Notes under the pieces: model-generated
What the model was told of the DNA's origin: nothing
Seen by the model: only the letters and a program-made list of their open reading frames with translations
Databases searched by the model: none
Source of the DNA: Virgisporangium aliadipatigenens
GTDB lineage: Bacteria > Actinomycetota > Actinomycetes > Mycobacteriales > Micromonosporaceae
Reading direction: 5' to 3'
Assembly: GCF_016863615.1 (NCBI RefSeq)
Contig: NZ_BOPF01000012.1
Span: forward strand, 124,001 to 188,000
DNA length: 64,000 bases
Shown here: piece by piece, positions 1-64,000 of the stretch
Numbering within the stretch: position 1 is the first letter of the stretch
How the letters are laid out: each line of letters opens with the position of its first letter
Position numbers and translations under genes: made by a program

Positions 1-1
1 C

Positions 2-412
2 ATGAGCGGCAAGTCGTACATGGAGGCGTGGTGCCGCCGCGCCGAGGCGGTGCGGATGTTCCGGATCGACCGGATCGACGCCTACGAGGAGCTGGCCGAA
101 CCGGCGGCGCCCCCGCCGCAGGCCCGTTCCGCGGAGGTGCGCGACAGCGTCTTCACCCCCACGCCCGACCTGCCCCTGGTGCGGCTGCGGGTGGACCGTT
201 CCGCGCGCTGGATCACCGAGTACTACCCGTGCGAGGAGGTGCACCGCGACGCCGACCGCTGGGTCGTCACGATGCGGGTCGCCGACCTGGGCTGGGCACG
301 GCGGCTGGTGCTCGGCCTCGGGGCCGGGGTGACGGTGCTGTCGCCGCCGGACCTGGTGGCGGTGGTCGGCGGAGAGGCACGCGCCGCGCTGGACGCCTAC
401 GTCGCGCCGTAG
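2..412 (+). CDS. WYL-domain transcriptional regulator, C-terminal part (PafC-like)
   Basis: This is the C-terminal 136 residues of a protein whose beginning lies upstream of the window; the reading frame is open at the left edge and the ATG at 2 is probably internal. The stretch SYMEAWCRRAEAVRMFRIDRI followed by an acidic linker is the hallmark of the WYL domain found in actinobacterial PafB/PafC-type regulators. In that family an HTH domain is followed by WYL and a WCX extension, and PafBC activates a DNA-damage regulon. The last 80 residues fit the WCX extension. Its position just upstream of tatA-tatC matches the conserved actinobacterial order pafB-pafC-tatA-tatC. The family call is firm; PafC rather than PafB is inferred from the neighbours. 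Confidence 0.8.
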   Translation: MSGKSYMEAWCRRAEAVRMFRIDRIDAYEELAEPAAPPPQARSAEVRDSVFTPTPDLPLVRLRVDRSARWITEYYPCEEVHRDADRWVVTMRVADLGWARRLVLGLGAGVTVLSPPDLVAVVGGEARAALDAYVAP

Positions 413-438
413 CGGGTGACCTCGGATAGGGTCGTACG

Positions 439-687
439 GTGACGTTGTGGCTCTCGGTCGGCGTGATCGCTCTCGCGCTGTTCATCCTGGTGTATGCCGC
501 CGCGCGGCTGTTGGGCGGGCTGCGGGAGTTCGGCTACGCGCAGCGGGCCCTGCTGGTGCGCGCCGACCAGGCCAAGCAGTTGGAGGAGCCGATCGCCGAG
601 CTGCAGCGCCAGACCGAGGCGATGCAGGAGCAACTGGAGACCATCGCCGCGGCGGTTGAGCGGCGAACGGCCGCGAAGGACGACTGA
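439..687 (+). CDS. small single-span membrane protein with C-terminal coiled coil
   Basis: This 82-residue protein of unknown function has one hydrophobic segment (about residues 3-26) followed by a charged, heptad-like helix rich in Glu, Gln and Ala (about 45-75). The start is GTG, six bases after a TAGGGT -10-like hexamer at 427-432, so the mRNA is probably leaderless. Small membrane proteins of this build often sit between the WYL regulator and tatA in actinomycetes. It lacks the glycine hinge and amphipathic helix of TatA/TatB, so a Tat role is not claimed. Confidence 0.65.
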   Translation: MTLWLSVGVIALALFILVYAAARLLGGLREFGYAQRALLVRADQAKQLEEPIAELQRQTEAMQEQLETIAAAVERRTAAKDD

Positions 688-758
688 GGCGTCTACCGGC
701 CTGCTCCCGGGCCGCCGTAGGATGGGCGCCGACAACCCGATCTGTGAAGGTGACTCGT

Positions 759-1016
759 ATGAGCGCACTCAAGCCCTGGCACATCATCGTCCTGGTGGTG
801 GTGCTCATTCTGCTCTTCGGTGCCAAGCGGCTGCCCGACGCGGCGCGTTCCCTCGGCCGGTCCCTGCGGATCATCAAGGCGGAGACCGCGGGCCTGCGCG
901 ACGACGACGTGGCGGCCAAGGCCGAGGCCCAGCGCGGTCACGCCCCGCTGACGGCGGACGAGCGGCCGTCGCCCCCGCCGGTGGTCGACCCCATCGACCG
1001 CGCCCGCGACCGCTGA
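759..1016 (+). CDS. tatA: Sec-independent protein translocase subunit TatA
   Basis: TatA is the pore-forming subunit of the twin-arginine translocase, which exports folded proteins across the cytoplasmic membrane. The 85-residue product has a short N-terminal membrane helix (about residues 6-21), the diagnostic FGAKRLPDAARSLG hinge and amphipathic helix, and a charged, proline-rich tail. I place the start at the ATG at 759, eight bases after a GAAGG ribosome-binding site at 746-750, rather than at an earlier in-frame GTG. A TAGGAT -10-like element lies at 718-723. The stop is three bases before tatC, so the two are co-transcribed. Confidence 0.93.
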   Translation: MSALKPWHIIVLVVVLILLFGAKRLPDAARSLGRSLRIIKAETAGLRDDDVAAKAEAQRGHAPLTADERPSPPPVVDPIDRARDR

Positions 1017-1019
1017 CCG

Positions 1020-2018
1020 ATGGGCTTGCTTCCCGTCCGTCGGCGGCGTCGGGAGGAGTTCGAACGGGCCGCCGACGGCTCCATGACTCTCATGGAGCAT
1101 CTGCGCGAGCTGCGTGACCGGCTGTTCAAGGCGGTGCTCGGCGTCGTGGCGGGCATGATCCTGGGCTGGTTCCTGTCGGACTTCGTGCTCAACCTGCTCA
1201 CCGACCCGTTCTGCGCGGCGGTCCGCGAGATCGCGATCGACAAGAACGGCGGCACGCCGCCCGCCGACTGGACCTGCGACGGCCACCTGATCCAGCTCAA
1301 GGCCGGCGCCGGTCTCCAGGTGCGGCTGCAGGTCTCGATGTGGATCGGCCTGATCGTGGCCGGCCCGATCTGGCTGTACCAGCTGTGGGCGTTCATCGCG
1401 CCGGGGTTGCACCGGCACGAGCGGCGCTGGGCGTACGCCTTCGCCGGTGCGGCGGCGCCGCTGTTCGCCCTCGGTGCGCTGCTGGCCTACGTCGTGGTCG
1501 CGCAGGGCCTCGCGCTGCTGCTGAGCTTCGCGCCGGACGACACCGCCTCGACGCTGGAGCTGACCGGGTACATCGACTTCATCACCGGGCTGATGCTGCT
1601 GTTCGGGGTGGCGTTCGAGTTCCCGTTGGCGATCCTGCTGCTCAACGTGGCCGGGGTGGTCAGTGCCAAGAAGCTGCTGAGCTGGTGGCGGGTCATCGTC
1701 TTCCTGTTCTTCCTGTTCGCGGCCGTGGCGACGCCGACCGCCGACCCGTTCGGGATGACGTTCCTGGCGCTCGCGCTCTCCGCGCTCTATTTCGGGGCCT
1801 GCGGGCTCGCCGCGCTCAACGACAAGCGGCGTGCGCGCAAGTCGGGCGAGTCGTTCGGCAACCTGTCCGACGACGAGATCTCTCCCCTGTCGTTCGAACC
1901 GGCGGACGGTGCCGAATCGCTCGCCGCCGAGCCCGTGGCCGTCGCCGCTCCGCTGCCACCCGTGGAGCCGGTCGCCGCGCCGACGCCGCTCGAACGTCGA
2001 TACGACGACATCACCTGA
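1020..2018 (+). CDS. tatC: Sec-independent protein translocase subunit TatC
   Basis: TatC is the six-span membrane receptor that recognises twin-arginine signal peptides. The 332-residue product begins with a basic segment and the conserved MTLMEHLRELRDRLFKA motif (about residues 21-37), followed by hydrophobic spans typical of the family. The last 65 residues are a hydrophilic, proline- and alanine-rich tail, longer than in E. coli TatC but common in actinobacteria. The ATG follows tatA by three bases. Together with tatA it should form a minimal TatAC system; no tatB is visible here. Confidence 0.95.
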   Translation: MGLLPVRRRRREEFERAADGSMTLMEHLRELRDRLFKAVLGVVAGMILGWFLSDFVLNLLTDPFCAAVREIAIDKNGGTPPADWTCDGHLIQLKAGAGLQVRLQVSMWIGLIVAGPIWLYQLWAFIAPGLHRHERRWAYAFAGAAAPLFALGALLAYVVVAQGLALLLSFAPDDTASTLELTGYIDFITGLMLLFGVAFEFPLAILLLNVAGVVSAKKLLSWWRVIVFLFFLFAAVATPTADPFGMTFLALALSALYFGACGLAALNDKRRARKSGESFGNLSDDEISPLSFEPADGAESLAAEPVAVAAPLPPVEPVAAPTPLERRYDDIT

Positions 2019-2060
2019 CGGGTGCGCCCGCATCGGGGCGTCGGCCGGTAGCCTGCTGCC

Positions 2061-2978
2061 GTGCCGGACGCCCCGATCGCTCTGTTGGCCAACCCGACCG
2101 CGGCGCGGGGGCGCCACGCGGGGCTGTTGCGTGCGATCGCCGTGGCGCTCTCGTCCGCCGGCCGTCCCGTGCGGATCATGTCGGCCGCCGACCGGGCCGC
2201 CGCGCTGGCCGCCGTCGGGACGGCCGTTCGGGACGGGGTCGCGGCGCTGGTGGTCGCCGGCGGGGACGGCACCGTCCACCTGGGGCTGCAGGCGGTCGCC
2301 GGTACCGGACTGCCGTTCGGGGTCGTGCCGGCGGGCTCCGGAAACGACTTCGCCGAGGCGCTCGGGCTCCCAGCCGACCCGGTGCGGGCGGCCGAGGGTG
2401 CCGCGCGCGCACTCGCCGAGGGGCGCACGCGCGCCGTCGACCTGGCCCGGCTGACGGCCGCCGACGGGGCGGTGACCTGGTTCGGGGCGGTGCTCGGGGC
2501 CGGGTTCGACTCGATCGTCAACGAGCGGGCCAACCGCATGCGGTTCCCGCGGGGCCCGAGCCGCTACGACATCGCGATCTTCGCCGAACTGGTCCGGCTC
2601 CGCCCGCGCCGCTACACGATCACGCTCGACGGCGTCGTGCACGAACTCCCCGCGGTGCTGGTCGCCGTCGGCAACACGAGCAGCTACGGCGGCGGGATGC
2701 GGATCTGCCCCGACGCCGACCCCACGGACGGGCTGCTCGACGTGGTGCTCGCCGATCCGATGTCGCGCTGGACGTTGACCCGCCTCAAGCCCCGGCTCGC
2801 CACGGGTGCGCACGTCACGCATCCGCTCGTGCACGTGTTCCGGGCGAGGGAGGTGGAACTGGCGGCGGAGGGCATCACCACCTACGCCGACGGCGAGCGG
2901 GTGGCGGCGCTGCCGGTGCGCATTCTGGCCGTTCCCGCGGCGTTGAACCTGCTGGATTCCGGCCCGTGTACCACCTGA
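2061..2978 (+). CDS. diacylglycerol/lipid kinase (DagK/YegS family)
   Basis: This 305-residue lipid kinase probably phosphorylates diacylglycerol or a related lipid with ATP at the inner membrane face. The catalytic nucleotide-binding motif GGDGT is at residues 67-71 and GSGNDFA at 92-98, both signatures of the DAGK catalytic domain. The C-terminal half, with the SYGGGMRICPDADPTDG segment, matches the beta-rich second domain of the YegS/DgkB group. The GTG start lies six bases after a TAGCCT -10-like hexamer (2049-2054) with no Shine-Dalgarno sequence, suggesting a leaderless mRNA. Length is normal for the family. The exact lipid substrate cannot be read from the sequence. Confidence 0.88.
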   Translation: MPDAPIALLANPTAARGRHAGLLRAIAVALSSAGRPVRIMSAADRAAALAAVGTAVRDGVAALVVAGGDGTVHLGLQAVAGTGLPFGVVPAGSGNDFAEALGLPADPVRAAEGAARALAEGRTRAVDLARLTAADGAVTWFGAVLGAGFDSIVNERANRMRFPRGPSRYDIAIFAELVRLRPRRYTITLDGVVHELPAVLVAVGNTSSYGGGMRICPDADPTDGLLDVVLADPMSRWTLTRLKPRLATGAHVTHPLVHVFRAREVELAAEGITTYADGERVAALPVRILAVPAALNLLDSGPCTT

Positions 2979-3814
2979 CGAACGTCCTCGCGGACGACGG
3001 CCGGTGGGACGACCTGCTGGCCTTCGCCGCGGATCCGGCCGGTGCGGCGGGGGAGCGGCGGCACGTGGCGCACGTGGTGGCGCTGGAGGCACCGCCGCCG
3101 TTCGCAGTGGCCGCCGCGGAGCTCTTCCCGGACGGTCGGGGGCACATCGGGCCGCTGTGGGACGTCGTCGCGAGCCGGAACGAGTGGTGCGCGCTCGCCC
3201 CGCACCTGAGCGATCCCGGCGTGCGGCGGCTCGTCGCGCAGACCCGCGTGCTGCGCGGCGAGGACCTCTCCGCCGAGGACGCCGACGACGCCGATCCGCC
3301 GCTGCGCCTGCGGGAGTGGGAGGCGGCCCGCTGGGACCCGGAGCGGGACATGTGGTCCTACGACCGCAACGGCTGCACCGGCGCGACGATGTGGGCCTTT
3401 CCCGGGCCCCTGGTCCCGCCGTCGGTCTCGCCGGCGACCGGACGCCCGCCCGTGGAGCACGCGGCCGTGGCGCTGCTGGACGGGCTGTCGCCGGTGGTCC
3501 GGGCGCACGCGGTGCGGGGTCCTGTCCGCAGGGGCACGACGGCCTGGTTCGCTGACGCCTACCCGCATCTGGTGCAGGTGGCGACGGGTGAGCGGGCCGC
3601 CGGACGCGGTACCGGTCACGCGCTCGCCCGGATCGCGCTGTGGCGGGCACTGGCCGCGTCGGCCGGAGCCCGCGACGCCGTCGACGCGTTCGTCGAACGC
3701 CTGCGCTGCGTCACCTGGCGCCGGCCCGAGGACGTGATGTACCACCTGCGCCTGGTCCTGGAGGACCCGACGACGGGGATCGCCTTCGTCCTGACCGGCA
3801 CCGACCGCGACTAG
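2966..3814 (+). CDS. conserved hypothetical protein overlapping the lipid kinase
   Basis: This is a 282-residue soluble protein I do not recognise. It starts with GTG at 2966, overlapping the lipid-kinase stop by 13 bases in another frame, which implies translational coupling. Codon use is normal for this genome and there is no signal peptide or membrane span. The N-terminal 90 residues look helical; a segment rich in Arg, Trp and Asp (about residues 115-140) and a C-terminal YHLRLVLEDPTTGIAFVLTG stretch could help a profile search. Being in an operon with a lipid kinase and the Tat genes says little about its job. Confidence 0.6.
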   Translation: MYHLTNVLADDGRWDDLLAFAADPAGAAGERRHVAHVVALEAPPPFAVAAAELFPDGRGHIGPLWDVVASRNEWCALAPHLSDPGVRRLVAQTRVLRGEDLSAEDADDADPPLRLREWEAARWDPERDMWSYDRNGCTGATMWAFPGPLVPPSVSPATGRPPVEHAAVALLDGLSPVVRAHAVRGPVRRGTTAWFADAYPHLVQVATGERAAGRGTGHALARIALWRALAASAGARDAVDAFVERLRCVTWRRPEDVMYHLRLVLEDPTTGIAFVLTGTDRD

Positions 3815-3934
3815 GTCCTGTCTCGTGGATCACGCCGGCCTGCGGCGGTACGGCGGTGAGGTGGGTGGCTGGGCGCGGAGCCGGCAGCGGAGCGGCCGGT
3901 CACGCGAAGCGGACCGGCCCGGAGCGGTGCGCGC

Positions 3935-3968
3935 GGGAGCGTACGGTCGTGCCCCCGGCGGACGCGCG
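3935..3968. repeat. dispersed intergenic repeat, copy 1
   Basis: This 34-base GC-rich sequence (begins GGGAGCGTACGGTCG, continues GCCCCCGGCGGACGC) has a near-identical second copy at 56308-56341 in the same orientation. Both copies sit just beyond the stop codon of a minus-strand gene (the cupin gene here, the XRE regulator there), and weaker similarity extends up to each stop. The rest of 3815-3984 holds no recognisable gene. Confidence 0.55.
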
Positions 3969-3984
3969 TAGATAGAGATCTTTG

Positions 3985-4458
3985 TCAGACTTCGGGAAGG
4001 ACGACGAGGCCGGTGCGTTCGATGATGTCGGCGACCTGGGCGGCGCGGTCCATGTCCCACACGACCGGCTGCTGACCCGGTACCGGCTCGTCGCCGCCCT
4101 CGACGAAGAGCGCCTCGGGGCCGCCCGGCGTGAACATGAACAGCGTGCGGGCGGGCGTGTTGGAGATGTTCTTGAACCGGTGCCGGCGCCCGCGCGGGAT
4201 GAACAGGAACGAGCCGGCCTCGGCGACGAAGGTGCGGTCCCCGTCGAGGAACTCCAGCGCGCCGTCGAGCAGGTAGAACGCCTCGTCCTCGGCGGTGTGC
4301 GCGTGTGCGATCGGCCCGCTGTCGGGCGGCACGATCGCCTCGATGAACGCGAACGCGCCGTTGGTGTCCTTGGCGGTGGCCTTCATCGTGTAGATGTCGC
4401 CGGAGACCCACTTGGTCAGGCCCTCGCCGGCGGGAACGTGCAGGATTTCGAAGCTCAT
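3985..4458 (-). CDS. cupin-domain protein
   Basis: This is a 157-residue single-domain cupin. The two metal-binding motifs are visible: HAHTAEDEAFYLLDGALEF (about residues 55-73, supplying His, His, Glu) and a second motif around FIPRGRRHRF containing the C-terminal His. Cupins of this size include dioxygenases, isomerases and small-molecule binding proteins; the reaction cannot be assigned. It is divergent from a MarR regulator across a short region with palindromic operator-like sequence, so it is probably that regulator's target. Alternative starts further upstream would run through the operator and are unlikely. Confidence 0.8.
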   Translation of the reverse strand: MSFEILHVPAGEGLTKWVSGDIYTMKATAKDTNGAFAFIEAIVPPDSGPIAHAHTAEDEAFYLLDGALEFLDGDRTFVAEAGSFLFIPRGRRHRFKNISNTPARTLFMFTPGGPEALFVEGGDEPVPGQQPVVWDMDRAAQVADIIERTGLVVLPEV

Positions 4459-4476
4459 GACTCGACACCGTAAGTG

Positions 4477-4490
4477 CTTGTACAAACAAG
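4477..4490. promoter_or_regulatory. operator-like palindrome between cupin and marR genes
   Basis: The sequence CTTGTACAAACAAG has perfect 5-base arms (CTTGT/ACAAG) and contains the perfect palindrome TTGTACAA; a further ACAAG half-site follows at 4493-4497. It is centred in the gap between the divergent cupin and MarR genes, where MarR proteins typically bind. Assignment to the adjacent MarR is inference. Confidence 0.5.
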
Positions 4491-4563
4491 TTACAAGTGG
4501 TTGATATACCAGTACTTCGAGGTGTGTGCCGCCGCGGCGGACCGTCCGCGTATGGTGTCGTGC

Positions 4564-5055
4564 GTGCCGGGAAAGCCGCTCGACCAGCCGCTGGAGGCCG
4601 ATGAGGAGGCCGTGTGGCGGGCCCTCGCGCGGGTGGTGCTCGTGCTGCCCCGGCTCATGGACGCGGACCTGCTGCAGCGGCGCAACCTGACGCTGTCGGA
4701 GTACACGGTGCTGATGACGCTGTCGGAGGCGCCGGGGCGTTCGATGCGGATGGCCGAACTGGCCGCGCGGGTGCCGATCACGCTCAGCGGCCTCACCCGG
4801 CTCGTCGAACGGCTGGCCCGCCAGGACATGGTGACCCGCGCGCGTTCCGGTGCCGACGGGCGGGGTCAGGAGGCGGTGCTCACCGACGCCGGCTTCGAAC
4901 GCCTCCGGGAGGCCTGGCCGGCGCACCTGCAGAGCGTGCGGCGCATCGTCCTGGAGAACCTCGACGGGGTGGACCTGCCGGCGCTGACGCGGGCCCTGGA
5001 GGCGATCGCCGATCACGAGGACGACCGGCGACCCATCCGTCGCAGGGCCCGCTAG
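4564..5055 (+). CDS. MarR-family transcriptional regulator
   Basis: MarR proteins are dimeric winged-helix repressors that release DNA on binding small phenolic or oxidising ligands. The product has the usual order: N-terminal dimerisation helix, the LSEYTVLMTLSEAPGRSMRMAELAARV helix pair, the recognition helix region ITLSGLTRLVERLARQDMV, and the wing motif RSGADGRGQEAVLTDAG. I prefer the GTG at 4564, seven bases after TATGGT at 4551-4556, as a leaderless start (163 residues); an in-frame ATG at 4552 is the alternative. It is divergent from the cupin gene and probably regulates both. Confidence 0.85.
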   Translation: MPGKPLDQPLEADEEAVWRALARVVLVLPRLMDADLLQRRNLTLSEYTVLMTLSEAPGRSMRMAELAARVPITLSGLTRLVERLARQDMVTRARSGADGRGQEAVLTDAGFERLREAWPAHLQSVRRIVLENLDGVDLPALTRALEAIADHEDDRRPIRRRAR

Positions 5056-5126
5056 GCCGTGTGTCGAAGTGGTCGGTCGAGCTGAGTCCGCCGCAGGCCG
5101 GCCAGCCGCTTCGACACACGGCCTAG
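5052..5126. terminator. long perfect inverted repeat between convergent genes (bidirectional terminator candidate)
   Basis: Two 18-base arms (5052-5069 and 5109-5126, beginning CTAGGCCGTGTGTCGAAG) are perfect reverse complements around a 39-base loop. The left arm contains the marR stop codon and the right arm ends two bases before the stop of the convergent CBM2 gene. There is no T-tract, as is common in actinobacterial terminators. Confidence 0.6.
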
Positions 5127-5127
5127 G

Positions 5128-6366
5128 TCAGCAGCCCACCCGGGACGTGCCCACCACCACGTCGTCGAACCACAGCGTGTCGGCGTCGCTGCCGTAGCTC
5201 TCCCAGCCCAGCCGCAGGTCGGTGAGCGCCGGCCGCCAGTTGCCCCGGGCCAGCCACTGGCTGTCCACGTCGTGCGTGGGCACGCCGTCGACGACGAGGC
5301 CGGTCACCTCGGTGCCGTTCAGCCAGGTGCGCAGCGTGCCGGCGGCACCGTCCACTGTGTACTCGACGCAGTTCCAGGCGTTGGTGGGCAACGGTTTGCT
5401 CAGGGAGACGCCGGTCGGGCTCTGTTCGGGCAGCGTCGCGTCGTCGGACTCGCGGTTCCACTGCAGGGCGCCGTTCTGGCCGCCCATGCGCAGGTCCTTG
5501 TTGCCGTCGGCGCTGTCCCGCATCGCGGCGAACGTCGTGTGCGTCGCCGGCAGCGCCGTCGTGTGGCGCACGTAGAAGCGCGTGTACCGGACGCTGCCGA
5601 CCCGCGACAGGTCCACAGTGGACTGCACGAACACGTGGTTGCAGTATCCGCCGCCGCCGTTGACGCGCAACGACTTCGTGCCGCTGCGGGCGATGCCGGT
5701 GTCCACTGTGGCCGTTCCGGTGCCGGAGCAGTTGGGGAACGACATGGTCCAGCCGCCCGAGGGCGTGGTGCCGGTCTGGGTCTCGAAGCCGTCGCAGAGG
5801 GCGGCGCCGTTGCAGCCGACGGGGCCGGACGGGCGTGGGCTACCGCTCTGAGAGGGGCTCGGGCTGCTCGGAGAGGGGCTCAAGCTTCCTCCCTGGGACG
5901 GGCTCGGGCTTCCTCCCTGGGACGGCGTCGGGGACGAGGTGCCGCCGCCGTTGCAGGCGACGCCGTTGAGCGTGAAGCCGGTCGGCGCGCCGAGCGTGCC
6001 GGTGTACGTGCCCTGCACGCCGAACTCGGCCGTCCCGTTCGCCGGCACGGTGCCGTTCCAGCCGGCGTCGCGGGCCGTCACGGCGGTGCCGGACTGGGTG
6101 ACGGTGGCGTTCCAGGCGTTGGTCACCTTCGCGTCGCCCGGGTACGTCCAGGTGAGCGTCCAGCCGCTGAGGGCCTGGTCGCCGCCGCTCAGGCGGACGT
6201 TGGCGGTGAAGCCGTTGGTCCAGGCGTTCGGCTGGTAGGTGACCGTGCAGCCGGTCGCGGCGCTGGCCCGCGGGGCCGTCACGGCGACGAAGGCCGCACC
6301 GGCGAACGCCAACCCGACGGCGAGCGCGCCGACCAACCGTGTCCGCCGCAGGTGTGCTGTGCGCAT
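5128..6366 (-). CDS. secreted CBM2 protein with Cip1-like/concanavalin-type C-terminal domain
   Basis: This 412-residue secreted protein should bind cellulose or related plant polymers. It has a signal peptide (about residues 1-36, ending ASA), a family 2 carbohydrate-binding module (about 38-140, starting TGCTVTYQPNAWTNGFTANV and rich in surface Trp), a Ser/Pro/Gly linker (about 142-180) and a C-terminal domain of about 225 residues. The last resembles, from memory, bacterial Cip1-like proteins (jelly-roll fold with lyase-like relatives), with paired Cys and a final DTLWFDDVVVGTS strand. The linker DNA contains an 18-base direct repeat (5884-5901 and 5908-5925). A GGGAG ribosome-binding site precedes the ATG. 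The CBM2 call is firm; the catalytic domain assignment is tentative. Confidence 0.82.
   Translation of the reverse strand: MRTAHLRRTRLVGALAVGLAFAGAAFVAVTAPRASAATGCTVTYQPNAWTNGFTANVRLSGGDQALSGWTLTWTYPGDAKVTNAWNATVTQSGTAVTARDAGWNGTVPANGTAEFGVQGTYTGTLGAPTGFTLNGVACNGGGTSSPTPSQGGSPSPSQGGSLSPSPSSPSPSQSGSPRPSGPVGCNGAALCDGFETQTGTTPSGGWTMSFPNCSGTGTATVDTGIARSGTKSLRVNGGGGYCNHVFVQSTVDLSRVGSVRYTRFYVRHTTALPATHTTFAAMRDSADGNKDLRMGGQNGALQWNRESDDATLPEQSPTGVSLSKPLPTNAWNCVEYTVDGAAGTLRTWLNGTEVTGLVVDGVPTHDVDSQWLARGNWRPALTDLRLGWESYGSDADTLWFDDVVVGTSRVGC
5611..5623. repeat. recurrent 13-base palindrome GTCCAC-N-GTGGAC (family entry)
   Basis: Perfect palindrome with a free centre base. Identical 6-base arms occur also at 10601-10613, 39168-39180, 40099-40111, 42842-42854 and 48589-48601. 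The shorter core TCCAC-N-GTGGA occurs at 33811-33821, 35794-35804, 45131-45141, 49204-49214 and 63706-63716. Most copies lie inside coding sequence. Function unknown. Confidence 0.7.
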
Positions 6367-6552
6367 CGACGCTCCCGTTCGTTCCCAGGGGTCCGGTCCG
6401 GCCCGCTCCGGCCCGCTCCGGTCCCGAGAATGGCAGCACCCGCCGGATCCGGGGACCGGCGCACGGCCGCTCGATGCCCGTCGATGCGTTCTCCGCGCAG
6501 GTCAGCGCCGGTCGGGAAGATGTCGCGTGGATGAAACCTTGCAGCCCCGCGA

Positions 6553-6573
6553 TCCGGACGTCGATCGTCCGGA
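6553..6573. promoter_or_regulatory. operator-like inverted repeat upstream of the VOC gene
   Basis: TCCGGACG and CGTCCGGA form perfect 8-base arms around a 5-base spacer. The repeat overlaps the expected -35 region of the promoter whose -10-like TACGAT is at 6582-6587, so a bound protein would block transcription of the gene starting at 6595. No regulator gene is adjacent, so its ligand is unknown. The rest of the gap 6367-6594 shows no gene. Confidence 0.45.
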
Positions 6574-6594
6574 ACCGGTCCTACGATCCGGGGC

Positions 6595-6951
6595 ATGGCT
6601 ATCGCACGTTTCCCCAGCTTCGTGATCGACTGCCCGGATCCGGCCGCGCTCGCCCGCTTCTACGGGGAACTGCTGGACTGGAAGGTCGAGTCGTCCGACG
6701 ACTGGGCCGACATCCGCGCGGACAACGGCAACTGCATCTCGTTCCAGAAGGTGGACGACTACACGCCGCCGCAGTGGCCGGATCAGCGGGTGCCGCAGCA
6801 GGTGCACCTCGACGTCATCGTCGACGACCTCAACACCGGCGAGGCGGCCGTGCTCGCCCTCGGCGCGACCCGCCACGCGCACCAGCCGGGCACGTCGTTC
6901 CGGGTGTTCCTGGACCCGGCCGGCCACCCGTTCTGCCTCTGCGTGAACTGA
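6595..6951 (+). CDS. VOC-family (glyoxalase/bleomycin-resistance fold) protein
   Basis: This is a 118-residue single-domain vicinal-oxygen-chelate protein. The opening FPSFVIDCPDPAALARFYGELLDW and the closing FRVFLDPAGHPFCLCVN are characteristic of the actinobacterial VOC subgroup of about 115-120 residues. Candidate metal or ligand residues include the His in QQVHLDVIVDD and the C-terminal DPAGHPF region. Members vary from enzymes to drug-binding proteins, so no reaction is assigned. The ATG lies seven bases after TACGAT, suggesting leaderless expression. A hairpin terminator follows directly. Confidence 0.85.
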   Translation: MAIARFPSFVIDCPDPAALARFYGELLDWKVESSDDWADIRADNGNCISFQKVDDYTPPQWPDQRVPQQVHLDVIVDDLNTGEAAVLALGATRHAHQPGTSFRVFLDPAGHPFCLCVN

Positions 6952-6966
6952 CCCCGCTCAGCGGGG
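6952..6966 (+). terminator. short GC hairpin after the VOC gene
   Basis: CCCCGC-TCA-GCGGGG forms a perfect 6-base stem with a 3-base loop starting immediately after the VOC stop codon. It also lies just before the stop of the convergent lipoprotein gene at 6981, so it could serve both genes. Confidence 0.6.
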
Positions 6967-6980
6967 CCGGCGGGCTGCGC

Positions 6981-7445
6981 TCACGTCGTGAACGCCACCA
7001 GGTACACCACCGGCTCGGCCGGCCGGTCGTTGTCGACGAGCACCTTGCGGTACACCGCCTCCACGGGCGCGGCGGTCTGGTCGAGCCCGGCCACGTCCGT
7101 CGCGCCGTCGGGCTTCCACGCGGCGTCGCCGGTGCGGTCGCCGTTGGTCACCGCGCGGGTGCCGGCGGCCGGTGCGGTGAAGCCGCTGCCGGTCAGGAAC
7201 GCGGGCAGTTCGGCCGCCGGGACGCGCAGCTTGGCGGTCAGGTGGTAGTCGATGCCGGCCTGGTAGCGCGTCGATTCGACCACGGTGCCGGCGGTGAGCC
7301 GCACCTTGGCGTACTTCTGCAGTTCGTCGTTCGTGAGCGTGCGCGCGCCGACGTCGCGGCCGTCACCGGGATCCGTGGTGGCGCAACCGCTTCCGAGCAC
7401 GGCGACGGCGGCCAGTGCCAGGGCGGCGACGAACGATCTTCGCAT
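6981..7445 (-). CDS. putative lipoprotein of unknown function
   Basis: The 154-residue product begins with a basic residue pair, a hydrophobic stretch and the lipobox LGSGC (Cys at residue 21), so it should be lipid-anchored on the outer face of the membrane. The mature part is polar, with a segment HLTAKLRVPAAELPAFL (about residues 68-84) reminiscent of small actinobacterial lipoproteins of unknown role. No catalytic motif was recognised. It is convergent with the VOC gene and not obviously in an operon. Confidence 0.72.
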   Translation of the reverse strand: MRRSFVAALALAAVAVLGSGCATTDPGDGRDVGARTLTNDELQKYAKVRLTAGTVVESTRYQAGIDYHLTAKLRVPAAELPAFLTGSGFTAPAAGTRAVTNGDRTGDAAWKPDGATDVAGLDQTAAPVEAVYRKVLVDNDRPAEPVVYLVAFTT

Positions 7446-7506
7446 GCCGGAAACGGTAGCGACGGCGATCGACGTTCCGGCCGGCGCGGGCGTTCGATGA
7501 CACGAA

Positions 7507-8013
7507 TCAGGGGGACTTCTTGCGGCGTCGCGGCGCCGCCGAACGGGGCGGCGTCGCGCGCATGTGGTCGCGCACCGGCGTCAGCAGCGCGGCGAGGGTC
7601 TGCGCGTCGGCGCGGGGGAGCGGGTCGAAGAGCATCCGGGTGACCACCTCGGTGTGTCCGGGGAAGACCTTGGCGAGCAGCGCCCGCCCGGCGTCGGTGA
7701 TGGTGACCGTGGTGGCGCGTTCGTCGCCGGGGGTGGGGGTGCGGGTGACCAGACCCGCCTTCTCGAGCAGGCCCGCCTGGTAGGTGAGGCCGCTGCGGCT
7801 GAACACGATGCTGTCGGCCAGGTCGGTCATGCCGCGGCTGCCGTCGGGCGACCAGCGGTCGAGCCGGGCCAGGATCTGGAACTGCACGAAGCTGATCGAG
7901 CCGTCCTCGCGCAACTGCTGCTCGATGGCGTGCCGCAGCAGGCTGGTCACCTCGATGAGGGCGAAATAGGCGCCGAGCTGCACGGGGTCGACCGACTCCG
8001 GCGCGTGTGACAT
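7507..8013 (-). CDS. MarR-family transcriptional regulator
   Basis: This 168-residue winged-helix regulator has the helix pair FVQFQILARLDRW, the recognition region DLADSIVFSRSGLTYQAGLLEKAGLV, the wing RTPTPGDERATTVTITDAG and a basic C-terminal tail (RRRKK). It is divergent from an NADP-dependent oxidoreductase gene. Two palindromes built on TTCGAA/TTCGA lie between the genes, one about 17 bases upstream of this start. The simplest reading is an autoregulated repressor of the oxidoreductase-esterase operon that responds to an electrophile or quinone; the ligand is inference. Confidence 0.87.
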   Translation of the reverse strand: MSHAPESVDPVQLGAYFALIEVTSLLRHAIEQQLREDGSISFVQFQILARLDRWSPDGSRGMTDLADSIVFSRSGLTYQAGLLEKAGLVTRTPTPGDERATTVTITDAGRALLAKVFPGHTEVVTRMLFDPLPRADAQTLAALLTPVRDHMRATPPRSAAPRRRKKSP

Positions 8014-8029
8014 GGCTCAGGTCCCTTGT

Positions 8030-8041
8030 TTCGAATTCGAA
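8030..8041. promoter_or_regulatory. MarR operator candidate, site 1
   Basis: TTCGAATTCGAA is a perfect 12-base palindrome 17 bases upstream of the marR start, where occupancy would block its own transcription. Its centre is 36 bases from the centre of a related second site, so the two do not fall exactly on a whole number of helical turns. Confidence 0.55.
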
Positions 8042-8063
8042 GCATCGCTAGCGTGATCATCGT

Positions 8064-8079
8064 GCTTCGAGTTCGAAGC
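8064..8079. promoter_or_regulatory. MarR operator candidate, site 2
   Basis: GCTTCGAGTTCGAAGC has perfect 7-base arms around two bases and shares the core TTCGA-N-TTCGAA with site 1. It lies 40 bases upstream of the oxidoreductase start, within its likely promoter. Confidence 0.55.
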
Positions 8080-8118
8080 ATCTGCGGTTCAAGCGCAGCC
8101 TACCGAAGCGAGGCCCCG

Positions 8119-9060
8119 ATGAAGGCAGTGCGTTTCCACCAGTACGGCGATCCGGACGTGCTCCGCTACGAGGACGTGGAGTTGCCCGTCCCCGGCGCCG
8201 GCGAGGTCCGGATCCGCGTCGCCGCGACGTCGTTCAACGGCGTCGACGGCAACATCCGCGCCGGCTTCATGCAGGGCCCCATCCCGGTGACGCTGCCGCA
8301 CACGCCCGGACTCGACGTCGCCGGCACGGTGGACGCGCTCGGTGAGGGCGTGGCCGGGGTCGCGGTCGGCGACGAGGTCATCGGGTTCCTGCCGATGACG
8401 GGGACCGGCGCCTCCGCGGAGTACGTCATCGCGCCGGCCGGCATCCTCGCGCCGGCGCCGAAGGGCCTCCCGCTGGCGGACGCCGCCGCGCTGCCGCTGG
8501 TGGGCCTCACCGCGTGGCAGGCGCTGTTCGACCACGGTGGGCTGAAGGCCGGCCAGCGCGTGCTGGTCAACGGCGCGGGCGGGGCGGTCGGCGGCTACGC
8601 CGTGCAGCTGGCGAAGCTCAGCGGCGCGCACGTGGTCGCGACGGCCAGTCCCCGCAGCCTCGCGCGGGTCAGGGCCGCCGGCGCCGACGAGGTCGTCGAC
8701 CACACCGCCGCCGACGTGCTGACCGCGGTGACCGAGCCGGTCGACCTCGTGCTCAACCTCGCGCCGGTCGACCCGGCGGTGCTGGCCGCGCTGGTCGGGC
8801 TCGTTCGCCCCGGCGGTGTCCTGGTCAACACGACCGTGTGGATGCCGGCGCCCAGCGACGAGGGACGCGGCGTGCGCGGCGTCGACCTGTTCGTCCGCAG
8901 CGACGCCGAGCAGCTGGCCCACCTGGCCACCCTGGTCGGCAGCGGCGAGCTGCGGGTCGAGGTGGCGCAGCGGGTGCCGCTCGCCGAGCTGCCCGCGGTG
9001 CACGCGAACGCGGCCGGCCTCTCCGGCAAGGTCGTCGTCGTCGTTTCCACCGAGTCCTAG
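8119..9060 (+). CDS. NADP-dependent zinc-independent oxidoreductase (quinone oxidoreductase-like, MDR family)
   Basis: This 313-residue medium-chain dehydrogenase/reductase has the GroES-like N-terminal domain (MKAVRFHQYGDPDVLRYEDVELPVPGAGEVRIRV) and the Rossmann dinucleotide motif GQRVLVNGAGGAVGGYAVQLAK at about residues 151-172. It lacks the cysteine-rich structural zinc loop, as in quinone oxidoreductases and enoyl reductases. It likely reduces quinones or other electrophilic carbonyl compounds with NADPH. The start is the ATG at 8119, after a GAGG at 8110-8113; frame extension upstream would run through the operators. An esterase follows 46 bases downstream, probably co-transcribed. Confidence 0.88.
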   Translation: MKAVRFHQYGDPDVLRYEDVELPVPGAGEVRIRVAATSFNGVDGNIRAGFMQGPIPVTLPHTPGLDVAGTVDALGEGVAGVAVGDEVIGFLPMTGTGASAEYVIAPAGILAPAPKGLPLADAAALPLVGLTAWQALFDHGGLKAGQRVLVNGAGGAVGGYAVQLAKLSGAHVVATASPRSLARVRAAGADEVVDHTAADVLTAVTEPVDLVLNLAPVDPAVLAALVGLVRPGGVLVNTTVWMPAPSDEGRGVRGVDLFVRSDAEQLAHLATLVGSGELRVEVAQRVPLAELPAVHANAAGLSGKVVVVVSTES

Positions 9061-9092
9061 TCGTTCCCACCGAGTTGTCGTTCCCGCCGAGT
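9041..9092. repeat. three imperfect copies of a 15-base unit
   Basis: The unit TCGTTYCCRCCGAGT occurs at 9041-9055, 9061-9075 and 9078-9092. The first copy is inside the oxidoreductase coding end (codons for VVVSTES), the others fill the spacer before the esterase. It looks like a small tandem duplication across the stop codon. Confidence 0.6.
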
Positions 9093-9106
9093 TTGAGGAA
9101 GAGGCC

Positions 9107-10057
9107 ATGTCGTTCAGCCTGGATCCGGAGTTCGCCGCGGCGATGGCGCCGATGGCCGCGGGGATGGCCGCCGTCACCCCGCCGGCCGTGGGCGACATCG
9201 CGGGCCGCCGCGCCATGTGGGAGCCGATCATCGGCGCCGCCGGAACCGCCCAGCCCGTCCCCGACGACGTGACGACGCGCGAGTTCTTCGCGACGGCCGC
9301 CGACGGCGAACGGATCACGCTGCGCTGGTACGCGAAGGACGGCGCGGCACCGGGCCCGGCCGCGCTGTTCTTCCACGGCGGCGGGTACATCTTCGGGCAC
9401 ATCGACCTGTTCGACGGGCCGGTCGCCCGCTACGTCTCCGGCAGCGGCGTGCCGATGCTCTCCGTCGAGTACCGCCGCGCGCCGGAGCACCCGTTCCCGA
9501 CGCCGCTGGAGGACGGCTACGCCGCGCTGCGCTGGCTGCACGAGCACGCCGCCGAACTGGGCGTCGACCCCGACCGGATCGGCGTGATGGGTGACAGCGC
9601 CGGTGGTGGCCTGGCGGCGGGGCTGTCGATCCTGGCCCGCGACCGCGGCGGCCCCCGGATCGCCCGGCAGATCCTGATCATGCCGATGCTCGACGATCGC
9701 AACATGACGCCGGACCCGCATGTCGCGCCGTTCGCGCTGTGGTCCTACGACGACAGCCGCACCGCGTGGCCGGCGCTGCTCGGCGACGCGGCCGGCGGAC
9801 CCGACGTTCCGGCGACGGCCGCTCCGGCCCGGCTCGAGGACGCCGCCGGCCTGCCGCCGGCCTACATCGAGGTCGGCCAGATCGACGCGTTCCGCGACGA
9901 GGACATCGCCTACGCCGCGAAGCTCAGCCGCGCCGGCGTGCCGGTGGAGTTCCACCTGCATCCCGGTGTGCCGCACGAGTTCGACTCGATCGCGTTCGAC
10001 TCCGACGTCGCGCGCCGGGCCGTCGCCGACCGCATCCGCGTGCTGCGCTCGATCTGA
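9107..10057 (+). CDS. alpha/beta hydrolase, hormone-sensitive-lipase family esterase
   Basis: This 316-residue esterase carries the HSL-family oxyanion motif HGGGY (about residues 90-94), the nucleophile elbow GDSAGGG (about 163-169) and a C-terminal catalytic His in HPGVPHEFD, with the acid in the IDAFRDED region. These enzymes hydrolyse short-chain acyl esters. There is no signal peptide, so it is cytoplasmic. A GAGG ribosome-binding site lies just before the ATG. Being downstream of a MarR-controlled oxidoreductase suggests a shared detoxification or catabolic role. Confidence 0.9.
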   Translation: MSFSLDPEFAAAMAPMAAGMAAVTPPAVGDIAGRRAMWEPIIGAAGTAQPVPDDVTTREFFATAADGERITLRWYAKDGAAPGPAALFFHGGGYIFGHIDLFDGPVARYVSGSGVPMLSVEYRRAPEHPFPTPLEDGYAALRWLHEHAAELGVDPDRIGVMGDSAGGGLAAGLSILARDRGGPRIARQILIMPMLDDRNMTPDPHVAPFALWSYDDSRTAWPALLGDAAGGPDVPATAAPARLEDAAGLPPAYIEVGQIDAFRDEDIAYAAKLSRAGVPVEFHLHPGVPHEFDSIAFDSDVARRAVADRIRVLRSI

Positions 10058-10058
10058 G

Positions 10059-10391
10059 TCAGATCCGACGGACCACGGAGACGACCTTGCCGAGGATCTC
10101 GGCGCCCTCACCCGGGATCGCGTCATAGGCGGGATTCCGGGGAACGAGTTCGGCCCGCCCGTCGCGCACCCGATAGCCGGCCACGGTCGTCTCGCCGTCG
10201 ACCAGCGCCGCGACGATGTCCCCGCTGTCGGCGGTCTGCTGCCGGCGCACCACGACGATGTCGCCGTCGCGGATGGCCGCGCCGATCATCGAGTCGCCGC
10301 GGACCGTCAGCGCGAACAGGGTGCCGTGGCCGACCAGGGCCTCCGGCAGCGCGAGCTCGTCGTCGGGGTCCTGGTCGGCCGGGATCGTCAC
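10059..10391 (-). CDS. LexA-like S24 domain protein lacking HTH and catalytic lysine
   Basis: The 110-residue product corresponds to the C-terminal dimerisation/protease domain of actinobacterial LexA, with no N-terminal winged helix. The nucleophile motif GDSM is present (Ser34), and the following DGDIVVVRRQQTADSGDIVA resembles LexA closely. The general-base lysine, expected in a TVK motif, is replaced by Ala71 (TTVAGYR), so self-cleavage should be lost. A possible role is modulation of LexA by heterodimerisation, but this is inference. The GTG start lies six bases after a TATGGT -10 on this strand and the promoter is covered by a 13-base-arm inverted repeat. Confidence 0.8.
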   Translation of the reverse strand: MTIPADQDPDDELALPEALVGHGTLFALTVRGDSMIGAAIRDGDIVVVRRQQTADSGDIVAALVDGETTVAGYRVRDGRAELVPRNPAYDAIPGEGAEILGKVVSVVRRI

Positions 10392-10403
10392 ACCGGCACC
10401 ATA

Positions 10404-10437
10404 GCGTGCCGTTAGAACAGGTGATCTAACGGCACGC
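10404..10437. promoter_or_regulatory. 13-base-arm inverted repeat containing an SOS-box-like core
   Basis: GCGTGCCGTTAGA (10404-10416) and TCTAACGGCACGC (10425-10437) are perfect arms around 8 bases. It sits just upstream of the TATGGT -10 of the LexA-like gene, over the -35 region. Its centre, TAGAACAGGTGATCTA (10413-10428), matches 9 of the 12 fixed positions of the actinobacterial SOS box TCGAAC-N4-GTTCGA. It could instead terminate the LLM gene ending at 10442, but no T-tract follows. Confidence 0.6.
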
Positions 10438-10441
10438 CCGA

Positions 10442-11314
10442 TCAGTCGACCAGGGGGCGGATGTCGCGCGCGACCATCTCGATGAAGCCCTCGAGATCCG
10501 GTTCGTCCGGGGTCGGCTGCAGGATCACCGTCTGCGCGCCGGCCGCCGCCCAGGTGCGCACCGCCGCCGCGATCGCCTTCGCGTCGCCGGTCACCACCCT
10601 GTCCACAGTGGACTCGTAGCCCCAGCGCTCCCGTTCGCCCTCCATGCGCTCGTCGGCGGTCGGGCCGGTGGCCGCGTGCACGTACAGGACCACCGGCACC
10701 GGCTCGGGGCGGGAGGCGGCGTGCGCACCCTCGTTCAACAGAGAGATCGCCTCGGTGAGCGCGGCGGGTGAGGTGCCCGCGACGACGACCGCCCCGTCGG
10801 CCGATCCACCCACCAACCGCATGGAACGCGGCCCGATCGCGCCGGCGAGGATCTCCGGCGCCCGCTCCGGCGGCCAGTCCAGCGTGACGTTGCGCAGCGT
10901 GACGTAACGCCCCTCGGTGCTGACGGTCTCGCCGCGCAGCAGCGCCCGCAGCGCGTCGAGGTACTCGCGCAGCAGCGTCAACGGCGACTCGACACGGGCG
11001 TTGACCTGGTGCATCCAGTCCTGCGCGCCGTGCCCGACGGCGATGCGCACGCGGCCGGGGAAGAGCCGTTCGAGGGTGGCGATCTCCATCGCGGTCGCGG
11101 CGACGTTGCGCAGCGGCACCGGCAGCAGGCCGACGCCGACCCGCAGCGTGTCGCTCCAGGCGAGCGCCGCCGCGGCCGTCGCGATGCCGCTCTCGCGGAA
11201 GCAGTCCTCCCAGAGCCACAGCTCCTCGAGGCCGCACTCCTCGGCCTTTTCCACGATGGAACGGAGCCGCTCCGGCGGCAGGTACGGAAGGAAGACGGCG
11301 CCCAGTGTGGTCAT
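10442..11314 (-). CDS. LLM-class flavin/F420-dependent oxidoreductase
   Basis: This 290-residue protein belongs to the luciferase-like monooxygenase superfamily, a TIM-barrel fold using F420 or FMN. Typical segments are the N-terminal LRSIVEKAEECGLEELWLWED, the GRVRIAVGHGAQDWMHQV region after the first half, and the PEILAGAIGPRSMRLVGGSADG block that contacts the cofactor. The ATG at 11314 overlaps the stop of the upstream LysR gene as ATGA, so the two are translationally coupled. The substrate is unknown; F420 rather than FMN is likely from similarity to actinobacterial relatives. Confidence 0.85.
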   Translation of the reverse strand: MTTLGAVFLPYLPPERLRSIVEKAEECGLEELWLWEDCFRESGIATAAAALAWSDTLRVGVGLLPVPLRNVAATAMEIATLERLFPGRVRIAVGHGAQDWMHQVNARVESPLTLLREYLDALRALLRGETVSTEGRYVTLRNVTLDWPPERAPEILAGAIGPRSMRLVGGSADGAVVVAGTSPAALTEAISLLNEGAHAASRPEPVPVVLYVHAATGPTADERMEGERERWGYESTVDRVVTGDAKAIAAAVRTWAAAGAQTVILQPTPDEPDLEGFIEMVARDIRPLVD

Positions 11315-12195
11315 GAGCAAAGGCTAGCGATCTCCACGCGCACCAGCTCGCGGAGCCAGGCGTGCGCGGCGTCCGTGTCGTAGCGCTGGTGCCAGACGCA
11401 GACGAGCGGCGCCGCCGGCACCGGCAGCGGAAGCGGCGTGGTGTGCAGCCCGAACGCCGCCACCAGCGGCCGGCACATCAGCTCCGGCGCGGTCAGCAGG
11501 AAGTCGCCGGCGCTGACGGTGTGCAGCGCGGCGGCGGTGGTGCCGACCGACGCGACGACCCGGCGGTGCAGCCCGCGCTCGGCGAGCAGCGTGTCGACCG
11601 GGTCGCTGAGCCGGCCGCGCCGGGAGATCAGGATGTGCTGCCGCGCGGCGTACCCCTCGAGGTCGAGTCGGCCCGGGTCCCGCCGGACGACCACGAGCCG
11701 GTCGTGCCCGACGGTCGCGGAGCCGAACTCCGGCAGCGCCGGCGGATCGGCCCCGATCTCCAGGTCGACGCGGCCGTGCCGCAGGTCGTCGGTGTCCACA
11801 CTGGACTCCGCCAGGAACCGCAGCCGCACGCCCGGCGCCGCGTCGGCGACCGCCCGCAGCAGCGGCGGGGCGAGGGTCATGGCGACGGCGTCGTGGCACT
11901 GCAGCGTGAAGGTGCGATCGAGCGCGGCGAGGTCCAGCTCGCGGCTCGGTGCCAGCACGGCGCTGGCCTGGCGCACCAGCTCGGCGACCTGCTCCCGAAC
12001 GGCGAGCGCGTACGGCGTGGGCGTCATCGTGCGGCCGGTGCGCACCAGGATGTCGTCGCCGGTCAACCGGCGGATGCGGCCCAGGGTGCGGCTGACGGCG
12101 GGTGAGGACAGGCGCAGGCGGTCGGCGGCGCCCATGACGCTGCCCTCCTCGAGGAGGGCGTGCAGGGCGGTGAGGAGGTTGAGATCTAGTTGCAT
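11311..12195 (-). CDS. LysR-family transcriptional regulator
   Basis: This 294-residue regulator has the N-terminal LysR winged helix (LNLLTALHALLEEGSVMGAADRLRLSSPAVSRTLGRIRRLTGDDILVR compressed into residues 5-53) and a periplasmic-binding-like effector domain from about residue 90. It is divergent from an inositol-phosphatase-like gene, with a 66-base gap, and overlaps the downstream LLM gene by ATGA. LysR proteins usually activate the divergent gene and repress themselves. The effector cannot be inferred. Confidence 0.88.
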   Translation of the reverse strand: MQLDLNLLTALHALLEEGSVMGAADRLRLSSPAVSRTLGRIRRLTGDDILVRTGRTMTPTPYALAVREQVAELVRQASAVLAPSRELDLAALDRTFTLQCHDAVAMTLAPPLLRAVADAAPGVRLRFLAESSVDTDDLRHGRVDLEIGADPPALPEFGSATVGHDRLVVVRRDPGRLDLEGYAARQHILISRRGRLSDPVDTLLAERGLHRRVVASVGTTAAALHTVSAGDFLLTAPELMCRPLVAAFGLHTTPLPLPVPAAPLVCVWHQRYDTDAAHAWLRELVRVEIASLCS

Positions 12196-12261
12196 CGCGG
12201 TAAATCCTAACCTAACAAGAGTGCATTGGACTTAATCGTTGAACCGATAGAGCCTTGAGGC

Positions 12262-13029
12262 ATGTCACTCATCGATCAGGTCACCGCGGCGGTGCAGCGG
12301 GCCGGAGCCCAGATCTCGGCCGGCGACCCGCCGGAGAACTTCGACCAGCTCCGCACCGCCCTGGACACCAACGACACCCTCGTGCGCAACGTCCTCAAGC
12401 CCGCGCTGCTGGACCTCCTGCCCGGCTCCGTCTGGGACGACGACGAGCACGGCAGCGGTCCGGTGCCCGCCGGCGACCGCTGGTACGTCGACCCGGTCGG
12501 CGGCAACATCAACCCGATCCACGGCATGTCCGACTGGAACGTCGGCGTGAGCCTCGTGCGCGACGGCCGCCCCGAACTCGCGGTCCTGCACGCGCCCGTC
12601 CTCGACGAGATGTACACGGCGTCGGCCGGCGGCGGCGCGTTCCTCAACGGACACCCGATCCACGCCTCCCGGAAGACCGACCTCGCCGTCGCGCGGGTCA
12701 GCACCGGACAGGCCATGCCGACCGACGACCCCACCTATCCGGACCTCATCGGCAACTCCGTCGCCGCCATGCTGCGCAACGCCCTCACCGTGGGCGTCTC
12801 CCTACCGGCCACCTACCAGGTCGCCCTGGTGGCCGCCGGACGGATGGACGCGCACTGGCAGTTCCACAACGTCCGCGCGCACATCGGTCCGCTGCTGATC
12901 GCGAAGGAAGCCGGCGTGCTCGTCACCGACCTCGAGGGCAAGCCCTGGGAGATCACCAGCGACGGCTACCTGGCGGCGGCGCCCGGCCTGCACGACGCCG
13001 CGCTCGACGTCCTGAACGGGCGGCACTGA
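12262..13029 (+). CDS. inositol monophosphatase-fold protein with altered active site
   Basis: The 255-residue product follows the inositol monophosphatase fold, with WYVDPVGGNIN at residues 74-84 and the C-terminal LLIAKEAGVLVTDLEG. Key metal ligands are changed: the second Asp of the DPxDGT motif is Gly80, and the WD motif near the C-terminus is His-Asn (FHNVRAHIG). The first Asp (77) and an acidic run WDDDEHG in place of GEE are kept. It may bind a sugar phosphate without the usual two- or three-metal hydrolysis, or use different metal ligands. Possible promoter elements are TTGGAC and TAGAGC, spaced 16 bases. A short remnant ORF overlaps its stop. Confidence 0.75.
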   Translation: MSLIDQVTAAVQRAGAQISAGDPPENFDQLRTALDTNDTLVRNVLKPALLDLLPGSVWDDDEHGSGPVPAGDRWYVDPVGGNINPIHGMSDWNVGVSLVRDGRPELAVLHAPVLDEMYTASAGGGAFLNGHPIHASRKTDLAVARVSTGQAMPTDDPTYPDLIGNSVAAMLRNALTVGVSLPATYQVALVAAGRMDAHWQFHNVRAHIGPLLIAKEAGVLVTDLEGKPWEITSDGYLAAAPGLHDAALDVLNGRH

Positions 13030-13151
13030 TGCAACGCGAGATCACGACCGCCGTCCACAAGGTCGGCGGGGTGGTGACCGACCTGCGCGGGCAGCCGTGG
13101 GTGCCGGGCGTGCACGCGGAAATGCTCGCCGTCCGGCGGGAGGTGGCGTGA
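13029..13151 (+). CDS. 40-residue ORF resembling the tail of an inositol monophosphatase
   Basis: This short frame (MQREITTAVHKVGGVVTDLR onward) overlaps the upstream stop as TGATG and the downstream start as TGATG, so ribosomes probably translate it in passing. Its VHKVGGVVTDLRGQPW is similar to the upstream protein's AKEAGVLVTDLEGKPW, followed by an inositol-phosphatase-like C-terminal end. It looks like the leftover 3' end of a tandem paralogue. Whether the peptide has any function is unknown. Confidence 0.55.
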   Translation: MQREITTAVHKVGGVVTDLRGQPWVPGVHAEMLAVRREVA

Positions 13152-13744
13152 TGAGGATCGCGGTGCTCGGCGCCACCGGCGCCACCGGACAGCTGCTGGT
13201 CACGACGGCGCTGGAACGCGGCCTCGACGTCGTCGCCCTGGTCCGGGACCCCGCGCGGGTCACCGGGGTCGAGGCGGCCGCCGTCGACGTGCACGACCCC
13301 GACTCGATCGCCCGCGCCGTCAAGGACTGCGACGTGCTGCTCTCCGGGCTCGGCGGCGGCCCCGGCACGCTCACCGCCGGCGCCCGTGCGGCCGTCGCCT
13401 CGGGCGTGCCGCGCATCATCTGGCTCGGCGCCGTCGGCACCGGTCAGTCGGCGCGCGCCGGCGGCATCGTCACCCGGGCACTGATGAAGACGGCCATGCG
13501 CAAGGAGTTGCCGGACAAGGAGAACGCCGACTCGACGATCATCGCGTTCGGCGGGACCGTCTTCCACGCCGGGATGCTGGGCAACGGACCCGTCGCTCCC
13601 GCGCGCCGCACGCTGACCCTCGCCGAGGCGCCGTCGCGGATGTTCCCGGCGTCGGTCAGCCGGGCGACGGTCGCGGCGGCGATGGTCGACGAGGCGGTGC
13701 GGCCCCGGTTCCCCGGAATGGTCGTCCTCCCGGTGCAACGGTGA
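13151..13744 (+). CDS. NAD(P)-binding SDR-type protein (atypical, NmrA-like)
   Basis: This 197-residue Rossmann protein opens with MRIAVLGATGATGQLLVTTAL, the GxTGxTG glycine motif of atypical short-chain dehydrogenases, and continues with VVALVRDPARV and an NAD(P)-binding core. It lacks the classical YxxxK pair, as do NmrA/BVR-B-like members, which act as flavin reductases or redox sensors. The start overlaps the 40-residue ORF (TGATG). Length agrees with the family. A hairpin terminator follows at 13764-13796. Confidence 0.85.
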   Translation: MRIAVLGATGATGQLLVTTALERGLDVVALVRDPARVTGVEAAAVDVHDPDSIARAVKDCDVLLSGLGGGPGTLTAGARAAVASGVPRIIWLGAVGTGQSARAGGIVTRALMKTAMRKELPDKENADSTIIAFGGTVFHAGMLGNGPVAPARRTLTLAEAPSRMFPASVSRATVAAAMVDEAVRPRFPGMVVLPVQR

Positions 13745-13763
13745 CCTGACCGGACGGCTCGGC

Positions 13764-13796
13764 GCGGCGGCCCCGTACGTGAGGGGGGACCGCCGC
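13764..13796. terminator. hairpin between convergent SDR and parC genes
   Basis: GCGGCGG pairs with CCGCCGC at the base and CCCC with GGGG nearer the loop, with a small bulge and the loop GTACGTGA. It lies 19 bases after the SDR stop and 29 before the parC stop, so it can end both transcripts. Confidence 0.6.
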
Positions 13797-13825
13797 ATCG
13801 CCGATATACAGGTAAGCGCGAACCG

Positions 13826-16303
<2,478 letters not shown>

Positions 16304-16320
16304 GTCAGATCCCCTTCCGC

Positions 16321-18396
16321 TCAGGCGTCGATCGCGTCACGGTCGACCCGCTTGGCCGACTCGACCAGCCACTGCCGGCGCGGCTCCACCTTCTCGCCCA
16401 TCAGCAGGTCCAGCGCACGTTCGGCGGCGTCCACGTCCTGCATGGTGATCCGCCGGACCGAACGGGTCGCCGGGTTCATCGTCGTCTCCCACAGCTCGTC
16501 GGCGTCCATCTCGCCGAGACCCTTGAACCGCGGCACCGGCGTCACCACCTGACGGCCGGCCCGCTCCAGGCGCGCCACCGTCTGCTCCATCTCCACCTGG
16601 GTGAACGTGAAGATGGTCTCGGCGTTGCGCCCCTTCGTCATCACCTTGTGCAGCGGCGGCATGGCCGCGTACAGCCGGCCCAGCTCGATCACCGGCCGCA
16701 TGTACTTCGCGAACAGGGTGATCAGCAGCGTGCGGATGTGCGCACCGTCGACGTCGGCGTCGGCCATGATGATCACTCGCCCGTAGCGCAACGACTCCGG
16801 CTCGAACGTCCGCCCCGTCCCGGCGCCGAGCACCTGCACGATCGAGGCGACCTCGGCGTTCTTCAGGGTGTCGGCGAGGTTGGCCTTCTGCACATTGAGG
16901 ATCTTGCCCCGAATCGGAAGAAGCGCCTGATACTCCGCAACCCTCGCCATTCGGGCCGAGCCGAGGGCGGAGTCGCCCTCCACGATGAACAGCTCGCTGC
17001 GCGCCACCCCCGTCGACCGACAGTCGACCAGCTTCGGCGGCATCGACGCACCCTCGAGCGCCGTCTTGCGCCGCGCGGCGTCCTTCTGCTGCTTCTGCGT
17101 GAGCCGGACCCGCGACGCCTCGACGATCTTCGTGAGGACGGTGCGCGCCTCGGTGCGGGTCTTGCGGTCGTCGACCCACGCGCGCAGCGCCTTCTCGACG
17201 ACGCCCTGCGTCACCTTGGTGATCGCCGCCGTGGACAGCTCGTCCTTGGTCTGCGAGGTGAACTGCGGCTCCGGGATGCGCACGTGCAGGACGGCGGTCA
17301 TCCCCTCGAGCACGTCCTCGACGGTGGGCGGGTCCTCCTTGGGGCGCAGCAGCCCGCGGGTGTTGCGGATGGCGTCGCCGATCGCGCGGACGGCGGCGCG
17401 TTCGAAGCCGCGGCGGTGTGTGCCGCCGTGCTGGTTGCGGATGGTGTTGGTGAAGCACTCGACGGTGCGCTCGTAGCCGGTGCCCCAGCGCAGGGCGATC
17501 TCGACCTCGGCGCGGCGTTCGACGTTGGCGCGCATGACGCCGTTCTCGTCGGCGGCGTTTTCCTTGTAGGTGCCCTCGCCGGTGATGGTCAGGGTGCCGC
17601 AGACCGGCTTCTCGCCGGCGGGCGCGAGAAAGTCGACCATGTCGAGCAGCCCGTGCGGGTATACGAACGTCTCCGCCCGCAGCTTGCCGTCCTCGTCGGG
17701 CGTGCGCAGCACGTAGGTGACCCCGGGGACGAGGAACGCGGTGTTGCGCAGCTTGGCGCGCACCGCCTCGACGTCGAGGGAGGCGCCGGCCTCGAAGTAG
17801 CGGGCGTCGTACCAGTAGCGGATCGACGTGCCGGTGGAGGCGCCGCGCTTCATCCGCCCGACGACGTGCAGCCCCGGCTCGGGCGTGAACGGCGCGTCGG
17901 GCCCGTCGCCGTCGAAGACGCCGGGGACGCCGTTGCGGAACGACATCCGGTGCACCTTGCCGCCGCGGCTGACCGTGACGTCGAAGCGCAGGGAGAGCGC
18001 GTTGACGGCGGAGGCGCCGACGCCGTGCAGGCCGCCGGAGGTCTTGTACCCCGAGCCGCCGAACTTGCCGCCGGCGTGCAGCCGGGTCAGCACCAGCTCG
18101 ACGCCGGACAGGCCGGAACGGGCGTTGATGTCGGTGGGGATGCCGCGCCCGTCGTCGTCCACCTGGACGGAGCCGTCGGGATGCAGGGTCACCTCGACGT
18201 GGGTGGCGTGTCCGGCCACCCCCTCGTCCGTGGAGTTGTCCACGATCTCGTTGACGAGGTGGCCGACGCCACGGCTGTCGGTGGACCCGATGTACATGCC
18301 GGGTCGCTTCCGGACGGCGTCGAGTCCCTCAAGGTGGGTGAGGTCGTCTGCCCCGTACTCGTCTCCCCCGAAGAGGGTCTCAGGCTGTGCGGTCAA
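16321..18396 (-). CDS. parE: DNA topoisomerase IV / type IIA topoisomerase subunit B
   Basis: This 691-residue ATPase subunit has the GHKL ATP site ([12 protein letters not shown] with Glu50 and Asn54, and the lid [15 protein letters not shown]), the transducer domain, and the TOPRIM metal motifs EGDSA and [10 protein letters not shown]. The C-terminal [20 protein letters not shown] is diagnostic of GyrB/ParE. The only good start is TTG at 18396, nine bases after a GGAG; the nearby ATG is out of frame. The gene is followed by parC with a 17-base gap, forming an operon. The region 18397-18611 upstream holds promoters for both directions and no gene. Confidence 0.9.
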
Positions 18397-18611
18397 CTCG
18401 ACATACTCCAGATCCGGCGGACGTAGCGCCCGGCCACCCTAACCGGGAGGTATGACAACTCCTCGGAGGTGCCACGCCGCCGTGTCGAGATTCACCGGGT
18501 TCGTCGCCCGGCGGCGGGGATCCCACCCGGTCGGCGCCCGGGCCGCGTAGCCTGGTCGATACTTCTCGTCGCCGTCCTGACCTCGGTAACCCGGCTTTGC
18601 CGGCAGTCATT

Positions 18612-19601
18612 GTGGATCATTCGTTGTCCGTGCCGCCCGACACCTTCGACCGTTACCGGATCGCGTCCGGCGATCGGCCGGGCACTCTGGTGTTCGCGGG
18701 GGAGTTCGACGCGGCGGCGCACGAGGCCGTGCGCGTGGCGCTGGAGGCGGCGCTGGCCGAGCGGGGGCCCGATGCTCCGGGCGAGATCGTCGTGGATCTT
18801 CGGGCGGTGGGGGGCATGGACGCGGGCACGGTGTGGTTGCTGTTGCGGGCCCGCCAGTCGGCCCTGGACACCGGCCGCCGGTTGCGGGTGACCGGCGTGG
18901 ACGGGGTGGTGCGGCGGGCGGTCGAGGCGGCCGGTGCGGGGCATCAGCTGTTCGTCCCGGTCGATGTGGGCACCCCGGACGACCGGGTGCGGGCGGTCGA
19001 GGACCGGCACCGGGTGGCGGGGGAGCAGGCCCGGATCGTCGCGCGGGTCCAGCAGCAGGTCGTCGACGCCGAGGTCCGTTCGACCCGCAAGGTTCTGCTG
19101 GCGGAACTGCGTCAGCGCCTGCGCGTCGACCCGCAGGCGCTGTGCGGCGAGGAGTTCCTGGGGGTGGCCGACCGGTCGACGGTGCTCGACGCGATCATGG
19201 TGACGGCCACCGTGGTCGGGGCGGCCGACGCGAGCGTGCTCTACCTGGTGGATCCGGAGACGGCCGGGCTGCGCGTCGTGCGGCATCGCGGGTTCTCCAC
19301 GGAGACGTTGCGCCTGCTGGGGTTGGGCCGGCCCACGGCCGCCGCGGTCGCCGCGGCCGCCGGCGAGGCGGTGCTGGTCGACGACATCGCGCGCAGTCCG
19401 ATCTTCGCCGGGAAGGCCAACCGGGACGTGCTGCTCGCGGCCGGTTCCCGTGCGGTGCACGCCTATCCGCTGCGCGACCAGGCCGGGGCGCTGCTGGGTG
19501 TGTTGACGTTCCACTACCGGGTGGTGCGGCCCCGGCGCGGCGACGGTGAACGGGTCGCCTGGTGCGCGGCCCGCGCCCTCGCCCGGACGGGGCAGCGGTG
19601 A
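18612..19601 (+). CDS. STAS-GAF protein (anti-anti-sigma factor with sensory GAF domain)
   Basis: About 329 residues. The N-terminal 110 residues form a STAS domain (RPGTLVFAGEFDAAAHEAVR and EIVVDLRAVGGMDAGTVWLL), the fold of SpoIIAA/RsbV antagonists whose phosphorylatable Ser/Thr lies in the second motif; here the position reads GGMDAGT. A helical linker of about 50 residues leads to a GAF domain (about 190-320). It may respond to a small molecule and free a sigma factor by sequestering a kinase-type anti-sigma factor. GTG at 18612 is preferred; TTG at 18597 is possible. The next gene, 16 bases on, encodes an HATPase partner. Confidence 0.75.
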   Translation: MDHSLSVPPDTFDRYRIASGDRPGTLVFAGEFDAAAHEAVRVALEAALAERGPDAPGEIVVDLRAVGGMDAGTVWLLLRARQSALDTGRRLRVTGVDGVVRRAVEAAGAGHQLFVPVDVGTPDDRVRAVEDRHRVAGEQARIVARVQQQVVDAEVRSTRKVLLAELRQRLRVDPQALCGEEFLGVADRSTVLDAIMVTATVVGAADASVLYLVDPETAGLRVVRHRGFSTETLRLLGLGRPTAAAVAAAAGEAVLVDDIARSPIFAGKANRDVLLAAGSRAVHAYPLRDQAGALLGVLTFHYRVVRPRRGDGERVAWCAARALARTGQR

Positions 19602-19617
19602 AGGGTGACCCGGTGCG

Positions 19618-20643
19618 ATGAGCGGCGCGCACCGCCATGACCTGCTGCTGTACGACGACGGCGACCAGTTGGCCGCGGCGCTCGGGGCCGTGCTCGGTCG
19701 GGAGGCGGGCGACGACGACCTGGTCGTTCTGGCGTGTCGGGAGCGGCACGAGGAGGCGCTGGCGGAGGTGTCGGACGGGCCGCGTGCGCCGCTGTCGCTG
19801 CCCCGGCCGGTCGTGCGCCTGCGGCCGGTGGTGGCGCTCGCGGCGCAGCGGCGGTTGGCCCGGGAACACGCCGTCGCCGGTGGCCGGGTCTGGTACGTCG
19901 CCGAACCCGATCACGGTGGCACCCCGGACGAGCGGTACGAGGCGGTGCGGTACGAGGCGGCCTGTTCGCTGAGCCTGGCGCGGGTTCCGCTGTCGACGGT
20001 GTGTGCCTATCCGCGCCGGGACACGCCCGAGCCGCTGCTCGATCTCCTGCTGCGGACCCATCCGCGGCTGCTCACCCCGCGCGGGCCGGTCGACAATCCG
20101 GCGTTCCGGGATCCGGCGGGGGTCGTGGCCGCCCTGCACCGGCCGGTGCACCGACCCGTTCCGGCCGTCCGGCCCGTGTTCCGGGAGTCCGCTGTCGTCG
20201 CGCTGTCGGACGTCGCCGCGGTCCGGGCGCGGCTCGCGGCGGCGCTGCGTCCGCTGCCGACGTTGGTCCGTACCGATTTCGTCGCCGCCGTCAACGAGGT
20301 GCTCGCCAACGCGTGCGTGCACGGGGTGCCGCCGGTCGAGGTCGCGGTATGGGTGACGCCGACCCGCGTCGAGTGCCGGGTCACCGACCGCGGCGCGGGC
20401 TTCGTCGATCCCCTTGCCGGTTTCTCGGTCGAACCGGACGACGTGCGTACCCGGGCCGGTCTGTGGCTGGCCCGGCAGGCCTGCGACGAGCTCGACGGGT
20501 GGCCGAGCGGCGGGCGGTTCACGGTGCGGCTGGCCACCGGCGTCGGCCCCGAACGGGCGCTACAGACCCACGGTGCGCTCGCCCGCGCGGAGACCGCCCG
20601 GGCCCGGGTCGCCCACGCGCACCGGTTTCGCGGTGGCCGCTAG
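19618..20643 (+). CDS. MEDS-domain / HATPase (RsbW-like) anti-sigma regulatory protein
   Basis: This 341-residue protein starts with a MEDS/DcmR-type sensory region (HRHDLLLYDDGDQLAAALG, about residues 5-160) and ends with a GHKL ATPase domain (about 210-315) with the N-box FVAAVNEVLANACVHG and the G1 box VTDRGAGF. That layout is common in actinobacterial anti-sigma kinases. With the STAS-GAF gene it makes a likely partner-switching pair, but no sigma gene is adjacent. The ATG is preceded by AAGGGTGA. The last 84 bases overlap the end of the convergent AraC gene. Confidence 0.8.
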   Translation: MSGAHRHDLLLYDDGDQLAAALGAVLGREAGDDDLVVLACRERHEEALAEVSDGPRAPLSLPRPVVRLRPVVALAAQRRLAREHAVAGGRVWYVAEPDHGGTPDERYEAVRYEAACSLSLARVPLSTVCAYPRRDTPEPLLDLLLRTHPRLLTPRGPVDNPAFRDPAGVVAALHRPVHRPVPAVRPVFRESAVVALSDVAAVRARLAAALRPLPTLVRTDFVAAVNEVLANACVHGVPPVEVAVWVTPTRVECRVTDRGAGFVDPLAGFSVEPDDVRTRAGLWLARQACDELDGWPSGGRFTVRLATGVGPERALQTHGALARAETARARVAHAHRFRGGR

Positions 20644-21534
20644 TTCGGCGGCCCGGACGTCCTGCCGGAACCGGCCCGGGGCCAGCCCGTACTCCCGCCG
20701 GAACGCGCTCGCGAACGCGAACTCCGTCGAGTAGCCGACCCGGCGGGCGATGGCGGCGAGCGGTGCCTGGGTGTCGCGCAGCAGTTGTGCCCCGCAGGAG
20801 AGCCGCCAGCCGATCAGGTACGTCATCGGCGGCTTGCCGACCAGTTCGGCGAAGCGCCGGTTGAACGCCGTGCGCGACATGCCGGCGATCACGCACAGCT
20901 GCTGCACGGTCCACGGCTTGTCCGGCCCGTCGTGGATCGCCCGCAGCGCGGCCGCGATGCCGGGGTCGGCGATCACCGGCCATTCGGCGCCGGCGTGCTG
21001 CTCCCGCCACTGGCGCAGCAGGTGAACGATCATCAGGTCGAGCAGCGCCGTGCGGGTCACCGCGGCGCCGGGTCCGCGGCCGGCCACGTCGGCGTCGAGC
21101 AGCCCGACCAGGGAACGCAGCTCGGGATGGCGCGCGTAGTCGGGCGAGAGCGCGACGACCTCCGGGAGTTCCCGCAGAGATTGATGCACCTGACCGCGCT
21201 GGAGACGGTAGGCCCCGCAGATGAAGTCGAAGTCCGACGGACCGGGGTCCGGCGGGAAGTCGCCCATGGTGCCGACCGGCAGCGACATCAGGGCGCACGG
21301 CGCGTGGCTGAGCCCGTGCTCGGTGCCCGCGGGGGCGAGGACGACGTCGCCGGGATGCAGCGCCACGGGGGCGCCACCGCGCGTGATGAGCCAGCCCGTG
21401 CCGCCGAGCACGATGTGGAACCCGAGCCCGGCGAACGACGGGTAGCGCATGCCCCACGCTCCGGATTCCCTGATCCGCCGGGCGCCCCCCACACCGCCGC
21501 GAACCGTCGCGAGCACGTCGCTGAGGATGTCCAT
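20560..21534 (-). CDS. AraC-family transcriptional regulator with N-terminal cupin-type domain
   Basis: This 324-residue regulator has an N-terminal sensor of the AraC-binding/cupin_6 type (GFHIVLGGTGWLITRGG and LHPGDVVLAPAGTEHGL) and two C-terminal HTH motifs (WTVQQLCVIAGMSRTAFNRRF and IARRVGYSTEFAFASAFRREYG). It is divergent from an acyl-CoA-dehydrogenase-like flavoenzyme gene and probably controls it. After the second HTH there is an unusual tail of about 35 residues whose DNA overlaps the end of the facing MEDS/HATPase gene. The start ATG at 21534 was chosen because longer frames would read into the divergent gene. Confidence 0.87.
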   Translation of the reverse strand: MDILSDVLATVRGGVGGARRIRESGAWGMRYPSFAGLGFHIVLGGTGWLITRGGAPVALHPGDVVLAPAGTEHGLSHAPCALMSLPVGTMGDFPPDPGPSDFDFICGAYRLQRGQVHQSLRELPEVVALSPDYARHPELRSLVGLLDADVAGRGPGAAVTRTALLDLMIVHLLRQWREQHAGAEWPVIADPGIAAALRAIHDGPDKPWTVQQLCVIAGMSRTAFNRRFAELVGKPPMTYLIGWRLSCGAQLLRDTQAPLAAIARRVGYSTEFAFASAFRREYGLAPGRFRQDVRAAELAATAKPVRVGDPGPGGLRAGERTVGL

Positions 21535-21613
21535 CCGATCGATGCTAGGCCGTACGCGTATGGAGCCGGGCCGCTGCGGCATGGTCCTGGGGGATGCCCC
21601 ATTGGTTGAGTCG

Positions 21614-22660
21614 ATGTTCGTGAGCTTCCACGACATCCTTCTCGCCAACGCGGAGAAGACCGAGCAGCAGGACCGTCCGACCGCCGAGAGCCTCGAGGCG
21701 GTACGCGCCCGGGGCGGGTTCGCCCTCGGCACTCCCGTGGCGCACGGGGGCCCGGGCATCGACACCGTCGGGACCGTGCGGCTCCTCGCCGAGATCGGCC
21801 GGGCGTGTCCCTCGACGGCGTGGATCGCCGGCACGTCCGCCACCGCGAAGACGTTCGTGCACACCGTGTACGGGGAGGCGGCGCCGCGCGGCTTCTTCGC
21901 GGATCCGGACGCGATCGCCTGCGGTTCGGGGACGCCGGGCGGCGTCGGCGAACGGACCCCGGACGGCGCCGTGCGGGTGAACGGCCGCTGGGCCAACGTC
22001 TCCGGCTGCGAGGACGCCTCCTGGGCGATGCTCGCCCTGATGATCGACGGCGTCTTCCACGTCGCGGCGTTCCCGCTGAGTGAACTGACGGTGGAGCGCA
22101 CCTGGCAGGTCGCCGGGATGCGCGGCACCGGCAGCCAGACGCTGGTCGCCGAGAACGTCCTCGTGCCGGCGGACCGGGTCGCCGCGGCCACGCCCCCGCC
22201 GCCGGCGCTGCTGGCGTACTACGGGCTGCTCGCGCTCGGGCCGGTCGTGGGCGCCACGCGCGGCGGGTTGGACGTGGTGCGGGCGATGTTCGCCTCCGAT
22301 CGCAAGCCGTACATGACGTCGTACACGCGGATGGGGGAGTCGCCGGGGGCGCGGCAGTGGCTGGCCGAGGCGGCGCTGCTGACCGACCGCGCCGAACGCA
22401 CGATGCTGGCGATCGCGCGCGAGTGCGACGAAGGCGACGTGTCGCAGGCCGATCAGGCGCGGCTGCGCGCGGACCTGGCCGACGCCGCGAAGGACTGCCG
22501 CGCGGCGATGGAGCTGATGCTGGACCTGTACGGCGCGAGCGGCTTCGCGACCTCGAGCCCGATGCAGCGCTACTGGCGGGACGTGGCGGTCGCCAGCCGG
22601 CACCCGCACATGCGCGGCTATCTGGCGATCGAGAACTACGGCGGCGCCCTGGCCGGTTGA
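21614..22660 (+). CDS. acyl-CoA dehydrogenase-family flavin-dependent oxidoreductase (HsaA-like)
   Basis: About 348 residues, all-alpha N-terminal domain, central beta domain and C-terminal helical domain of the acyl-CoA dehydrogenase superfamily. The RYWRDVAVASRHPHM motif near the C-terminus is typical of the two-component monooxygenase branch (HsaA/HpaB type D), which uses reduced flavin to hydroxylate aromatic compounds. The reductase partner could be the FMN reductase at 23832, but that is inference. I place the start at ATG 21614; ATG 21581 and 21560 are also in frame but leave little room for the divergent promoter. It is probably controlled by the AraC protein. Confidence 0.8.
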   Translation: MFVSFHDILLANAEKTEQQDRPTAESLEAVRARGGFALGTPVAHGGPGIDTVGTVRLLAEIGRACPSTAWIAGTSATAKTFVHTVYGEAAPRGFFADPDAIACGSGTPGGVGERTPDGAVRVNGRWANVSGCEDASWAMLALMIDGVFHVAAFPLSELTVERTWQVAGMRGTGSQTLVAENVLVPADRVAAATPPPPALLAYYGLLALGPVVGATRGGLDVVRAMFASDRKPYMTSYTRMGESPGARQWLAEAALLTDRAERTMLAIARECDEGDVSQADQARLRADLADAAKDCRAAMELMLDLYGASGFATSSPMQRYWRDVAVASRHPHMRGYLAIENYGGALAG

Positions 22661-22718
22661 GCGGCCCGGCCGGCCCGCACCAGGGCCGGCCGCCGCACCG
22701 GGGTCGGCCGGAATAAAT

Positions 22719-22759
22719 GATGCGTCATGTACCTTGTGGGGAGGGAAAACCGACGCATC
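22719..22759. promoter_or_regulatory. inverted repeat upstream of the CE1758-type gene
   Basis: GATGCGTC (22719-22726) and GACGCATC (22752-22759) are perfect arms around 25 bases. The left arm also contains the small palindrome ATGATGCGTCAT. It ends 23 bases before the luciferase-like gene start and may be an operator or a leader hairpin. Confidence 0.4.
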
Positions 22760-22782
22760 CTTCACGAACGGCGGCGAGCATC

Positions 22783-23835
22783 ATGCAGTTTGGCGTCTTC
22801 TCGGTCAGCGACATCACCACCGACCCCACGACCGGGCGCACGCCGAGCGAGGCGGAACGCATCGACGCGGTCGTCACGATCGCCAAGAAGGCCGAAGAGG
22901 TCGGGTTGGACGTGTTCGCCCTGGGCGAGCACCACAACCCGCCGTTCTTCTCCTCCTCACCGACCACCACGCTCGGCTACATCGCGGCACAGACGCAGCG
23001 CCTGATCCTCTCGACGGCCACCACGCTGATCACCACCAACGACCCGGTGAAGATCGCCGAGGACTACGCGATGCTCCAGCACCTCGCGAAGGGCCGCGTC
23101 GACCTCATGCTCGGGCGCGGCAACACCGGCCCGGTGTACCCCTGGTTCGGGCAGGACATCCGCATGGGCATCCCGCTCGCCGTGGAGAACTACGCCCTGC
23201 TGCACCGGCTGTGGCGCGAGGAGAACGTCGACTGGAAGGGCCGCTTCCGCACGCCGCTGCAGTCGTTCACCTCGACGCCGCGGCCGCTGGACGGGGTGCC
23301 GCCGTTCGTGTGGCACGGCTCGATCCGCAGCCCCGAGATCGCCGAACAGGCGGCCTACTACGGCGACGGGTTCTTCCACAACAACATCTTCTGGCCGAAG
23401 GAGCACACGCAGCGCATGGTTGCCCTGTACCGGGAACGCTTCGCGCACTACGAGCACGGCACCCCCGAGGAGGCGATCGTCGGCCTCGGCGGGCACGTGT
23501 TCATGCGCCGCAACAGCCAGGACGCGGTGAAGGAGTTCCGGCCCTACTTCGACAAGGCACCGGTCTACGGCAACGGGCCGTCGCTGGAGGAGTTCAGCCG
23601 GGAGACGCCGCTGACCGTCGGCAGCCCGCAGCAGGTGATCGACCGGACGCTGTCGTTCCGCGACTACGTGGGCGACTACCAGCGGCAGCTGTTCCTCATC
23701 GACCACGCGGGGCTGCCGCTCAAGACCGTGCTGGAGCAGTTGGACATGCTGGGCGAGGAGGTCGTTCCGGTGCTGCGCAAGGAGATGTCGGGCGGCCGCC
23801 CCGCGCCGACACATCCCCGGGTGGAGCAGTCATGA
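22783..23835 (+). CDS. LLM-class FMN-dependent monooxygenase, CE1758 family
   Basis: This 350-residue luciferase-like monooxygenase begins MQFGVFSVSDITTDPTTG and carries LDVFALGEHHNPPFFSSSP and MLGRGNTGPVYPWFGQDI, segments characteristic of the family named after Corynebacterium CE1758. Such enzymes occur beside a dedicated FMN reductase, as here: its stop overlaps the reductase start (ATGA). It should use FMNH2 and oxygen on an unknown substrate. An inverted repeat lies just upstream. The gene is not part of a recognisable pathway. Confidence 0.88.
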   Translation: MQFGVFSVSDITTDPTTGRTPSEAERIDAVVTIAKKAEEVGLDVFALGEHHNPPFFSSSPTTTLGYIAAQTQRLILSTATTLITTNDPVKIAEDYAMLQHLAKGRVDLMLGRGNTGPVYPWFGQDIRMGIPLAVENYALLHRLWREENVDWKGRFRTPLQSFTSTPRPLDGVPPFVWHGSIRSPEIAEQAAYYGDGFFHNNIFWPKEHTQRMVALYRERFAHYEHGTPEEAIVGLGGHVFMRRNSQDAVKEFRPYFDKAPVYGNGPSLEEFSRETPLTVGSPQQVIDRTLSFRDYVGDYQRQLFLIDHAGLPLKTVLEQLDMLGEEVVPVLRKEMSGGRPAPTHPRVEQS

Positions 23836-24416
23836 CGCGGATCGCCGTGGTGAGCGCGGGCCTGTCCGTGCCGTCGTCCACCCGGATGCTCGCCGACCGC
23901 CTGGCCGCCGCGGCCGTCGCGGCGCTGGGCCCGGGGGCGACGTCGGAGGTGGTCGAGCTGCGCGGGCACGCTCGCGATCTGGCCGATCACCTTGTTACCG
24001 GCTTCCCGGGAACGTCCCTTCGTGCGGCCATCGACACCGTGCAGAACGCCGACGGGCTGATCGCCGTGACGCCGGTCTTCTCCGCCTCCTACAGCGGCCT
24101 GTTCAAGACGTTCTTCGACGTGCTGGACCGGGAGGCGCTCGCCGGCAGGCCGGTCCTGATGGGCGCCACCGCCGGCACGGCGCGGCACTCGCTCGTGCTC
24201 GAACACGCCATGCGGCCGCTCTTCTCCTACCTGCGGGCGCTCGTCACGCCCACGGCCGTCTTCGCCGCCTCCGACGACTGGGCGAGCGAGGACCTGGCGG
24301 AGCGGATCCGGCGCGCCGGGGAGGAGTTCGCCGGCCTGGTGGCCCGCAGCCCCCGGCCGGCCGTCGCGCCGGACCACGGGTTCGTGCCGTTCGACCAGCT
24401 GCTCGCCGGCGGGTAA
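23832..24416 (+). CDS. NADPH-dependent FMN reductase, CE1759 family
   Basis: This 194-residue flavodoxin-like reductase supplies reduced FMN. It has the phosphate-binding start IAVVSAGLSVPSSTRMLADRLA and the middle segment ADGLIAVTPVFSASYSGLFKTFFD typical of NAD(P)H-dependent FMN reductases (SsuE-like). The ATGA overlap with the luciferase-like gene marks a two-gene operon, known from other actinobacteria as the CE1758/CE1759 duo. A perfect 16-base hairpin follows. Confidence 0.9.
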   Translation: MTRIAVVSAGLSVPSSTRMLADRLAAAAVAALGPGATSEVVELRGHARDLADHLVTGFPGTSLRAAIDTVQNADGLIAVTPVFSASYSGLFKTFFDVLDREALAGRPVLMGATAGTARHSLVLEHAMRPLFSYLRALVTPTAVFAASDDWASEDLAERIRRAGEEFAGLVARSPRPAVAPDHGFVPFDQLLAGG

Positions 24417-24427
24417 GGCTGACGACG

Positions 24428-24466
24428 CGCGCCCGGTGCCCGTACGGGGGACGGGCACCGGGCGCG
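24428..24466. terminator. perfect 16-base hairpin between convergent genes
   Basis: CGCGCCCGGTGCCCGT (24428-24443) pairs exactly with ACGGGCACCGGGCGCG (24451-24466), leaving a 7-base loop. It starts 12 bases after the FMN reductase stop and ends 20 bases before the stop of the convergent repeat protein gene. This is the strongest terminator-like structure in the window. Confidence 0.8.
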
Positions 24467-24486
24467 GTCTGTGAGAGGGATTCGGT

Positions 24487-25023
24487 CTAGTTGGCGACGA
24501 ACGGGTCGGAGCCGGCCGCGGCCTGCGCCTGCTGGCCGCGGGTCTCGAAGAACCCGTCGCCGTCGTTGTCGGCGCGCACGTCCTCGGCGTCGCCGTCCTC
24601 GTCGCGGTCGTGCGCCTCGAGGTCGACGTTGCCGTCGAAGTCACGGTCGGCCGTCCAGGCGTCCGGCGTGCCGTTGAGGTTGAGGTCGTAGACGTCGCGG
24701 TCGGTGGCGCCGTCGTGGTTGGTGTCGGCGGAGGCGTGGTCGGTCTCGCCGTCGGCGTTCGTGTCGTACTCGGTGCGGTCCTGCCAGCCGTCGCCGTTGG
24801 TGTCGGTGGTCTGCGCCTCGAAGTAGCCGTCGAAGTTGCCGTCGTACTGGGCCGAGTCGATCAGGCCGTCGCCGTCCTCGTCGTTGCCCATGAAGTCCGG
24901 GTCACCGTCGTGGTTCCGGTCGACGTAGATGTTGTATCCACCCTGGCCGTCCGGCTCCGTGGTGTTGGCGTCCCACTGGCCGTCGCCGTCCACGTCGACG
25001 TTGACCTCGTAGTCGTCGCTCAT
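24487..25023 (-). CDS. 13-residue-repeat, EF-hand-loop-like putative calcium-binding protein
   Basis: This 178-residue, very acidic protein is built of ten back-to-back 13-residue units (about residues 35-164) of the form D-x-[DN]-x-[DN]-G-x-x-[DE], starting at Asp35, 48, 61, 74, 87, 100, 113, 126, 139 and 152, plus one unit at Asp10. Each resembles the calcium-binding loop of EF-hands, dockerins and thrombospondin type 3 repeats, but without flanking helices. There is no signal peptide or membrane span. A strong GAAGGGG ribosome-binding site and a TATAAC -10-like element (complement at 25071-25076) suggest good expression. Calcium binding is inferred; function unknown. Confidence 0.8.
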   Translation of the reverse strand: MSDDYEVNVDVDGDGQWDANTTEPDGQGGYNIYVDRNHDGDPDFMGNDEDGDGLIDSAQYDGNFDGYFEAQTTDTNGDGWQDRTEYDTNADGETDHASADTNHDGATDRDVYDLNLNGTPDAWTADRDFDGNVDLEAHDRDEDGDAEDVRADNDGDGFFETRGQQAQAAAGSDPFVAN

Positions 25024-25232
25024 GTCTATATCCCCTTCGTGGCTGTATGTCGTGCTGTTGTGCCCACCACGTTATAAGGCGATTGAAGATGTTTTTTCCC
25101 CAATGTGTGCCATCGAGGTGACCTGTCCATCGTGACCCCGTCCGGGGGGCCGTGCACGGATCCGCGCGCTCTTCTCGGGGGTTCCCTACCTGTGCGGAAT
25201 AGCGGTGCGGGTGGCCGGTGTTGCGGTCGGTC

Positions 25233-25586
25233 ATGGAGCTGATCGAGGAGTACCGGCGTGCGGCCCTGTTCATGGAGGCCGGCGACCCCGTGGAGGCGGC
25301 GCGGATCCTGGAGCCGATCGCCACGGCCGAGCCGGGCAACTCCGACGTGCGCCTCCAACTCGCGCTGGCGTACTTCGGCGCCGCCCAGCTGAGCAAGGCC
25401 GAGGCGCAGCTGCGCATCCTCGTCGAGCGGGACCCCAGCGACCACTACACGCACCACGTGCTCGGCCGCACCCTCGAACGCCAGAACCGCGCCGCCGAGG
25501 CGCTGACCCACCTGCGCATCGCCAACGCGATGGCCGTTCGACCGGAGTACCAGGAGGCCGTCGACCGGGTCGCCCGCCGGGCATGA
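25233..25586 (+). CDS. small TPR-repeat protein
   Basis: This 117-residue protein consists of about three tetratricopeptide-like helix pairs: FMEAGDPVEAARILEPIATAEPG, LALAYFGAAQLSKAEAQLRIL and HHVLGRTLERQNRAAEALTHL. Such repeats mediate protein binding. ATG at 25233 is the likely start; GTG at 25218 is in frame. It stands alone between the repeat protein and the sigma operon, so no partner is suggested. The gap 25024-25232 contains the promoter region of the neighbouring minus-strand gene and a T6 run, nothing else recognised. Confidence 0.75.
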   Translation: MELIEEYRRAALFMEAGDPVEAARILEPIATAEPGNSDVRLQLALAYFGAAQLSKAEAQLRILVERDPSDHYTHHVLGRTLERQNRAAEALTHLRIANAMAVRPEYQEAVDRVARRA

Positions 25587-25656
25587 CGGCGATCACGCCC
25601 AGCCGCACACAGGGGCGGTCGGCGGCGGAACGCTCCGCGCCGACCGCCCGGCGCTT

Positions 25657-26175
25657 CTAGCGGCCCGGGTTGGCGATCGCCTCCGGCGGGGCCGCGTACA
25701 TGCCGGCCTCGCGGCAGGCGTCGGCGGCGTTCTTGAACGGCGCACCGGGCACCACGATCAGCGCGCCGCCGTCGTTGTCGTCCATGACGATCACACATCC
25801 GAACAGCGGCTCCGGCGGCTCGGTGCGCCGTTCGGTCCGCCACCAGTCGCGGCACTGGTCGATGGCGTTCGCGTCGCTCGGCTGCAGGATGTACAGGCCG
25901 CGCGGCTGGCCCAGTTTGTCGGCGCACGCGACGCCACCGGTCGGGTTGTGCCAGCCCTTCGGCGGCTCCTCGCCGAACACGCCCCACGCCGCCGCGCTCG
26001 CGCCGACGAGCGCACCGGTCACGGCCACGGCCCCGACGATCCGGCGCACCGTCCGGCTCTTCCGCGGCACGGAACGCATGCGCACCCCGGCCAGGACGGT
26101 GCGCCCCTGCGCGGATTCCGCCCACCCGTCGACCCGCGCCGGGGCGGCCCGCCGGACCATTTCGTCAACGTTCAT
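25657..26175 (-). CDS. membrane-anchored protein coupled to the ECF sigma gene
   Basis: This 172-residue protein has a cytoplasmic N-terminus of about 45 residues, one membrane span (about 49-68, IVGAVAVTGALVGASAAAWGV) and an extracytoplasmic domain with four cysteines. The ATG overlaps the sigma-factor stop as ATGA. Topology and position fit an anti-sigma factor or a sigma-associated sensor, although the typical zinc-finger HxxxCxxC motif is absent. Its function is therefore inferred from context only. Confidence 0.65.
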   Translation of the reverse strand: MNVDEMVRRAAPARVDGWAESAQGRTVLAGVRMRSVPRKSRTVRRIVGAVAVTGALVGASAAAWGVFGEEPPKGWHNPTGGVACADKLGQPRGLYILQPSDANAIDQCRDWWRTERRTEPPEPLFGCVIVMDDNDGGALIVVPGAPFKNAADACREAGMYAAPPEAIANPGR

Positions 26176-26690
26176 CGCACACTCTCCAGCACCGGTGACA
26201 TGTCCCGTTCCTCCAGCGCGCGGGCCAGCCGACGCCGCGCGCGGTGCAGCTTCACGGCATACGTGGGCCGCGAACATCCGAGCACCCGCGCCGCCTCGGC
26301 CGGGGTCAACTCGGTCCACAACGTGGTGAGCAGGATGTCGCGGTCGGCCGGGCCGAGTTCCGCGAGCGCCCGCCACAACTCCAGCCGCGCGAGGACGCCG
26401 TCGGCGATGTCCGCACCGTCCTGCGGCCCCGCGTTCAGCAGGCGCTGGTACAGCGCGTCGCCGCGGGCCCGCTTGCGCACCCGGCTCAGCGTCTCCCGGC
26501 GCGCCACACCGTAGAGCCAGGCCCGTTCGTCGCCGGACGGGATCCGATCCAGCTTGCGCCACGCCACGACGAACGTGTCGCCGACGACGTCACCGGCCTC
26601 CTCGACGCCGATGCGGTGCGCGACGTACCTGAACAGACCGTCCGCGTGCGCGCGGAACAGCCGTTCGAGCCGTTCGTCGGTGTCATCCAT
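26172..26690 (-). CDS. ECF RNA polymerase sigma factor
   Basis: This 172-residue protein has a sigma region 2 (LFRAHADGLFRYVAHRIGVEEAGDVVGDTFVVAWRKL in residues 10-46), a variable linker and sigma region 4 (LTPAEAARVLGCSRPTYAVKLHRARRRL, about 129-156). It belongs to the SigE/SigM-like ECF group used for envelope or oxidative stress. The upstream GGAGGGAGA ribosome-binding site is strong. It is co-transcribed with the membrane protein that follows. A GCCGT-TAG-ACGGC hairpin at 26707-26719 separates it from the upstream TetR gene. Confidence 0.92.
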   Translation of the reverse strand: MDDTDERLERLFRAHADGLFRYVAHRIGVEEAGDVVGDTFVVAWRKLDRIPSGDERAWLYGVARRETLSRVRKRARGDALYQRLLNAGPQDGADIADGVLARLELWRALAELGPADRDILLTTLWTELTPAEAARVLGCSRPTYAVKLHRARRRLARALEERDMSPVLESVR

Positions 26691-26736
26691 ACGGTTCTCC
26701 CTCCATGCCGTTAGACGGCTCGAAGGGGCCCGGGCA

Positions 26737-27315
26737 TTACACGGGTGGGCGCCATCCGTTCGTGAGGATGTCGAAGATCTCGTCCACCGCGGCCGCCGGA
26801 TCGGGCCGGTCGCGCGTCAGCGCCGGGATCTCCAGCACGAAGCGCGCCAGCGCGACGCATGCGAGGTGGTCCCGCGGCACCCCGAACTCCTCGGCGATCG
26901 CCGCACTGAGCGCGTCGCTGCGCCGGCGCCACATCCGCGCGGAGTACTCCCGCAGCGCGGGGGTGTTGTTCACCAGTTCGGTGAACCCCGCCAATCGTGG
27001 GTCGGTGACGAGCGGAAGCCACGTCGCGTGGACGTGCGCGCGCAGCGCGTCGAGGACGTCGGTGCCCGGTGGGCGTTCCCGGACGGCCGCCACGAGTCCC
27101 GCCTCCCGCTCGTCGTCCCGGTCGAACACGAGCGCTTCCTTGCCGGGAAAGTGCTTGAACAGCGTGGTCGTGGAGACGTCGGCGGCGTCGGCGATGTCGC
27201 GCACGCTCACCCGGTCGTAGCCGTGCGCCAGGAAGAGGCGCAGCGCCGCGTCGGCGATCGCCTGCCGGGTGGCGGCCTTCTTGCGTTCGCGTCGGCCGAC
27301 GGCGGGCTGGGTCAT
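26737..27315 (-). CDS. TetR-family transcriptional regulator
   Basis: This 192-residue repressor has the N-terminal TetR helix-turn-helix (IADAALRLFLAHGYDRVSVRDIADAADVSTTTLFKHF within residues 20-56) and a helical ligand-binding domain. It is divergent from a TetX-like monooxygenase gene, with 100 bases between the starts, and probably represses it until a substrate binds. The intergenic DNA holds -35-like TTGACT and TTGCAC; an imperfect ACAAAGT/ACTTTTGT pair near 27350-27373 may be the operator. The TetR ligand and the enzyme substrate may be the same compound. Confidence 0.88.
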   Translation of the reverse strand: MTQPAVGRRERKKAATRQAIADAALRLFLAHGYDRVSVRDIADAADVSTTTLFKHFPGKEALVFDRDDEREAGLVAAVRERPPGTDVLDALRAHVHATWLPLVTDPRLAGFTELVNNTPALREYSARMWRRRSDALSAAIAEEFGVPRDHLACVALARFVLEIPALTRDRPDPAAAVDEIFDILTNGWRPPV

Positions 27316-27415
27316 GGGTGGAGCGTATCCGTTAGTGGCCTCGTACACAAAGTTGACTCGTTGCACTTTTGTATTCGTTCTGCTTTTCTGTAGGCATCGA
27401 CAACGGGAGGCAGAC

Positions 27416-28513
27416 ATGAGGATCAGCGTCATCGGAGCGGGCCCGGGCGGGCTCACCTGCGCGCGCATCCTGCAACAGCACGGCATCGCGGTCACCGTGT
27501 ACGACCGCGACCCGGGGCCGGACGAGCGCGATCAGGGTGGTTCGCTGGACCTGCGTGAGGACGACGGGCAGCTCGCACTGCGCGAGGCGGGCCTGATCGA
27601 GGAGTTCTGGGAGCTGGCCCGCCCGGAGGGGCAGGAGATGCGGCAGCTCGACCCGACCGGGCGGCTCTTCTTCCGGCACGTTCCCGCCGAGGGCGAACGC
27701 GTCAAGCCCGAGATCGACCGCGGACAACTGCGCGGCCTTCTGCTCGGTTCCCTGCGTCCGGGAACGGTGCGCTGGGGCGCGTCGCTGACGGGGGTCGACG
27801 GGCCGGCCGACGGCCCCCGCCGGCTGCACTTCGCCGACGGCGCGACGGTCGACACCGACCTGGTGATCGGCGCCGACGGCGCGTTCTCCCGGGTGCGTCC
27901 GGCGGTTTCGGCCGCGACGCCGCGCTACACCGGGGTGAGCTTCCTCGAGGCGAGGTTCGACGAGGTCTCCCGGCGCCATCCGGAGCTCGCGGCGCTGGTC
28001 GGACCGGGCAGCGCCGCGGCCGCCGACGGGGACCGCGGAGTCTTCGCCCAGCGCAACAGCGGCGACCACATCCGGGTGTACGTCATGCAGCGGCTGCCGC
28101 TCGACTGGATCACCGCCGCCGGCCTGACCGCCGGGGACACGGCCGGCATCCGGGCGCGGCTGCTGGCGGCGTTCGAGGGCTGGGCGCCGGAACTGCGCCG
28201 GATGCTCACCGACAACGACGGCCCCTACATCGAGCGGCCCATCTTCGCCCTGCCCGTGCCGCACGCCTGGGAACACGTGCCGAGCGTGACCCTCCTCGGC
28301 GACGCCGCACACCTCATGCCGCCGGTGGGCGTGGGCGTCAACCTGGCCATGCTCGACGCCTGCGAACTGGCGCTCGCGCTCACCGCGTCGACCACCGTCG
28401 GGGAGGCCGTGCGCGCCTACGAGAAGGTGATGTTCGCCCGTTCCGAGGAGATCGCGCGGATGGCCGAGGGCGCCGCCGAACATCTGATCTCCGGTGACGC
28501 GCCCGGTGACTAA
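27416..28513 (+). CDS. TetX-like FAD-dependent monooxygenase
   Basis: This 365-residue flavoprotein monooxygenase has the FAD-binding GAGPGG (residues 7-12), the NADPH/FAD motif VIGADGAFSRVR in mid-sequence and GDAAHLMPP near the C-terminus. Several segments resemble tetracycline-inactivating TetX: GGSLDLREDDGQLALREAGL, PEIDRGQLRGLLLGSL and GDAAHLMPPVGVGVNLAMLD. Members of this branch hydroxylate aromatic polyketides or other phenols. Substrate is unknown, and resemblance does not prove tetracycline degradation. The ATG follows GGGAGG by five bases. It is followed after nine bases by an OsmC gene, likely co-transcribed. Confidence 0.87.
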   Translation: MRISVIGAGPGGLTCARILQQHGIAVTVYDRDPGPDERDQGGSLDLREDDGQLALREAGLIEEFWELARPEGQEMRQLDPTGRLFFRHVPAEGERVKPEIDRGQLRGLLLGSLRPGTVRWGASLTGVDGPADGPRRLHFADGATVDTDLVIGADGAFSRVRPAVSAATPRYTGVSFLEARFDEVSRRHPELAALVGPGSAAAADGDRGVFAQRNSGDHIRVYVMQRLPLDWITAAGLTAGDTAGIRARLLAAFEGWAPELRRMLTDNDGPYIERPIFALPVPHAWEHVPSVTLLGDAAHLMPPVGVGVNLAMLDACELALALTASTTVGEAVRAYEKVMFARSEEIARMAEGAAEHLISGDAPGD

Positions 28514-28522
28514 GGTGTCGCC

Positions 28523-28939
28523 ATGGGGTTCGAGGTGGAGGTGCGCAACGTCGACGGGGCCGTGACCGCGCTCGGCACGGCCGGCCCGCACACGGTCGTC
28601 GTGGACCGGCCGGTCGAGGCGGGCGGCGGCGGGCACGGGTTCAACGGCGGGCAGCTGCTGCACCTGGCGGTCGCCGGCTGCGTCTCCAACGACCTGTTCC
28701 GCGAGGCGGCCGCGCGGGGGCTGACGATCCGGCGCGTGGTGGTGAAGGTGGACGGCGGCTACGCCGGTGACCCGGCCGTCTCGACCGGAATCGCGTACCG
28801 CGTGGAGGTCGACGGCGAGGGTTCGGAGGAGGAGCTGCGGGCCCTGGTGGCGCATGTCGACGCCATCGCCGAGATCCCGAACTCGCTGCGCGGCGGCACC
28901 CCGGTCCGCCTCGCCGACACCCAGGTGCGGAGCGTTTGA
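28523..28939 (+). CDS. OsmC-family protein
   Basis: This 138-residue OsmC/Ohr-fold protein has the N-terminal beta region and the conserved GGQLLHLAVAGCVSNDLFREAAARG helix containing the catalytic-type Cys. The second active-site Cys seen in Ohr is not evident, so a general OsmC-like redox role is more likely than organic-hydroperoxide reductase activity. Its stop overlaps the following SDR gene start (TGATG). Position after the monooxygenase suggests handling of a reactive product. Confidence 0.85.
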   Translation: MGFEVEVRNVDGAVTALGTAGPHTVVVDRPVEAGGGGHGFNGGQLLHLAVAGCVSNDLFREAAARGLTIRRVVVKVDGGYAGDPAVSTGIAYRVEVDGEGSEEELRALVAHVDAIAEIPNSLRGGTPVRLADTQVRSV

Positions 28940-29709
28940 TGGCGCGGGTTCTCGTGACCGGTTCGGCCGACGGGATCGGGCGAGAGACCGCCGCCCAGCT
29001 GATCGCGCTCGGCCACGAGGTGGTGGGGCACGCCCGTAACGAGTCGCGCGCGGACGACCTGCGCGCCGCCCTGCCCGGAATCGGCCCCGTCGTGACCGGC
29101 GAACTCGCCTCGCTCGCGGGGACCACCGCGCTGGCCGAGGCCGCCGTCAAGGCCGGCGGCTACGACGTGGTGATCCACAACGCGGGTATCAGCGGTCGGC
29201 CCGCGCGCCACCTCACGGTCGACGGCATGGAGCAGATCTTCCAGGTGAACGTCGTCGCGCCCTACCTGCTGACGGCGTTGCTCCCGCGCCCGGCGCGGCT
29301 GGTGTACCTCACCTCCGGGTTGGAGTCCGACGGCGTGGTCGACCTGGACGACATGCAGTTCGCGCGCAAGCCGTGGCACGGGATGCGGGCGTACAGCGAC
29401 TCGAAGATGTACGACGTGGTGCTCGCCTTCGCGGTCGCGCGGCGGTGGCCCGAGGTGATCACCAACGTCGTGGACCCCGGGTGGATCAAAACCCGCCTGG
29501 GCGGCCCGGGCGCCACCGACGAACTGCCCGAGGGCGCCGAGACGCAGGTGTGGCTGGCCACCAGCGACGACCCCGAGGCGGTGCGGACCGGCCGCTACCT
29601 CAAGCGCCGCCGGGTCCTCGAGCCGAACCCGGCCGCCCGCGAACACGCGATCCAGGACGCCCTGCTCGCCGAGTGCGAACGCCTCACCGGCGTCGCCCTG
29701 CCGACCTGA
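28939..29709 (+). CDS. short-chain dehydrogenase/reductase
   Basis: This 256-residue SDR has the cofactor motif TGSADGIGRETA (TGxxxGxG, residues 7-18), the NAG motif in VVIHNAGISG, the catalytic YSDSK (YxxxK) and a PG motif after it. Classical SDRs reduce ketones or oxidise alcohols with NAD(P). ATG overlaps the OsmC stop as TGATG, so it is the third gene of the TetX-like operon. An imperfect hairpin, CTACGGA with TCCGTAG at 29720-29756, lies after the stop. Confidence 0.9.
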   Translation: MARVLVTGSADGIGRETAAQLIALGHEVVGHARNESRADDLRAALPGIGPVVTGELASLAGTTALAEAAVKAGGYDVVIHNAGISGRPARHLTVDGMEQIFQVNVVAPYLLTALLPRPARLVYLTSGLESDGVVDLDDMQFARKPWHGMRAYSDSKMYDVVLAFAVARRWPEVITNVVDPGWIKTRLGGPGATDELPEGAETQVWLATSDDPEAVRTGRYLKRRRVLEPNPAAREHAIQDALLAECERLTGVALPT

Positions 29710-29766
29710 TCGCGATCTACTACGGAGAACCGCGTTCCAGGAACAGCTTTCCGTAGGAAGTATCGA

Positions 29767-30597
29767 TCATGAGGCCCAGGTCGACGCGACCGACGCCGCC
29801 AGGCGGGCGCCCTGGGCGGTGCCGGCCGCTACGGCGGGCTCCCAGCGGGACGGGTCGAGGACGTTCGGGCCCAACGCCCGCAGGGTCGGCGCGTCGGGGG
29901 CCACCAGGGTCACCCGCGCGGTGGCGCGCAGGGCGGCGATCTCCTCCTCCGGGACGGCGCGCGTGCGCACCGGGGCCAGCGGCGCCAGGATCACCACGCG
30001 GGCGGCGCCGTGCGCCAGGTCGGCGTTCACGCCGGAACGCACGCCGCCGTCCATGAAGCGGCCGCCGTTGACCGTCACCGGCGGGAAGACGCAGGGGACG
30101 GCGCAGCTGGCCGCCACCGCGCGCTGCAGCGGGACCCGCGAACCGGCGTCCCACACGACCGGCTCGCCGGTGGTGGCGTTCACGGCGGTGACGCGTAGCC
30201 GGGACGGCCAGTCGGTCGTCGGGATCCGCCGCGCCAGCGACGCGACGTACTCCTCCTCGCCGACGACGTCCGCCGCCAGGGCCAGTCCGCCGACCGCCGC
30301 GCGGATCGCCCCGGCGTCCAGGGTCGCGTCGTTGAGCAGCGCGAACGCCTGAGCGCCCCGCGCCCAGTCGGGCCGGAACGGCGGGTCGTCGGCGCCGAGC
30401 CGGGCCTCGATCCGGGCCGCCTCCTCGGGGGTGTGCCCGCCGGCGACCAGCGCACCGGTGACGGCCCCGGCGGAGGTGCCGACGAACAGGTCGGCGGTGG
30501 TCAGATCGACCCCTTCCGCGCGCAGGCCGACGAGGACACCGAGTTGCCAGGCGATGCCGGTGATGCCGCCGGCGCCGAGCACGAGAGCGTTCACCAC
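29767..30597 (-). CDS. patatin-like phospholipase
   Basis: This 276-residue patatin-fold acyl hydrolase has the oxyanion-hole start GAGGITGIAWQLG, the nucleophile motif GTSAG (about residues 40-44) and the catalytic Asp in DGGVRSG (about 192). Patatins use a Ser-Asp dyad to release fatty acids from phospholipids or other lipid esters. No signal peptide is present. The start is GTG at 30597, eight bases after AGG. Not part of an obvious operon. Confidence 0.9.
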   Translation of the reverse strand: MVNALVLGAGGITGIAWQLGVLVGLRAEGVDLTTADLFVGTSAGAVTGALVAGGHTPEEAARIEARLGADDPPFRPDWARGAQAFALLNDATLDAGAIRAAVGGLALAADVVGEEEYVASLARRIPTTDWPSRLRVTAVNATTGEPVVWDAGSRVPLQRAVAASCAVPCVFPPVTVNGGRFMDGGVRSGVNADLAHGAARVVILAPLAPVRTRAVPEEEIAALRATARVTLVAPDAPTLRALGPNVLDPSRWEPAVAAGTAQGARLAASVASTWAS

Positions 30598-30661
30598 TCA
30601 TGCCGCCTTCCTGATCGGGACGGGCGCGGCACGGACCCACGCACCCGGCGACCCGGGAAGC

Positions 30662-31282
30662 CTACGGGAACGCGCAGGGCGCGTCGTTGACCGTGCACAC
30701 CGACGGCACCGGGGCGGCGTTGACCCGCCCGAACTGGAACCGCAACGACACGGTGGACCCCGGCCGCACGTCGACCGTGGAACGCCACACGAACTCGCCG
30801 TCGACCTGGGTGAACACCGGCTGCGGCTGCCCTTCGAGCCACTGGTTGCGCAGCTCGCCCACGCCGGCCGGGAAGTCCAACCGCACGGTCCACGCCCGGT
30901 CCGACCCGGCGGTGTTCTTGATCAGGATCTCGCCGATGAACCCGTCCCGGAACGACTGCACCACCCGGTAGGTACCCCGCACGTCCGGCGTGTCGACGGA
31001 CCACGCACCCATCCGGGAGGGGCTCGGGGAGCCGGTGCTCGGCCGGGCGCTGCTCGGCGAGGGCGACGGGGACGGCGACTGCGGCGCGGCCGACGGGCTC
31101 GGGGAGGGGGACTCGGAGACCATCGCCACGGGAGGAGCCGGTGGCATCCGGGCGGCGTTGGGTGTCGCCGGTGCGGGGGGCCGCACCAGCGTAGTGATGA
31201 GTATCGATGCCAGGATGCCGATGCCCACACCGGTGGGCACCCATGGCATCCAGTGGCCCGCCTGGGGGAAGATCCTCGTCAT
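30662..31282 (-). CDS. membrane-anchored CBM2 (cellulose-binding) protein
   Basis: This 206-residue protein has an N-terminal membrane span (about residues 14-34, WVPTGVGIGILASILITTL), a Ser/Pro-rich linker (about 54-90) and a C-terminal CBM2-like domain (about 98-206) with YRVVQSFRDGFIGEILIKNT, WTVRLDFPAG and a terminal Cys pair. Because the N-terminal helix has no cleavage site, the CBM is probably displayed on the cell surface rather than secreted. There is no catalytic domain, so it may act as a cellulose tether. A -10-like TAGGCT (complement 31292-31297) lies nine bases before the ATG. Confidence 0.8.
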   Translation of the reverse strand: MTRIFPQAGHWMPWVPTGVGIGILASILITTLVRPPAPATPNAARMPPAPPVAMVSESPSPSPSAAPQSPSPSPSPSSARPSTGSPSPSRMGAWSVDTPDVRGTYRVVQSFRDGFIGEILIKNTAGSDRAWTVRLDFPAGVGELRNQWLEGQPQPVFTQVDGEFVWRSTVDVRPGSTVSLRFQFGRVNAAPVPSVCTVNDAPCAFP

Positions 31283-31400
31283 CGCCGCGTCAGCCTAGCG
31301 ATTTGCATGGCGCCACCACAAACCTTCGACGGAACGGATGTCCCCCCGGTCGGGTGTCCCCGGCTTCAGACCGGACGTACCGGACGGGGTGCGCGTTCGC

Positions 31401-32123
31401 TCATCGGTCCGACTCGTCGATCCATTCCAGGTCCACGAACAGGTGGGGTTGCGCAGGCACGAACGCCGCCTCCAGAAGCGCGTTCTCCCGAGCCGCCTCG
31501 ACGAACTCCGACCACGGCGCGCGCCGGTCGAGCTCTTGACCCAGCGACTCGTGGCCCTGCCAGAAGGTTCCGCGATCGGTCACCGAGAACAGCATGAAGT
31601 ACAGGACGGCCTGCCCGTGGTCGGCAAGGTCGTTGACGAGGTCAGTCAGTGGACCCACCGGCCAAAGGCGATCCAGGGCACGGTCCGACACGCGTAACGA
31701 CGCCGTCAACGGCGGCATGACTTCCTGTCGCGCCCCCAACTGGGTCAGAACGCGCCGGAGCGCCACCGCTTCACCGTCGTCGAGCCGGCCGTCGCCGAGC
31801 CGCAGTCGCCGGTAGGCCGCCTGCAAAGCCGGGACGGCGCCGCGAACACCGAGCTGCTCGATCGCCAACGCCGACCATTCCCGCACCGTGTCGTGCTCGC
31901 TGCTGAGCAAATCGATCAGAACCGGTCCGGCCGCGACGCCGCCGAGATGCTCGAAAGCCTCGATCGCGGACAACTGCCCGAACCGCTCCAACGACGGCAC
32001 AGCAGCGGCCAGCGGCTGGACCACCTCGGGCCCTATCGAGATCAAAGCGGCCTTCGCGTCCTCGGCGACCGCCGTCGAGTCGTCGTCCAACAGCCCGATC
32101 AGCCGCGCGATCTCCGCATCCAC
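31401..32123 (-). CDS. HEAT-repeat protein
   Basis: This 240-residue helical protein contains tandem HEAT/PBS-lyase-like repeats in its first half (for example AEDAKAALISIGPEVVQPLAAAV and VREWSALAIEQLGVRGAVPALQAAYRR, about residues 20-105), then a second half without clear repeats. HEAT repeats form protein-binding solenoids. There is no signal peptide and no operon partner. The gap 32124-32221 includes a GTCCACTATGGAC near-palindrome and no gene. Confidence 0.75.
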   Translation of the reverse strand: MDAEIARLIGLLDDDSTAVAEDAKAALISIGPEVVQPLAAAVPSLERFGQLSAIEAFEHLGGVAAGPVLIDLLSSEHDTVREWSALAIEQLGVRGAVPALQAAYRRLRLGDGRLDDGEAVALRRVLTQLGARQEVMPPLTASLRVSDRALDRLWPVGPLTDLVNDLADHGQAVLYFMLFSVTDRGTFWQGHESLGQELDRRAPWSEFVEAARENALLEAAFVPAQPHLFVDLEWIDESDR

Positions 32124-32221
32124 GACCGCGAAGTCTGCCGGACCACGCCAGGCCCGGACCAGCGATATTTACCATCCTCCCCTCCCTCCGGGCCGCCGCG
32201 CGAGACCGTCCACTATGGACG

Positions 32222-33829
32222 TCAGCGGAGGGCGATCACGTCATAGGCCTCCAGACGGTCGACGGTCACCGTGAGGCGGCCGTTGCGGCACGTGGTCGTC
32301 GCGCGGCGCGGACCGTCGGGGGAGAACACCCGCACCGCGCGCGGGCAGGACGGCAGCGCCGCGGAGACGACGACGTTCGACCACGGGACCGGTGCGCCGG
32401 CGTAGCGGTGGTTGACCAGGTGGATCGTGCGGCCGTGCCGGTTGTGCAGCAGGGTCGCCGCGATCTTCGGGGTGTCGACGCGCACCGCCTGCGGGGCGTG
32501 GCTGTTGCCGCGGAACAGGTCCGCGTGCGCGCGGTAGAAGCCGCTGTAGCGGGTCAGGAAGCCCAGCATCCCCTGTTCCTGCGCGGTCGGGCTGCCCACG
32601 GTGTCCTTGAGGTGGAACGCCGGGAAGAGGCCGTTCGCGTACGCCTCCGCGCCGAAGATCCGCCAGTAGTCCCGTTGCTCGCCGGGCGGCAGGTTCAGGT
32701 AGTTCGTCATCATCTCGTTGGGCCAGTCGATGAAGACCGCCACCGGCACGTCGCCGGCGATCTCGCGGCTGCGTTCCTTGAGATAGCGGTAGTTCGGGCC
32801 CAGCGACTTGGCGCCGTTGAGATGGCCGTCGCGCACCGGCACGTAGTCGGCGCCCTTCCAGTCCGGCGTCTGCTCGTCCGGGTTCCACGGGTACATGCCG
32901 ACGCTGTTGAAGTCGACGTACGGCCACAGGCCGTTGGAGCTGATCAGGAGGCGCCTGCCCCGGGAGGCCGCGTATCCGCGCAGGCGGTCCACCAGTTCCT
33001 TCCAGTACCGGCGGACGTACGTGCCCGTGAACGTCGTGTCGCCGGCGTACAACCGGTTCGGCACGACGCGGCCCCACTCGGCGGCGAGCGGGTTCGCGGC
33101 GTTGAGCGGGTCGGTCTGCCAGCCGCCGGCCCGCAGATAGGCGCGGTAGTCGAACGGCACGTCGGGGCGCGGGACGTTCGGCCCGGTCATGCCGAAGCGG
33201 GCCTGCCAGTCGGCGGGCGTGAACGCCGGATACTTCGCCAGCAGGTAGCGGTTGAAGTCGGCGAGCGTGTAGTCGTCGAAGCCCTCGTTGCCGTTGAACC
33301 CGTACTTCTGGCCGCCGCTGAAGCCGCCGTTCACCTCGTCGAGGTTGATGCCGTCGACGCCGCCGTCGATCTGGATCCGCGCCCAGGCGAGGAGGTGTTC
33401 GCGGTAGGCGGGGTTGAACAGGTTGCCGCGCCGCACGGGCTCCCCGAAGCCGAACTCGTCGTGCGGCACGGGCACGTTCTCGGCGTCCCTGGTGGACATG
33501 TCGTCGTAGATCGCCTCCGTGGCGAAGTCGCGCGGGAAGATGACGCTGGCGGTGCCGCTGCCCATGAAGGTCGTTCCCTGGGCGTGGTAGCGGGGAATCT
33601 GCGCGAAGTTGTAGTCGGCCGCCTCGTCGCCGGCCGTCGACCACTTGCCGATCGCGCGGATGGTCACGTCCGGTTTGAGCGTGTACACCTGCGGGTCCTC
33701 GTCGCCCACGTCGGACTGGCTGAACCCGTACACGACGAAGTCCCGGGGAGTCGACGGCGCGGCGATCGCGGGGACGGGCGCGACGAGTGCGAGCGCCACC
33801 GCACCCACCGTCCACAGTGGAGTCCCCAT
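32222..33829 (-). CDS. secreted glycoside-hydrolase-like (TIM-barrel) protein of unknown specificity
   Basis: This 535-residue protein has a probable signal peptide (about residues 1-24, ending AIA) and a body like putative TIM-barrel glycosidases: an acidic pair in GVDGINLDEVNGGF, a possible second acid in PVAVFIDWPNEMM, and a C-terminal beta domain (from about 450). This suggests a polysaccharide-active enzyme but I cannot name a GH family. The ATG overlaps the stop of the upstream P450 gene as TGATG, an odd pairing of a cytoplasmic P450 and a secreted protein. A TCCAC-A-GTGGA palindrome lies in the signal-peptide codons. Confidence 0.65.
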   Translation of the reverse strand: MGTPLWTVGAVALALVAPVPAIAAPSTPRDFVVYGFSQSDVGDEDPQVYTLKPDVTIRAIGKWSTAGDEAADYNFAQIPRYHAQGTTFMGSGTASVIFPRDFATEAIYDDMSTRDAENVPVPHDEFGFGEPVRRGNLFNPAYREHLLAWARIQIDGGVDGINLDEVNGGFSGGQKYGFNGNEGFDDYTLADFNRYLLAKYPAFTPADWQARFGMTGPNVPRPDVPFDYRAYLRAGGWQTDPLNAANPLAAEWGRVVPNRLYAGDTTFTGTYVRRYWKELVDRLRGYAASRGRRLLISSNGLWPYVDFNSVGMYPWNPDEQTPDWKGADYVPVRDGHLNGAKSLGPNYRYLKERSREIAGDVPVAVFIDWPNEMMTNYLNLPPGEQRDYWRIFGAEAYANGLFPAFHLKDTVGSPTAQEQGMLGFLTRYSGFYRAHADLFRGNSHAPQAVRVDTPKIAATLLHNRHGRTIHLVNHRYAGAPVPWSNVVVSAALPSCPRAVRVFSPDGPRRATTTCRNGRLTVTVDRLEAYDVIALR

Positions 33830-35070
33830 CAGAACGTGTACGGCATGTGCTTCACGCCGTTGATGAAGTTGGAGTACAGGTACACCGGCTCGCCGCCCTC
33901 GATGGTCGGGATGCGCCGCAGCAGGACGCACAGCATCTCGGTGATCTCCAGCCGGGCCAGGTGGGCGCCGAGGCAGAAGTGCGGGCCGGCCGCGCCGAAC
34001 CCGAGGTGCGGATTGGGGCTGCGGGTGATGTCGAACCGGTACGGGTCGGTGAAGACCGCCTCGTCGACGTTGGCGGAGTTGTAGAAGAGCACCACCTTGT
34101 CGCCCTCGCGGTACTGCTGGCCGTTCAGCTCGTGATCCTGGGTCAGCTTGCGGCGCATGAAGATGACCGGCGAGGTGACCCGCACGATCTCCTCGACGGC
34201 GCCCGGGGCCAGGGTGTCGAGGTCGGAGGTGAGCAGCGCGCGCTGGTCGGGGTTGACGGTGAGCAGGCGCAGCCCGGCCGTGATCGAGTGGCGCGTGGTC
34301 TCGTTGCCGGCGACGAGCAGCAGGATGAAGAAGGAGCCGAGTTCCTGCAGGGTGAGGCGTTCGCCGTCGACGTTGGCGTGCACCAGGGCGCTGGTCAGGT
34401 CGTCGGTGGGCGCCCGCTCGCGGCGCACCGCGATGTCCTGGACGAGCTGCTGCAGCTGCATGCCGGCGTTGAGCAGCATCATGCCGGTCTCGGCCAGGTC
34501 GGCGCTGCCGTACTCGGGGTCGAAGCCGCCCAGGATCGTGTTGGAGTGCTCGAGCACGAACCCGTACTCCGACTCGGGCAGCCCCATCAGGTCGCAGATG
34601 ATTTTCAACGGGAGGCGGGCGGCGGCCGTCGTCACGAAGTCGCCGCCCGGCCCGGCGGCGAGCAGTTCCTCGGTGATCTGCTCGGCGACGGTGCGCACGT
34701 TGCCGGTCAGCTGGGCGACGGTCGCCGGCGTGAACGCCCGGTTGACGATCCGCCGCAGCCGGGCGTGCCGCGGGTCGTCCATATTGATCATCGAACCGAA
34801 GTACTCGGCGAAGTCCTCCGGCAGGTCCGGGACGCTGATCGCCCCGCCCCGGCCGGAGGCGAACACCTTCGGGTTGCGGCTGGCCGCCACGACGTCGGCG
34901 TGGTGCACCAGCGCGTAGTACCCCGGCCCCTTCGGCGCGAACGGCACCTCCGGCTCCTCGTAGAAGACCGGCGCGTCAAGTGCGCGCAGCTGCCGGAAGG
35001 CGCGTTCGCGCTGATCGTGGGGGAGCGCCCAGAACGCCCTATCCGATAGATCAAAGTCGATGACGGTCAT
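33829..35070 (-). CDS. cytochrome P450 (CYP124/125/142-like)
   Basis: This 413-residue P450 has the I-helix oxygen motif AGNETT, the ExxR motif in EEIVR, and the haem-binding loop FGAAGPHFCLGAHLARLE with Cys366 as the axial ligand. The SNFINGVKHMPYTF ending and MDDPRHARLRRIVNRAFTP resemble the steroid- and lipid-hydroxylating CYP124/125/142 group. It needs a ferredoxin and reductase, not encoded nearby. ATG at 35070 is the natural start; an in-frame start 12 codons upstream is less likely. The gap 35071-35212 shows no gene. Confidence 0.9.
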   Translation of the reverse strand: MTVIDFDLSDRAFWALPHDQRERAFRQLRALDAPVFYEEPEVPFAPKGPGYYALVHHADVVAASRNPKVFASGRGGAISVPDLPEDFAEYFGSMINMDDPRHARLRRIVNRAFTPATVAQLTGNVRTVAEQITEELLAAGPGGDFVTTAAARLPLKIICDLMGLPESEYGFVLEHSNTILGGFDPEYGSADLAETGMMLLNAGMQLQQLVQDIAVRRERAPTDDLTSALVHANVDGERLTLQELGSFFILLLVAGNETTRHSITAGLRLLTVNPDQRALLTSDLDTLAPGAVEEIVRVTSPVIFMRRKLTQDHELNGQQYREGDKVVLFYNSANVDEAVFTDPYRFDITRSPNPHLGFGAAGPHFCLGAHLARLEITEMLCVLLRRIPTIEGGEPVYLYSNFINGVKHMPYTF

Positions 35071-35212
35071 GCCGCCATCATCAGCCGGGCGCACACGCCA
35101 GGTCAACGGACCGTCACGGCCAGCTTCCCGAACGCCACCCGGTCGCGTGGGAGGCCCGGTCGATGACCGGCCGCGCCGTGCAAGCGTTCAGTAGCGCCGC
35201 GCGAACTATTCC

Positions 35213-37693
35213 CTAGGCGGTGTCGGGACGGTCGAAGAAGGCGAGTTGGGCGCGTTTGCCGTTCACGTCGACCTGCTCGCCGAACTCGTAGCCGCTGCGG
35301 CGCCACCGGCGCAGCGCGCGTTCGTTGCGCACGTCCGGCTCGATGACGATCCGCCGCCGCGACGGCACCGCGAAGACGAACCGGTGCAGCGCGCCGGTGA
35401 GCGCACCGGTGAAGCCCGCGACCGGTGCGCCCTCCGGCGGCGCGAGGAACAGGTGGATGCCGAAGTCGCCGTCCCGCACCGGATACACCTCGCCGACCGG
35501 GTCGTGCTCCGGTTCGTACGTCTGGAAGATGCCGACCGGCCGCCCGTCGACCCGCATCAGGTAGGCGTGGTGCGAGGGCAGGTCGGCGATGTAGTCGTAG
35601 ATCTCGCCGACGTACTCGCGGGTGTGCTCCGTCATGCCCCAGAACTCCGCGCGCGGCTGCGTGACCCAGCCGTACACCAGGTCCAGATGCAGTTGCGACA
35701 CAAGGGGTTCGAGGCGGAAGGTGCCGAGCCCGGCGACCCGTTCCTCGTACGTCACCGTCCACGGCCGCACCACGGGCAGCAGCTCGCCGGCCGTCCACAG
35801 TGGAGTCTGGTCGGCGAAGTGCGGGTCGTCGGGACGGCCGGAGGCGCCGAAGGGCACCACCCACTCGCTGGGCGTGCCGTCGAGGCGCCACACGTAGCGG
35901 GCCACCGGGCCGCGCCAGCAGGCGTCGGAGACGCCGGGCACGCTGGTGGTCGACAGGACGCAGGCCTCGTCGCCGGAGACCGGCACCGGGTGCGGCAGCC
36001 CGGGGGCGTCGTGCGGCGTGCGCACCGGCGCCAACACGTGCGTCGCACCCCACTCACCCGCCTCCGTCACCTCGTCGAGGGCGGCCGCGGCGAGCTCCTC
36101 CAGGTCCTTCGCGAGCGCGGGCAGGACATGGGCATTGGCGACGACGCCGTCGAGCGCGAGGCCGACCCGCACTCCCGGATGCAGCCACGGATCGAAGACC
36201 CGGTCGAACGACTTCGCGGCCCGCAGCGGCACCAATGCGGAGTGGGATGCGACGCGCCGCGCGAAGGCGTTGCGCCACAAGGCGTACGCGCCCGCCTCGA
36301 CACTGTCGGCGCGCAGCTGCCCGTCCCAGGCGAGCAGCCGGTCGCGGGTCGGCGAGGCGGGCAACCGGCGCAACAGTCCACTGAGGACGGTGGTGTCCAG
36401 GAGGGTGTCGGTGTGCACGGCGGTTGGTTCGGCGCCCGCGTCCAGGAGTTCGCGGATGCGGCGGGCGCGGTGCGGGGCGGCGAAGTCGACCCCCAGGTCG
36501 GCGGTGTCGCCCGGCCGCGCGTCGTTGGCGTTGACGCGGATGTGCTCGACCGCACCGCCGGGCGTGGGCGCGTATCCCCGCCACGCGTGGCGCTGCGCCC
36601 AGGCGGGCACGGGGGTGCGGCGGTTGGCGTCGTCGCGTTCCGGGACCAGGCCGGCCACCCGCCAGTGCGCGGCGCCGGCGGAGTCGACGACGAGCACGCT
36701 GTTGACCGGTTCGACCCAGTGCTCCAGCGCGGCGAGCACATCGCCGGCCGTCCTGGCGCGCAGCAGGGGGAGCAGGGCCTCGAAGCCGAGGCGTTCCTCG
36801 ACCCGGCACGGCGTGCGCAGGCTGAGACCGGTGTCGATGACCGGCCCGCGCGCGGTCTGCACGATCTCGACCGGCACCGGATCGCCGTCGCGCACCTGGA
36901 TAAGTTCACTGTGGACGGTCACCGGCTCCCAGCCGGACGCGCCGCGGGCCCGCCCGTCGACGATCTCCTCGACGTAGAGGTCCTGGTAGTCGGCCATCGC
37001 GTTGGTGATGGACCACGCCACCGAGCCGGCGTGCCCGAAGTGCGGCACTCCCGGGACCCCGGGAAAGGCGAACCCCACCACGTCGAACTCTGGACAGGCC
37101 AGGCCGACCTGCTGGTAGACCCCGGGCAGTTCGAGCACCCGGTGCGGGTCACCGGCGAGATACGGCCGCTCGCCGGCGACCCACGCGTTGCTGCCCGAGC
37201 CGGCCGGCGGCTCGCCGTGGAAGAGCGCGACCGCCTCCGTCCCCAGCGTGGTGCCCACGTGCGCGCGCCACAGCTTCTGCGTGAACGTCCCGAACAGGAT
37301 GTGCTGCACCAGGAAGACGCCGAGCGGCGTCCACGGCCGCCAGGTCCCGGGTGCGCTGCCGGTCGCCGCGAACTCCGGCGCATCCGCCTCGCGCAGTCCC
37401 GCGTTCACACCGTCCACATAGGACGCGATCCAGCGGCGCGTGTCGGCGTCGAGGCGTTCGTAGCAGCGGCGTGCGGTGTCGTCGAGGCGCGCGCGCCGGG
37501 CGAACCGGTCCCAGGCGACCTCGCCGGCCCCGAGCCGCGCGGCGAGCGCCCCCTCGGAGCGCCACCGTTCGACCTCGATCTGCCAGGCGCGGTCGGTCGC
37601 CGCGTTGTGCCCCTGCGCGAAGGCCAGCTCGTCGGCGGTGTCGCCCCACAGGTACGGGATCCCGTTGACGTCCCGCCGGATGTCCGTGCTCAT
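35213..37693 (-). CDS. fused penicillin-acylase-like hydrolase and siderophore-type GNAT (DesG-DesH fusion)
   Basis: This 826-residue protein joins two activities. Residues 1-640 are an Ntn-hydrolase of the penicillin amidase family: the predicted autocatalytic cleavage exposes Ser168 in GSGSNAWV. No signal peptide is seen, unlike most secreted penicillin acylases. Residues 659-826 are a GNAT acyltransferase of the siderophore IucB/DesC type (FWGMTEHTREYVGEIYDYI and RRIVIEPDVRNERALRRW). In Streptomyces the two functions are separate genes, desG and desH, beside desferrioxamine genes. Here one frame encodes both, downstream of desD. It may deacylate or arylate hydroxamate intermediates. A CGGTGC/GCACCG hairpin lies at 37711-37732. 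Confidence 0.8.
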   Translation of the reverse strand: MSTDIRRDVNGIPYLWGDTADELAFAQGHNAATDRAWQIEVERWRSEGALAARLGAGEVAWDRFARRARLDDTARRCYERLDADTRRWIASYVDGVNAGLREADAPEFAATGSAPGTWRPWTPLGVFLVQHILFGTFTQKLWRAHVGTTLGTEAVALFHGEPPAGSGSNAWVAGERPYLAGDPHRVLELPGVYQQVGLACPEFDVVGFAFPGVPGVPHFGHAGSVAWSITNAMADYQDLYVEEIVDGRARGASGWEPVTVHSELIQVRDGDPVPVEIVQTARGPVIDTGLSLRTPCRVEERLGFEALLPLLRARTAGDVLAALEHWVEPVNSVLVVDSAGAAHWRVAGLVPERDDANRRTPVPAWAQRHAWRGYAPTPGGAVEHIRVNANDARPGDTADLGVDFAAPHRARRIRELLDAGAEPTAVHTDTLLDTTVLSGLLRRLPASPTRDRLLAWDGQLRADSVEAGAYALWRNAFARRVASHSALVPLRAAKSFDRVFDPWLHPGVRVGLALDGVVANAHVLPALAKDLEELAAAALDEVTEAGEWGATHVLAPVRTPHDAPGLPHPVPVSGDEACVLSTTSVPGVSDACWRGPVARYVWRLDGTPSEWVVPFGASGRPDDPHFADQTPLWTAGELLPVVRPWTVTYEERVAGLGTFRLEPLVSQLHLDLVYGWVTQPRAEFWGMTEHTREYVGEIYDYIADLPSHHAYLMRVDGRPVGIFQTYEPEHDPVGEVYPVRDGDFGIHLFLAPPEGAPVAGFTGALTGALHRFVFAVPSRRRIVIEPDVRNERALRRWRRSGYEFGEQVDVNGKRAQLAFFDRPDTA

Positions 37694-37808
37694 TGCTCCC
37701 CGCACAGTGTCGGTGCGGCGCCTGAGGCACCGCCTTCCCTCGTCACTCCGGTCGCTGCGCTCCCTGCGCTCCTCGGTCCAGGCGGCGCCGCGCCGCCCCG
37801 CCACGTGC

Positions 37809-39557
37809 TCATTGCTTGGCCAGCGGGTTGTCGATGTCGCCGGCGTAGATGAGCGAACCGGCCTGATCCGTCAGGTCCACCATCTGCAGGGTGTTGCGCA
37901 GCTGCAACCGGTTGAGGCACGAGTGGCGGAACGTGGGCCGGAAGAAGTCCAGCCGGTCGCGCAGCTCCGGGTGGTCGTTCCCGTGCTCGCGCACACACTC
38001 GCCGACGAGCCGCCAGAACTCCGCCTCCGGCAGCACGCCGTCGCCGTCGAGGATCCCGGCGAGGAAGCGCAGGAACCCGTCGAACACGTCGGTGAAGATG
38101 GCGAGCACCCGGAAGTCGTCGTCGACCGGCATGCGGATGCGCGCCACCGACTCCGGCAGCGGCCGGTCGTGGAACGCCACCACCTCCTCGCCGATGTCCT
38201 TCATGAACGCCCGCACCGGCACGTGCCCGGAGAGCACCAGGATGAGGTTCTCCCCGTGCGGCATGAACGCCACGTCGTGCGCGAGCAGGCAGTGCAGCAC
38301 CGGGCGCAGGTAGGCGCGCAGGTACATGGCGACCCAGCGGTCGGCCGGCAGGCCGGAGGCCCTGATGAGCGCGGTCGCCAGGTGGGCTCCGGAGCGGTCC
38401 CGGTGCAGCAGGCTCGCCATCGTGGCGAGGCGTTCCCCGCCGGCCGTGCGCGGGACCGGGCTCTCCCGCCACAGCGCGGCCAGCATCCGGTTGAACGCCG
38501 ACACCGGGGCCTTGCTGCGATGGTAGGCGTCGCCGGTGTAGCCGACCGAGGCCAGTTCGCGCAGCACGTCGAAGCCGCACTCGCGCAGGGTGCTGTCGCC
38601 GCGCACGAGGTCGGCGACCCAGTCGTTGATCGGCGGGGTGGCGCGCATGTACGCCGGCGAGAGGCCGCGCATGAAGCCCATGTTCTGGATGGAGAGCGCG
38701 GTCTTCACGTAGTGGCGTTCGGGGTGGTCCAGGTTGAAGAACGTGCGGATCGACTGCTGCGCTCGGTAGCGGTCCGGGCCCTCGCCGAGCGGCACGATCG
38801 CCCGGCGCGCCACGTCGGCCGCGAACGTCACCAGCACCTTGTGCTCGTACTGCCACGGGTGCACCGGCAGGTACCGGTACGCGGCCGGGTCGAGGTCCAG
38901 CGCCCGCAGGTCCTCGGCCCAGCGGGCGAGCGCGTCGGTGCCGAGTTCGGCGGCGTAGTGGGTGTGCTCGTCGACGCCCGCGCCGGCGGTGAAGTCGCTC
39001 AGGTCCCGCCGCACGGCGAGCCACACCAGCCGCACGGGACGGCCGGCCTCCGGCGCGTACGCCTCGTGGTCGGCGAGCCCGAAGCCGATCCGACCGTTGT
39101 TCGCCACGAACAGCGGATGCCCCTCGGTCATCCCGGCCTCGATCGTCTGGAAGTCGGCGTCCACCAGGTCCACAGTGGACTGCCGCTGATGCGTGTGCTT
39201 CCACGCCGAACCGGCGAGCGTGGCGCTGATCTCCTCCAGGTAGGTTCCGATGAGCTTTTCCGGGATGCCGAGCGTCGCACGGAGTTCGACCACCAGATCG
39301 AGAGCGTCCAGGGCCGTGGGCGAACCGTCGACCTCGCGCACGACGGACGCCGGGTCCAGCACCCAGTGCTCCAACGCGTAACGCGCGGCGCGGAAGCGGT
39401 ACACCACCCGCCCGCCGTCGGTGTCGAGCCGGTAGCCGTCGCCGTCGGCGACCGGTGCGATCAGTCGCTCGTGGGTGAACTCCGCGATCGCCTTGCACAC
39501 CAGGTGCCGGTGCGCGACCTCGATGGCGTCGGGACTGAGATGGGCCGGCGGTGTCAC
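37809..39557 (-). CDS. desD: NIS siderophore synthetase, desferrioxamine (IucA/IucC family)
   Basis: This 582-residue synthetase condenses N-hydroxy-N-succinylcadaverine (or related) units with ATP into linear or cyclic hydroxamates. The IucA/IucC domain includes KHTHQRQSTVDLVDADF near the ATP site and the HPWQYEH and RTFFNLDHPERHYVKTALSIQN catalytic stretches (substrate and phosphate contacts), with a C-terminal FhuF-like region RHSCLNRLQLRN. Its GTG start overlaps the desC stop as GTGA. The overlap continues the desA-desB-desC-desD operon, and a fused acylase-GNAT gene follows after 115 bases. Confidence 0.93.
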   Translation of the reverse strand: MTPPAHLSPDAIEVAHRHLVCKAIAEFTHERLIAPVADGDGYRLDTDGGRVVYRFRAARYALEHWVLDPASVVREVDGSPTALDALDLVVELRATLGIPEKLIGTYLEEISATLAGSAWKHTHQRQSTVDLVDADFQTIEAGMTEGHPLFVANNGRIGFGLADHEAYAPEAGRPVRLVWLAVRRDLSDFTAGAGVDEHTHYAAELGTDALARWAEDLRALDLDPAAYRYLPVHPWQYEHKVLVTFAADVARRAIVPLGEGPDRYRAQQSIRTFFNLDHPERHYVKTALSIQNMGFMRGLSPAYMRATPPINDWVADLVRGDSTLRECGFDVLRELASVGYTGDAYHRSKAPVSAFNRMLAALWRESPVPRTAGGERLATMASLLHRDRSGAHLATALIRASGLPADRWVAMYLRAYLRPVLHCLLAHDVAFMPHGENLILVLSGHVPVRAFMKDIGEEVVAFHDRPLPESVARIRMPVDDDFRVLAIFTDVFDGFLRFLAGILDGDGVLPEAEFWRLVGECVREHGNDHPELRDRLDFFRPTFRHSCLNRLQLRNTLQMVDLTDQAGSLIYAGDIDNPLAKQ

Positions 39558-40081
39558 GGGCGGTCCTTTGCGGCGAAGTCGGCGCGGGTGCAGAAGGAGA
39601 GTCGGGCGACCTTGTCGTGCAGCTGTACGGGGCGGTCGACCACGAAGCCGACCTCCGCGTTCTTGCGCGCGATGGCCTCGTTGCGGATGTCCGGCTCGAC
39701 GACGACCCGTTCGGCCTTCGGGTCCTCGAAGATGAAGCGCATCACGGCGCGCATGACGGCCGACGTGAGCCCGTGCCGGGGCGGGCCGTCCGGCGGGGCG
39801 ACGAGCACGTGCATGCCCACGTCGCCGGGGAGCACGTCGTAGTGCGCGGCCAGTTCGCTGTGCGCCGGTTCGTAGGTCTCGGTGAGGAAAACCGGCAACC
39901 CGTCGAGGCTGCCGATCCAGGCGTGGTGGTGCGGGTCGGCGTCGATGCGCGCGTACTCGGCCCGCACCGCGGCCACGTCGGCGTCCGGCATGCCCCACCA
40001 CACCGAACGCGGATGCGTGATCCAGGCGTGCAGCAGCTTGTCGTGCCGGTCGAGGTCGACCGGTTCGATGGTGAACCTCAT
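39554..40081 (-). CDS. desC: hydroxamate-forming GNAT acyltransferase
   Basis: This 175-residue acyltransferase transfers acyl-CoA (acetyl, succinyl or other) to N-hydroxycadaverine. It shows the siderophore GNAT pattern: HAWITHPRSVWWGMPDADVAAV at the N-terminus, GDVGMHVLVAPPDGPPRHGLT for CoA binding and RVVVEPDIRNEAIARKNAEVGF near the end. The ATG overlaps the desB stop (ATGA). DesC proteins are known to be tolerant in acyl chain, so the product spectrum cannot be read here. Confidence 0.92.
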   Translation of the reverse strand: MRFTIEPVDLDRHDKLLHAWITHPRSVWWGMPDADVAAVRAEYARIDADPHHHAWIGSLDGLPVFLTETYEPAHSELAAHYDVLPGDVGMHVLVAPPDGPPRHGLTSAVMRAVMRFIFEDPKAERVVVEPDIRNEAIARKNAEVGFVVDRPVQLHDKVARLSFCTRADFAAKDRP

Positions 40082-41406
40082 CGCGCCGCCACCCGGTCGT
40101 CCACTGTGGACGCCTCCGCCGAGGCCGGCGGCAGCGCACCGAAGTGCTGGAAGGCGATCGAGCGTTCGATCGGGTACACCTCGCGGCCCAGCATCCCGGC
40201 GATGATCACCGAGTTGCGGTACGGCCCCCAGCCGAGGTCCGGGGCGGTGAGCGTGTGCGTGTGCTCCTCGGCGTTCTGCACGAAGATGCCGGCGCCGGTG
40301 ACGTCGACCGCGTAGCCCTCGGACACGTCGTAGCGGCCGGCGGCGTCCCAGCGGATCCGGTCGCGCACCGGGTCCAGGAAGTCCGGCGTGCGGGGGCGGT
40401 AGCCGGTCGCGAAGACCAGGCCGTGCGCGGTGGTGCGCGACGTGGTGCCCTGTTCGTCGTGGCGCAGCGCCAGCGTGTAGCGGCGGTCCGCCGGATCCCA
40501 GGTGACCGAGTCGACCTCGGTGTTGGTCAGCAGCGTCGTCGGCACCGGGCCGGCGAGGTCCTTCTGGTACAGCGTGTCGTAGATGGTGTCGACCAGGTCG
40601 CCGCTGATGCCCTTGTACAGGTTGCGCTGCTCGCGGTTGAGCCGGTCGCGGCGTTCGGCCGGCAGCGCGTGGAAGTAGCGCACGTAGTCCGGCGAGGTCA
40701 TCTCGAGCGTGAGCTTCGTGTACTCCATCGGGAAGAACCGGGGGGAACGGGTGATCCAGCTCAGGTGGTAGCCGGCGCTGTCGATGTCGTTCAACAGATC
40801 GAGATACACCTCGGCGGCGCTCTGCCCGCTCCCGACGACGGTGACCGAGTCGAGCGCCTGGAGGTTTTCCTTGTGCGACAGGTAGTCCGCGCTGTGGATG
40901 GCCGGGCCGGCGAGGCCCCGCGCCGCCGGCGGCAGGAACGGCGCCGTGCCGATGCCGAGCACGATCCGCCGGGCGCGGTACGTCTCGGGTGTGCCGGCGC
41001 GCACCGCGTGCACGACGTACTCGTCGCGGGCGGCGTCGTGCTCGACCCGTTCGACCCGGGTGCCGAAGCGGATGCTGGACAGCTGCTGCGCGGCCCAGCG
41101 GCAGTAGGCGTCGTACTCCGCGCGCAGCGGGTAGAAGCTCTCCCGGATGTAGAACCGGTACAGCCGGCCGGTCTGCTTCAGGTAGTTCAGGAACGAGAAG
41201 CGCGACGTGGGGTCGGCCATGGTGACCAGGTCGGCCAGGAACGGCACCTGGATCGTGACCCCGTCGATCATCAGCCCGGGGTGCCACGCGAACTCGTCGC
41301 GCTGCTCCAGGAAGACGCCGTCGAGGTCGGCGACCGGCTCGGTGAGGCACGCGAGGCCGAGGTTGAACGGCCCCACCCCGATGCCGACGAAGTCATACGT
41401 TCGCAT
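40078..41406 (-). CDS. desB: lysine/cadaverine N6-hydroxylase (IucD-like)
   Basis: This 442-residue N-monooxygenase hydroxylates the terminal amine of cadaverine using FAD, NADPH and oxygen. The FAD motif GIGVGPFNLGLA starts at residue 8, the NADPH motif VVGSGQSAAEVYLDLL is near residue 195 and the C-terminal ATGYRPRTPDFL is typical of the IucD/SidA class. The start ATG at 41406 overlaps the desA gene by 14 bases. Position 2 in the des operon fits the known order. Confidence 0.94.
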   Translation of the reverse strand: MRTYDFVGIGVGPFNLGLACLTEPVADLDGVFLEQRDEFAWHPGLMIDGVTIQVPFLADLVTMADPTSRFSFLNYLKQTGRLYRFYIRESFYPLRAEYDAYCRWAAQQLSSIRFGTRVERVEHDAARDEYVVHAVRAGTPETYRARRIVLGIGTAPFLPPAARGLAGPAIHSADYLSHKENLQALDSVTVVGSGQSAAEVYLDLLNDIDSAGYHLSWITRSPRFFPMEYTKLTLEMTSPDYVRYFHALPAERRDRLNREQRNLYKGISGDLVDTIYDTLYQKDLAGPVPTTLLTNTEVDSVTWDPADRRYTLALRHDEQGTTSRTTAHGLVFATGYRPRTPDFLDPVRDRIRWDAAGRYDVSEGYAVDVTGAGIFVQNAEEHTHTLTAPDLGWGPYRNSVIIAGMLGREVYPIERSIAFQHFGALPPASAEASTVDDRVAAR

Positions 41407-42892
41407 CGGCCGGCACCTCCGGGTGGTCCCACTCGGCGTCCAGGATCTCGATGCCGGCCTCGCGGATGAGGTCCAGCACGAGGGCCAGGTGCGCGGTGGT
41501 GGTGTTCGGATTGAGCAGCGTGAACTTGAGCCAGTGGTGGCCGCCGAGCGTGGTCCCGGCGACGATCGCGGCACCGCGCGCGAACAGCCGCCCGCGCAGC
41601 ATCGGCATGAGCCGGTCGCAGCTGGCGGCGTCCAGCCACTCCGGCCGGTACCGGAACAGCACCGTGCTCAGCGTGGGCGCGGCGGCGACCTCGAAGTCGG
41701 GATCGTCGGCGAGCATCCCATGGGCCTCGACGGCGAGGTCCATGACGGCGTCGAACATCCGCCCGAGTTCGTCGGCGCCCATGCTGCGCAACGTCATCCA
41801 CAGCTTCAGTGCGTCGAACCGGCGCGTCGTCTGCAGGCTCTTGTCGACCTGGTTCGGGAACGCGGCCGTCTTCGGGTTGAGGTAGTCGGCGTGCACGGAG
41901 ACGCGGCGCATCGTCGCCCCGCGGCGCACGACGATCGCGCTGCAGCTCACCGGCTGGAAGAAGCTCTTGTGGTAGTCGACCGTGACCGAGTCGGCCCGTT
42001 CGATGCCGTCGATGAGGTGCCGGCGGGTCGGCGAGATGAGCAGCCCGCAGCCGTACGCGGCGTCGACGTGCAGCCAGACGCCGCGGCGCGTGCAGAGTTC
42101 GCCGATCGGCTCCAGCGGGTCGATGCAGCCGAGGTCGGTGGTGCCGGCGGTGGCGACGACGGCCATCGCGACGAGTCCCGACGCGCGAACGTCGTCGATC
42201 GCGCGGGCCAGCGCGGCGGGGTCCATCCGGCCGGTGCCGTCGGTGGCGACCGGCACGACCGCGTCGGCGGCGAGCCCGAGCAGGCCGGCCGACTTGCCGA
42301 CGCTGAAGTGGCTCTCGGTCGTGGCGAGGATCCGCAGCTTCGCCAGGGCCTCGGTGCGCGCGTCGGCGATCCCGTCGGTGGCCGTGTCGATGGCCTCCTC
42401 GCGGGCGAGCAGCAGCCCGTGCAGGTTGGACTGGGTGCCGCCGCTGGTGAAGACCCCGTCGGCCCCGGCCCCGAACCCGATCCGCGCGGCGGTCCAGTCG
42501 ATCAGCCGGCGTTCGATGAGGGTGGCGGTGGTGCTCTGGTCGTACGTGTCCACGGAGGAGTTGACCGCCGCGAGCAGCACCTCGGCGCTGAGCGCGGGGA
42601 GCGCCACGGGGCAGTTCAGGTGCGCCACGTAGGTCGGCTCGTGGAACCAGATCGCGTGATCCAGGTACAGGTCGGCGACTTCCCGGAGGGCGGCGGCGGT
42701 GTCGCCCAGGGGTGCGTCGAGATCGATGTCGTTGACCATGGCCTGCAGCTGTGGCAGCGTCGCGCCGGAGAACGGCTGACGCACGGAACGGATCCGCTCG
42801 CCGAGCGCGGCGGCCGCCTGGCCCACACCTGACAGGTAACCGTCCACCGTGGACCGTCCGAACAGGTGCGGGGACGAGGACCCCTCAAACAC
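41393..42892 (-). CDS. desA: pyridoxal-dependent lysine decarboxylase
   Basis: This 499-residue group II PLP decarboxylase turns lysine into cadaverine, the first step of desferrioxamine synthesis. The PLP lysine is in the motif DYHKSFFQPVS, with the upstream FTSGGTQSNLHGLLLAR and HVDAAYGCGLL contacting the cofactor. The GTG at 42892 follows GGAGG by four bases; a longer TTG start at 42925 would lie within the iron box and is rejected. The 19-base iron box at 42904-42922 just upstream indicates IdeR/DmdR repression when iron is abundant. A GTCCAC-C-GTGGAC palindrome lies in its start region. Confidence 0.93.
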   Translation of the reverse strand: MFEGSSSPHLFGRSTVDGYLSGVGQAAAALGERIRSVRQPFSGATLPQLQAMVNDIDLDAPLGDTAAALREVADLYLDHAIWFHEPTYVAHLNCPVALPALSAEVLLAAVNSSVDTYDQSTTATLIERRLIDWTAARIGFGAGADGVFTSGGTQSNLHGLLLAREEAIDTATDGIADARTEALAKLRILATTESHFSVGKSAGLLGLAADAVVPVATDGTGRMDPAALARAIDDVRASGLVAMAVVATAGTTDLGCIDPLEPIGELCTRRGVWLHVDAAYGCGLLISPTRRHLIDGIERADSVTVDYHKSFFQPVSCSAIVVRRGATMRRVSVHADYLNPKTAAFPNQVDKSLQTTRRFDALKLWMTLRSMGADELGRMFDAVMDLAVEAHGMLADDPDFEVAAAPTLSTVLFRYRPEWLDAASCDRLMPMLRGRLFARGAAIVAGTTLGGHHWLKFTLLNPNTTTAHLALVLDLIREAGIEILDAEWDHPEVPADANV

Positions 42893-42903
42893 GCCGCCTC
42901 CAC

Positions 42904-42922
42904 TAAAGGTAGCCTTACCTAA
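42904..42922. promoter_or_regulatory. iron box (IdeR/DmdR operator), bidirectional
   Basis: TAAAGGTAGCCTTACCTAA on the plus strand; its complement matches TTAGGTTAGGCTAACCTAA at 15 of 19 positions. It lies between the divergent desA operon and the siderophore-interacting protein gene and probably represses both in iron-rich conditions. Confidence 0.8.
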
Positions 42923-42948
42923 CAAGGTGGAGGCTAGTGGGAGGGCGC

Positions 42949-43662
42949 GTGAAACGAAACTGGGAGGGCCTTGTTCTCAGGGCTTTCGGGGGGCGGGACT
43001 TCCGCCTGACGGTGCTCGAGCACACCGTCGTCAATGACCACTACCTGCGGATACGCGTTGATGGTGGCGGGTTGTTACGGGCCTGTGACATACATCCCAC
43101 CATGTGGCTCCGGCTGTGGTTCGACAACGACGGCAAGGCCCATCAGCGGGCCTACACGCTCGTCGACCCCGACCCGGCCACCGGCCAGTTCTCGCTCGAG
43201 TTCGCCATGCACGACGGCTGCGCGGCGCGCTGGGTCCGCACCGCCCGGCCCGGCGACGTCATCGAGGCCACCCTGCAGGGCACCGGGTTCACCATGCCGG
43301 ATCCCGCGCCGACCCACCTGTACCTCGTCGGCGACGCCGCGTCCGTGCCCGCGCTCAACAGCCTCTTCGACACCGCCCCGCAGACGCCGGCGACGGTGTG
43401 GCTGGAGTACCAGCACGACGGCGAGAAGGACCTGCCGCTGCGCGCCCGGCCGCACCACGCCGTCACCTGGGTGCCCCGGCGCGACGGCGGCCAGCACCTG
43501 GTGGACACCGTCTGCGGTGCGCTGTCCACCGCGGCGCCGGACGCGTTGTACTGGGCCTGCGTGGAGGCGCGCAGCACCCGGGCGATCGCCAAGCACCTGC
43601 GCAAGGGCCTCGGGCTCGACAAGCGCCGCGTCGTCACGCTCGGGTACTGGAACGCGTCGTGA
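42949..43662 (+). CDS. siderophore-interacting FAD/NADPH ferric reductase
   Basis: This 237-residue protein is a siderophore-interacting (ViuB-like) reductase that reduces ferric siderophore and releases iron in the cytoplasm. The FAD motif RAYTLVD (RxYTxR-like) is at about residues 64-70 and the C-terminal NADPH-binding part includes GDAASVPALNSLF. It is divergent from desA across an iron box. GTG at 42949 follows GGGAGG; the in-frame GTG at 42937 is an alternative. In Streptomyces this function is called DesF. It converges on a GNAT gene. Confidence 0.85.
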   Translation: MKRNWEGLVLRAFGGRDFRLTVLEHTVVNDHYLRIRVDGGGLLRACDIHPTMWLRLWFDNDGKAHQRAYTLVDPDPATGQFSLEFAMHDGCAARWVRTARPGDVIEATLQGTGFTMPDPAPTHLYLVGDAASVPALNSLFDTAPQTPATVWLEYQHDGEKDLPLRARPHHAVTWVPRRDGGQHLVDTVCGALSTAAPDALYWACVEARSTRAIAKHLRKGLGLDKRRVVTLGYWNAS

Positions 43663-43711
43663 CCCTCGGCGCCCGCCGCCGGTGGGTGATCGGTGCGGCC
43701 CGTACGGAGAT

Positions 43712-44257
43712 CTAGGAAGCGGGTCTCCACGGCAACGGGCGGACCAGCATCTGGTGCGGGCGCCAGCCCGGGAACGGGATCAGGTCGCCGACGTGCTCCC
43801 ACTTGAGCATGCGCAACGCCCGCCAGACGGCGGTGTTGGTGTCGGCGACGGCCAGCGTGACCCGCTCCTCCGGTCGGGAGGCCAGCAGGTCGGAGAACAT
43901 CCGCACGCCGACCTGCTGCCGCCGGTACTCCGGCAGCACGAACGCCTCGCAGACGGCGAAGGTGCGCCCGTCCCACTCGCGGACCAGTGCGGGGTCGGAG
44001 ACCGAGGTGAGGTCGCGCCACCACAGGGTCTCCGCGGGTAACGGGCAGCCCATCACCGTGCCGATCGGGCGGTCGCCGTCGAGCGCGACCGCGGCGGCGA
44101 AGCCCGGTGCCTCGACCGTCCACTGTAGACGTTGCTCGGGGCTCGGGTCGGTGTGGTCGACCAGGTGCAGCTCGGCGGCGTGCACCTTGCGGTACACGTC
44201 GGCGAGCGCGTCGACGTCGACGCGGTCGGTGCGGACGACGCGTAGGTCGGAGGACAT
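43712..44257 (-). CDS. iron-regulated GNAT-family acetyltransferase
   Basis: This 181-residue GNAT has the conserved FAVCEAFVLPEYRRQQVGVRMF acetyl-CoA motif (RRxxxGxR, about residues 101-122). It is not of the IucB/DesC siderophore type, so its substrate is open. A near-perfect iron box lies 22 bases upstream of the ATG and a strong AAGGGAGC ribosome-binding site between them, so it is expected to be expressed under iron limitation. It converges on the siderophore-interacting reductase gene. Confidence 0.82.
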   Translation of the reverse strand: MSSDLRVVRTDRVDVDALADVYRKVHAAELHLVDHTDPSPEQRLQWTVEAPGFAAAVALDGDRPIGTVMGCPLPAETLWWRDLTSVSDPALVREWDGRTFAVCEAFVLPEYRRQQVGVRMFSDLLASRPEERVTLAVADTNTAVWRALRMLKWEHVGDLIPFPGWRPHQMLVRPLPWRPAS

Positions 44258-44278
44258 GAGAAGCGCTCCCTTCGGCAG

Positions 44279-44297
44279 TTTGGTAAGGCTAACCTAA
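44279..44297. promoter_or_regulatory. iron box (IdeR/DmdR operator) of the GNAT gene
   Basis: TTTGGTAAGGCTAACCTAA matches the consensus TTAGGTTAGGCTAACCTAA at 17 of 19 positions. It ends 22 bases from the GNAT start and 40 bases from the PIN-domain gene end, so it belongs to the GNAT promoter. Confidence 0.85.
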
Positions 44298-44337
44298 GGG
44301 AGCATCAGAAGGGCGCGCCGCGCCGGTGCCGCCCCGG

Positions 44338-44739
44338 CTACGGCGCCGCGAGCAGAGCCTCGTAGGGCGCGACCGGGACCAGGTCGCCGACCAGCCGGGC
44401 CAGGTCGGCGTCCAGCGTGACGAACGCGTCCGCCTGCAGCCGGGTCACCGCCAGGTACTCCGCGTCGTAGGTGTCCGGGCGGCCCAGTTCGTCGGCGATC
44501 CGCCAGGCGTGCGCCTGCGACACCCGGTCGCCGAGCAGCCGGATGCGCAGCCCGCGCAGGTAGTCGAGCCGGCGGTCGGCCTCCTTCCTGGTCACCTCGC
44601 CGCGCCGCGCCTGCGCGTAGAGCAGCGCCAGCACCTGCGAACGCAGCAGCGTCGGCGCCACGAGCCGGTGCGCGTCCGGGATGGTGGCCTCCTCGCGGGC
44701 GAGCCGCAACGCCACGTCGGCACCGATGACGAACCGCAT
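44338..44739 (-). CDS. PIN-domain protein (VapC-like)
   Basis: This 133-residue PIN-domain protein starts MRFVIGADVALRLAREEA, the first acidic residue (Asp8), and carries DTYDAEYLAVTRLQADAFVTLDADLARL with further acidic residues of the metal site. PIN proteins are usually ribonuclease toxins paired with an antitoxin, but no antitoxin gene lies beside it; the adjacent MmcQ/YjbR gene is unrelated to known antitoxins. So this may be a solitary PIN protein. A TAGGAT -10 (complement 44746-44751) lies six bases before the ATG, so the mRNA is probably leaderless. Confidence 0.8.
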   Translation of the reverse strand: MRFVIGADVALRLAREEATIPDAHRLVAPTLLRSQVLALLYAQARRGEVTRKEADRRLDYLRGLRIRLLGDRVSQAHAWRIADELGRPDTYDAEYLAVTRLQADAFVTLDADLARLVGDLVPVAPYEALLAAP

Positions 44740-44770
44740 CCCCGGATCCTACGGCCGATAGGGTGTGCGC
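44740..44770. promoter_or_regulatory. 31-base bidirectional promoter of PIN and YjbR genes
   Basis: Only 31 bases separate the two divergent starts. TAGGAT (minus, complement 44746-44751) and TAGGGT (plus, 44759-44764) each lie six bases from a start codon, predicting two leaderless transcripts from back-to-back promoters whose -35 regions would lie within each other's coding sequence. Confidence 0.55.
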
Positions 44771-45127
44771 ATGGCCGACGCCGACGACGTGCGCCGACTC
44801 GCGCTCGCGCTGCCCCACGTCACCGAGATCGACAGTGACGGCTTCGACTTCCGGGTCGGCAACAAGGGGTTCGTGTGGTCGTATCCCGAACGCCTGCCCG
44901 GCAAGCCGCGCGTCATCCGCACCGACGTCGCCGTGCTGTACGTGGGCGACGAGGCCGAGAAGCAGGCGCTGCTGCTCGGCGAGCCCGACCTGTTCTTCAC
45001 CACACCCGGGTACGACGGCTTCCCGCTGGTGATGCTGCGGCTGCCGATGGTCGACGTCGCCCGCCTGACCGAACTGGTCACCGACGCGTGGCACATGCGC
45101 GCGCCGGCCGAGCTGCGCGACGCCTGA
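44771..45127 (+). CDS. MmcQ/YjbR-family protein
   Basis: This 118-residue protein is of the MmcQ/YjbR fold (cyclic-AMP-receptor-like DNA-binding-type fold), with DADDVRRLALALPHVTEID at the start and LLLGEPDLFFTTPGYDGFPLVMLRL in the middle. Members are widespread with no settled function. ATG at 44771 follows TAGGGT by six bases, suggesting leaderless expression. It shares a promoter region with the PIN gene. The GTCCACAGTGGAG palindrome follows its stop. Confidence 0.85.
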   Translation: MADADDVRRLALALPHVTEIDSDGFDFRVGNKGFVWSYPERLPGKPRVIRTDVAVLYVGDEAEKQALLLGEPDLFFTTPGYDGFPLVMLRLPMVDVARLTELVTDAWHMRAPAELRDA

Positions 45128-45144
45128 ACGTCCACAGTGGAGGC

Positions 45145-45975
45145 TCAGGCCGCCGCACGTTCGATCGCCGCGGCGACCTCCTCGCCCGACCAGCCCTCGG
45201 CGGGGCGTTCCAGCCGCAGCACCGGCACCGTCCGGGCGAGCGCCGCCAGCCAGCGCAGGTACGCCTCCGGATGCAACGCCCGCAGGAACGGCCGGTACGT
45301 CTCGACCGCCAGCACGTGCGCGGCCGCGGCCCCGTCGAGGCGGTGCACCCGCGGCCGGTCGAGGCCGGGCACGGCGCGCAGCGCGACCACCAGGTCGAGC
45401 CGGTGTGAGCCGCCGGCCGGCTCCGTCACCGCGAACGCGTACTTCTGCTCGCCCGGCCAGGACAGCTCCCCGTCGGACGGGTCGTAGCCGAGGCGCCGGG
45501 CCGTCTCGGGCCACAGTCGCAGCCGCTTCCCGGTCGGCCGCACGACGGCGGCACCGGCACCCGGTTCGACGGCGGTGACGTCGTCGGTGACGATCGGGTG
45601 GCCACGCTCGGCGAGCAGGCCGACCGTGGTGGACTTGCCGACGCCGCGCGGCCCGGCCGTCGCCACCAGCCCGTCGCCGACGCGCACCGTCGAGGCGTGC
45701 AAAGCGAACGTGCCGCGCTGCGCCAGCACCAGCGCGGTGACCGTGCCGTGCAGAACGGTGTCCAGCACCGCCTGCGGCACGCCCTCGACCGGATCGACCA
45801 CCACCCGCCGGCCGTCCCGGACGTGAAAGGCGCCGACGTCGGGTATCCGCACCAGTGCCTCCCGCGCGGTGGCCCGCAGCCACGGCGCGTCGACGGCGGG
45901 TGCCGGAACGTCGTCCGGCACCGCGCCGCGTTCCACCGACGCGTCGAGAACCTCGTGCCGCGCCGCGACCGTCAA
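45145..45975 (-). CDS. HPr-kinase-like lasso peptide kinase (K1)
   Basis: This 276-residue protein resembles the C-terminal kinase domain of HPr kinase: LHASTVRVGDGLVATAGPRG, the P-loop GPRGVGKST (residues 108-116) and the acidic pair Asp131-Asp132 in VTDDVTAV. Proteins of this kind (PadeK, ThcoK) phosphorylate the C-terminal serine of lasso precursors. It starts with TTG at 45975, overlapping the precursor stop (TTGA), so it is translationally coupled to the precursor, which ends in serine. The substrate assignment is inferred. Confidence 0.78.
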   Translation of the reverse strand: MTVAARHEVLDASVERGAVPDDVPAPAVDAPWLRATAREALVRIPDVGAFHVRDGRRVVVDPVEGVPQAVLDTVLHGTVTALVLAQRGTFALHASTVRVGDGLVATAGPRGVGKSTTVGLLAERGHPIVTDDVTAVEPGAGAAVVRPTGKRLRLWPETARRLGYDPSDGELSWPGEQKYAFAVTEPAGGSHRLDLVVALRAVPGLDRPRVHRLDGAAAAHVLAVETYRPFLRALHPEAYLRWLAALARTVPVLRLERPAEGWSGEEVAAAIERAAA

Positions 45976-46121
45976 GACAGGTCCACGCTGCTGCTGGGCA
46001 CCGCGGTGTTGTCGGGGGTGTCGACGCCGCCGGCGGCCGTCGCGTCGGCGCGCAGTCGGGTCAGCGCCGGTGCCCGCCAGGTCCGGCGGGCCGGACGGCG
46101 TTCGTCCTCGTGCTGCTGCAT
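45972..46121 (-). CDS. lasso peptide precursor (A), predicted
   Basis: This 49-residue peptide was found by reading the gap between the cyclase and kinase genes. The leader (residues 1-29) contains WRAPALTRLRADATA: Trp15-x-x-Pro18-x-Leu20 fits the lasso leader recognition motif YxxPxL with Trp for Tyr, and Thr28 is at the conserved -2 position. The predicted core (residues 30-49) begins AGGVDTPDNT and ends SVDLS; an 8-membered ring Ala1-Asp8 is likely. Its start resembles that of paeninodin as I recall it, and the C-terminal Ser is the expected phosphorylation site. ATG at 46121 follows GGAAG; GTG at 46133 is an alternative. Confidence 0.72.
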   Translation of the reverse strand: MQQHEDERRPARRTWRAPALTRLRADATAAGGVDTPDNTAVPSSSVDLS

Positions 46122-46156
46122 GCGTTCTTCCACGTGAGATGCGGATTTCGGCGTGC

Positions 46157-48142
46157 TCAGTGCGGTCCGGCCAGCGCCGCGGGGCGTCGGGCGGCCGTTC
46201 GACGGGTGGCGTAGCCGTCGAACCAGCGCAGGTACCGGCTGAGGGCCAGGACCCGGGGGAGCAGGAAGGCGTGGGCGTCGCGGCAGGCGGCGTCGGCCGC
46301 CCGTTCCGGCGCGGGGGGCTCACGCACCAGCCGCGCGATGCGGTCCAGGTCCACCAGCGCGGCCGTCGTCGGGTGGCCCCGCGCCCGGGCCAGCTCCGCG
46401 GCGAGTTCGGCGTGGGCGTCGGCGATCCGGTCGAACCAGTCCGGCACCTGCGCACCGCGCGCCTTGCGCAGGCGGATCTCGTCGGGCAGCCGGCCGGCCA
46501 TCGCCATGCGCAGCGCGCTCCGGCCGATGCCCCGGTGCCGGCGGGCCCAGGCCGGCTGGCGGGCGCACGCGGTCAGCAGTTCGACGTCGACGGTCGGGTC
46601 GGACTGCCACCAGCCGCCCCGGGCCTCGCGCACGGCGATGTTCTCGGCGGCCGACGCGACCGCGTCCAACTCGAACGTCGGGTAGCGGCGCGGGTGATGG
46701 CCGGCGGTGCCCGGGAACTGGCCGCGCAACGCCCGGTGCAGGCGCGGGTCGGCGACGATGTCCGGCCGCAGCCCGGAGCGCGCCAGCGTTCGGGTGATCA
46801 GGTCCGGCCGGCCGCGGGCCGCGGAGACCAACCGCCGCAGGGGCTGCGGGACCAGCTGCGGGACGACGTTCGTCCGCAGGAGCCGCGCGAGCGACCCGTC
46901 GCGGGCGGCCGCCCAGGCACGCGCCTCCCGCCAGGCCTCGACGGGGCGGCCGGCGCCGAGCAGCGCCACCAGCCAGCGCGGGTCGTCGGCGGAGAACGCG
47001 ATGTTGCCGAGCGCGCCGGTGAGGAGGAGGGAGACGCCGTCGTCGGCGGCGCGCCGTTCGGCGACCCGGAGCCAGGTCATGTTGAGGGTGTTGCGCACGG
47101 GCGACGCCCCTGCGGCGAACCGGTCGGGGTCCCCGTCGACGACGGCCTCGCCCCGGCCGTCGACGAACGCGGGCACCAGGTTGGGATACCGCGCGGCGAG
47201 CACCCGCACCAGCCCGCTCTCGTCGGGCTCGAACCCGAAGGCGGGACCGCTCCAGCCCGGCGGCGGCACCGACGTGTAGGAGCGCACCGGTTCGGGCGCC
47301 AGCGCCCCGGCCGCGGTCGCGGCGACGGACGTCGAGTCGAGGCCGCCGCTGAGCAGCACGCCCACCGGCCCGCGCCGGCGACGCACGCGGGCCCGCACCG
47401 CCTCGTCCAGCGCGTCGCGCAGCTCTTCGGCGTGCTCGGCGGCGGAACCGTGCCGCACCGGCCGGTGCTCGAACGTCCAGTACGTCCGCTCGCGCACCCC
47501 GTCGGGCGTGATCCACAGCGCGGTGGCGCGCGGCACCGGCGACACGTCCCGGAACCAGCTGCGGCGCGTGCTCGCGACGAGTCCCAGGAACTCCTTCGCG
47601 CGCTCCAGGTCCGGCGCGACCGGCACGCCGTCGAACCCGGTGACGGCCACCGCGGTGCTGGCGAAGCAGACCCGGCCGCCATCGCGGTACACGTGCAGCG
47701 GCCGGGTGCCGAGATGGTCGCGCGCGACGAGGACACCGCCGCGGCGCCGGTCGGCGATCGCCCCGGCGAAGCCGCCGCGCAGTCGCTGCCAGCAGCGGTC
47801 GCCCCAGCGGAGGTAGGCGTGCAGGACGAGGTGCGCGTCGGCGAGGTTGCGGTCGTCGGGCAGGCCGAGCGCGCGGCACAGCGCGGGCCGGTTGGTCAGC
47901 ACGGCGTCGGCGACCACCACGACGTCGCCGACGCTGGCGCACACCGGCTGGTCGTCGCCGTCGTCCTCGGGCACCCGCCGGCGCCGCGTCGCGCCGAGCG
48001 CCACCGCCGTCGCGCCGACCGGCCCGGCCCAGGTGCCCTCGCCGTCGCCGCCCAGGGGCGCGAGCAGGTCGAGCACGGGGCGCAGTTCGGCGGCGCGCAC
48101 CGGTGCGCCGTCCGTACGGACGAGGCCGGCGACGGCGGTCAC
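46157..48142 (-). CDS. asparagine-synthetase-like lasso cyclase (C)
   Basis: This 661-residue protein has an N-terminal glutaminase-like domain without the catalytic N-terminal Cys (begins MTAVAGLVRTDG) and a synthetase domain with the PP-loop SGGLDST (in GVLLSGGLDSTSVAATAAG). Lasso cyclases of this build adenylate the ring Asp/Glu and form the macrolactam. Start is GTG at 48142, divergent from the PqqD gene. It is the first gene of a C-A-K1 operon, with the precursor only 35 bases downstream. Confidence 0.87.
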   Translation of the reverse strand: MTAVAGLVRTDGAPVRAAELRPVLDLLAPLGGDGEGTWAGPVGATAVALGATRRRRVPEDDGDDQPVCASVGDVVVVADAVLTNRPALCRALGLPDDRNLADAHLVLHAYLRWGDRCWQRLRGGFAGAIADRRRGGVLVARDHLGTRPLHVYRDGGRVCFASTAVAVTGFDGVPVAPDLERAKEFLGLVASTRRSWFRDVSPVPRATALWITPDGVRERTYWTFEHRPVRHGSAAEHAEELRDALDEAVRARVRRRRGPVGVLLSGGLDSTSVAATAAGALAPEPVRSYTSVPPPGWSGPAFGFEPDESGLVRVLAARYPNLVPAFVDGRGEAVVDGDPDRFAAGASPVRNTLNMTWLRVAERRAADDGVSLLLTGALGNIAFSADDPRWLVALLGAGRPVEAWREARAWAAARDGSLARLLRTNVVPQLVPQPLRRLVSAARGRPDLITRTLARSGLRPDIVADPRLHRALRGQFPGTAGHHPRRYPTFELDAVASAAENIAVREARGGWWQSDPTVDVELLTACARQPAWARRHRGIGRSALRMAMAGRLPDEIRLRKARGAQVPDWFDRIADAHAELAAELARARGHPTTAALVDLDRIARLVREPPAPERAADAACRDAHAFLLPRVLALSRYLRWFDGYATRRTAARRPAALAGPH

Positions 48143-48190
48143 CGCGGCTCGCCCGAAGTTCGCATGCCGTAATCTTGACGCACGATTCGC

Positions 48191-48214
48191 GTTATATGTC
48201 AGGATTTAAGGGTG
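48191..48214 (+). promoter_or_regulatory. promoter-region motif shared by B1 and B2 genes, copy 1
   Basis: GTTATATGTCAGGATT starts this stretch and runs to the GTG at 48212. A matching motif, GTTATGTCAGAATT followed by TGGGATG, precedes the B2 start at 51049-51070. The region 48143-48211 also serves the divergent cyclase operon. A -10-like TATATG and an upstream TTGACG (48176-48181) are present but the spacing is short. Confidence 0.5.
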
Positions 48215-48505
48215 TTGTCTGACGAACAGCTTTCCCGCGCCGTGACCATCGTTCGCGCCGACGCGCCGCTGACCGCCGACGTCGGCGACGAACTGGTGAT
48301 GCTGAGCCCCGAGCACGGCGAGTACTTCGGGCTCAACGCCGTCGGCACCAGGATCTGGGAGCTGATCGCCGAGCCCCGCGCGCTGAGCGAACTGTGCGCC
48401 CGACTCGCCGACGAGTTCGAGGTCGACGACGAGACCTGCCGGGCCGAGGTGCTGGAGTTCCTGCGACAGCTCGCGGAGGTGGACCTGGTGCGGGTCGGTC
48501 CGTGA
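48212..48505 (+). CDS. PqqD-like lasso leader-recognition protein (B1)
   Basis: This 97-residue PqqD-fold protein (RiPP recognition element) binds the precursor leader and guides it to the protease. It shows the typical LVMLSPEHGEYFGLNAVGTRIWELI and the C-terminal FLRQLAEVDLVRV. In actinobacteria B1 and B2 are separate proteins, as here, B2 being about 2.5 kb downstream. Start is GTG at 48212 or TTG at 48215. The stop overlaps the next gene (GTGA). Confidence 0.85.
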   Translation: MLSDEQLSRAVTIVRADAPLTADVGDELVMLSPEHGEYFGLNAVGTRIWELIAEPRALSELCARLADEFEVDDETCRAEVLEFLRQLAEVDLVRVGP

Positions 48506-49224
48506 CGGCGGCGCCGGTGCGGCCGGCGTGGACGGTGCTCGGCATCCCGGTGACCGTCGGGCCCGCGCCGGAGCGGATCCCCGCGGCCGTCCACAGTGGA
48601 CCGTTGTGCCGCGCCTGGGCCGACGGGTACCGGTTCCACCTGCCGACGGTCGGGCTCTTCTCGGTCGAACGGCATGACGGCGCCGTGGCGCTGACCGGCG
48701 ACGCGGCGACCGGCAAGTCCGCGGTGGCCGGGGCGCTGGGCGTTCGGGGACACGCGGTGCTCGCCGACGGCGCGCTGCCGATCGCGCACACCACCACCGG
48801 ACCCGTGGCGGAACCGGCCGACGACGGCGTGCAGCTGTGGCCGGACATCGCGCGGCGGCTGGGCCTCGGCGGCGGGGCGGTGATCCGGCCACGCCTGGCC
48901 AAGCGGCGGCACCGGTTCGCCGCCGCGCCGGCCGCGCCGCTGGGCGCCGTCGTGGTGCTGCGCCACGGCGGCGGAGCGCGGGACCCGGTCGCCCGGCCGA
49001 TGAACGGGCCGGCCGCCGTGCGGGCCCTCGCGCACCTGACCGCCGGTCGGCCGCTCGTGCCGGCGTTCGGCGCGACGGCGGCACACTTCGCGTGGTGCAC
49101 CCGCCTCGCGGCGGCCGTTCCGGTGCTCGAACTCCGCCGCGACCCGCTGCGCGACGATCTCACCGCGCTGGCCGACGCCGTCGCTTCCACCGTGCCAGGA
49201 ATGTCCACAGTGGAGGGTCGATGA
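48502..49224 (+). CDS. second HPr-kinase-like protein (K2) with altered acidic motif
   Basis: This 240-residue protein has the P-loop GDAATGKS (residues 66-73) and the fold outline of HPr-kinase-like lasso tailoring proteins, but the acidic pair that follows in K1 is Asp89-Gly90 (ADGALPI) here. It may be a diverged kinase or pseudokinase. It overlaps the PqqD stop (GTGA) and the sulfotransferase start (ATGA), so it is part of a B1-K2-sulfotransferase operon. A GTCCAC-A-GTGGAC palindrome is at 48589 and a TCCAC-A-GTGGA near its end. Confidence 0.72.
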   Translation: MTAAPVRPAWTVLGIPVTVGPAPERIPAAVHSGPLCRAWADGYRFHLPTVGLFSVERHDGAVALTGDAATGKSAVAGALGVRGHAVLADGALPIAHTTTGPVAEPADDGVQLWPDIARRLGLGGGAVIRPRLAKRRHRFAAAPAAPLGAVVVLRHGGGARDPVARPMNGPAAVRALAHLTAGRPLVPAFGATAAHFAWCTRLAAAVPVLELRRDPLRDDLTALADAVASTVPGMSTVEGR

Positions 49225-50069
49225 GCGTGGCCGCGCCGCACACCGTGTGGCTCGCCTCGTATCCGCGTTCGGGCAACACCTGGACGCGCGCCGTGCTCGA
49301 CCGGTTGGCCCCGGACGGTCCCGCCGACGTCGATCTGCACGCGCTCGGCGGTGGGCCCATCGCGGGCAGCCGGATGGTGCTCGACCCGTATCTCGGCTTC
49401 CCCTCCAGCGACCTGCTGCCGTCGGAGGTCGACGCGGTGCGGCCGGCGTGCGAGGCCGCGTTCGACGCCGATCTGGACCGGCTGCGGTTCCGCAAGGCGC
49501 ACGACGTCCTGTGCGGCGCGCCCGGCGGTGCTCCGGTCGTTCCCCCGAATGCCACCCGGGCCGCGATCTACCTGGTCCGGGACCCGCGCGACGTGGCGGT
49601 CTCCTGGGCCCACTTCTTCGGACGCCCGCTGGCCACGGCCGTGGCCGAACTGGCGGACCGCGACACGATCCTCGACTCCGGCGGCGACGGCATCACGGCC
49701 CAGGCCCGGCAGCGGCTCGGCACCTGGAGCTGACACGTCACGAGCTGGACGGCGCACGCTCCCTTCCCGGTGGCCGTGGTCCGCTACGAGGACCTGCACG
49801 CCGACCCGGTCGCCGGCTTCGCGCGGATGGCCGCGACGGCGGGACTCGCGACGACTCCCGACCGGGTCGCGGCGGCGGTGGCGGCGACCCGCTTCGCGCG
49901 GCTGCGGGGACTGGAGGCGGCGCACGGCTTCCCGGAACGCCCCGCGGCCGCCACGACCTTCTTCCGCCGCGGCGCCGTCGGCGGCTGGCGCGACGACCTC
50001 CCCGCCCACCTGGCCCGCCGGATCGAGCGCGCCCACGGCGAGGCGATGGCCGATCTCGGCTACCTCTGA
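49221..50069 (+). pseudogene. sulfotransferase-like gene with in-frame TGA
   Basis: The frame from ATG 49221 to 50069 encodes 282 residues but is interrupted by TGA at 49731-49733 (codon 171). The first part has the PAPS-binding signature SYPRSGNTW and the 3'-phosphate motif RDPRDVAVSWAHFF; after the stop the same frame continues with VVRYEDLHADPVAGFARM and further sulfotransferase-like sequence. No frameshift is needed. Either a recent nonsense mutation, a sequencing error, or stop-codon readthrough would explain it. It overlaps K2 (ATGA) and could sulfate the lasso peptide if functional. Confidence 0.75.
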
Positions 50070-50084
50070 AACCGATGCGGTCGG

Positions 50085-51019
50085 TCAGGCCGGCGGCTGG
50101 GGGAGTGCGGCGGACAGGCGGGGGGCGAGACTTCGGGCGTAGGTCCCCGTCAGGTGGTTGTTGTCGCGGTAGAACAGGACGCCGCCGATCACCGGCGCGC
50201 AGGGGTCGGCCGGGCAGACGGCGGCGGTGAGGTCCACCAGCGAGACGCCGTTCAGCCCGCGCGCCGCCTCGAGCTGCGCGGCCGCCGCGGCCCGGTTCGT
50301 CGCCCGGGCCCTGGGCGTGGCGCACCGGGTCAGCCGGTCCCGGTTGGCCGTGACGCACTCGGCGACGTTCGTGGCCATGACCGGGGTGTCCACCAGCACC
50401 GCGACCGGCAGCCCCGCGTCGGCCAGCTCGGACCAGGTGGGCCGCAGCCCGTCGACGAACAACGCCGGCGCCGGCACCGGCTCGCCGAACGCGAGCGGGT
50501 AACGGCCGCTGGTGGTGAGCACCGGGTCGGGCCGGTCGTCGCCGAGGAGCGCGGCGCGCACGTTCGCGCTCCACCGCCGGCAGTCCGGCTGGGCGCGCGG
50601 GCCCGGGACGGGAAACGTCTCCCCGGCGAACGGGCACGAGCCCTTCACGTACGTGACCACCCGCCACCGCCGCTGCGCCGCGACGGCGCGCACGGCGGGC
50701 AGCCACGCCGCGGCGTGCGAGTCGCCGACCAGCGCGACCGTGTACGTGCCGCGCGCCGAACCGAACTCGCAGCGCCGGCCGGCGGCAGGATCCGTTTCGC
50801 GCGGCGGGAGTAGAAGCGCAGCACGTCGATCCGTCCGGTGGTGGCCAGTTCGCCGACGAGGATGCCGGTGATGAGAAAGCCGGAGATGACGAAGAACAGG
50901 TCGACGCCGACGAATCCGCCGGGAAGCACCGCCACGCAGATGTGCGCGGTGACGACGACGATGAGCCCCACCCCGCGCAGGCCCTCGATGTCGCCGCGGA
51001 ACGCCGTGGATGCTCGCAC
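50085..51019 (-). pseudogene. OafA-type acyltransferase/SGNH remnant with internal deletion
   Basis: The 5' part (ATG at 51019) encodes about 80 residues of an acyltransferase-3 N-terminus (DIEGLRGVGLIVVVTAHI, GGFVGVDLFFVISGFLITGIL, FYSRRAKRILPPA). Around 50778-50788 the frame changes and the rest (about 230 residues) is an SGNH-hydrolase domain with VALVGDSHAAAWLPAV and a C-terminal FYRDNNHLTGTYA. The acyltransferase membrane domain, several hundred residues, is missing. So it is a deletion-frameshift remnant of an OafA/YrhL-like peptide or cell-wall O-acyltransferase. Confidence 0.72.
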
Positions 51020-51048
51020 GGGACAAAGCCTAGGGCCAGATTTAGGAC

Positions 51049-51070
51049 GTTATGTCAGAATTCTGGGATG
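51049..51070 (+). promoter_or_regulatory. promoter-region motif shared by B1 and B2 genes, copy 2
   Basis: GTTATGTCAGAATTCTGGG ends at the ATG of the B2 gene. It matches the B1 upstream motif, GTTATATGTCAGGATT, with two bases missing and a few changes. The two copies would put both maturation genes under one signal. Confidence 0.5.
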
Positions 51071-51475
51071 CCTCGAACGCGCACCCTGCTCCTCGCCGGT
51101 GAGGCGGCGGTCGCGCTGACCGGCGCCACGCTCGCGGTCCGGTCGCTCGGCCAGCGGCGCCTGATGCGCACCCTGGGCCGGGCGACCCCGGCCGAGACGG
51201 AAGAGACCGTGCGGCCGGAGCGGGTCCGGCGGGCCCGACGCGTCGCGGGGATCGTGGACCGGGTGGCGGACCTGCTGCCGTGGCATCCCGTCTGCCTGCC
51301 CCGGGCGCTGGCGACCCGGGCACTGCTGCGCCGCCGGGGCATCGCGTGCGAACTCCACCTCGGCATCACCGGCACCGCCCCGCTGGCCGCGCACGCCTGG
51401 GTGACCGCCGGCGGCGCGGTGGTGCAGGGCGGCCCGATCGGTCACATCACCCCGCTCGCCACCCTGCGCCGGTAG
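51068..51475 (+). CDS. lasso peptide leader protease, transglutaminase-like (B2)
   Basis: This 135-residue protein is a transglutaminase-like cysteine protease of the lasso B2 type: HPVCLPRALATRALLRRRGIACELHLGI holds the nucleophile Cys76 and LAAHAWV the His109. The third triad residue, usually Asp in a VDG motif shortly after, reads AGG here and is not obvious. It removes the leader before cyclisation. The gene lies apart from B1, beyond a decayed acyltransferase, and its end overlaps the convergent EIIC gene by 29 bases. Confidence 0.8.
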   Translation: MPRTRTLLLAGEAAVALTGATLAVRSLGQRRLMRTLGRATPAETEETVRPERVRRARRVAGIVDRVADLLPWHPVCLPRALATRALLRRRGIACELHLGITGTAPLAAHAWVTAGGAVVQGGPIGHITPLATLRR

Positions 51476-52613
51476 GCCGGTGGCGCGGTGCCGGCATCGC
51501 GGCGGCCGTCTGAGCCCGCGCGTGCTCCTCCTCCGTCGTCGCTTCGGGCCGTTCGTCCCGTACCCGTTCGCCGCGACCGAACCCCAGCAGCACGGACGCG
51601 ACGACGAAGGTGACGGCCGCGGCGATCACCACGCCGAGGATGACGCCGAACCAGCCGCCCTTCGGCGCCACCGCCAGGTACGCGAAGATGCTGCCGGGAG
51701 CCGGGGTCGCGACCAGGCCCGCGCCGGTGACCATGAACGTGCTCACGCCCGCGGCGCCGCCGGCGATCACGGCGAGGATCAGCCGCGGCTTCATGAGCAC
51801 GTACGGGAAGTAGATCTCGTGGATCCCGCCGAGGAACTGGATGATCATCGCGGCCGGGACGGTGGGGCGCAGCGCGCGCGGGCCGAAGAAGAAGAACGCC
51901 AGCAGCAGCCCGAGCCCCGGACCGGGATTCGTCTCGAGCATGAACAGGATCGACTTGCCCTTCTCGGCCGCCTCGGCGGCACCCAGCGGCCCGAACACCC
52001 CGTGGTTGATGGCGTTGTTGAGGAACAGCACCTTGGCGGGCTCGACCACGATCGACACCAGGCCGAGCAGGTGGTTGTCGATCAGCCAGCTGACGCCCTG
52101 CTCGGCGCGGTCGGCGATCCAGGTGACCGCCGGACCGACGGCCCACCGGCCGAAGATCGCCGCCCCGCCGCCGATGATGCCGGCGCTGAAGTTGTCGACC
52201 AGCATCTCGAAGCCGGGCCGGATCCTGCCCTCGATCAGCCCGTCGAAGAGCTTGACCAGGTAGGCGGCGGCCGGACCCATGATCATCGCGCCGAGGAACA
52301 TCGGCACCTCCGCGCCGACCACGACGCCGATCGTGGCCACGGCACCGACCACGCCGCCGCGCTGGCCGTGCACCAGTCGGCCGCCGGTGAATCCGATGAG
52401 GATCGGCAACAAATAGGTGATCATCGGGCCGACGAGTTCGGCGATGTCCGCGTTCGGGGTCCAGCCCTTGGGGATGAAGAACGCGGTGATCAAACCCCAG
52501 GCGATGAAGGCGCCGATGTTCGGCATGACCATGCCGGCCAGGTGCCCGCCGATTCGCTGGATGGTGACCTTGACTCCGGTGCCCTCGACCTGAGGCGTGT
52601 AGGAGGTGGCCAT
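51447..52613 (-). CDS. PTS mannitol-type EIIC permease without EIIB
   Basis: This 388-residue membrane permease resembles the EIIC domain of the mannitol phosphotransferase (MtlA): GGHLAGMVMPNIGAFIAWGLI near the start, several hydrophobic spans, and FLGGIHEIYFPYVLMKPRLIL with the conserved HE motif. It ends in a charged tail and has no EIIB domain with its Cys, and no IIA, EI or mannitol dehydrogenase gene is nearby. The ATG follows AAGGAG by seven bases, with a TTGACG/CGTCAA inverted repeat at 52637-52653. It may work with a partner elsewhere. Confidence 0.85.
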   Translation of the reverse strand: MATSYTPQVEGTGVKVTIQRIGGHLAGMVMPNIGAFIAWGLITAFFIPKGWTPNADIAELVGPMITYLLPILIGFTGGRLVHGQRGGVVGAVATIGVVVGAEVPMFLGAMIMGPAAAYLVKLFDGLIEGRIRPGFEMLVDNFSAGIIGGGAAIFGRWAVGPAVTWIADRAEQGVSWLIDNHLLGLVSIVVEPAKVLFLNNAINHGVFGPLGAAEAAEKGKSILFMLETNPGPGLGLLLAFFFFGPRALRPTVPAAMIIQFLGGIHEIYFPYVLMKPRLILAVIAGGAAGVSTFMVTGAGLVATPAPGSIFAYLAVAPKGGWFGVILGVVIAAAVTFVVASVLLGFGRGERVRDERPEATTEEEHARAQTAAAMPAPRHRPTGAGWRAG

Positions 52614-52938
52614 TAAAGACTCCTTCAATGCCGATCTTGACGTGAACCGTCAATTAAGAAATGCGGGCGCGGGATTCTTCGGCAGCTGCGGGAGTGCTGA
52701 TTCCGGGGCCCTTTGAGACACCGATCCCAGCGCCGTACGACATAACGGCAATGGTTGGCCACGCAGTCGTCGGGTGGTGATTGTTGTCCAGTGGCACGGT
52801 GTCGTCAAGGATCTACTCGGCGCATGTTCAGGAGAAGTTGGATGAATCGATTCAGCTAAGATCGGCAATAGAAAACGTATGAGCCGAAATTCCGCCGAGC
52901 CTCTATGGCGCGCGGGCTTCCGGTGCTAAACCATTCCT
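52614..52938. other. 325-base non-coding gap with inverted repeat
   Basis: Between EIIC (minus) and the MgtE-N protein (plus), less GC-rich than its surroundings. It contains TTGACG-TGAAC-CGTCAA (52637-52653), a perfect 6-base-arm repeat near the EIIC ribosome-binding site, and a region around 52745-52800 with no clear feature. I see no gene or RNA motif; it presumably holds the two divergent promoters. Confidence 0.5.
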
Positions 52939-53688
52939 ATGTTCCCCGGCGGCGTGACGCCCGTAGTCCAACTTGTGGCGATAATCCGGAGCCTGCCGGC
53001 GAGGAAAGCGGCCGACCTCCTCATGGCGTTGCCCGTGGAGAAGCAGCTTTCCGTCGTCGCGGCACTCGAGCCCGACGAGTTGGCCGGCGTCCTGATTCCC
53101 ATGCGGCCCGACATTCGTCAACGAATCCTCGCCACCCTGTCCGCGGACAGGCTGCTCGTCGTCATCGGGAAAGTGCCGGCGGATCGCGCGGCCGAGCTGC
53201 TGCCGATGGTGCCGCCCGAGCGGCTGGCCCCGCTGGTCGCCGGCCTCGCGGACGAGACGCTGTTCGCCCTGCTCCGGCAGCTCCCCGCCGATGTGCAGCA
53301 GCGGGTGTGGACCGCGATCCCGCGCGAGCGCGGACAATCGATAGTGTCGTTGGCGTACCAGCTGGATGTCCGGGCCGCGCTGCGTCGGAGCAACGCCGAT
53401 GTGGTGGTGCCGACCGGCGCCCCGCGCGGAATCCTGGTCGCCACCATTGTCGGCAAGCACATCGCCGTGGCGACGATCGTCGGCGACGACGGATGGACGG
53501 CGGTGCACGACGCCAAGGAAGCGGCGCACCGACTGCGCACGGTCGGCGCGCTCGCCGTCGTCGATCGGGCGCCGGCCGACGAGGTCGCGGACCACTGCCG
53601 GACGATGGACTGGATCGACATCGTGACGTGGAGCGGCGCGCACGACGACCATTACCTCAAGCGGTCGATGGTCGCCGTGCTGAGCTGA
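52939..53688 (+). CDS. MgtE-N-like regulatory domain protein
   Basis: This 249-residue protein consists of repeated helix pairs like the MgtE intracellular N domain (LPARKAADLLMALPVEKQLSVVAAL, LSADRLLVVIGKVPADRAAELL, and PPERLAPLVAGL, residues about 18-130) followed by a C-terminal alpha/beta part of about 90 residues. No CBS pair or membrane channel is present, so it is not a complete magnesium transporter. The C-terminal half was not recognised. It is not in an operon. Confidence 0.7.
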   Translation: MFPGGVTPVVQLVAIIRSLPARKAADLLMALPVEKQLSVVAALEPDELAGVLIPMRPDIRQRILATLSADRLLVVIGKVPADRAAELLPMVPPERLAPLVAGLADETLFALLRQLPADVQQRVWTAIPRERGQSIVSLAYQLDVRAALRRSNADVVVPTGAPRGILVATIVGKHIAVATIVGDDGWTAVHDAKEAAHRLRTVGALAVVDRAPADEVADHCRTMDWIDIVTWSGAHDDHYLKRSMVAVLS

Positions 53689-53707
53689 CGGCGGGGGCCG
53701 GCGACGT

Positions 53708-55987
53708 TCACCGCCGCAGCGGCACCCTTGCCCAGTTCGTGTCCGAGGCGAGGTAGAAGCTCGGGTACGACGGCTGGTTGTAGGTCGTCTGCTGACGCGC
53801 CACCTCGACCCGGTACTGGGGGTCGTGCATGAGCGTGTACAGCTTGTGGTTCGTCACCTCGGTGCTGAGGTGGATCCGGATCGCCGTGCTGTCGGCGGTG
53901 CGTAGCAGCAGTTCCTCGCGCCAGTCGCCGAAGATGTCGGCCACCAGGCTCGGGTTGCCCTTGGTGCCGTTGTTGGCGAGGGTGCCGGTGGCGCTCAGCA
54001 GGGTGCCGCGCCGCCAGTCGTCGACCGTCGGCGTCGCCTCGAGGTTGCCGTTGACGATCTGCGTGGTCAGGTCGGCTCCCCAGCGGATGCTCATGTTGGT
54101 GCCCGGGATCGGGCCCGGGGTCACCACGCCCTCGGCGCTGTACAGGCCGAGCGAGTCCGAGCCGCCGGGCAGGCTGGCCCAGCCCTCGATGCCGGGCGTC
54201 TCCGGCAGCACGTCGCCGATCATGCCGCGCCCGGTGTCCCGCCCGGAGTAGACGCCGAAGAGCACCTCGCCGGTCCGCGCGTCGCGCATCGACATGCCGT
54301 ACGGCGCGAAGGTGGCGCCCTCGTGCACGGCGAAGATCTCCGGGCCCGGCCGGTCCGGGTCGATGTCCGTGACGTGCATGGCGTCGCCGTGCCCGAGGCG
54401 GACGTTCTGGCCGGGTGCGGCGCTGCCCTCCGGCAACGTCGCGAACGACGAGTACAGCAGGCTGCCGTCGTCGTCGATCGTCGCGGAGCCGTACACGATC
54501 TCCTGCCGGCCGTCGCCGTCCACGTCCGCGGCGCTCAGCGAGTGGAACCCTTGCGTGGTGAGCGTCCGGAACTCCGGATCGGTCCCGTCCCGCCCGTGCG
54601 GCGAGTCGTTGAACGGGTTCGTCATCGGGGCCCAGCCGCTGTCGACGTACCAGTGCTCGCGCAGCCGCCGGCCGTCCCAGTCGTAGGCGACGAGCGTGGT
54701 GCGCGTGTAGTAGCCGCGGGCGAAGACGGCGGACGGCCGCCTGCCGTCGAGGTACGCGACCCCGGCGAGGAACCGGTCGACCCGGTTGCCCGGCTCGATG
54801 CGGGCCATCGCGTAGTCGCCCCACATGAGCCCGTCGTCGTGCCGCCCCGGCTTGTACCGAACGGTCTGCAGCTCCCGCCCGGTCGCCCCCTCGAACACGG
54901 TCAGGTACTCCGGCCCGTCGACGACGAACCCCTCGAACAGGCGCAGCTGGTTGCGGGTGCTGCGGGCGGGCGCGTACACGTCGACGAAGTGGTTCGCCAG
55001 CGCCTCCGCGTCGGCACGGCTCAGCGGATACGGGTACCGCGGCGCTATCCCGAACGCCTGCTCCAGCGTCGCCGGCCAGTGCCCGGCCAGCACCTCCGGA
55101 TGGCCGCTCCACCCCTGGAACATCGTCACCAGGTGCTCGAAGTACCCGGCCGCGCTGAGCCGGTAGTCGTCGGTGTGCCGGTAGCCGGCCCGCTCGTCCT
55201 CGCGGGGCATGGTGATGTAGCGCTCGGAGACGGCGTTCCCGTCGCGGCCGTAGCGCGTGATCTTCGTGCCCGGCGCCGTCTTGAACATCATCTCGGACCG
55301 GCCGTCGCCGTCGAAGTCGTACACCAGGAACTGCGTGTAGTGCGCGCCGGCGCGGACGTTCACGCCGAGGTCGATGCGGTACAGCTGGGTACCGTCCAGC
55401 TCGTAGGCGTCGACGTAGACGTTGCCGGTCCAGCCGACCTGCGAGACGTCCTTGGAGTTCGACGGGTCCCACTTGACGATGTACTCGTACTGCCCGTCGC
55501 CGTCCACGTCGCCGACGCTCATGTCGTTGGCGGAGTAGGTGTACGGGTCGCCCTTGGGCGTGACGCCGTCGGCGGGCTTGCGCAGCGGCAGGTCGTAGTG
55601 GCCGGCGCGCCAGGCCTTCACCGGCGCGCTGCGGCCGGTCTCCCGGCCGCGCACCAGCGACGCCACCCGGTAGGAGGCCGTCGCGCTGCCGCCCCGGTCG
55701 AGGAAGTTCGTGCTGTCGGTGACGGTGCCGATGCGCCGGCCGTCGCGGTAGACGGCGAAGTCGACGCCGGTGAGGCCGGTCGCGGAGTGGCCGGTCGCCT
55801 CGGTGCCGAGCAGGCGCCAGCTGAGGAAGACGCCGTCGGTTGTCCGCGCGGCGACGAGGCCGCGGTCGAGGCGTTCCAGGGCGACGCCGTGCCGTCCCTC
55901 GGGCGCGGCGGGAGCGGCGGAGGCCGGCAGCGCGGGTAGCAGTAACACCAGGCCACAGGCCGTGGCGCGGAAGATCCGGGATCTCAT
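53708..55987 (-). CDS. secreted rhamnogalacturonan lyase (PL11-like)
   Basis: This 759-residue protein has a signal peptide (about 1-25, ending ASA) and is similar along its length to PL11 rhamnogalacturonan lyases (YesW/YesX), an eight-bladed beta-propeller with many calcium-binding DxDGDG loops: VGDVDGDGQYEYIVKWDP, VYDFDGDGRSEMMFKTAPG and SAADVDGDGRQEIVYGSA. It cleaves the rhamnose-galacturonate backbone of pectin outside the cell. Two LacI-type operators lie upstream, suggesting pectin-derived inducer control. No other pectin genes are beside it. Confidence 0.9.
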   Translation of the reverse strand: MRSRIFRATACGLVLLLPALPASAAPAAPEGRHGVALERLDRGLVAARTTDGVFLSWRLLGTEATGHSATGLTGVDFAVYRDGRRIGTVTDSTNFLDRGGSATASYRVASLVRGRETGRSAPVKAWRAGHYDLPLRKPADGVTPKGDPYTYSANDMSVGDVDGDGQYEYIVKWDPSNSKDVSQVGWTGNVYVDAYELDGTQLYRIDLGVNVRAGAHYTQFLVYDFDGDGRSEMMFKTAPGTKITRYGRDGNAVSERYITMPREDERAGYRHTDDYRLSAAGYFEHLVTMFQGWSGHPEVLAGHWPATLEQAFGIAPRYPYPLSRADAEALANHFVDVYAPARSTRNQLRLFEGFVVDGPEYLTVFEGATGRELQTVRYKPGRHDDGLMWGDYAMARIEPGNRVDRFLAGVAYLDGRRPSAVFARGYYTRTTLVAYDWDGRRLREHWYVDSGWAPMTNPFNDSPHGRDGTDPEFRTLTTQGFHSLSAADVDGDGRQEIVYGSATIDDDGSLLYSSFATLPEGSAAPGQNVRLGHGDAMHVTDIDPDRPGPEIFAVHEGATFAPYGMSMRDARTGEVLFGVYSGRDTGRGMIGDVLPETPGIEGWASLPGGSDSLGLYSAEGVVTPGPIPGTNMSIRWGADLTTQIVNGNLEATPTVDDWRRGTLLSATGTLANNGTKGNPSLVADIFGDWREELLLRTADSTAIRIHLSTEVTNHKLYTLMHDPQYRVEVARQQTTYNQPSYPSFYLASDTNWARVPLRR

Positions 55988-56022
55988 GGCGGGGAGACTC
56001 CTCGGCGAAGCGGGGTGGGGAG

Positions 56023-56034
56023 TGAAACGTTGCA
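56023..56034. promoter_or_regulatory. LacI-type operator candidate, proximal
   Basis: TGAAACGTTGCA, palindromic except for one base pair, with the AACGTT core found in many LacI-family operators of actinobacterial sugar genes. Located 36 bases upstream of the lyase start. Confidence 0.55.
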
Positions 56035-56073
56035 ATCGCGTGAAGGCTATGAATACGTCCACCCGAAGTCAAG

Positions 56074-56087
56074 GGAAAGCGCTTACC
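56074..56087. promoter_or_regulatory. LacI-type operator candidate, distal
   Basis: GGAAAGCGCTTACC has the perfect AAGCGCTT core, flanked by GG and CC; one mismatched pair. It resembles LacI/GalR operators with the GCGC centre and lies 87 bases upstream of the lyase start. Confidence 0.55.
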
Positions 56088-56307
56088 GCGCGGGTTTTCG
56101 ACGGGAAGCAAGCGCAGGATCAAGAGCGTCATTGCGTCGGTCCGCCGGGCGCACGACCGCTGCTCCCGCCGGGTCGCTTCGCTCCACGTCCGCGTGCCGC
56201 CCCTGGCGGCCGCGCGCACGGCGGCGGTCGGGGATCGGGCCGCCGGAGGCGCCGCGACTGGGCGCGGGCGTGGAAGCGTAGGCCCGTAGGGGCCAGTGGT
56301 GCGGCCC

Positions 56308-56341
56308 GGGAGGCGACGGTCGCGCCCCCGGCGGGCCCGCG
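56308..56341. repeat. dispersed intergenic repeat, copy 2
   Basis: GGGAGGCGACGGTCGCGCCC begins this copy, which matches copy 1 at 3935-3968 over 34 bases apart from one shifted base and a few substitutions. It lies 10 bases after the stop of the minus-strand XRE gene, the same place as copy 1 relative to the cupin gene. Confidence 0.55.
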
Positions 56342-56351
56342 AAATGAAGCT

Positions 56352-57224
56352 CTACAAGTCTTTCAATGCCGCGCGGAGGATGGCGGGAGTGTCGTCGGGG
56401 TGTTCGGCTTCGATGAAGAGTTTGGCGACGGCGGCGCTGTAGCGGTCGACGTCCTCGCGCTTGTCGAGGTACTGCGCGGTGGTGAGCTGCTCGATGTAGA
56501 CGGTGTCCGGGATGTCCGCGAGCGGGAAGCGCAGGATGGTGAACGCCCCGCCGGCCGCGGCGTGCCCGCCCTTGTGGAACGGCAGCACCTGCAACCGGAT
56601 CCCCGGATGGTCGCACAGCTCGATCAGTGCGGCGATCTGCTCGCGCAGCACCGCGGTGCCACCGATCGGCCGCCGCAGGACGGCCTCGTCGAGCACGGCC
56701 CACAGGCGCGGCTTGTGCGGCCGGTCCAGGATCTGCTTGCGGCGCATCCGCAGCTCGACGCGGCGGGTCAACTCGGTGGTGTCGGCCTGGCCGTGCCCGA
56801 GCATGATCACGGCGCGGGCGTACGCCTCGGTCTGCAGCAGTCCCGGCACGAACTGCACCTCGTAGGTGCGCATCAGCGACGCCGCTTCCTCCAGGCCCAG
56901 GTACATCTGGAACCACTGGGCGAGCAGGTCGTTGTACGGCTGCCACCACCCGGGCGCGTTGGCCTCCCGGGTGAGGGCGAGCAGCCGGTCGTGCTCCCGC
57001 TGGTCGGCGACGCCGTACAGCAGCAGCAGGTCGGTGACGTCGCGTTCCTTGAACCCGACGCGGCCCAGCTCCATGCGGCTGATCTTCGATTCGGAACCGC
57101 GGATCGTGTAGCCCGCCTTCTCGCGGGTGATGCCCTTCGACTCGCGCAGGCTGCGTAACCGCGCGCCGAGTTGCATCCGGCGCACGATCGGCCCACCGCC
57201 GTCCTCGGGTTGAGCGGTGCTCAC
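56352..57224 (-). CDS. XRE-type regulator with DUF5753 domain
   Basis: This 290-residue protein has a helix-turn-helix near the N-terminus (LRSLRESKGITREKAGYTIRGSESKISRMELG in residues 24-55) and the DUF5753 C-terminal domain (from about 95; FVPGLLQTEAYARAV and the EAVLRRPIGG motif). Such WhiJ-like proteins regulate development in actinomycetes, usually next to DUF397 or DUF574 genes. GTG at 57224 starts the gene, after the DUF574 methyltransferase with a 36-base gap. No DUF397 partner was found. Confidence 0.88.
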   Translation of the reverse strand: MSTAQPEDGGGPIVRRMQLGARLRSLRESKGITREKAGYTIRGSESKISRMELGRVGFKERDVTDLLLLYGVADQREHDRLLALTREANAPGWWQPYNDLLAQWFQMYLGLEEAASLMRTYEVQFVPGLLQTEAYARAVIMLGHGQADTTELTRRVELRMRRKQILDRPHKPRLWAVLDEAVLRRPIGGTAVLREQIAALIELCDHPGIRLQVLPFHKGGHAAAGGAFTILRFPLADIPDTVYIEQLTTAQYLDKREDVDRYSAAVAKLFIEAEHPDDTPAILRAALKDL

Positions 57225-57260
57225 GCATGTGCCTTTCGAAGCTGTTCCCTCGCGGGTCCG

Positions 57261-58049
57261 CTACGGCTTGCGACCCACCGCACCGTACTGGTCGATCTCG
57301 TGCATCTCGACCTCCGGCCGCCACTTGGTGACCGGGCCCAGCCCGGGCTCGACCAGTTCGAGGCCCTCGAAGAACCGCGCCATCCGCTCCGGGCTGCGCA
57401 GGTGGTACTGGGGGACGGCGGAGAGGTTCCACAGCCGGGCCGCCTCGACCACCTCGGGTGAGAGGTCGGTGCCGTCGTACATCGCGAAGTAGCTGCCCGA
57501 CGGGACGGCGTCGAGCAGGGAGCGCACGATGCCGAGCGCGGTCTCGTCCTCCTTGACGTGCCCGAGCACGCCCATGAACAGGATCGCGACCGGCTGCGAG
57601 AAGTCGAGCGTGCGCGCCGCCTCGGTGAGCACCGTCTTCGTGTCGTACAGGTCCGCGTCGACGTAGTCGGTGACGCCCTCGGGCGAACTGGTCAGCAGCG
57701 CCCGGGCGTGCACGAGCACCAGCGGGTCGTTGTCGACGTAGACGATCTTGCTGTCCGGCGCGACGGACTGCGCCACCTCGTGGGTGTTGTTGGCCGTCGG
57801 CAGCCCCGTGCCCACGTCGAGGAACTGCCGCACGCCCGCCTCGCCGGCCAGGTAGCGCACGACGCGGACCAGGAACTGGCGGCTCAGGCGCGCGTTTTCG
57901 GCGAGGGCCGGCTGGCCCACCAGGATCTGCTCGCCGACGGCGCGGTCCGCGGCGAAGTTGTCCTTCCCGCCGAGCAGGTAGTTCCAGATCCGTGCGGTCT
58001 GCGGGATGGAGGTGTCCAGCTTTGGCGCGTCCTGCTCGTCGTTCGCCAC
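57261..58049 (-). CDS. SAM-dependent methyltransferase, DUF574 family
   Basis: This 262-residue protein begins with the DUF574 pattern (IPQTARIWNYLLGGKDNFAADRAVGEQ split across about residues 13-39), then the SAM-binding FLDVGTGLPTANNTHEVAQ and the YVDNDPLVLVHARALL acidic loop. DUF574 proteins are abundant in actinomycetes with no known substrate. GTG at 58049 follows GAGG by eight bases. It is upstream of the XRE-DUF5753 gene and probably co-transcribed. Confidence 0.9.
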   Translation of the reverse strand: MANDEQDAPKLDTSIPQTARIWNYLLGGKDNFAADRAVGEQILVGQPALAENARLSRQFLVRVVRYLAGEAGVRQFLDVGTGLPTANNTHEVAQSVAPDSKIVYVDNDPLVLVHARALLTSSPEGVTDYVDADLYDTKTVLTEAARTLDFSQPVAILFMGVLGHVKEDETALGIVRSLLDAVPSGSYFAMYDGTDLSPEVVEAARLWNLSAVPQYHLRSPERMARFFEGLELVEPGLGPVTKWRPEVEMHEIDQYGAVGRKP

Positions 58050-58158
58050 GTATGCGTCCTCTGTCCGGAGTGGAACGGTGCCGATATAGAACATCGAAAG
58101 CATAAACTGTCCGGGTGTCCGTTTCTCTCGGGTGATCGGTAGGACCCCGGGGACGCGT

Positions 58159-58842
58159 TCAGATGATCCGGTCCCACCGCGCGGAGGGTCCGGGGTCGAC
58201 CGCGAAGTCGTAGCGCACACGCTCCCCGAGCGCTATGAGAGCAGCCGACGACGATCCGTAGTCCCGGCCGTCCGGCGCCCGCATCCGCAGGATCAACGCG
58301 CGCGGGTCGGTCGGGGCGAGCCCGTCGCCGGCCAGCAGTTCCACCCAGTCGTCCCGGCCGTCGGCCTTGCGCAGCAGCGGGAAGAAGTGCGGCACGAGCG
58401 GGTCCGACGCCGCGTCGAGGCCGTCGTTGACGACGATGTGGTCGCCGGGCGGGACCTCCCGGTCGAGGAGTTCCGTCCCGTCCCAGGACCACACCCGCAG
58501 GTCCGTGTCGGTCGCCAGGATCAGGTGGAACGCGTCATAGCGGGTCAGGTCCGCCGGCAACCGGCCGGTCAGCGCGGCCAGCGGGAGTTCGCCCCGGGAG
58601 GGACGCGGCGCGGGCGGCAACGGCCCGCCGTTGAGCACGGCCGCGACGGCGCGGCGCCCGGGGTCGAGCGCGAGCCAGGTGCCGCCGGCGATCCGGTCCC
58701 GCCCGCCGATGATCCCCGGCGCCTCCTGCGGCCAGTGCGCCGCGGGCGGGTCCCACGGCCGCCCGAGGAACTCGTCCCGCACGGCGGCGAGCAGCAGCGG
58801 ACACGGCGTGCCGGGTCGGTGGCGGAGCAGCACGGTACACAC
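58159..58842 (-). CDS. NRDE (TANGO2-like) family protein
   Basis: This 227-residue protein begins Met-Cys-Thr (GTG start), so after methionine removal Cys2 is the N-terminal nucleophile, as in Ntn-hydrolase-like NRDE/TANGO2 proteins. It has WDPPAAHWPQEAPGIIGGRDRIAGGTWLAL and a final domain typical of the family, which is linked to haem and lipid handling in eukaryotes; the bacterial role is unclear. A TAACGT -10-like element lies eight bases before the start, suggesting a leaderless mRNA. Confidence 0.85.
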   Translation of the reverse strand: MCTVLLRHRPGTPCPLLLAAVRDEFLGRPWDPPAAHWPQEAPGIIGGRDRIAGGTWLALDPGRRAVAAVLNGGPLPPAPRPSRGELPLAALTGRLPADLTRYDAFHLILATDTDLRVWSWDGTELLDREVPPGDHIVVNDGLDAASDPLVPHFFPLLRKADGRDDWVELLAGDGLAPTDPRALILRMRAPDGRDYGSSSAALIALGERVRYDFAVDPGPSARWDRII

Positions 58843-58884
58843 GTGGATCGACGTTACGCCTAGGACACGCCTTAAGATCCGCGG

Positions 58885-60132
58885 GTGGAACGCGCCTGGA
58901 TCGGCTCGACGGCCGTGGCCGCGGTGATCGGCGCCGTGGCCGGCGCCGCCGTGACGGCCGGGTCGGGCCCGGGTGCACTCGTGGCGGGGATCCTGGGCGG
59001 CGGCGTGCTCCTCGGCGCGGTCGAGGCGGTGGCGCGCCGGCGGCAGCGGCCGGACGAGGTCCCGCCGCTGTGGTCGCGGATCGCGACGAGTGCCGCGCTG
59101 GCGGCGCCCCTGGGGTGGCTGCTCGGGACGTTCGGGCTGGGGCCGCTGCTCGTCGGCCTGGTGAGCGGCGCCATCGCGGGCCTGCTCGGTATCCGGCCGC
59201 AGAAGGTGCTGCTCGGCCCGGTCGTGGGACTGGTCGTCGGCTGGGTGGCGGCCGACTATCCGGCGGCGCTCGTGGCCGCGTTCGCCGTCGGTGGCTTCCG
59301 GGTGATGTCCGCCGCGATCTTCCGCACGCCGCAGGTGGACCTGCTCGCGTACGAGGTCGACGCGGCCTCGTTGCCGTTCGTGGTGCCGCTGCCGGCCCGC
59401 ACCGGCTACGTCGGCACCGGCTACGTGCGCGACCTCGCCGAGGTGCTGGGCGGGGAGTACACCGCCGACGCGGCGGACGTCGGCATCGTGGCGTCCCTCG
59501 ACGAACTGGCCGGTCCCGACTTCGACCCGTCCGCCGTCGACCCGCGGATCCGGGAGTTCTACCAGCACACCACGCGGTTCACGCTGGACATCGTGCCGCG
59601 CTGGCGGCTGTGGGTGCGCCCGGGGTACCTGCTGTACCGCACGTTCGTGGCGCGGCCGCTCGGCCAGGCGAACGTGCCGATGAACCAGCGGGAGACCCAG
59701 CGCGGCGTGCGCAGCCGCATCGACACCATCGCGCACGCGCCGGACGGCGTCATCGCCGTGCGCGGCTGGATCCGCTCGTTCGTCGACACCGACGAACCCA
59801 TCTACGTCGGCGTCTACACCACCTACCGGCACGACGGCCGGGGTTACGTGAGCGTCGGTTTCCCGCTGCCGCAGGCGAACTTCACCGCCACCCTGCGTCC
59901 CGTGGCGCGCCCGGACGGCGGCCTGACGCTCACCAGCAGCGGCGGCGGCCATCCCGGGCACTATCTGTCCTTTGTGGACGCCGACAGCGGACGGCTCACC
60001 ACGCTCGCGGTCGCCGGTTTCGCCGAACGCCTCGACGTGTTCGTCGAGGCCGAGGGCATGAAAGCGGAGCACGCGTTCGCGCTGTTCGGGCTGCCGTTCC
60101 TCGTGTTGCACTACCGGATGCACCGGAAATGA
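58885..60132 (+). CDS. multispanning membrane protein of unknown function
   Basis: This 415-residue protein has about five hydrophobic spans within residues 1-150 and a soluble C-terminal half of about 260 residues with [31 protein letters not shown], a motif I do not recognise from a named family. The GTG start follows TAAGAT by six bases, suggesting a leaderless transcript. It is not in an obvious operon. Codon use is normal. Confidence 0.7.
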
Positions 60133-60209
60133 GCCGCGCTGCAAGTCGGCGGCAAGTGGGCCGGTCCAGAGTGGGGCGTACGTCCCGGACCTGACCAGGA
60201 GTGATCGCC

Positions 60210-60863
60210 GTGCCCCTCACGACCCTGCCGTACGCCCAGGAAATGAACATGATCCACCGGGTGTTCCGGCGCGAGGCCGCGCAGCTGCGGGCCGCCGTCG
60301 CGGCGACCCCGGGCGGTGACGCCGTTCGGGCCGGGGTGGTGGCCGGTGTGATCCGCGAGTACGTCGGCGGGCTGGAGCACCACCACGCCACCGAGGACGC
60401 GATGATCTGGCCGCTGCTGCACGCCCGGGCGGGGGCCCGGGAGGACCTGGTCGAGCGCATGGAGGAGCAGCACCACGTGCTGGACGCGACGCTGGCCGTG
60501 GTGCTCGCGCACGCCGGCCGCTGGGCGCACGGCGCGCGGGCGGAGGACCGGGAGGCGCTGGTCGAGGCGTTCGACGAGCACGTGGCCGTGCTGGCCGAAC
60601 ACCTCGACGACGAGGAGAAGCTGGTGATGCCGATCGTCGAGGAGCACCTCACGCCCGACGAGTGGGAGGCGGTCGGCCGCCGCGGCCTGGAGAACGTGCC
60701 GAGGTCGCAGGTGTTCATCGCGCTCGGCGCGATCCTGGAGGACGCCACGCCGCAGGAGCGGGCCTACTTCCTGGCGAAGGTGCCGGCACCCGGCCGCCTC
60801 CTGTGGCACCTGATCGGGCGGCGCCAGTACCGCCGCTGGACCCGGCGGCTGCGCGGCGCCTGA
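60210..60863 (+). CDS. hemerythrin-like domain protein
   Basis: This 217-residue protein has a hemerythrin/HHE-type four-helix bundle with metal-ligand residues in EMNMIHRVFRREA, GLEHHHATEDAMIWPLL, MEEQHHVLD and EHLDDEEKLVMPIVEEHL. Such proteins bind a di-iron centre and sense or carry oxygen or nitric oxide. GTG at 60210 follows AGGAG by eight bases; the in-frame GTG at 60201 is less likely. The last 70 residues are not part of the bundle. Confidence 0.87.
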   Translation: MPLTTLPYAQEMNMIHRVFRREAAQLRAAVAATPGGDAVRAGVVAGVIREYVGGLEHHHATEDAMIWPLLHARAGAREDLVERMEEQHHVLDATLAVVLAHAGRWAHGARAEDREALVEAFDEHVAVLAEHLDDEEKLVMPIVEEHLTPDEWEAVGRRGLENVPRSQVFIALGAILEDATPQERAYFLAKVPAPGRLLWHLIGRRQYRRWTRRLRGA

Positions 60864-60872
60864 TCGCCGACG

Positions 60873-61835
60873 TCAGGGGGTGGGTGCCGTGCGGCCCGCC
60901 TCGTCCAGCCGCGCCATGATCTCCGGGGAGAGGTCCAGCTTCAGCGCCCCGAGGATCTCGTCCAGCTGCTCGACCGAGCTGGCCCCCGGGATCGGGATGA
61001 CCTTCGGCTCGGACGCCAGCAGCCAGGCCAGCACCACCTGGTTGCGCGTCGCGCCGACCTCGTCGGCCACCTCGCCGAGCACGCGCAGGCGTTCGGTGTT
61101 GGCGGCGTGCGCGTACTCGGGCCGGGGCTGCCCGCCGCGCGCGTAGTACCCCTGCATCAGCGGCGAGTACGCGAACAGGTGGATGCCCTCCGTCGCCGCG
61201 TAGTCCAGCGTCTCCTCGGTGATCAGGTTGGACTGGCGCGGGGTGGGCAGCGGCAGCAGGTAGGTGTGCTGCTGCTGCAGGCACGAGTAGGTCGGCCGGT
61301 CGCCGGCGAGCGCGCGGGCGCGTTCCATCCGCCAGAGCGTGGTGTTGCTGCAGCCGAGCAGTCCCACGTCGCCCGATTCGGCGACCGAGGCCAGCGCGTC
61401 GACCGTCTCCGCCAGCGGCGTCTCCCGGTGGTCGATGTGCGCGTAGAACAGGTCGATGCGCTCCTTGCCCAGCTGGCGCAGGCTCGTCGCCAGGTCCTCG
61501 CGCACGTGCGCGGCGCCGAGTCCCTGCCAGTGTTCGGGGGACGGGTCGCCCGGCTTCAACGTGCGCGCGCCGACCTTGCTGGCGATCACCATCCGGTCGG
61601 TCACGCCGCGGGAACGCATCCAGCGGCCGAGGACCCGTTCGCTCTCGCCGGCGTCGCCGTGCCACTGGCCGTAGTTGTTGGCCGTGTCGAGGAACGTGCC
61701 GCCGGCCTCCAGGAACCGGTCCAGGATGGCGAACGACGTGCGTTCGTCGGTGCGGTAGCCGAACAGCATGGTGCCGAGGCAGATCTCACTCACGGTCAGG
61801 GTCGTGCGGCCGTCGCCGATGTGTCGCTGTCGCAT
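60873..61835 (-). CDS. aldo/keto reductase
   Basis: This 320-residue NADPH-dependent oxidoreductase has the AKR pattern: GTMLFGYRTDERTSFAILDRFLEAGGTFLDTANNYG holds catalytic Asp and Tyr, IASKVGAR the Lys, and LFYAHIDHRETP the His. Typical of AKRs reducing aldehydes or ketones. It is divergent from a MocR regulator (47 bases between starts), which may control it, although MocR proteins usually regulate pyridoxal genes. Confidence 0.9.
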   Translation of the reverse strand: MRQRHIGDGRTTLTVSEICLGTMLFGYRTDERTSFAILDRFLEAGGTFLDTANNYGQWHGDAGESERVLGRWMRSRGVTDRMVIASKVGARTLKPGDPSPEHWQGLGAAHVREDLATSLRQLGKERIDLFYAHIDHRETPLAETVDALASVAESGDVGLLGCSNTTLWRMERARALAGDRPTYSCLQQQHTYLLPLPTPRQSNLITEETLDYAATEGIHLFAYSPLMQGYYARGGQPRPEYAHAANTERLRVLGEVADEVGATRNQVVLAWLLASEPKVIPIPGASSVEQLDEILGALKLDLSPEIMARLDEAGRTAPTP

Positions 61836-61882
61836 GATCCATATCGTGCCGCGGCGATCGGTATGGCGTACGGTCCAATGCC

Positions 61883-63283
61883 GTGGCGGAAAACCAGGCC
61901 AATTTCTGGGTGGACCTCGAGGCGCAGCCGCCGGGGCCGCTGCACGCCCGCCTCAGCGGCGCCCTGCGCGCCGCGATCCGTTCCGGCACGCTGCCCGCCG
62001 GGAGCGCGCTGCCGCCGAGCCGCCTCCTCGCCGCCGACCTCGGATGTTCCCGGTGGACGGTGGTCGAGGTCTACCAACAGCTCGTGGCCGAGGGATACGC
62101 GACGTCGCGGGTCGGTTCCGGCACCCGCGTGGCCATCTCTCCCTCGGTCGAACGGGCCCGCGCCCGCCCGGCACCGGTACCCGCACCGGGCGGGATCGAC
62201 CTGGCGCCGGGCCTGCCGGACCTGCGCGCGTTCCCGGTGGAGAAGTGGCTCGGTGCGATGCGCCGGGCGGCCGCCGCACTCCCGTACCACCGCTTCGGCC
62301 ACCCCACCCCGGGCGGCGAACCGGCACTGCGGCACACGCTCGCCGACTACCTGGGGCGGGTGCGCGGCGCCGACGTCGACCCCGAGGACCTGACCGTCTG
62401 CGCCGGCGTCACCGACGGGGTCGTGCGGCTCTGCGGGGCGCTGCGCGCGGCCGGGCACGACAGCGTCGCCGTCGAGGACCCCGGCTGGACGCGGCTGCGC
62501 GAGGCGGTGGCCGCCACCGGGCTGCGGACCGTGGCGGTGCCGGTCGACGACGGGGGACTGCGGGTGGCGGCGCTCGAGCGCACCGGCGCGCGGGTCGTGG
62601 TGGTGAGCCCGGCGCACCAGTTCCCGACCGGCGTCGTCCTCGCCCCGCAACGCCGTGCCGCGCTGCTGGCCTGGGCGCGCCGCGTCGACGGGCTGATCGT
62701 GGAGGACGACTACGACGCGGAGTTCCGCTACGACCGCCGTCCCGTGGGTGCCGTGCAGGGCACCGATCCGCAGCGGGTGGCGCTCGCCGGTTCGCTCAGC
62801 AAGACGCTGTCGCCCGCGCTCGGCCTGGGTTGGCTGGTGACCCCGCGCCGGTGGACCGGTCCGATGCGGGCGCTGCCGCGGGCCGGCGCACCGGGCGTGT
62901 TGGATCAGCTGGCGCTGGCCGAGTTCCTCCGTTCCGGCGGATACGACAGGCAACTGCGCGCGGCCCGCAAGCGTTACCGCGCACGCCGCGACGCCCTCAT
63001 CGCCGCCCTGGCACGCGATCACCGGGTGACCGGGGCGGCCGCCGGCCTGCACCTGCTGCTGTGGCCCGCCGGCGGCGGGGACGCGGCCGCGGTGGTGCGC
63101 CGCGCGGCGCGGGCCGGGCTGCGGATCGTGGCCGCGCGCCAGTACCGGGTGGACAACCGCGCGCTGGACGCCGCACTGGTGCTGGGCTACGGCAACCTCG
63201 CCGACCACGAACTGCCCGCGGCGGTGGCCCGGCTGACCGCGGCGTTGGACGCGCCCGGCGGCGCCGGCGGCCGGGACCGATAA
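61883..63283 (+). CDS. MocR/PdxR-type GntR regulator with aminotransferase domain
   Basis: This 466-residue protein fuses a GntR winged helix (residues about 14-85, LHARLSGALRAAIRSGTLPAG and SRWTVVEVYQQLVAEGYA) to a fold-type I aminotransferase domain (about 105-460) with the PLP lysine in AGSLSKTLSPALGLGW. MocR regulators sense PLP or another amine; PdxR activates vitamin B6 genes. GTG at 61883 follows TACGGT by eight bases. No pdx genes are adjacent. Confidence 0.9.
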   Translation: MAENQANFWVDLEAQPPGPLHARLSGALRAAIRSGTLPAGSALPPSRLLAADLGCSRWTVVEVYQQLVAEGYATSRVGSGTRVAISPSVERARARPAPVPAPGGIDLAPGLPDLRAFPVEKWLGAMRRAAAALPYHRFGHPTPGGEPALRHTLADYLGRVRGADVDPEDLTVCAGVTDGVVRLCGALRAAGHDSVAVEDPGWTRLREAVAATGLRTVAVPVDDGGLRVAALERTGARVVVVSPAHQFPTGVVLAPQRRAALLAWARRVDGLIVEDDYDAEFRYDRRPVGAVQGTDPQRVALAGSLSKTLSPALGLGWLVTPRRWTGPMRALPRAGAPGVLDQLALAEFLRSGGYDRQLRAARKRYRARRDALIAALARDHRVTGAAAGLHLLLWPAGGGDAAAVVRRAARAGLRIVAARQYRVDNRALDAALVLGYGNLADHELPAAVARLTAALDAPGGAGGRDR

Positions 63284-63328
63284 CGTGGGCGGCGGCCAGG
63301 TGTCCGACGGCGACCGATGGGAGCGCGC

Positions 63329-64000
63329 GTGAAGCAGGCGAGCAGGTTGAAGAGTGTCCGGTACGACATCCGCGGGCCGGTGCTGCGCCGGTCCCAGGAG
63401 CTCGAGAGCGCCGGTCACGCGATCCTCAAGCTGAGCATCGGCAACCCGGCGCCGTGGGGTCTGCACACGCCGGAGCCGATCGTCGCGGACATGGTGCACA
63501 ACCTCACCGACGCGCAGGGGTACAGCGACGCGCGCGGGATCTACTCGGCGCGGGTCGCCGTCGCGCAGTACTACCAGACGCTCGGGGTGCAGGACGTCCA
63601 GCCGGACGACGTCCTGCTCGGCAACGGCGTCTCCGAACTGATCTGCATGTCGTTGCAGGCCCTGCTCGACCCCGGCGACGAGGTGCTGGTGCCGAGCCCC
63701 GACTATCCACTGTGGACGGGCGCGGTGTCGCTGTGCGGCGGCGAGGCGGTGCACTACCGCTGCGACGAGTCGCAGGGGTGGCAGCCGGACCTGGAGGACG
63801 TCGCCGCCCGGGTGACGCCGCAGACCCGCGCGCTGGTGATCATCAACCCGAACAACCCGACCGGCGCGGTGTACTCCCGCGAGACCCTGCTGGGCCTGCT
63901 GGAGGTCGCCCGGCGGCACGGGCTGCTGGTGCTGGCCGACGAGATCTACGACAAGATCGTGTACGACGACGCGAAGCACATCAGCGTCGCGTCCCTGGCG
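63329..64000 (+). CDS. PLP-dependent aminotransferase, N-terminal part (AlaA/AspC-like)
   Basis: This frame runs open from GTG 63329 to the right edge (224 codons) and was read directly from the DNA. It encodes the N-terminal half of a class I aminotransferase, with LRRSQELESAGHAILKLSIG, GYSDARGIYSARVAVAQYY and INPNNPTGAVYSRETLLGLL, close to mycobacterial AspC/alanine aminotransferases. The PLP lysine lies beyond the window. A GGGAG ribosome-binding site precedes the start. A TCCAC-T-GTGGA palindrome lies at 63706. Confidence 0.87.
   Translation, partial: MKQASRLKSVRYDIRGPVLRRSQELESAGHAILKLSIGNPAPWGLHTPEPIVADMVHNLTDAQGYSDARGIYSARVAVAQYYQTLGVQDVQPDDVLLGNGVSELICMSLQALLDPGDEVLVPSPDYPLWTGAVSLCGGEAVHYRCDESQGWQPDLEDVAARVTPQTRALVIINPNNPTGAVYSRETLLGLLEVARRHGLLVLADEIYDKIVYDDAKHISVASLA

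Follow-up and report, generated by a model that had tools for sequence, protein, structure and literature searches.

A paeninodin-like lasso peptide locus with a paired kinase-fold protein and sulfotransferase gene in Virgisporangium aliadipatigenens, probably half of a two-locus system

In lasso peptides the ring is closed by an Asp or Glu at core position 7–9. Of the described systems, the paeninodin and pseudomycoidin clusters of Bacillota resemble the locus discussed here in their split B1 and B2 proteins, an HPrK-like kinase with the residues His-Lys-Asp-Asp, a WxxP leader and a C-terminal Ser. Paeninodins are described as restricted to Bacillota (PMC13381572). The same source gives [Y/W]xxPx[L..] as the lasso leader motif, and a Thr at position −2 is the rule stated for lasso precursors (PMC10368454). 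Linear polyphosphorylated peptides (LPP) likewise have an RRE, an HprK-like kinase and a lasso-resembling leader motif, but the cyclase is absent and leader removal is of the signal-peptidase type (PMC13381572). Sulfated RiPPs are represented by the class of sulfatyrotides (PMC9484694), and some kinase-lasso clusters of Firmicutes are noted to begin with putative sulfotransferase genes (PMC8498205), so that a lasso cluster with kinase and sulfotransferase is not in itself a new kind. The open literature searched mentions sulfotransferase genes next to lasso clusters that have a kinase, and no sulfated lasso peptide was found there.

Here we describe a locus within a 64,000-nucleotide stretch of V. 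aliadipatigenens DNA, called the window. Our reading of its sequence, to which we give a probability of about 50%, is that a Micromonosporaceae-type actinobacterium has here a locus for a paeninodin-like lasso peptide, which probably makes up one half of a system of two loci.

The window locus and its predicted product

The genes C, A and K1 lie on the minus strand and B1, K2, ST and B2 on the plus strand, with the remnant of an acyltransferase gene between ST and B2 (Table 1). Every gene named in the sequence-only reading of this DNA is present. The frames of C, A, K1, B1, K2 and B2 are open, and that of ST is interrupted. Start and stop codons overlap at A/K1 (TTGA), B1/K2 (GTGA) and K2/ST (ATGA), and third-position GC (GC3) lies at 0.85–0.96 across all seven genes; together with homologous clusters in other genomes, these signs argue against a chance arrangement. 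The pattern built on TTATATGTCAGGATT and TTATGTCAGAATT matches twice in the window, once before B1 and once before B2.

Table 1 Features of the window locus (positions in the window)
Feature	Position	Strand	Basis or remark
K1, HPr-kinase-like lasso peptide kinase, 276 aa	45145..45975	-	TTG start overlaps stop of A
A, precursor, 53 aa	45972..46133	-	leader with WRAPAL (W-x-x-P-x-L type), Thr at −2, last residue Ser
C, lasso macrolactam cyclase, 661 aa	46157..48142	-	SGGLDS intact; NF033535, PF00733, PF13537
Divergent intergenic region	48143..48211		TTATATGTCAGGATT before B1; near-copy TTATGTCAGAATT before B2 (51050)
B1, PqqD-like leader-binding protein (RRE)	48212..48505	+	PF05402, 2.6e-22
K2, HPrK-fold protein, probable pseudokinase	48502..49224	+	alignment, structure model, weak Pfam match
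ST, PAPS-type sulfotransferase	49221..50069	+	in-frame TGA 49731-49733; PF00685 on both halves
Remnant of AT3-SGNH O-acyltransferase	50085..51019	-	N-terminal AT3 piece and C-terminal SGNH piece
B2, transglutaminase-like leader peptidase	51068..51475	+	Transglut_core3; NF033537, 83 bits (cut-off 33)

C combines Asn_synthase and GATase domains and is 48–52% identical to three relatives; the lasso cyclase family NF033535 is its top curated match (3.5e-60), although the 204 bits stay under the cut-off of 525. B1 scores 76.6 bits against NF033536, slightly below the cut-off of 80, and is above the cut-off of PF05402. The precursor A matches no NCBIfam or Pfam family at E≤0.1 but has the lasso leader motif, the Thr at −2 and an acidic residue within core positions 7–9, and it ends in serine, as the sequence-only reading had said. 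Its predicted core is AGGVDTPDNTAVPSSSVDLS (45975–46034), in which C would close a ring between Ala1 and Asp8. Aligned with three relatives, it shows invariant W, P, L, RL, T(−2), A(−1), G2, D8 and final Ser. In K1 the HPr kinase C-terminal domain PF07475 is weak (4.7e-4 in a scan of 45145–45957) but clear in the alignment, where the full His-Lys-Asp-Asp set is retained; K1 is 44–48% identical to its counterparts in G218, G262 and the second cassette discussed below.

With a C-terminal Ser, a W-type leader and a K1 that has all four catalytic residues, a phosphorylated paeninodin-like lasso peptide is well supported as the predicted product. Its last residue is probably phosphorylated, which K1 would do ahead of folding. 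The paeninodin type proposed in the sequence-only reading holds for these three features and fails for a curated precursor model, an exporter and a nucleotidyltransferase. The frames of 45145–51475, read by eye, include no nucleotidyltransferase and, as had been stated, no ABC exporter; both are present elsewhere in this genome, at the locus C72. The window locus further departs from the paeninodin type in its additional K2 and ST, its divergent gene order, its actinobacterial host and a precursor outside the NCBIfam models. In a direct comparison with a Priestia plasmid cluster annotated as paeninodin-family, identities are 23% for C, 24% for K1, 31% for B1 and 24% for B2.

The closest relatives of C (51–52%) come from Micromonospora sp. 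HNM0581 (G262) and from G218, which has the same genus label. Both share K1, B1, B2 and the precursor pattern TA/[AS]G...D8...S with the window. Unlike it, they carry a nucleotidyltransferase and an ABC protein (both read by eye), and ST and K2 are absent from them by tblastn.

A kinase-fold protein beside an interrupted sulfotransferase gene

The sulfotransferase assignment stands, as PF00685 (Sulfotransfer_1) is above cut-off in each half of ST, but the sequence-only reading had overlooked the in-frame TGA. Moreover, the Lys of the 5' PAPS loop, invariant in nine relatives, is an Arg here. Given both changes, the window copy is probably dead. It is quite unlikely that an assembly error produced the TGA and that the window locus by itself yields a lasso peptide bearing both phosphate and sulfate. 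In favour of this, the frame past the TGA keeps a coding composition (GC3 0.95) and sulfotransferase motifs such as RYED and FFRRG; against it, the loop Lys is changed as well. The gene set is not complete at the window locus, and the earlier suggestion of a possibly sulfated product finds no support there, since ST is interrupted.

K2 pairs with ST and is the more unusual part of the cluster, an HPrK fold with catalytic residues lost. Its Pfam match is weak (0.0076), and the fold appears from a structure model (pLDDT 73.8) whose 12 PDB matches at E≤0.001 all belong to HPrK/P, with TM-scores of 0.37–0.57. The Walker A Lys and the first Asp are kept, the second Asp is replaced by Gly and the segment that would hold the catalytic His is absent in the alignment, so that the His/Lys/Asp/Asp positions read -KDG. 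K2 therefore lacks two of the four residues required in lasso kinases. The second kinase-like protein of the sequence-only reading is thus confirmed in its fold, but it is probably not an active kinase; ATP binding is possible, since the Walker A Lys is kept.

Could K2 nonetheless act as a kinase, on another Ser/Thr or on phosphate, with ST sulfating an unrelated hydroxyl? We regard this as very unlikely. The Walker A Lys survives in the window K2 and in three other degenerate kinases, and BsfK phosphorylates a ring Ser (PMC10368454), so that the targets of lasso kinases do vary. Yet the missing His and second Asp are required in the lasso kinases tested (PMC9266682, PMC10368454), the counterpart K2' of the second cassette (RTDR) and its relative in locus L048 have lost the Lys as well, and the predicted core encoded beside K2' has a single hydroxyl residue.

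Another alternative takes the locus as an ordinary phospho-lasso cluster of K1, B1, B2 and C, in which K2 and ST are decaying leftovers without a role. The stop codon and the Arg in ST fit such decay, as do the loss from K2 of residues plus part of its N-terminal region and the state of the neighbouring acyltransferase gene, of which two end pieces remain in different frames with the middle absent (NF058601 is matched at positions 495–713 of 723 only; SGNH 9.9e-36). We consider it unlikely all the same, as the K2 frame is open and has the composition of coding sequence (GC3 0.91), the second cassette retains K2' and ST' at 34–50% identity, a K2 clade (99/97) includes G1423 from another family, and the order B1-K2-ST recurs in a further locus (L047).

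A second cassette and a possible shared leader peptidase

On contig C54 of the same genome lies a second cassette, C'-A'-K1'-K2'-ST', with an intact ST'. The solved structures nearest to ST' by sequence are Teg14 and Teg12. These and StaL, relatives of ST' at 5.5e-15 to 4.7e-9, carry out PAPS-dependent O-sulfation of natural products, on glycopeptide scaffolds rather than on RiPPs and, to our knowledge, with no kinase partner. In the predicted C54 core the C-terminal Ser18 is the only Ser/Thr/Tyr, which leaves kinase and sulfotransferase three options: one shared residue, the phosphate, or no target in the core. Neither predicted core contains Tyr, unlike the sulfatyrotides with their Tyr sulfation. 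For one lactam and cleavage after Thr-Ala, the calculated lasso [M+H]+ is 1870.8665 for the window core (1950.8328 when phosphorylated) and 1839.7429 for the C54 core (1919.6997 when sulfated).

Neither B1 nor B2 occurs within 20 kb around the C54 cassette, and a search of the genome with PF13471 (Transglut_core3) returns one match, the B2 of the window; the two loci may therefore form one system. B1 would bind the W-type leader of both A and A', and B2 would cut both leaders after Thr-Ala. PqqD has two matches in the genome. The second lies at C72, where the locus is of another kind: it has a precursor-like frame of Y type, and neither cyclase nor B2 occurs in the stretch read, which makes this PqqD protein less likely to serve C54. 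The argument from the W-type leader for a shared B1 is weak here, since actinobacterial FusB1 is listed among RREs of other phyla with relaxed leader specificity (PMC13381572), where paeninodins are also confined to Bacillota, and sharing between the loci thus rests on the single B2, of which another could have been missed in an assembly of 112 contigs. A motif common to the upstream regions of the two loci was sought and not found.

The absence of B1 and B2 from those 20 kb would suit a C54 cassette that has lost both, makes no product and is no partner in trans. This we find doubtful, given that C', A', K1' and ST' are all open and that A' has the leader motif of the window precursor. If instead the two loci work together, K2, as a kinase fold without its catalytic residues, would hold the peptide by its Ser-ended tail, phosphorylated or not, while the sulfotransferase acts, and ST' would add sulfate to the C-terminal Ser or its phosphate. 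For the window peptide, sulfation is plausible only via this intact ST', and the sulfation branch is probably off at the window locus unless ST' acts in trans.

Kinase-sulfotransferase pairs in other genomes

Among 354 genomes of the family, a sulfotransferase of this type occurs in one (E≤1e-20, seven candidates scored per genome), where each of the two copies adjoins K2 in a lasso cassette. We read kinase-sulfotransferase pairs in 10 loci from Actinomycetota and Alphaproteobacteria. In all 10 an HPrK-like gene adjoins ST or shares its frame, as in L042, where both form one open frame. A cyclase-like gene is present in eight (by our own profile in seven, by PF00733 in L048); none was seen within 9 kb of ST in L039 and L040. 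Ser-ended precursor-like frames with a W/Y-x-x-P motif were chosen by eye in 8 of the 10 loci (13 of 44 motif frames are Ser-ended); one such frame each in L038, L042 and L049 was set aside as chance.

With Asp/Glu swaps accepted, catalytic residues are lost in 7 of the 10 kinases nearest to ST and in none of 18 others; with swaps taken as losses the counts are 8/10 and 3/18 (p 0.003), and they are not independent, as three degenerate kinases form one clade. Intact neighbours are found in L038, L042 and L040, the last with His-Lys-Asp-Glu. L047, initially scored as intact, now counts as degenerate by virtue of a K2-like frame of high divergence that lies between B1 and ST; this frame was spotted by eye and reaches E 2.2e-6 among 5919 frames with a combined profile but has no match with a K2-only profile. 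Excluded from the count were the duplicate L017, the kinases of L054, L055 and L056, and L026, where one kinase is split over two frames (HK, DD) and a second (HKDE) falls under the score filter. In a kinase tree that predates the move of L047, the clustering of degenerate rows does not exceed that under random labels (239 of 500 shuffles gave a value as low), so that a single group of degenerate kinases is unsupported.

A full cluster is found on a plasmid of Thalassobaculum sp. OXR-137 (L041), where K1, A, C, K2, ST, B2 and B1 stand at a single site and the K2 adjoining ST likewise lacks the His and second Asp. It differs from the window in an added ABC transporter and nucleotidyltransferase, an intact ST and its alphaproteobacterial host. 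Two kinases and a sulfotransferase in this cluster, along with the Firmicutes precedent (PMC8498205), make the "new combination" of the sequence-only reading too strong at the gene level.

As a tentative generalization, for which we see less than an even chance, HPrK-fold pseudokinases of Actinomycetota and Alphaproteobacteria may once have phosphorylated the last Ser of phospho-RiPP precursors and may now recognize the peptide tail and pass the peptide on to a PAPS sulfotransferase dedicated to it. The products would be lasso and perhaps linear peptides with a sulfo-serine at the C terminus or with a phosphate-sulfate anhydride; here the pathway would be split over two loci sharing one leader peptidase, and ST' could work in trans where the window ST is broken. 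If true, a pseudokinase presenting a substrate to another enzyme would be a new role of the HPrK fold in RiPP biosynthesis, within the literature searched, and the shared B2 would help to explain why RiPP pathways can stay split.

At E≤1e-60, C had matches in 1 of 3 genomes of the genus, 3 of 354 of the family, 1 of 397 of the order and 1 of 394 of the class, in samples that share members and, for the latter three, with three candidates scored per genome; in genus, order and class the match is the own genome alone. C as a single protein gave no match against named genomes, nor did the cyclase against plasmids at 1e-30. A four-row cyclase alignment recovered at least 18 loci in the named genomes (L017 being the same record as L015); in the other 17 cyclase loci listed, several on short contigs, tblastn and profile found no ST.

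Lasso peptide locus of the window

The window corresponds to positions 124001-188000 of contig C12 in an assembly of 10.3 Mb and 112 contigs. The paeninodin-type lasso peptide cluster that the sequence-only reading placed in it is real and mostly as described, except that its sulfotransferase is broken and its second kinase likely dead.

Genes of the window locus and of related loci discussed in the text
Feature	Locus	Position	Strand
C, lasso cyclase	window	46157-48142	minus
A, precursor	window	45972-46133	minus
K1, HPr-kinase-like kinase	window	45145-45975	minus
B1, PqqD-like RRE	window	48212-48505	plus
K2, second kinase-like protein	window	48502-49224	plus
ST, sulfotransferase	window	49221-50069	plus
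B2, leader peptidase, after ST	window	51068-51475	plus
Phospho-RiPP-like locus	L054 (G000:C72:8001-20000)	3775-7998	
Single-frame ST and kinase	L042	272-2074	
Kinase-ST pair, pTM3	L039	9973-10559	
Kinase-ST pair, pTM1	L040	6391-7156	
Short Asn_synthase-like protein	L048	9575-11105	
Second sulfotransferase-like gene	L041	10574-11371	

Start and stop codons overlap between A and K1 (TTGA), B1 and K2 (GTGA), and K2 and ST (ATGA), and on account of the latter two overlaps K2 and ST are very likely members of the B1 operon. Near-identical copies of the motif TTA(TA)TGTCAG[AG]ATT upstream of B1 (48192) and B2 (51050) are possibly a shared promoter element. Between ST and B2, on the minus strand, lies an AT3-SGNH acyltransferase remnant, whose two ends are in different frames and whose curated family match spans positions 495-713 of 723 only.

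The precursor was described as ending in serine, and this last Ser is indeed invariant in the four precursors aligned (window, a second locus on contig C54 of the same genome, and genomes G218 and G262), as are W-x-x-P-x-L, Thr -2, Ala -1, Gly2 and Asp8. The predicted core is AGGVDTPDNTAVPSSSVDLS, with a ring from Ala1 to Asp8. K1 retains the complete catalytic set His-Lys-Asp-Asp, conserved and needed in lasso kinases according to the available text of a review (PMC9266682). Variants of BsfK, a kinase that targets a Ser within the ring, support this role, with activity diminished to varying degrees (available text of PMC10368454).

The sequence-only reading overlooked an in-frame TGA in ST at 49731-49733 that is also seen in the genome search; furthermore, the PAPS-loop Lys (PKSG), invariant in nine other members, is Arg here. 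Each half of ST matches Sulfotransfer_1 above cut-off. Since the composition past the TGA is coding-like (GC3 0.95), the break may be a recent event or an assembly error.

A second cassette and a possibly shared peptidase

A relative of the window cyclase (49%) is found on contig C54, and the 20 kb around it contain C', A', K1', K2' and an intact ST'; the predicted core of A' is AGAGVMPDGPMMMMPMFS. B1 and B2 are absent from this stretch by tblastn and profile. Over the whole genome PF13471 has a single match, the window B2 (all 60 candidates scored), and PF05402 has two, the window B1 and one on contig C72. Leader W versus Y steers RRE choice in Bacilli, while RREs from other phyla such as the actinobacterial FusB1 are relaxed (available text of PMC13381572), so the single B2 is the main ground for proposing that the two loci share it. 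That A' uses the window B1 is a weaker proposal.

The C72 match belongs to a third phospho-RiPP-like locus, which adjoins genes read as polysaccharide genes. Besides PqqD it encodes an ABC protein (PF00005), a nucleotidyltransferase (PF14907) and an HPrK-like kinase (6.5e-7 against K1 by tblastn, lacking a Pfam match), and it includes a precursor-like frame of Y type; cyclase and B2 were not found in the stretch examined. This arrangement resembles linear phosphopeptide clusters described in Bacilli.

Kinases beside sulfotransferases

A search with ST' found matches in 1 of 354 family genomes (our own, twice; E<=1e-20, scoring 7 candidates per genome), in 2 of 396 phylum genomes (at E<=1e-15, scoring 6 candidates in each) and in five plasmid records. 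The ST-kinase frame of L042 matched in 3 of 51 relatives of G1318, G1318 itself included. Ten sulfotransferase loci were read (window, the C54 locus L013, L038-L042 and L047-L049), leaving out the fifth plasmid record (Pararhizobium, 26% identity). In all ten an HPrK-like gene adjoins ST or shares a frame with it, a count not fully blind to the kinase for L047, L048 and L049 because an ST-kinase query found them. Seven hold a cyclase by its own profile, to which L048 adds a short Asn_synthase protein, and ST is absent by profile from 17 other cyclase loci (L018-L034). Among 44 short W/YxxP frames in the ten loci 13 end in Ser; ten of these, in eight loci, are precursor-like by position and three were set aside.

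The kinase nearest ST is degenerate in the window (-KDG), C54 (RTDR), L039 (SKDG), L041 (QKDG), L048 (RTDS) and L049 (QKDD), and intact in L038 (HKDD), L040 (HKDE) and L042 (HKDD). In L047 a much diverged K2-like frame without P-loop lies between B1 and ST, and an HKDD kinase on the far side of B1. Degeneration thus affects 7/10 ST-nearest kinases versus 0/18 others (15 HKDD, two HKDE, one HKED; Fisher 1.0e-4, or 7.1e-4 before L047 was moved to the degenerate class, relatedness ignored in both). Scoring Asp/Glu swaps as losses gives 8/10 versus 3/18 (p 0.003, relatedness again ignored). In the kinase tree the window K2, K2' and the L048 kinase form one clade (99/97). The six degenerate rows counted before L047 was moved need three changes and cluster no more than shuffled labels (239/500 shuffles). 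All 12 PDB matches of the window K2 model (pLDDT 73.8) at E<=0.001 are HPrK/P, at TM-scores of only 0.37-0.57. K2 is likely a dead kinase.

A possible role, and precedent for the gene combination

The C54 core contains Ser18 as its sole Ser and no Thr, Tyr or Lys, and its N-terminus would be in the ring; the acceptor, if ST' acts on it, would therefore be Ser18, its phosphate or a carboxylate. An HPrK-fold protein would be best suited to bind a C-terminal Ser. Taken with the incomplete catalytic set and the adjacency to ST, this suggests a pseudokinase that presents the peptide tail to the adjoining sulfotransferase. The intact neighbours in L038, L040 and L042 count against such a model; there, one intact kinase could do both tasks.

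The proposed novelty of combining kinase and sulfotransferase has precedent, as some Firmicutes kinase-lasso clusters begin with a putative sulfotransferase gene (section 8 of PMC8498205, available text). The pairing with a pseudokinase, the fusion of ST and kinase in a single frame and the split over two loci were found undescribed in the literature searched, which covered few subscription journals; among the papers listed, none on a sulfated lasso peptide that has been characterised came up. In the available text of a 2026 review (PMC13352647) "sulfotransferase" is absent and the single "sulfat" is a sulfatase reference. The setting of the locus is more interesting than the sequence-only reading could see.

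In the actinobacterial L042, ST and kinase form one frame of 601 codons from ATG, with a possible inner start for the kinase; next to this frame are B1, C, a weak B2 and an ABC protein. Each of the Tistrella mobilis plasmids pTM3 and pTM1 carries a pair of kinase and ST together with two precursor-like WxxP frames that lie in tandem and end in Ser. As no cyclase was found within 9 kb of either pair, such pairs may act on linear peptides as well. The short Asn_synthase-like protein of L048, without a recognised amidotransferase domain, is possibly a minimal or altered cyclase; its neighbours are K2, ST and a Y-type precursor-like frame ending in Ser. The Thalassobaculum lasso cluster (L041, on a plasmid) has a second gene that is weakly sulfotransferase-like (PF13469, below cut-off).
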